From Endomicrobium sp. (GTDB lineage: Bacteria; Elusimicrobiota; Endomicrobiia; Endomicrobiales; Endomicrobiaceae), in contig JAITKZ010000056.1 of the NCBI GenBank assembly GCA_031278115.1, positions 1 to 14,287 on the forward strand: DNA of 14,287 bases, read 5' to 3'. Below are positions 1-14,287 of the stretch, piece by piece. How positions within the stretch are numbered: the first letter of the stretch is position 1; each line of letters begins with the position of its first letter. The position numbers and the translations under genes were made by a program. The notes beneath the pieces were generated by a model that was given only the letters and a program-made list of their open reading frames with translations, searched no databases and had not been told where the DNA came from.

Positions 1-2
1 TT

Positions 3-1103
3 GAGTTCATCATTAACATTTGTTATTGACTCATATGCCTGTATAATATGTTTGTTACCTTTAGTTGATATTATAGTTTTTTCTCTAAAATCATGTTCGT
101 CCCAAACATCTCCAACAATCTCCTCTAATAAATCCTCTATTGAAGCAAGACCTATTGTGCACCCAAACTCGTCAACTACCACAACAATATGATACCGTCC
201 TGTTTTAAACTCTTTAAGAACTTTACTGATTTTTGCATTTTCAGGAACAAAATATGCTGGACGAATTAAATCTTCAATAATTATAATATCGGAATTCCGC
301 CAAGCGACAGCTAAATCTTTTGTATATATTATCCCTATGACATTGCTGATATCTTTGCTGTATACGGGAACTCTTGAATACTTTGTGTTAATAATCTTTT
401 TAATCATCTCATCTTTGGATAGATCTATGCCCACGGCAAAAATATCGGAAACAGGTACCATCACTTGAGAGACTTTCATATTTTTGAAATCCATTATATT
501 GCTTACAAGTTTCCTGGACTCCTCCGAAAGAGGGGAAGTGTTTTTATCTGACAACAAAAAATCTATTTCGTCGGCTTTGATATGCCTACTTTCCTTACGT
601 CTTAAAAATAGCTTCATTATTTTGTTTGAAATCGTTAATAAAAAATTAATTAGTATTCTAAAAAATGAGGCAAGTTTTATTATCGTAGGCAAAATAAAAA
701 TACCCCATTTTTCAGAGTTGTATCTTGCTATGGTCTTAGGGAAAATACTTCCTATTGTTAAAGCCAAAACTATTGATAGAATCGGAAAAGAAAAATGCAG
801 AATATTAATATTGATTTTGTAATACTCGGAAATATCCAAAGCGAGAGATGATAAAATAATACTCATTCCTACAACAGACAAATTCATTCCTATAATCATA
901 GTCGTTATAACTTCTTGAGAATGGTTTTCCCAAAAAGCCACTATCTTTGAATATTTTATTTCGTTTGCCTTTGCTCTTATCCAAAAGGTACCTGACAAAC
1001 TTGTAATAGCAGTTTCGGAACCACTGAAAAAACTAAGTAGTAGTAATAGAAAACAAAAAATGATGATTTTAAATACTATTAAAATATCATGATTCGTAAT
1101 CAT
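3..1103 (-). CDS. CNNM/CorC-type membrane protein with CBS pair, partial (3' end outside window)
   Basis: The reading frame is open from an ATG at 1103 to the left edge of the window (367 codons, no stop), so the C-terminus is missing. The first 20 or so residues form a hydrophobic helix followed by SFFSGSETAITSLS, the usual start of the CNNM (DUF21) transmembrane domain. Further hydrophobic segments follow to about residue 120, with the family-type 'FPKTIARYNSE' motif near the domain end. A CBS pair comes next (MVPVSDI, then RVPVYSKDISNVIGIIYTKD, then VVVDEFGCTIGLASIEDLLE). 'EEIVGDVWDEHD' leads into what should be a CorC_HlyC domain. Family members are linked to divalent cation (Mg/Co) export or homeostasis, but the transported ion cannot be read from sequence. 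The start overlaps the upstream paralogue's last 17 bp, implying translational coupling. No better start lies downstream before the first helix. Confidence 0.88.
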   Translation of the reverse strand, partial: MITNHDILIVFKIIIFCFLLLLLSFFSGSETAITSLSGTFWIRAKANEIKYSKIVAFWENHSQEVITTMIIGMNLSVVGMSIILSSLALDISEYYKININILHFSFPILSIVLALTIGSIFPKTIARYNSEKWGIFILPTIIKLASFFRILINFLLTISNKIMKLFLRRKESRHIKADEIDFLLSDKNTSPLSEESRKLVSNIMDFKNMKVSQVMVPVSDIFAVGIDLSKDEMIKKIINTKYSRVPVYSKDISNVIGIIYTKDLAVAWRNSDIIIIEDLIRPAYFVPENAKISKVLKEFKTGRYHIVVVVDEFGCTIGLASIEDLLEEIVGDVWDEHDFREKTIISTKGNKHIIQAYESITNVNDEL

Positions 1104-2097
1104 ACTCATCAAGAATTTCACCGACAACTTCTTCTAATATGTCTTCAAGCGTAACCATACCTATTATATTTTCGTTTTTATCCTTTACAAAAGCCATATG
1201 GGTTTTGCCACTCTGAAATTTTTTCAAAAGTTCGTTTATTTTTTGGTCTTCGCTTATGTAATATGGCTCTTTAACAAGTGACCGTATAAAATGTCCTTTA
1301 TTTTCCTGCCACAATGTCAAAATATCTTTTATATGGATATATCCGATAATATTATCTTTTGATTTAAGGTAAACGGGGATTCTACTTCTTGATATTTCAA
1401 CAGCCATATCCAAAAATTCTTCATCTTCCAAAGACAAATCTACGGAATCTATATTTTCAAATGGAACCATTATTTTTTTCACTAACAATTCACCAAAACT
1501 CAAAACTCTTTCTAGCATAATCCCAGTTTCTTTGTCTATTTCTCCGCTATATCCGCCCTCATAAATAAGAGCTTTAATTTCTTCTTCACTCAAAATATAA
1601 GAACTTCTACCACCAACCTCTGAAGTTTTCGGAGACAAAAATTCCGCAAATTTAATAATCGGATAAGTGAATGGTTTCAATATTTTTTCTATCTTGGAAA
1701 GTATAGGTATAGATATTACAGTAATTTTCTCAGAATTTTCTCTCGCATAAAATTTAGGTACAAGTTCCCCAAATATTAAGATAACTGAAGATGTTATAAG
1801 CCATGCGATAATATCAATAATATTTCTATTGATCCCAGAAAATAAAGTTGTCATAAAATATGCGGACACAAAACTTGTAAGAATGTCGGAAATAACATTT
1901 AACGTTAGGATAATTGTAAGAAGATAATAAGGCTGTTCAAGCCATGACAGCAACATCTTAGAAAGTTTAGGGGTTTTGCCAATAAGTTTTTTTATTCTGT
2001 ACTTAGATAAACTTGTAATACCTATCTCAGCCGCAGATACCCAAGCTGATGTAATTAAAAGGAAAACTAAAGCAACTAGACTTGCGAAAATAAACAT
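1087..2097 (-). CDS. CNNM/CorC-type membrane protein with CBS pair, no CorC_HlyC domain
   Basis: This 336-residue integral membrane protein is a paralogue of the next gene downstream. Residues 1-120 form the CNNM transmembrane domain: an N-terminal helix, 'SAAEIGITSLSKYR' near 21-34, further helices near 58-85 and 93-112, then the conserved 'ELVPKFYARENSE' at 111-123. Residues ~205-325 are a CBS pair (MVPFENI, RIPVYLKSKDNIIGYIHIKD, GMVTLEDILEEVVGE). The protein ends about ten residues after the second CBS motif (EILDEYDYES), so it lacks the C-terminal CorC_HlyC domain. It therefore looks like a short family form with an intact frame. A cation-homeostasis role is inferred from the family only. 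The gene overlaps ybeY by 22 bp upstream and its paralogue by 17 bp downstream, so all three are probably one transcript. In many bacteria a CorC-like gene sits near ybeY, which supports the assignment. Confidence 0.9.
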   Translation of the reverse strand: MFIFASLVALVFLLITSAWVSAAEIGITSLSKYRIKKLIGKTPKLSKMLLSWLEQPYYLLTIILTLNVISDILTSFVSAYFMTTLFSGINRNIIDIIAWLITSSVILIFGELVPKFYARENSEKITVISIPILSKIEKILKPFTYPIIKFAEFLSPKTSEVGGRSSYILSEEEIKALIYEGGYSGEIDKETGIMLERVLSFGELLVKKIMVPFENIDSVDLSLEDEEFLDMAVEISRSRIPVYLKSKDNIIGYIHIKDILTLWQENKGHFIRSLVKEPYYISEDQKINELLKKFQSGKTHMAFVKDKNENIIGMVTLEDILEEVVGEILDEYDYES

Positions 2098-2510
2098 TGA
2101 AATATTTTATCCTGTTTGGCAAACATTTTGGATTTATTTTCAACATCATAATCAGTATACCCGCAAAGATGAAGTATCCCGTGTATAACAAGATATGCCA
2201 ATTCTTGCTGCCAAGAGTTGCCGTATCTTTTCGCCTGTTTTTGAGTACAATTTTTTGATATATAAATATCTCCTGCAAAAATTTCAGGAATAATTAAAAA
2301 AGATATAATGTCTGTTATACGTCTTACTTTTCTGTATTTTATATTCAGTTTTTTTATCTCTTCATTACTTAACATTATAAAATTTATTTGATACTTTCTC
2401 TTTTTTTCAGACTTTAAGGCAAGATTTGCGGCTTCTTTTAAAATATTGACATGTTCTTTAGGAAAGTCAACAAAGTTTATAAAATTTTTATTTGTATTCA
2501 ATTCTTGCAT
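2076..2510 (-). CDS. ybeY: Endoribonuclease YbeY (rRNA maturation factor)
   Basis: YbeY is a small metal-dependent cytoplasmic protein for 16S rRNA 3'-end processing and ribosome quality control. At 144 residues the length fits the family (about 140-170). Recognisable landmarks in order are 'ITDIISF' at 65-71 (family TDVLSF), 'GDIYIS' at 80-85 (family GDIxIS), and the metal-site segment 'HGILHLCGYTDYD' from His110. In the usual HxxxHxxGxDH signature three histidines bind zinc. Here His110 and His114 are present, but the third position (120) is Asp. I recall similar Asp variants in Bacteroidetes YbeY, so this need not mean loss of function. The start overlaps the upstream HD phosphodiesterase gene by 23 bp. 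This PgpH-YbeY order is common in bacteria and supports both calls. No strong Shine-Dalgarno precedes the ATG; coupling to upstream translation is likely. Confidence 0.93.
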   Translation of the reverse strand: MQELNTNKNFINFVDFPKEHVNILKEAANLALKSEKKRKYQINFIMLSNEEIKKLNIKYRKVRRITDIISFLIIPEIFAGDIYISKNCTQKQAKRYGNSWQQELAYLVIHGILHLCGYTDYDVENKSKMFAKQDKIFQCLFSQV

Positions 2511-3945
2511 GATATATACCCATAATAGTTGAAATAATACTGTCTCTCATTAACTCTAAATCTTTTAATGTTATTGGACACACTGAAAACTGACCGTCTA
2601 TAAACTTATTATTGATTATTTTTTCAACCATGTCTTTTATTCTCGCTGTAGTAGGCTCTTCTATACTGCGACACGCAGCCTCGCAAGAATCTGCTAACAT
2701 TATTACTGCACCGATTTTTGTGCTCGGTTTTGGTCCTGGATATCTGAAATGTTCCATATCCATATGGAATCCGGATTCCAAAGCTCTATGATAAAAAGCA
2801 TGCATAACTGTTGTGCCATGATGCTGTTTTATAATATTGATTATTTCATTATCAACATTATGCTTCTTCGCGAGAACAACACCTTCTTTAACATGCGAAA
2901 TTAAAATAAGCCGTGACATTTCAGGGTTTAAATTATCGTGAGGATTATAGCCTGATGTTTGATTTTCTATAAAATATGCAGGATTTTTAAGTTTGCCTAT
3001 ATCGTGGTAATATGACACTACTCGCGCCAAAAGGGAATTTTCTCCAACAATGTTTGCCGCCTGCTCTGCGATATCTGCAGTCATAATTGAGTGATGATAA
3101 GTGCCGGGAGCTTCAAGCATAAGACGTTTAAGTAGAGAATTATTAAAATCCGAAAGTTCAATCAATTTTATATTTGTGGTTCTTGAAAAAATCTTTTCAA
3201 ACAAAGGCATTAAAACTAACAAAATTATCACCGAAAAGATTCCGTTTAAAACTCCATAAAAAAGATTGTATTCCAATTGAAAACTGCTATAGACACCTAT
3301 AAGATAAAACATCGTAAGCAAAGTGGAGTTAGCAATAATAGTTTTGGCGCCGACATTTATAAAATCAGATCTTCTGCGTATTGTATGCACATTTGCAATA
3401 ACAAATATCGCACTGCCGAGCATTGTAAGAAAAATGTCAAAGCGTACGTCGTTTAAAAATGCCACGTACAAACTTAGACATATAGCATACACTCCACCTA
3501 ATCTTGACGATAGTAGCATTGCCGCCATAATTGAAAACGCAGAAACTGGAGAAGCAAAAGGCGACAAATATTCTTTTGAAATCTGAAAAGTTAAAATAGC
3601 AGTTATAAAGAGCAAACACATTAAAACAACAGCGTCATTATCTTCCAAAATGGCTCTTTCTTTGTTTTGAATTTGAGACGCAAAGAAAATAACAACTGCA
3701 ACCACAAATATTAAAGCTGCAAACATTATTTTTGAGTCTATGCCCACGCCCATTACAAGCATGCCATAAACCACTATTATCGTAAATAGAAAGGAAATAA
3801 AAACCGGGATTTTTATTTCCTTTTGAAATAAATTTTTTGATTCCCTTATAACGGGACCTTTTGATTCAACAGGCTTGAGATCTTTGGCAAGTTTCAAGAG
3901 AAAACCTCTTGTCCAAGACCTTATTTTGTTAAATAAATTATTCAT
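2488..3945 (-). CDS. PgpH-like membrane HD-domain phosphohydrolase (probable c-di-AMP phosphodiesterase), short form
   Basis: This 485-residue protein has a cytosolic N-terminal stretch (about 1-45) and then some seven or eight hydrophobic segments between residues 46 and 250. The C-terminal HD domain (about 265-480) carries the expected ligands: His285 (TYHHSI), His314-Asp315 (YYHDIGK), His351, His375-His376 (KQHHG) and Asp419 (LADS). The arrangement matches the PgpH/YqfF family, whose characterised members hydrolyse cyclic di-AMP to pApA. Those proteins are around 700 residues and have an extracellular domain before the transmembrane block. That domain is absent here, so the substrate is inferred rather than shown. 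A Shine-Dalgarno-like AGAGGGAT lies just upstream of the ATG. The gene starts 29 bp after aspS and overlaps ybeY by 23 bp. All metal ligands are present, so it should be active. Confidence 0.87.
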   Translation of the reverse strand: MNNLFNKIRSWTRGFLLKLAKDLKPVESKGPVIRESKNLFQKEIKIPVFISFLFTIIVVYGMLVMGVGIDSKIMFAALIFVVAVVIFFASQIQNKERAILEDNDAVVLMCLLFITAILTFQISKEYLSPFASPVSAFSIMAAMLLSSRLGGVYAICLSLYVAFLNDVRFDIFLTMLGSAIFVIANVHTIRRRSDFINVGAKTIIANSTLLTMFYLIGVYSSFQLEYNLFYGVLNGIFSVIILLVLMPLFEKIFSRTTNIKLIELSDFNNSLLKRLMLEAPGTYHHSIMTADIAEQAANIVGENSLLARVVSYYHDIGKLKNPAYFIENQTSGYNPHDNLNPEMSRLILISHVKEGVVLAKKHNVDNEIINIIKQHHGTTVMHAFYHRALESGFHMDMEHFRYPGPKPSTKIGAVIMLADSCEAACRSIEEPTTARIKDMVEKIINNKFIDGQFSVCPITLKDLELMRDSIISTIMGIYHARIEYK

Positions 3946-3974
3946 CTATCCCTCTGGGTCGTTGGCAAACAAGT

Positions 3975-5741
3975 CTAAACCTTTGCTTGCTTAACAACAA
4001 TCCGTACACCCAATTCTTTAAGCTGTTTTTCACTTACCGGAGTGGGAGCATTAGAAAGAGGATCCGACGCTTTTTGCGTTTTAGGAAATGCTATCACTTC
4101 TCTTATGGAGTCTTCCCCTGCCATTAATGCGCACATTCTGTCAAAACCCAAAGCTAAACCACCATGAGGAGGAGCGGCGTAAGTCAATGCATCAAGCAAA
4201 AAGCCAAACTTTTCTTTTGCAGATTCATCTGAAATATTTAGAATATCAAAAATCTTCTTTTGAACATCTCTTCTATGTATTCTTATAGAACCTCCGCCAA
4301 GCTCAACACCGTTCAAAATAACATCGTAAGCTTTCGCTTTTGCAGTTCCAGCATTTTCTTTATTCAATGAAACTACATCTTGAGGTGAAGTAAATGGGTG
4401 GTGCAATGCCTGCCATCTCTGTTCTTCTTTATCCCATTCCATAAGAGGAAAATCCACAATCCACAAAAAATTAAACTTGGACTTGTCTATAAGTCTAAGA
4501 TCTTTGCCCATTTTAAGCCTTAGTGCTCCAATCCCCTGAGCAACAATTTTCTCTTCATCTGCAAGAAAAACAATTAAATCACCCGATTTGGCTCCAAGTT
4601 TAGATATAATTATTTTTATCTCTTCATCTTTAAAATATTTAACTATATTGGACTCAGCACCAGATTCCGTAATTTTCATCCATGCTAAACCCTTAGCCCC
4701 ATATTCGCCGACAAAATTTGTAAGTCCGTCAATCTCCGAACGGGAAAAAGACGCAGCTTTAGGAATACATAATCCTCTCACTATACCGCCCTTAGATATA
4801 ACAGATGAAAACACACTAAACCCACACTCTTTAAGTTCAGTTGAAAAATCTCTTATTTCCATTTCAAATCTTGTATCGGGTTTATCGGAACCATAACGAA
4901 GTACAGCATCTGCATAAGGCATTCTTTCAAAAGGTATTTTTATTTCAATATTTAATACATTTTTGAACACTCTTGAAAGCATTCTTTCAATAACGTCCAT
5001 TACGTCGTTCTCTTCAACAAAAGACATCTCAAGGTCTATTTGGGTAAATTCAAGCTGCCTGTCAGCACGCAAGTCTTCATCTCTAAAACATCTTGCTATC
5101 TGATAATATTTATCAAAGCCTGAAACCATCAAAATCTGTTTAAAAAGCTGAGGAGATTGCGGCAATGCAAAGAAACTTCCGTGGTGCAACCTTGAAGGTA
5201 CTAGAAAATCTCTTGCACCTTCAGGCGTGGATTTAGTTAAGAAAGGCGTTTCTATTTCTAAAAAGCCATCATCATTTAAAAAATTCCGCACTTCATTTGA
5301 AACTTTATGACGCATTATAAAGTTTTTCTGAAAATTAGGACGGCGTAAGTCTAAATATCTGTACTTCAACCTCAATTCCTCCGAAGTTTCCCTATAATCC
5401 GATATTTCAAAAGGAAGTCCAGGACATGTATTTAAAATCTCAATTTTAGACACTACAAGTTCAATGGAACCTGTAGACATATTAGGGTTTAACGTTCCTC
5501 CTGGTCTTTTTCTTACTACCCCTTTAACAGATATTACATATTCGCTTCTTAACCCTTCAGCTATTTTAAATACTTCCTTATTTTCAGGTTGGAAGACAAT
5601 TTGCAACAACCCTTCTCTGTCTCGTAAATCAATAAAAATCACTCCGCCGTGATCTCTGCGAGAATGTACCCAACCACAAACGATAATATCTTTGCCAATA
5701 CTGTCTTCTCTAACATCTCCGCAATAACTACTTCTCTTCAT
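3975..5741 (-). CDS. aspS: Aspartyl-tRNA synthetase, probably non-discriminating (Asp/Asn)
   Basis: AspRS charges tRNA-Asp with aspartate in the cytoplasm. The 588-residue length is normal for the bacterial type, which has an inserted GAD domain. The order is an N-terminal OB-fold anticodon-binding domain (about 1-105), class II catalytic core segments from about 140, motif 2 'FRDED' at 219-223 with 'FTQIDLEMSF' after it, the GAD insertion (about 280-410), 'GGGSIRIH', and motif 3 'GLALGFDR' at 528-535. In the OB-fold, 'RRDHGG' places His at residue 31. That matches the Pseudomonas-type non-discriminating enzymes, whereas E. coli-type discriminating enzymes have Leu. This suggests it also makes Asp-tRNA-Asn for a GatCAB amidotransferase; that is inference. 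AGAGG lies about 8 nt before the ATG. The Nudix gene lies 99 bp upstream and the HD gene begins 29 bp downstream. Confidence 0.97.
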   Translation of the reverse strand: MKRSSYCGDVREDSIGKDIIVCGWVHSRRDHGGVIFIDLRDREGLLQIVFQPENKEVFKIAEGLRSEYVISVKGVVRKRPGGTLNPNMSTGSIELVVSKIEILNTCPGLPFEISDYRETSEELRLKYRYLDLRRPNFQKNFIMRHKVSNEVRNFLNDDGFLEIETPFLTKSTPEGARDFLVPSRLHHGSFFALPQSPQLFKQILMVSGFDKYYQIARCFRDEDLRADRQLEFTQIDLEMSFVEENDVMDVIERMLSRVFKNVLNIEIKIPFERMPYADAVLRYGSDKPDTRFEMEIRDFSTELKECGFSVFSSVISKGGIVRGLCIPKAASFSRSEIDGLTNFVGEYGAKGLAWMKITESGAESNIVKYFKDEEIKIIISKLGAKSGDLIVFLADEEKIVAQGIGALRLKMGKDLRLIDKSKFNFLWIVDFPLMEWDKEEQRWQALHHPFTSPQDVVSLNKENAGTAKAKAYDVILNGVELGGGSIRIHRRDVQKKIFDILNISDESAKEKFGFLLDALTYAAPPHGGLALGFDRMCALMAGEDSIREVIAFPKTQKASDPLSNAPTPVSEKQLKELGVRIVVKQAKV

Positions 5742-5805
5742 AGTAAAAGCCTCTTTTAAAACATCTTAACCTAACAGTGCACTTATGGAACAACTTTAAT
5801 ACAAA

Positions 5806-5811
5806 ATTATA
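5806..5811 (-). promoter_or_regulatory. Possible -10 element for aspS
   Basis: The minus strand reads TATAAT, a perfect sigma70 -10 hexamer, about 65 nt upstream of the aspS ATG in the Nudix-aspS gap. The corresponding -35 region (around CTAAAA) is a poor match, and such hexamers are frequent in AT-rich DNA, so this is only a candidate. Confidence 0.3.
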
Positions 5812-5840
5812 GAACTATATCTACCACTTTTTAGAGGAAA

Positions 5841-6380
5841 TTATTTTGATAAACTAGCAAAATACAGCAATGATATAATGGTTTTTGAATCTTTTATATG
5901 TCCACTTTTTACCATATCTAAAGCAGTTTTAAAGTCTACTATTTCTTTGTCAACAAACTCATCTTCATCAGGGCTAAGGCTGCCTTCTTCAAGATCAAAA
6001 GCCGAGAAAATATGTAATAGCTCGTTTGAAAGTGCTAAAGTAGGGTAGAAAGACAATAAAAGTTCAAACTTTTTGGCTATGTATCCTGTTTCTTCTTGCA
6101 ATTCTCTTGTTATACATTCAAGAGGAGTTTCTCCGACATCAATTTTACCTGCCGGAATCTCATAAGTTACTTTACCTATAGCATATCTATATTGTTTAAC
6201 TAAAACTATATTTTCTTTATCAATAAAGGGAAGAACTGCTGCTGCTCCATGGTGATTTATATATTCCCTTGTGGCAGAGTTGCCGTTTGGAAGTTGTACT
6301 TCATCGCAAAAAAGCTCTGTAAATTTTCCTTTGTATATCAATTTCTTATTCAAAGTCTTTTCAATAAAATCTTTACTCAT
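5841..6380 (-). CDS. Nudix hydrolase, ADP-ribose pyrophosphatase-like
   Basis: This 179-residue cytoplasmic hydrolase has a perfect Nudix box. Gly78, Glu84, Arg92-Glu93, Glu96-Glu97 and Gly99 satisfy GX5EX7REXXEEXG, the Mg-binding catalytic loop. The region before it ('REYINHHGAAAVLPF' at 38-52, 'VKQYRYAIGKVTYEIPAG' at 61-78) is typical of the NudF/YqkG group that cleaves ADP-ribose to AMP and ribose-5-phosphate. The length is slightly below the E. coli enzyme. Substrate preference within Nudix proteins cannot be fixed from sequence alone. The ATG at 6380 is preceded by only a weak AGGG at short spacing and by a very AT-rich 69-bp leader in which TATAAA and TAAAAT could act as -10 elements. 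No well-spaced -35 was found. aspS follows after 99 bp, so the two could be transcribed together or separately. Confidence 0.9.
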   Translation of the reverse strand: MSKDFIEKTLNKKLIYKGKFTELFCDEVQLPNGNSATREYINHHGAAAVLPFIDKENIVLVKQYRYAIGKVTYEIPAGKIDVGETPLECITRELQEETGYIAKKFELLLSFYPTLALSNELLHIFSAFDLEEGSLSPDEDEFVDKEIVDFKTALDMVKSGHIKDSKTIISLLYFASLSK

Positions 6381-6449
6381 AGCCCTATTTTATCATTTTT
6401 TATACCAAAACAAAAAATAATTACGTGGTGCAGGAGTATAGGATAATAA

Positions 6450-6712
6450 TTAGTTTATATTCTCAATCCTCGGTCTTGGAGCAGCTGGAACGAGAGTCTT
6501 TTTTGAACGATTTGGAATGCTTGTTGAGAAGTAAATATAATAATCATTATATTCTTGATATTCTTGAAAATAATCATACTCATTAAAATATTTAATATCT
6601 GCAATATCTTCTACAGTATCAGTACTTCTGATTATATCTTGATCTTTTGCCATTGCTGGAAACAAAAATACAAATATAAAAAACAAGAAATATAGAGTCT
6701 CAAATTATTCAT
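6450..6712 (-). pseudogene. Small putative secreted protein, signal peptide frameshifted
   Basis: I do not recognise the family. The open frame gives a 78-residue product only if a TTG at 6686 is used, and that start falls inside the hydrophobic core of a signal peptide (…FIFVFLFPAMA-KDQD). An ATG at 6710-6712 reads MNNLRLYISCF in another frame and then reaches a T6 run at 6678-6683. If that run had seven T's, the two frames would join into a textbook signal peptide: a short basic n-region, a hydrophobic core and an AMA cleavage site, giving about 87 residues. The mature part is Asp/Glu/Tyr-rich in its first half (DYFQEYQEYNDYYIY) and ends in a short basic, Pro-containing tail (PNRSKKTLVPAAPRPR), with no cysteine. 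Either the gene is broken, the base is a sequencing error, or slippage on the T run restores it. It lies 35 bp after the pckG remnant and could share its transcript. Confidence 0.6.
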
Positions 6713-6747
6713 AACAATATCTATTTTAATCACTTTGTTGTAAATTT

Positions 6748-7350
6748 TTACATTCCTAGTTTTTCTTTAAGTTCTTTTAGACAGTCCCTTAAATCTTTAG
6801 GAATTTTATCACCAAATTTGTTATAAAATTCCTCTATCATTACAATCTCCTTCTTCCAGTCTTCTTTATCTACACTAAGAAGTTTGTCAATAATTTCTTT
6901 TTTATGCTCAAACCGTTTAAATCCATTGCGCCTTCTTGAGGAAATAACCCTACCTCAGACTCTCTTGCGCCGGTTTTTCCTTCAATTCTATCTATCATCC
7001 ATTTTATAACTCTGGAATTTTCTCTATACCCAGGCCACATAAACTTACCAACGTCATCTTTTCTGAACCAGTTAACCATAAATATTTTAGGAAGTTTTTT
7101 TGCTTTCTTGCCAATATTTAACCAATGTTGAAAATAATCGCCCATATTATATCCACAAAAAGGAAGCATAGCCATAGGATCTCTCCTGACTGTTCCAACT
7201 TGACCGCTTGCAGCAGTGGTAGTTTCAGAACCTATTATTGATGCAGTAAACACCCCACTATTCCAATTGAGACCCGTCCATAATATAAACTTCGTCAGGA
7301 CAAAAAAGCTCCTGCATTTCTTTTACGAATATATCCATTGGCGACGGCAT
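6748..7350 (-). pseudogene. pckG: PEP carboxykinase (GTP) remnant: internal deletion plus frameshift
   Basis: GTP-dependent PEPCK interconverts oxaloacetate and PEP and is about 600 residues long. Here only the two ends remain. The start has a good ribosome site (AAGGAG) and an ATG at 7350, giving MPSPMDIFVKEMQELF…YIMDGS, which matches the protein's N-terminus. The frame closes at TAG (7258-7260). Overlapping this in another frame, from about 7268, the gene resumes at the family's NWNSGVF region and continues with 'GSETTTAASGQVG', 'RRDPMAMLPFCGYNMGDY', 'PKIFMVNWFRKDD' and 'GKFMWPGY', all diagnostic C-terminal segments. Roughly 380 residues holding the oxaloacetate/PEP, metal and nucleotide sites up to that point are missing. 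Near the end an A6 run (6898-6903 on the plus strand as T6) lacks one base; restoring it continues the frame as EIIDKLLSVDKEDW… to TAA at 6748. The gene cannot make active enzyme. Confidence 0.93.
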
Positions 7351-7477
7351 TTTATCGCTCCTTATTGAAACTTAGGATCTTATTTTGCGCAGACAACATG
7401 TTAACAAGAGACACCGCAAGACAAAATTTATCCATCTTGGCGATATTTCATCTTAAATTGCTAGAATCTAAAAGAGA

Positions 7478-7990
7478 CTAAGCCCAAACTTCTTTTGCTT
7501 CTTTCCCTAAAACAACTTTCTTAGCTGGATATATAGGTTTAACTATTTCCTCAGGTTTAAACCACAATTTAATTTCTCTTTCAGCTTCAGAAGTATCTGA
7601 AGAACAGTGGACAACATTTTCATATACACCTTTTGTTGTTATTCTTCCGTAAGCTCCTCGTATTGATACAGGATCGGCTTCTTCAGGATTTGTTGCTCCA
7701 GCGATTTTTCTCATTCTGGCGATAGCATCTTCGCCTTGATATACAAAAGCCAAAACTCTATCCCAAGGCTCACCATAAACTTTGCCCTGTATATAGTCAA
7801 CTAATTCTCCAAAAAAAGGCTTGTCTTTAAGCTGATAATAATGTTGCTCAGCCAGTTCTTTACTCACCTTAACGGCTTTTGCACCTATTATAAGCATTCT
7901 AGCTTCAGAGAGTTTAGTTAGAATATTTCCTGTTAAAGATTTTTTTACTCCGTCTGGTTTAATTAAAATTAAAAGCCCTTCAATTGCCAT
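7478..7990 (-). CDS. ndk: Nucleoside diphosphate kinase
   Basis: Ndk transfers the gamma-phosphate from ATP to (d)NDPs through a phosphohistidine, supplying NTPs and dNTPs. The 170-residue protein has 'LILIKPDGVKK' near residues 7-17, 'KDKPFFGELVDYI' at 55-67, 'GATNPEEADPVSIRGAYG' at 98-115 and the active-site segment 'ENVVHCSSDTSEAEREI' with catalytic His128. It is about 25 residues longer than the common 140-150-residue enzymes because of a C-terminal extension (WFKPEEIVKPIYPAKK…). The active-site neighbours differ from the common HGSD: the fourth position is Ser rather than Asp. I recall other long-form bacterial Ndk proteins with similar wording. The gene is the last of psd-pssA-ndk, 9 bp after pssA. 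It supplies NTPs, including CTP that feeds CDP-diacylglycerol synthesis, a plausible but unproven link with its neighbours. Confidence 0.95.
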   Translation of the reverse strand: MAIEGLLILIKPDGVKKSLTGNILTKLSEARMLIIGAKAVKVSKELAEQHYYQLKDKPFFGELVDYIQGKVYGEPWDRVLAFVYQGEDAIARMRKIAGATNPEEADPVSIRGAYGRITTKGVYENVVHCSSDTSEAEREIKLWFKPEEIVKPIYPAKKVVLGKEAKEVWA

Positions 7991-7999
7991 ATCCTGCTC

Positions 8000-8773
8000 C
8001 TATATTCTTTTTTTATAAGCGTTGTAATATTTTACTCCAATGCCAATCAATCCTGAGAAAACGTATAAACTAAACAATATAAAAATTATATTTTGTGGGA
8101 ATGTAATCATTAAAAATAAAAGTAGTACAACTAAAACCAAAAGTCTGAAAGTTTTAGGTTTGGATAAACTCATCTTTTTGAAAGAATAATAAGGTATGCT
8201 TGAAACCATTAGCAAAGACAAAATCACCATTACAACAGGCATTGTCTTAAAGAAAAGTGGCATGCTTTTCATTAAAATCGGAATTGTTTTAAAAGACAAA
8301 GACTGACCAGGATCTGCAAAAAGTTCGTAGCTTAAAACAAAAGACAATAACAGTCCTGCAGATGCAGGCGTGGGAAGTCCCATAAAAGAACTATGCACCA
8401 CACCTGCTTGAGCATGAACGTTAAATTTTGCAAGTCTTAATGCGCTACATAAAACAAACAGTATAGCTATAGCTATACCAACTTTTCCCATTGAGCTTAA
8501 AACAAGTTGATACATCATAACAGAGGGAGCAAGCCCGAATGAAACTAAATCGCTTAAAGAATCTAGCTGAATACCAAACTCGCTTGTTGTTTTTGTAAGT
8601 CTCGCAACTCTTCCATCAGTCATATCAAATGCTACTGCAAGTATAAGAAACCATGCTGATTTTGTAAAATCGCCGTCTATAGACGACAATATTGACAAAT
8701 AACCACAACTCATATTTCCGCATGTTAAAAGACTCGGCAGTATGTAGATGCCCTTCTTCATTTTTTCGCTCAC
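8000..8773 (-). CDS. pssA: CDP-diacylglycerol-serine O-phosphatidyltransferase
   Basis: This integral membrane enzyme makes phosphatidylserine from CDP-diacylglycerol and L-serine. The CDP-alcohol phosphotransferase signature is complete. Counting from the TTG at 8779, Asp52-xx-Asp55-Gly56-xx-Ala59-Arg60-x8-Gly69-x3-Asp73-x3-Asp77 supplies the metal and CDP contacts. Hydrophobic segments near 40-52, 80-113, 139-150, 180-194 and 213-246 fit a multi-helix membrane protein. An in-frame TTG at 8779 would give 259 residues and overlap the psd stop by 4 bp, but the ribosome site AAGGAAG directly abuts it. The GTG at 8773 has about 6 nt spacing from that site, so I prefer it (257 residues, 2 bp after psd). 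Downstream of psd and upstream of ndk, it forms the phosphatidylethanolamine branch with Psd, which decarboxylates its product. Confidence 0.93.
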   Translation of the reverse strand: MSEKMKKGIYILPSLLTCGNMSCGYLSILSSIDGDFTKSAWFLILAVAFDMTDGRVARLTKTTSEFGIQLDSLSDLVSFGLAPSVMMYQLVLSSMGKVGIAIAILFVLCSALRLAKFNVHAQAGVVHSSFMGLPTPASAGLLLSFVLSYELFADPGQSLSFKTIPILMKSMPLFFKTMPVVMVILSLLMVSSIPYYSFKKMSLSKPKTFRLLVLVVLLLFLMITFPQNIIFILFSLYVFSGLIGIGVKYYNAYKKRI

Positions 8774-8775
8774 TG

Positions 8776-9402
8776 TCAACTTCCTTTATTTATGCTTGCA
8801 AAAATAGTTACACCTGACACAACTTTATTACCCTTCTTTACTTTAACTTCAACATTTTTGGGCATATGAAGGTCAACCTGAGAACCAAATTTTATTACGC
8901 CAATTTTATCGCCTACTTTCAAAATATCTCCAGGCTTTACCCAAGAAATGCATCGCCTTGCAAGAATGCCAGCTATCTGTTTAACCAAATATTTCCCGTT
9001 TTCATTTTCTATTGTTATTGCATTTTGTTCATTTACTATATGAGCCTCAGGCTCCATAGCTTTCAGAAACTTGCCGGGTTTATATTCAACACTTAAAACT
9101 TTACCGGCAATAGGAGATCTTTGAAGATGAACATCTAATACAGATAAGAATACTCTGACAACTTTTTCTTTTTCATTTTCGCCTACTTCTAAAACAGTGC
9201 CATTGCACGGGGAAAGGATAAGATTTGCCCCTAGAGTTATCTTTATCTTTGGATCTCTAAAGAAGTAGAGGCAAAATAAAGAATCTAAAATACACAAAAC
9301 ACCTGCTAGAGATGCAAATTTACCGAAACCAGAAACAACCAACACTATTCCTAAAATGAGAGGAATTAAAATAAATGGATAACCTTCTTTCACAACTTGC
9401 AT
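8776..9402 (-). CDS. psd: Phosphatidylserine decarboxylase proenzyme (short type)
   Basis: Psd converts phosphatidylserine to phosphatidylethanolamine at the membrane. It is a pyruvoyl enzyme made by self-cleavage. The 208-residue length matches the short class, not the longer E. coli class. Two hydrophobic segments lie at about 8-48, followed by 'FFRDP' at 47-51, 'SPCNGTV' at 64-70, 'LSVLDVHLQRSPIAG' at 86-100 with conserved Asp90 and His92, and the processing site 'KFGSQVDLHMP'. Cleavage is expected between Gly173 and Ser174, with Ser174 becoming the pyruvoyl group. This FGS site replaces the LGST of the longer class and is normal for the short one. The ATG at 9402 is preceded by AAAAGGAA at good spacing. 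The gene lies about 35 nt downstream of a near-consensus promoter and just before pssA, so product-forming and substrate-forming steps are co-expressed. Confidence 0.94.
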   Translation of the reverse strand: MQVVKEGYPFILIPLILGIVLVVSGFGKFASLAGVLCILDSLFCLYFFRDPKIKITLGANLILSPCNGTVLEVGENEKEKVVRVFLSVLDVHLQRSPIAGKVLSVEYKPGKFLKAMEPEAHIVNEQNAITIENENGKYLVKQIAGILARRCISWVKPGDILKVGDKIGVIKFGSQVDLHMPKNVEVKVKKGNKVVSGVTIFASINKGS

Positions 9403-9443
9403 TATTATTCCTTTTAAGCATAAAATCTTTCAAATTTGCTTGG

Positions 9444-9472
9444 ATTCTACTAAATACACCAAATTATGTCAA
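9444..9472 (-). promoter_or_regulatory. Sigma70-type promoter of psd-pssA-ndk
   Basis: The minus strand has TTGACA (plus coordinates 9467-9472), exactly 17 nt of spacer, then TAGAAT (9444-9449). This is a perfect -35 with a five-of-six -10. Transcription would start near 9437, leaving a leader of about 35 nt before the psd ATG. It sits in the 108-bp gap after prfB. Confidence 0.8.
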
Positions 9473-9510
9473 AACCTTAAACACAAAAACCTATTGAAAA
9501 ATGAATAATA

Positions 9511-10600
9511 TTATTTATTCCTACTTCCCAATTTCCAAGAGAGGTACGCACCAATGAAAGTGTCTATTTCGCCGTCCATTACAGCGCTGGCTTGCGAGGT
9601 TTCATAACCTGTTCTGTGGTCTTTGACAAGCTGATAAGGCATAAAGACATATGAACGTATTTGGCTGCCCCATTCTATAGAGCCTTTTTCATTATAATGT
9701 TTTTCATAAGAAGCTCTCTGTTTTTCTTGTTCAAGTTCGTAAAGCTTAGCTTTTAAGAGTTTCATAGCTGTTGCCCTATTTTTTATTTGCGAGCGATCGT
9801 TTTGCGATTGAGCTATTATTCCTGTAGGCAAGTGGGTTATTCTTACGGCAGAGTCCGTTTTATTTATATGCTGTCCACCTGCTCCTGAGGATCTGTATGT
9901 GTCTATTCTTATATCTTTATCTTCAATTATTATGTCTATATTATCTTCAATTTCAGGGATAACATCAACAGAACTGAAAGAGGTATGTCTTCTCTTATTT
10001 GAGTCAAACGGAGAAATTCTTACAAGTCTGTGGACTCCTATTTCAGACTGTAAAAAACCATGAGCATATTCACCCTTTATTATCATGGTGATGCTTTTGA
10101 TTCCCGCTTCATCACCATCTAAACTATCCACTACTTCAATCTCAAAACCTTTGTCTTCAGCCCATCTTGAATACATTCTTACAAGCATTTGCGCCCAATC
10201 GCAAGATTCAGTACCACCTGCTCCTGCATGTATAGACATTATGGCATTGTTCCTATCATGCTCACCACCCAGCTTTGTTTTTGTTTCAAAAGAAGATAGA
10301 ACTTTCTCTAATTTCCTACTTTCATCTTCTACCTCTTTTAATGCAGTGTCGTCATTTTCAGACTCAGCAAGACTTTTTAAGTCAATTAAATCTTTAACCT
10401 GCAAGTACATATCCTGCCATAAATTGTACAAAGTCTTTAAATCGTCAAGCTCAGACATTACTCTTTTTGCATTGTCCTGATCATTCCAGAAGTTTGGATC
10501 TGATATTTCTTTTTCAAGCTCTTTGATTCTGTTCAGTTTTGAATCTAAATCAAAGAGACCTCCTCAAAGCTTCTATTCTTTCTTTTTGCTGTTGAAGCAT
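9511..10600 (-). CDS. prfB: Peptide chain release factor 2, made by programmed +1 frameshift
   Basis: RF2 ends translation at UGA and UAA. The first frame starts at ATG 10600 (AAGAGG about 7 nt upstream), encodes 16 residues ending RRSL, and hits TGA at 10550-10552. The ribosome must slip +1 on CTT so that the next codon is GAT (10549-10551). The second frame then runs to TAA at 9511, giving about 362 residues, the usual RF2 size. Diagnostic features in full-length numbering are the RF2-type anticodon mimic Ser-Pro-Phe near 196-198 (RISPFDSNKRRHTSF) and the peptidyl-hydrolysis motif Gly-Gly-Gln near 241-243 (SGAGGQHINKTDSAVR). RF2 limits its own synthesis: when it is scarce, the UGA is read slowly and frameshifting rises. 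The gene lies 46 bp after lnt. Without the frameshift only an N-terminally truncated 315-residue frame would be noticed. Confidence 0.96.
10550..10564 (-). promoter_or_regulatory. RF2 programmed frameshift site
   Basis: The minus strand reads AGGAGG (10559-10564), three bases (TCT), the slippery codon CTT (10553-10555) and the in-frame stop TGA (10550-10552). This is the same layout as the known prfB recoding site: an internal Shine-Dalgarno 3 nt before CTT, directly followed by TGA. The base after TGA is T rather than the common C. The site couples RF2 synthesis to RF2 supply. Confidence 0.95.
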
Positions 10601-10646
10601 TTTAGAACCTCTTCATATTTATACACTTATGCAATCAAGTAAAATC

Positions 10647-12173
10647 TTAATTTATTAATCGTCTTTTGAAACGTAAAAATACTGCCAATACTAATAGGGC
10701 AACGCTACAGATCTCTACAAAAACATCATCGTATTTAGTATAGAAAGTTTTAAAATCGTTTTGAAAAAACGTCCCATTGAGCAGTTCTTTTTTTGACACT
10801 TTAGTTTTATCAATAATTATTCCTGAAGGTTCAATAATACCGGAAATGCCAGAATTTGCCGAAACTAAAATAAATTTTCTATTTTCAACAGCTCTAAATA
10901 CATTCATCATAAAATGCTGATATGGAGCTGCCGTATCAAAAAACCATGCGTCGTTTGTATGGTTTGTAAGAGTTTTCGCTCCGTTTAGAACAAACCTTCT
11001 TGCTATATCTGGAAAGAAATTTTCAGAACATATAGTAGCGCCAATAAACAGCTCGCCGTTGTTAAAGACATTTGCATCGCTACCCTCCTTAACGTCTCCC
11101 ATTTTATTTAAAATACCAAAAAATCTTGCAAGAAACCTTCTAAAGGGAATAAACTCGCCAAAAGGCACTAAATGGTTTTTCTTATGGACAACATTATAAT
11201 TATCTGCGCCCTTAAAACCTAAAACAACATTAAATATTTTTTCATCGTCTTCGTTGTAAAATGAGCCGAATATGTTAAAACCTCCGGCACAGATCGCTAA
11301 TTCTTTTGCAAAACTATACAAACTGCCATCTTCTGGAACTATGCCGGGCAAGACAGTTTCTGACCATAAAACTAAGTCTGCTTTAGATTTGCTAACTTCA
11401 AGAGCTTGTTTTTTAAGATTGGATAAAATCTCTTGTCTATAATCTTCATCCCATTTTTTATACTGGTCAATGTTTGTCTGCAATATTGAAACTTTATATT
11501 CTTTATCGCCAAGCAATCTGAATTTATATATTTTATATGTTCCAAATAATGTAAACAAAATTATAAAAGCTAAAGCCATATACAAATAGTTCTTCTTATT
11601 TTTACCAATAATATAAAAATAAAAGCATATGTTGCAAAACAGTATTAAGAAAGAAATTCCATATACTCCAGTAAATTCCGCTATTTGTATAATTTCAGTA
11701 AATTCAAATTGCGAGTAGCCTGTCAACATCCATGGAAACCCGGTAAAAAGATATGTTCTTATATATTCAAGCAAAACCCAAAGACAGGACCCAAAAATAA
11801 CTACAAAGAAATCTGAGAGTTTATTCTTTTTTTGAAAAGAAATATATTTTTGTAACCCAAAACTCCAAATACCCCAATAAAGTGCAAGATATATCCAAAG
11901 AGAGCAGGCAGCTATTACCGCCTGAATATACGAACCTGTATTAAAATGCAACATCGGAACAAGCCAATAAAGTCCAATTGCGTTAAATACAAATCCTGAC
12001 AAGAACCCGCACAGAAAAGAACTAATAGCATTTGTTCTCATTATTACAAAGACAAGTGGAACAAACGCTATCCACATTAGGAAAAACAAATTGAATTTGG
12101 GGAAGGCACATACAGACAATAGCCCAGAAGTCAAACATAATACAGTATTCTTGCTATTTAAATCTATTTTCAT
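10647..12173 (-). CDS. lnt: Apolipoprotein N-acyltransferase
   Basis: Lnt adds the third acyl chain to the N-terminal cysteine of lipoproteins in the inner membrane, implying a diderm cell. The 508-residue protein has hydrophobic helices in about 8-215 and a nitrilase-like catalytic domain from about 225 to 475, then a final helix near 485-500 with a basic tail. The catalytic triad is visible: Glu272 in 'LWSETVLPG', Lys332 in 'VHKKNHLVPFGEF' and Cys382 in 'ATICSENFFPD'. Further conserved parts are 'GFPWMLTGYSQ' at 145-155 and 'NHTNDAWF' at 404-411. The ATG overlaps the stop of the upstream kinase gene (ATGA, 4 bp), suggesting coupled translation. prfB starts 46 bp after its stop. All key residues are present and the length is normal. 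Confidence 0.96.
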   Translation of the reverse strand: MKIDLNSKNTVLCLTSGLLSVCAFPKFNLFFLMWIAFVPLVFVIMRTNAISSFLCGFLSGFVFNAIGLYWLVPMLHFNTGSYIQAVIAACSLWIYLALYWGIWSFGLQKYISFQKKNKLSDFFVVIFGSCLWVLLEYIRTYLFTGFPWMLTGYSQFEFTEIIQIAEFTGVYGISFLILFCNICFYFYIIGKNKKNYLYMALAFIILFTLFGTYKIYKFRLLGDKEYKVSILQTNIDQYKKWDEDYRQEILSNLKKQALEVSKSKADLVLWSETVLPGIVPEDGSLYSFAKELAICAGGFNIFGSFYNEDDEKIFNVVLGFKGADNYNVVHKKNHLVPFGEFIPFRRFLARFFGILNKMGDVKEGSDANVFNNGELFIGATICSENFFPDIARRFVLNGAKTLTNHTNDAWFFDTAAPYQHFMMNVFRAVENRKFILVSANSGISGIIEPSGIIIDKTKVSKKELLNGTFFQNDFKTFYTKYDDVFVEICSVALLVLAVFLRFKRRLIN

Positions 12174-14035
12174 ACTCTAACAAAAGGAATTTCTTGCAGC
12201 AAATTTTTATGAAATATTTTAAGATACTCACTTTTTCTACTAAAATCTTTTATCTCTCCCAAATACATGTTGGTTACCAGCACATGCCTTTCTTTCATCC
12301 CTGCTTCCTCTATTATATCTATTCCGTTTATATCTTCTTTCAATTCATAATCTGCTATTAAAAGTACTTTCTCTTTATTTTTCAATGACTTTAGATAGTT
12401 TAATGCTTCTTTCCCTTGCTTAAAAAACTTTAATCTTATCTCTTTTTCGTACTCCTTCAACTTCTCTTTCCATACTTCATGCACTAACTCTTCATCATCT
12501 ACTATTACTACCTCATATCCCTTCTTTATCTCTATCTTATCTGCAAACCATCTTGGTTTCTCTGCTTTTGGAAATGTTAGTATAATTTCTGTACCAACAT
12601 TTTCTTTAGACTCTATCCTCATTTGCCCTTTAATCGCTTTTAACACACTTTGCACTTGCTCCATCCCTAACCCATGACCGCTCTTCTTTTTACTTGTTTC
12701 TACTTTCTCTCCTTTCATCAACTTCTCTGCAATCTCTTTTGGCATTCCTTGCCCATTATCCTTCCCCCTTATTTCTACTTCTTCTCCTTTTACTTTGTAT
12801 CCAACGCTTATTTCTCCTTTCTTTTTCTCTATTGCTTCTACTCCATTATTTAGTAAGTTTAATAGCATTCTGCTAAAATCAACAAAATTCCCTTTTATAA
12901 ATACAAACTTATCTTCGCTATTAAACATACTTTTTATTTCTATTTCCTTATTTTGCTCTCTTATTTGATTAATAATACGTTCTAAACACAATTTTACTTG
13001 TGTATAATCACTTTCATCTCTATCTTTTGTACCTCTATACTTTTGAAGTAACCTGTCTACTATATTTTCTATACTTCTCGCCACTTCCTCAAATATTCTC
13101 TTTTCTTCTTCAGATAAACTTTTATTCAAATTTAAGTATCCTTTTAACGCTGTTACTGGTTGCGCTAAATCATGTGATACCCATCTTGCTGTATTATATA
13201 GTTCCTTTTTAACTTCTAACTCTTTTTTTAACTCCTCTTTTTTCTTCCTATCTGTAATATCTACTGAAATACCCAATAATCCGACATTTTTACCAGCACT
13301 ATTTGTTAAAGGAAGTTTATGTGACATACAAATTCTAAATCCATTATACATTGAAGCTTTCTCTTCGCCTTTATATACTTTACATTTCTCAATAACTAGT
13401 TTATTTATATTATTATGTTTTTTTGCCTCTCTCTCCGGTAACAAATCCAAAATAGTTTTACCCAAAATCTCATTCGTAGAACTTAATCCTAAATCTTTTG
13501 CCTGAACATCATTACACCCCATATATATGTACTTGTTATTCAACCAATATATGTGTCCCGGCATTTTAGCTATTATGTTAGTTAAGAGTTCCTTTTGCGA
13601 ACGTTCATCAAGTAGAAGCTTTAGCAAAGCTTCTCTTGACAGATTTTCTTTTTTTGACATGTTCGCAATCACATTTATCAAATCTTCGTCATCAATGAAA
13701 TAGCCATAATTACGTTTATTTTCATACTCAGATTTAAAATCAGCTAAATTTGCAAATTTTTGCATTGAAAAATACGGAAATAGTAATCTTACAGAGTCCC
13801 TCAAATATCCAAAGACAGACCATAATATTGTGGTTGATTCTGTAACATTTCCAACATGAATAACATATATATGTTTGTTTGGATATAGATATGGAAGGGA
13901 TAAAATCCATGCGTTTTCTTCAACAAGGTACGAAAATCCGTTTTTTTCATTTGTTCTACGCTTAATTGCATATGCTTGGACACTTTGTTCGTAAGCCTTA
14001 TGAATAGAGTTGTCTTCTTCTATAGCTTTCATCAA
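12170..14035 (-). CDS. Hybrid sensor kinase: CDPS-like C-terminal half, PAS, histidine kinase, receiver
   Basis: The 621-residue frame begins at TTG 14035 (or ATG 14032), with no good ribosome site, because an in-frame TAG lies 51 bp upstream. Residues 1-90 look like the C-terminal half of a tRNA-dependent cyclodipeptide synthase: 'KAIEEDNSIHKAYEQSV' helix, 'FSYLVEE' and 'YVIHVGN'. A PAS domain follows (about 153-262, PGHIYW…GCND…LLGISVDITDRK), then a charged coiled coil. The dimerisation helix has phospho-acceptor His288 (WVSHDLAQP) and the ATPase shows Asn397, DNGQG (426-430) and SGHGLGM (452-458). The receiver (about 505-615) has Asp513-Asp514, phospho-acceptor Asp562, Thr588 and Lys610. 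Kinase and receiver residues are intact. No membrane segment is seen, so it is probably cytosolic. It overlaps lnt by 4 bp. The coding strand of the kinase core is unusually purine-rich. Whether this half is translated is unclear. Confidence 0.85.
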   Translation of the reverse strand: MMKAIEEDNSIHKAYEQSVQAYAIKRRTNEKNGFSYLVEENAWILSLPYLYPNKHIYVIHVGNVTESTTILWSVFGYLRDSVRLLFPYFSMQKFANLADFKSEYENKRNYGYFIDDEDLINVIANMSKKENLSREALLKLLLDERSQKELLTNIIAKMPGHIYWLNNKYIYMGCNDVQAKDLGLSSTNEILGKTILDLLPEREAKKHNNINKLVIEKCKVYKGEEKASMYNGFRICMSHKLPLTNSAGKNVGLLGISVDITDRKKKEELKKELEVKKELYNTARWVSHDLAQPVTALKGYLNLNKSLSEEEKRIFEEVARSIENIVDRLLQKYRGTKDRDESDYTQVKLCLERIINQIREQNKEIEIKSMFNSEDKFVFIKGNFVDFSRMLLNLLNNGVEAIEKKKGEISVGYKVKGEEVEIRGKDNGQGMPKEIAEKLMKGEKVETSKKKSGHGLGMEQVQSVLKAIKGQMRIESKENVGTEIILTFPKAEKPRWFADKIEIKKGYEVVIVDDEELVHEVWKEKLKEYEKEIRLKFFKQGKEALNYLKSLKNKEKVLLIADYELKEDINGIDIIEEAGMKERHVLVTNMYLGEIKDFSRKSEYLKIFHKNLLQEIPFVRV

Positions 14036-14086
14036 AAGGTCTCTACAAGATTCAAAGTGAGGATTTTTTAATTTACTTACGCACTC

Positions 14087-14287
14087 CTACCAATTTACTT
14101 GTGTAAATTTCTCTAAATTTGGCTTACATCGTTTAATCCACGAAACTTGCTCTTCTTCACCTTTAACTATAGCCTCTTCAAGTTCTTCTATTTTAGAATT
14201 TTCCTTTGGTTTTGGTAAATAATTATACCGACTTAAGTATCCTGTACGTACTTCATAACCTTCACAAGTCGCTAAATCAAATTTTTT
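14087..14287 (-). pseudogene. Upstream part of the same sensor gene: CDPS-like N-terminal segment ending at TAG (partial)
   Basis: The minus-strand frame is open from the right window edge for 66 codons and stops at TAG (14087-14089). It is the same frame as the kinase gene, with 18 further sense codons between the TAG and the TTG at 14035. Landmarks are 'GYLSRYNYLPKP', 'GEEEQVSWIKRCKPNLEKF' and 'VNW' just before the stop, followed past the stop by 'ECVSKLKNPHFESCRDLL'. These follow the order of the middle of cyclodipeptide synthases as I remember it: LQRYN-type helix, GxxWIxRN-type helix, then RWDDW-type strand before the next helices. The simplest reading is one gene split by a nonsense change near the second residue of that WxxW-like strand. 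The N-terminal Rossmann-fold part with the nucleophilic Ser lies outside the window. Calling the family CDPS rests on motif memory, not on a search. Confidence 0.6.

Follow-up and report, generated by a model that had tools for sequence, protein, structure and literature searches.

A hybrid histidine kinase of Endomicrobium with a divergent cyclodipeptide-synthase-like front end as candidate sensor input

The window examined here is a 14,287-nucleotide stretch of an Endomicrobium sp. contig. On its minus strand, positions 14287 to 12170 form a single frame of 706 codons that ends in TGA and is interrupted only by an in-frame TAG at codon 67 (14087..14089). Eighteen other aligned relatives have a sense codon at this place and span it with residues in one frame, which bears out an earlier note on this DNA in reading the 66 codons before the TAG as part of the same protein. 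Directly downstream, with a 4-base overlap, lies a minus-strand gene (10647..12173) that by eye we take to be lnt (apolipoprotein N-acyltransferase); it is 79% identical to its counterpart at the related locus L117, where the gene order is the same. At L117, as at the related locus L004, secA is the gene upstream of the kinase. The 14 kb window showed no separate cyclodipeptide synthase (CDPS) gene.

The best relative matches residues 1-225 of the window protein with an E-value of 7.1e-110, and dN/dS for the CDPS-like front end (the module) is approximately 0.23 against the close relative L004 and 0.12-0.13 against L003; the match and the dN/dS values are far beyond chance. There is nevertheless close to an even chance that the window copy is a pseudogene relic of an Endomicrobiellum-like symbiont, a reading that concerns this copy only and is compatible with any interpretation of the family. 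The TAG speaks for it, and L004 likewise has a broken frame (388 + 322 codons), with many more stop-bearing relics in Endomicrobiales genomes. On the other side, the module dN/dS against L004 is that of approximately 0.23, the 620 codons downstream of the TAG are open, intact relatives are known, and the TAG may be a sequencing or assembly error.

All features of the gene lie on the minus strand. The visible part of the front end, approximately the last four fifths of the domain, occupies 13664..14287, as supported by alignments A1 and A3 and by Foldseek and VIA-align comparisons of a structural model from relative L006; the N-terminal 49 or so residues, including the catalytic Ser, fall beyond the window edge. 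It is followed by a PAS domain (PAS_4, 13244..13552; Pfam 28.7 bits, cut-off 23.1), HisKA-like dimerisation and phosphotransfer helices (13058..13180), a HATPase_c catalytic domain (12563..12880; 62.3 bits, cut-off 26.4) with N and G box motifs at 12847 and 12760, and a receiver domain (Response_reg, 12206..12511). The HisKA and receiver matches are below the Pfam thresholds (22.1 versus 26.9 bits and 23.3 versus 30.2 bits, respectively), but the residues that matter in each domain are in place and conserved. Specifically, the HisKA phospho-acceptor His at 13174-13172 is His in 24 of the 25 rows of alignment A6; of the 20 rows with a residue at the receiver positions (5 rows have gaps), the phosphoacceptor Asp at 12352-12350 is Asp in 18 and the Lys at 12208-12206 is Lys in all. 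In the predicted model of relative P0005, the HisKA-like region forms long helices, and strands and helices alternate in the C-terminal receiver region. With the acceptor His, the HATPase_c domain with both boxes, and the receiver Asp and Lys all in place, the gene encodes a hybrid histidine kinase, judged by eye to be cytoplasmic.

The earlier note had proposed that a CDPS-like fold is fused here to a PAS-histidine kinase-receiver chain, and this is supported by structure, by a profile link to the XYP subgroup of CDPSs, and by fusions and gene pairs of true CDPSs with kinases. A model of the complete front-end domain of L006 (pLDDT 92.7) aligns to CDPSs with both Foldseek and VIA-align, and has the predicted CDPS variant of the Rossmann fold. 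A link in sequence emerged only when the 34 module rows were compared with Nbra-CDPS, Rgry-CDPS and five rows of alignment A7, and for 13 of the 34 rows the XYP profile score does not exceed that of the best shuffle. Profile comparisons of A2 with six Endomicrobium CDPSs (0.2%), of A2 with A7 (3.3%) and of A7 with A4 (0.1%) gave no link.

The Pfam CDPS profile (PF16715), proposed as a check, has no match in the window at E<=1 or at E<=5, and its 17 places at E<=10 in 23 genomes include none at a module site. No Pfam or NCBIfam family came up for the window front end; for the search over all members this covers the first 25 of the 45 families listed. Neither the window piece (by phmmer) nor a 13-row profile found a CDPS among PDB sequences at E<=10, PADLOC had no match for three proteins, and none of 56 pattern matches in viral contigs was confirmed.

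The residues named from the 621-residue piece, Tyr36, Glu40, His60 and Val61, sit where they had been placed. The Tyr of the motif YLVEE (13928..13930) corresponds to AlbC Tyr178 and Nbra Tyr172, and the second Glu of the motif (13916..13918) to AlbC Glu182; each is invariant in the 34 rows of A3. In the place of AlbC Tyr202 all 34 rows have His (13856..13858 in the window), followed in the window by Val where XYP enzymes have Pro; the profile alignment sets YVIHV on FVIYP of Nbra-CDPS. Structure, the profile link and the CDPS-kinase fusions and gene pairs of related bacteria support this assignment of kept and changed residues. The catalytic Ser (AlbC Ser37), which was to be sought upstream, is beyond the edge for the window copy, and all 34 aligned relatives have Ser there. 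Several Trp and Cys residues of the front end are also invariant.

These residues bear on whether the front end is still an enzyme, one that forms a cyclodipeptide despite His at the Tyr202 position while the PAS-kinase part reports on it. The invariance of Ser, Tyr and Glu speaks for this, and canonical CDPSs, which carry the full set of four catalytic residues in 10 of 11 cases, occur as fusions or gene pairs with this kinase type. Tyr202 is called strictly conserved in active CDPSs in one source (PMC5935735) and 'almost strictly' conserved in another (PMC7566563), which counts against activity; a 2026 review, arguing from models, questions whether it takes part in the final attack (PMC12945691), in which case the reaction could go on without it. 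The surfaces that dock tRNA in known CDPSs are not basic here, and we consider an active synthase unlikely. The canonical CDPS-kinase genes are a better fit for a self-made signal with built-in response than is the altered domain of the window.

The docking surfaces also bear on a sensor of charged tRNA, in which the Ser would be acylated by aminoacyl-tRNA, the ring would stay unclosed, and the acyl-enzyme would report amino-acid supply to the kinase. Retention of the acylating and anchoring Ser, Tyr and Glu with replacement of the ring-closing Tyr is what an enzyme halted midway would look like. However, helix alpha4 of the front end is acidic (mean -3.0 versus +5.45), and strands beta2 and beta7, which are basic and dock the tRNA acceptor stem in XYP CDPSs (PMC7566563, PMC13062777), have mean net charges of only +0.47 and +0.76. 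Of the six basic Nbra contacts in these strands (K12, R224, K226-K229), mapped by simple offset, none has a consistently basic counterpart, and the highest count is R in 12 of 34 rows. Because neither known docking surface is basic, this reading is weakened. The anchoring Tyr is Phe in all five A7-type rows. We regard it as improbable.

A purely structural role, with the old synthase fold serving as a dimerisation or partner-docking head and PAS as the true sensor, appears very unlikely. Nbra-CDPS forms a dimer (PMC13062777), the state in which kinases act, and in split Endomicrobium kinases PAS repeats alone precede the kinase; but the active-site residues do not vary, nor do several Trp and Cys, and in 87 of 91 pairs conservation of the module exceeds that of the kinase.

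A genome search for CDPS with PAS or kinase domains, as the earlier note had advised, found true CDPS genes of related bacteria fused to or followed by a PAS or PAS-kinase gene at 10 of 11 places, and the remaining place is cut off; synthase-kinase coupling therefore exists. A PQ-loop transporter gene accompanies five of these places and 3 of the 34 divergent fusions. Of the 49 genomes of one alphaproteobacterial order, 24 have a third, XYP-like front end. Within Endomicrobiales, the module is found in 10 of the 12 genomes with a CDPS (Fisher p 1.9e-7, a statistic that ignores kinship and counts relics). In the order of genome G002, none of 49 genomes has both, so that a CDPS-made ligand there would come from elsewhere; G017, outside those 49, has both.

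In sum, the computed results are a CDPS fold fused to a kinase, with Ser, Tyr and Glu kept, His for Tyr202 and a docking surface that is not basic, together with true CDPSs linked to the same kinase type and a PQ-loop transporter gene linked to both. At a probability of roughly 0.5, we read the window gene as a perhaps decaying copy of a hybrid histidine kinase that has a retired XYP-type synthase as its sensor input; descent of the front end from an XYP-type CDPS is part of that reading. A front end built on a CDPS and joined to a signalling kinase suggests an old enzyme turned signal detector. The domain would have stopped making and releasing cyclodipeptide, and its old substrate pocket would now bind a small molecule. 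This ligand would most likely be a cyclodipeptide or an amino-acid compound that a CDPS of the same symbiont, or of a neighbouring one, makes and the PQ-loop protein transports. By way of the PAS domain and then the signalling helix, binding would lead to autophosphorylation at HisKA and phosphotransfer to the receiver.

Several observations weigh against the retired-synthase reading. The invariant Ser, Tyr and Glu befit an enzyme or an acylated intermediate rather than a mere ligand pocket, and the doubt about Tyr202 applies here too. At the place of Nbra K44, 31 of 34 rows keep K or R, and counting charges is no substitute for measuring binding; the ligand is a candidate only. The module rows that do no better than shuffles, the kinship and relics within the co-occurrence statistic, and the order without joint genomes also count against it.

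A more speculative and unlikely variant makes the stalled synthase a covalent receptor: its Ser would take an aminoacyl group (or dipeptide), release would be blocked without the ring-closing Tyr, and the acylated state would drive the kinase. Together with the third, XYP-like front end and with CDPS-kinase fusions, which may both produce a cyclodipeptide and respond to it, it would belong to a guild of tRNA-derived-dipeptide signalling in intracellular gut-protist symbionts, common to Elusimicrobiota and Alphaproteobacteria.

The idea that cyclodipeptides serve as bacterial signals is an old one, but a dedicated receptor coupled to a CDPS is not known to us. In the bacteria described here, true CDPSs are fusion or gene partners of sensor kinases, and two more CDPS-derived domains hold the input position of such kinases. 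A CDPS-kinase fusion makes kinase sensing of a CDPS product directly testable in one polypeptide, and the divergent front ends suggest an enzyme of class I aminoacyl-tRNA-synthetase fold turned signalling input. The host bacteria are thought to inhabit the interiors of gut protists, and the findings point to a chemical conversation between unrelated bacteria within the same protist cells. The statement that no such system had been described held in the literature searched, which lay mostly outside subscription papers and bioRxiv preprints. A 2018 survey had already recorded PAS domains in the gene neighbourhoods of CDPSs (PMC5767969); new here are the linkage of true CDPSs to PAS and kinase genes, the accompanying PQ-loop genes and the third front end.

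Compared with XYP CDPSs (Nbra-CDPS 9I5M, Fdum-CDPS 5OCD, Rgry-CDPS 5MLP), the front end is alike in whole-domain fold and shares Ser, Tyr and Glu; front-end YLVEE falls on YLLEE, and YLSRYNYL on DTLQRHNL. It differs in having His-Val for Tyr-Pro, beta2 and beta7 that are not basic, no Pfam CDPS match, and a fused PAS-histidine kinase-receiver. The NYH-like CDPSs of related bacteria, whose closest solved structure is the S. haemolyticus cyclo(Leu-Leu) synthase 6EZ3, share the broad fold and stand beside, or are fused to, the same kinase type, but in 10 of 11 of them Ser, Tyr and Glu are joined by Tyr at position 202, position 203 is Lys in 11 of 11, and alpha4 is basic. Hybrid PAS histidine kinases have the same PAS, HisKA, HATPase and receiver domains; the synthase-derived input domain, which no Pfam, NCBIfam or PADLOC model matches, sets the window gene apart. 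CqsA/CqsS is a quorum-sensing pair of a synthase and a sensor kinase, and the canonical CDPS cassettes likewise put a small-molecule synthase gene beside a sensor kinase gene; here, unlike in that pair, the synthase is tRNA-dependent, fusions occur, and a divergent synthase copy serves as input domain. CqsA is named in PMC13220807. In known larger proteins with a CDPS domain the partners are tailoring or transport domains, whereas here the partner is a signalling kinase.

The kinase gene of the window lies in a minus-strand frame of 706 codons (14287-12170) that ends at TGA and is interrupted by a single in-frame TAG at codon 67 (14089-14087). In the 621-residue piece, Tyr36, Glu40, His60 and Val61 stand exactly where the earlier note placed them; of the PAS, kinase, ATPase and receiver domains that it read, PAS_4 and HATPase_c exceeded the Pfam cut-off while HisKA and Response_reg stayed below it. 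Residues 1-225 gave no noteworthy match in Pfam or NCBIfam. A protein search with these residues returned 19 proteins at E<=1 (1,073 candidates), the window's own among them. Twelve of the other 18 are 757-802 residues long, with the module, a divergent front end resembling cyclodipeptide synthases (CDPSs), as the N-terminal ~255 residues, followed by PAS, HisKA, HATPase and a receiver-like end; the remainder are shorter, and P0017 (676 residues) stops after the ATPase. Because these relatives carry module and PAS-kinase in one protein, the 66 codons before the TAG are part of the kinase protein, and their origin in a different protein is excluded.

The window copy lacks ~49 N-terminal residues, which fall past the contig edge. 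At locus L004 the DNA of the first 1,021 bases is 95% identical to the window and, by eye, the end of secA lies upstream; there too the frame is broken (388 + 322 codons). The TAG, this second broken frame and the numerous relics in Endomicrobium point to decay in that genus. The dN/dS of the module in the window copy is ~0.23 against L004 and 0.12-0.13 against L003, and intact copies of the divergent fusion (module plus PAS-kinase) are present elsewhere. That the window copy is a pseudogene we put at slightly under even odds, a judgement separate from, and no part of, the odds on mechanism.

A genome scan for the module gave 34 loci, in records labelled Holosporaceae, Holosporales or Alphaproteobacteria, and Endomicrobium or Endomicrobiellum; to judge by record names, most come from termite guts and one from roe-deer rumen. 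Gene order in the window is that of L117, from Candidatus Endomicrobiellum porotermitis: the kinase and then what we take, by eye, to be lnt, prfB, psd, pssA, ndk, nudix and aspS. Identity is 92.7% for aspS and 90% for prfB. The kinase gene (12170-14035) is 63% identical, against 79-93% for the neighbours measured, which may mean that it evolves fast or that a paralogue has replaced it. Elsewhere the window holds a tandem pair of CorC/hemolysin-C-like membrane proteins (3-2097, by eye) and, in broken surroundings, the remains of a gene for GTP-dependent PEP carboxykinase (6873-7253; PEPCK_GTP 1.3e-51); in locus L118 a 553-codon open frame after ndk, which runs off the locus, is by eye probably that gene intact.

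A profile of 13 module rows alone found no CDPS. Against the PDB, a five-row profile of A7, a third, XYP-like front end, reached the XYP-subfamily CDPSs Rgry (3.4e-7), Fdum (1.4e-5) and Nbra (0.01). A profile combining Nbra, Rgry and A7 scored the 34 module rows at a median of 14.4 bits (best 21.2, lowest 2.0), and 21 of them outscored all 2,040 shuffled sequences, the highest of which reached 11.1 bits; as controls, reversed sequences reached up to 3.4 bits and kinase ends up to 6.9. Canonical CDPSs of these bacteria scored 1.4-13.7 bits. With hhalign, the module gave 93.8% against Nbra, Rgry and A7, and 30 column shuffles at most 2.4%. The profile alignment pairs YLVEE with YLLEE and YVIHV with FVIYP, and the latter pairing puts the module's His at the place of Tyr202 (Nbra Tyr194).

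Four residues, Ser37, Tyr178, Glu182 and Tyr202 in AlbC numbering, are described as carrying the shared CDPS mechanism (PMC13062777). Simulations make Tyr202 a proton relay for ring closure (PMC5935735), and a 2026 review doubts its role in the last attack (PMC12945691). In the module, Ser, Tyr and Glu are each present in 34/34 rows, as is His at the 202 place; GISPFN, Tyr and Glu occur in all 11 aligned canonical CDPSs, and Tyr at 202 in 10 of them. For tRNA binding, a basic helix alpha4 is proposed in NYH enzymes (PMC4159871) and basic strands beta2 and beta7 in XYP enzymes (PMC7566563, PMC13062777). The mean charge of alpha4 is -3.0 in the module (34 rows, -5 to 0) versus +5.45 in canonical CDPSs (n = 11, 4 to 7); the module's means for beta2 (+0.5) and beta7 (+0.8) are approximate, mapped by simple residue offset. 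K or R occupies the place of Nbra K44 in 31 of 34 rows.

The best reading, with a probability of about one half, is that the module would be a retired synthase serving as a sensor. The invariance of Ser, Tyr and Glu leaves some room for two others: that the module is a working cyclodipeptide-maker, which we consider unlikely, and that it senses charged tRNA, to which we give a similarly small chance. For the retired synthase, A7 offers a parallel: its fronts keep Ser, Glu and Tyr-Pro, with Phe replacing Tyr178 in 5/5 rows, so that module and A7 each lack a different catalytic Tyr, the trace expected of repeated conversion from enzyme to sensor.

True CDPSs are linked to PAS-kinases as well. 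Strong CDPSs (PF16715 matches of at least 100 bits) occurred at 11 places, six of which have a separate PAS-kinase gene directly after the CDPS (genomes G005, G006, G015, G023, G027 and G118); the Pfam scan covered three of the kinases at CDPS places. In G007 the next gene has two PAS repeats and the contig stops before any kinase, in G018 neither the CDPS nor the PAS-kinase after it is intact, and in G045 the contig stops inside the CDPS. The CDPS is fused in frame in G111 (747 codons, with PAS, kinase and a receiver-like end) and in G017, where the contig end cuts within PAS. PAS number varies among near relatives, the adjoining kinase at L109:4158-6056 having three repeats and others two or one. 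The earlier note had proposed looking for CDPS domains ahead of kinases in one protein, and such proteins exist: searching a database for long proteins carrying a canonical front gave four matches among 595 candidates, one without a CDPS and three (P0020, P0021 and P0022; 97%, 54% and 50% identical to the G111 fusion) with stored Pfam domains CDPS, PAS and HATPase and, in 0/3, a functional name. P0022 has Cys at the 202 place. An even sample of the G111 phylum held this family in 1/398, G111 itself.

Among 83 genomes of the Endomicrobiales, the module is present in 16, a CDPS in 12 and both in 10 (Fisher p 1.9e-7, counting relics and ignoring kinship); between secA and lnt, L117 has a divergent fusion and then a CDPS relic, and L118 a CDPS relic and a kinase relic. 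In the alphaproteobacterial order of G002 the module occurs in 9/49 genomes, a CDPS in 2/49, both in 0/49 and A7 in 24/49. Of 35 A7 places there, 27 lie in open frames of at least 500 codons, and HATPase was found in 5/5 A7-type proteins scanned; the A7 fronts at L125:592-1317, L136, L138, L137 and L128 sit on PAS-kinase-receiver-like proteins of Holosporaceae-type symbionts. Class samples held the module in 1/385 and A7 in 0/385, an empty answer from such a search showing nothing. In a kinase-core tree (47 rows; 14 of 44 inner branches poorly supported), divergent fusions, canonical fusions, split, A7-type and other kinases are intermixed: one clade (100/99) of Endomicrobium kinases unites six divergent fusions with five split ones, and G118's split kinase groups with divergent fusions (98/91). 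Front ends thus appear, from this tree, to swap among kinases. At L016:4759-4872 the frame upstream of the module opens with a stretch that by eye resembles an A7 start, KCVKWSKEGQEFL, which suggests possible recombination between front-end types. The divergent fusions at L012:2380-5094 and L020:5872-8679 have 904 and 935 codons versus the usual ~800, the extra length being C-terminal. Endomicrobiellum and alphaproteobacterial symbionts of flagellates are known to have exchanged other genes (PMC11257099); the main text of that paper contains neither 'cyclodipeptide' nor 'histidine kinase'.

A gene for a SemiSWEET-like PQ-loop protein of ~95 residues (PF04193 above cut-off in 5/5 tested) adjoins five of the 11 canonical CDPS places (L109:3833-4153, L110:7992-8309, L113:5085-5372, L114:4670-4951 and L036:1149-1493). 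It also lies directly upstream of three of the 34 divergent fusions (L001:5650-5919, L021:5620-5922 and L027:5680-5949), several loci being short upstream, and L029 has a partial copy in that position. Its presence beside both kinds argues that they form one system. Members of the PQ-loop family transport sugars or cystine (PMC4309421, PMC9385667).

In the literature searched, no histidine kinase was reported to contain a CDPS or CDPS-like domain, in agreement with the earlier note, which knew of no such system. Fusions of CDPSs to a methyltransferase, P450 or transporter domain have been described (PMC5816076), and PAS domains were noted earlier among CDPS neighbours, with quorum sensing suggested (PMC5767969). 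The component parts are already known, unlike the way they are wired together and the degenerate domains at the input.
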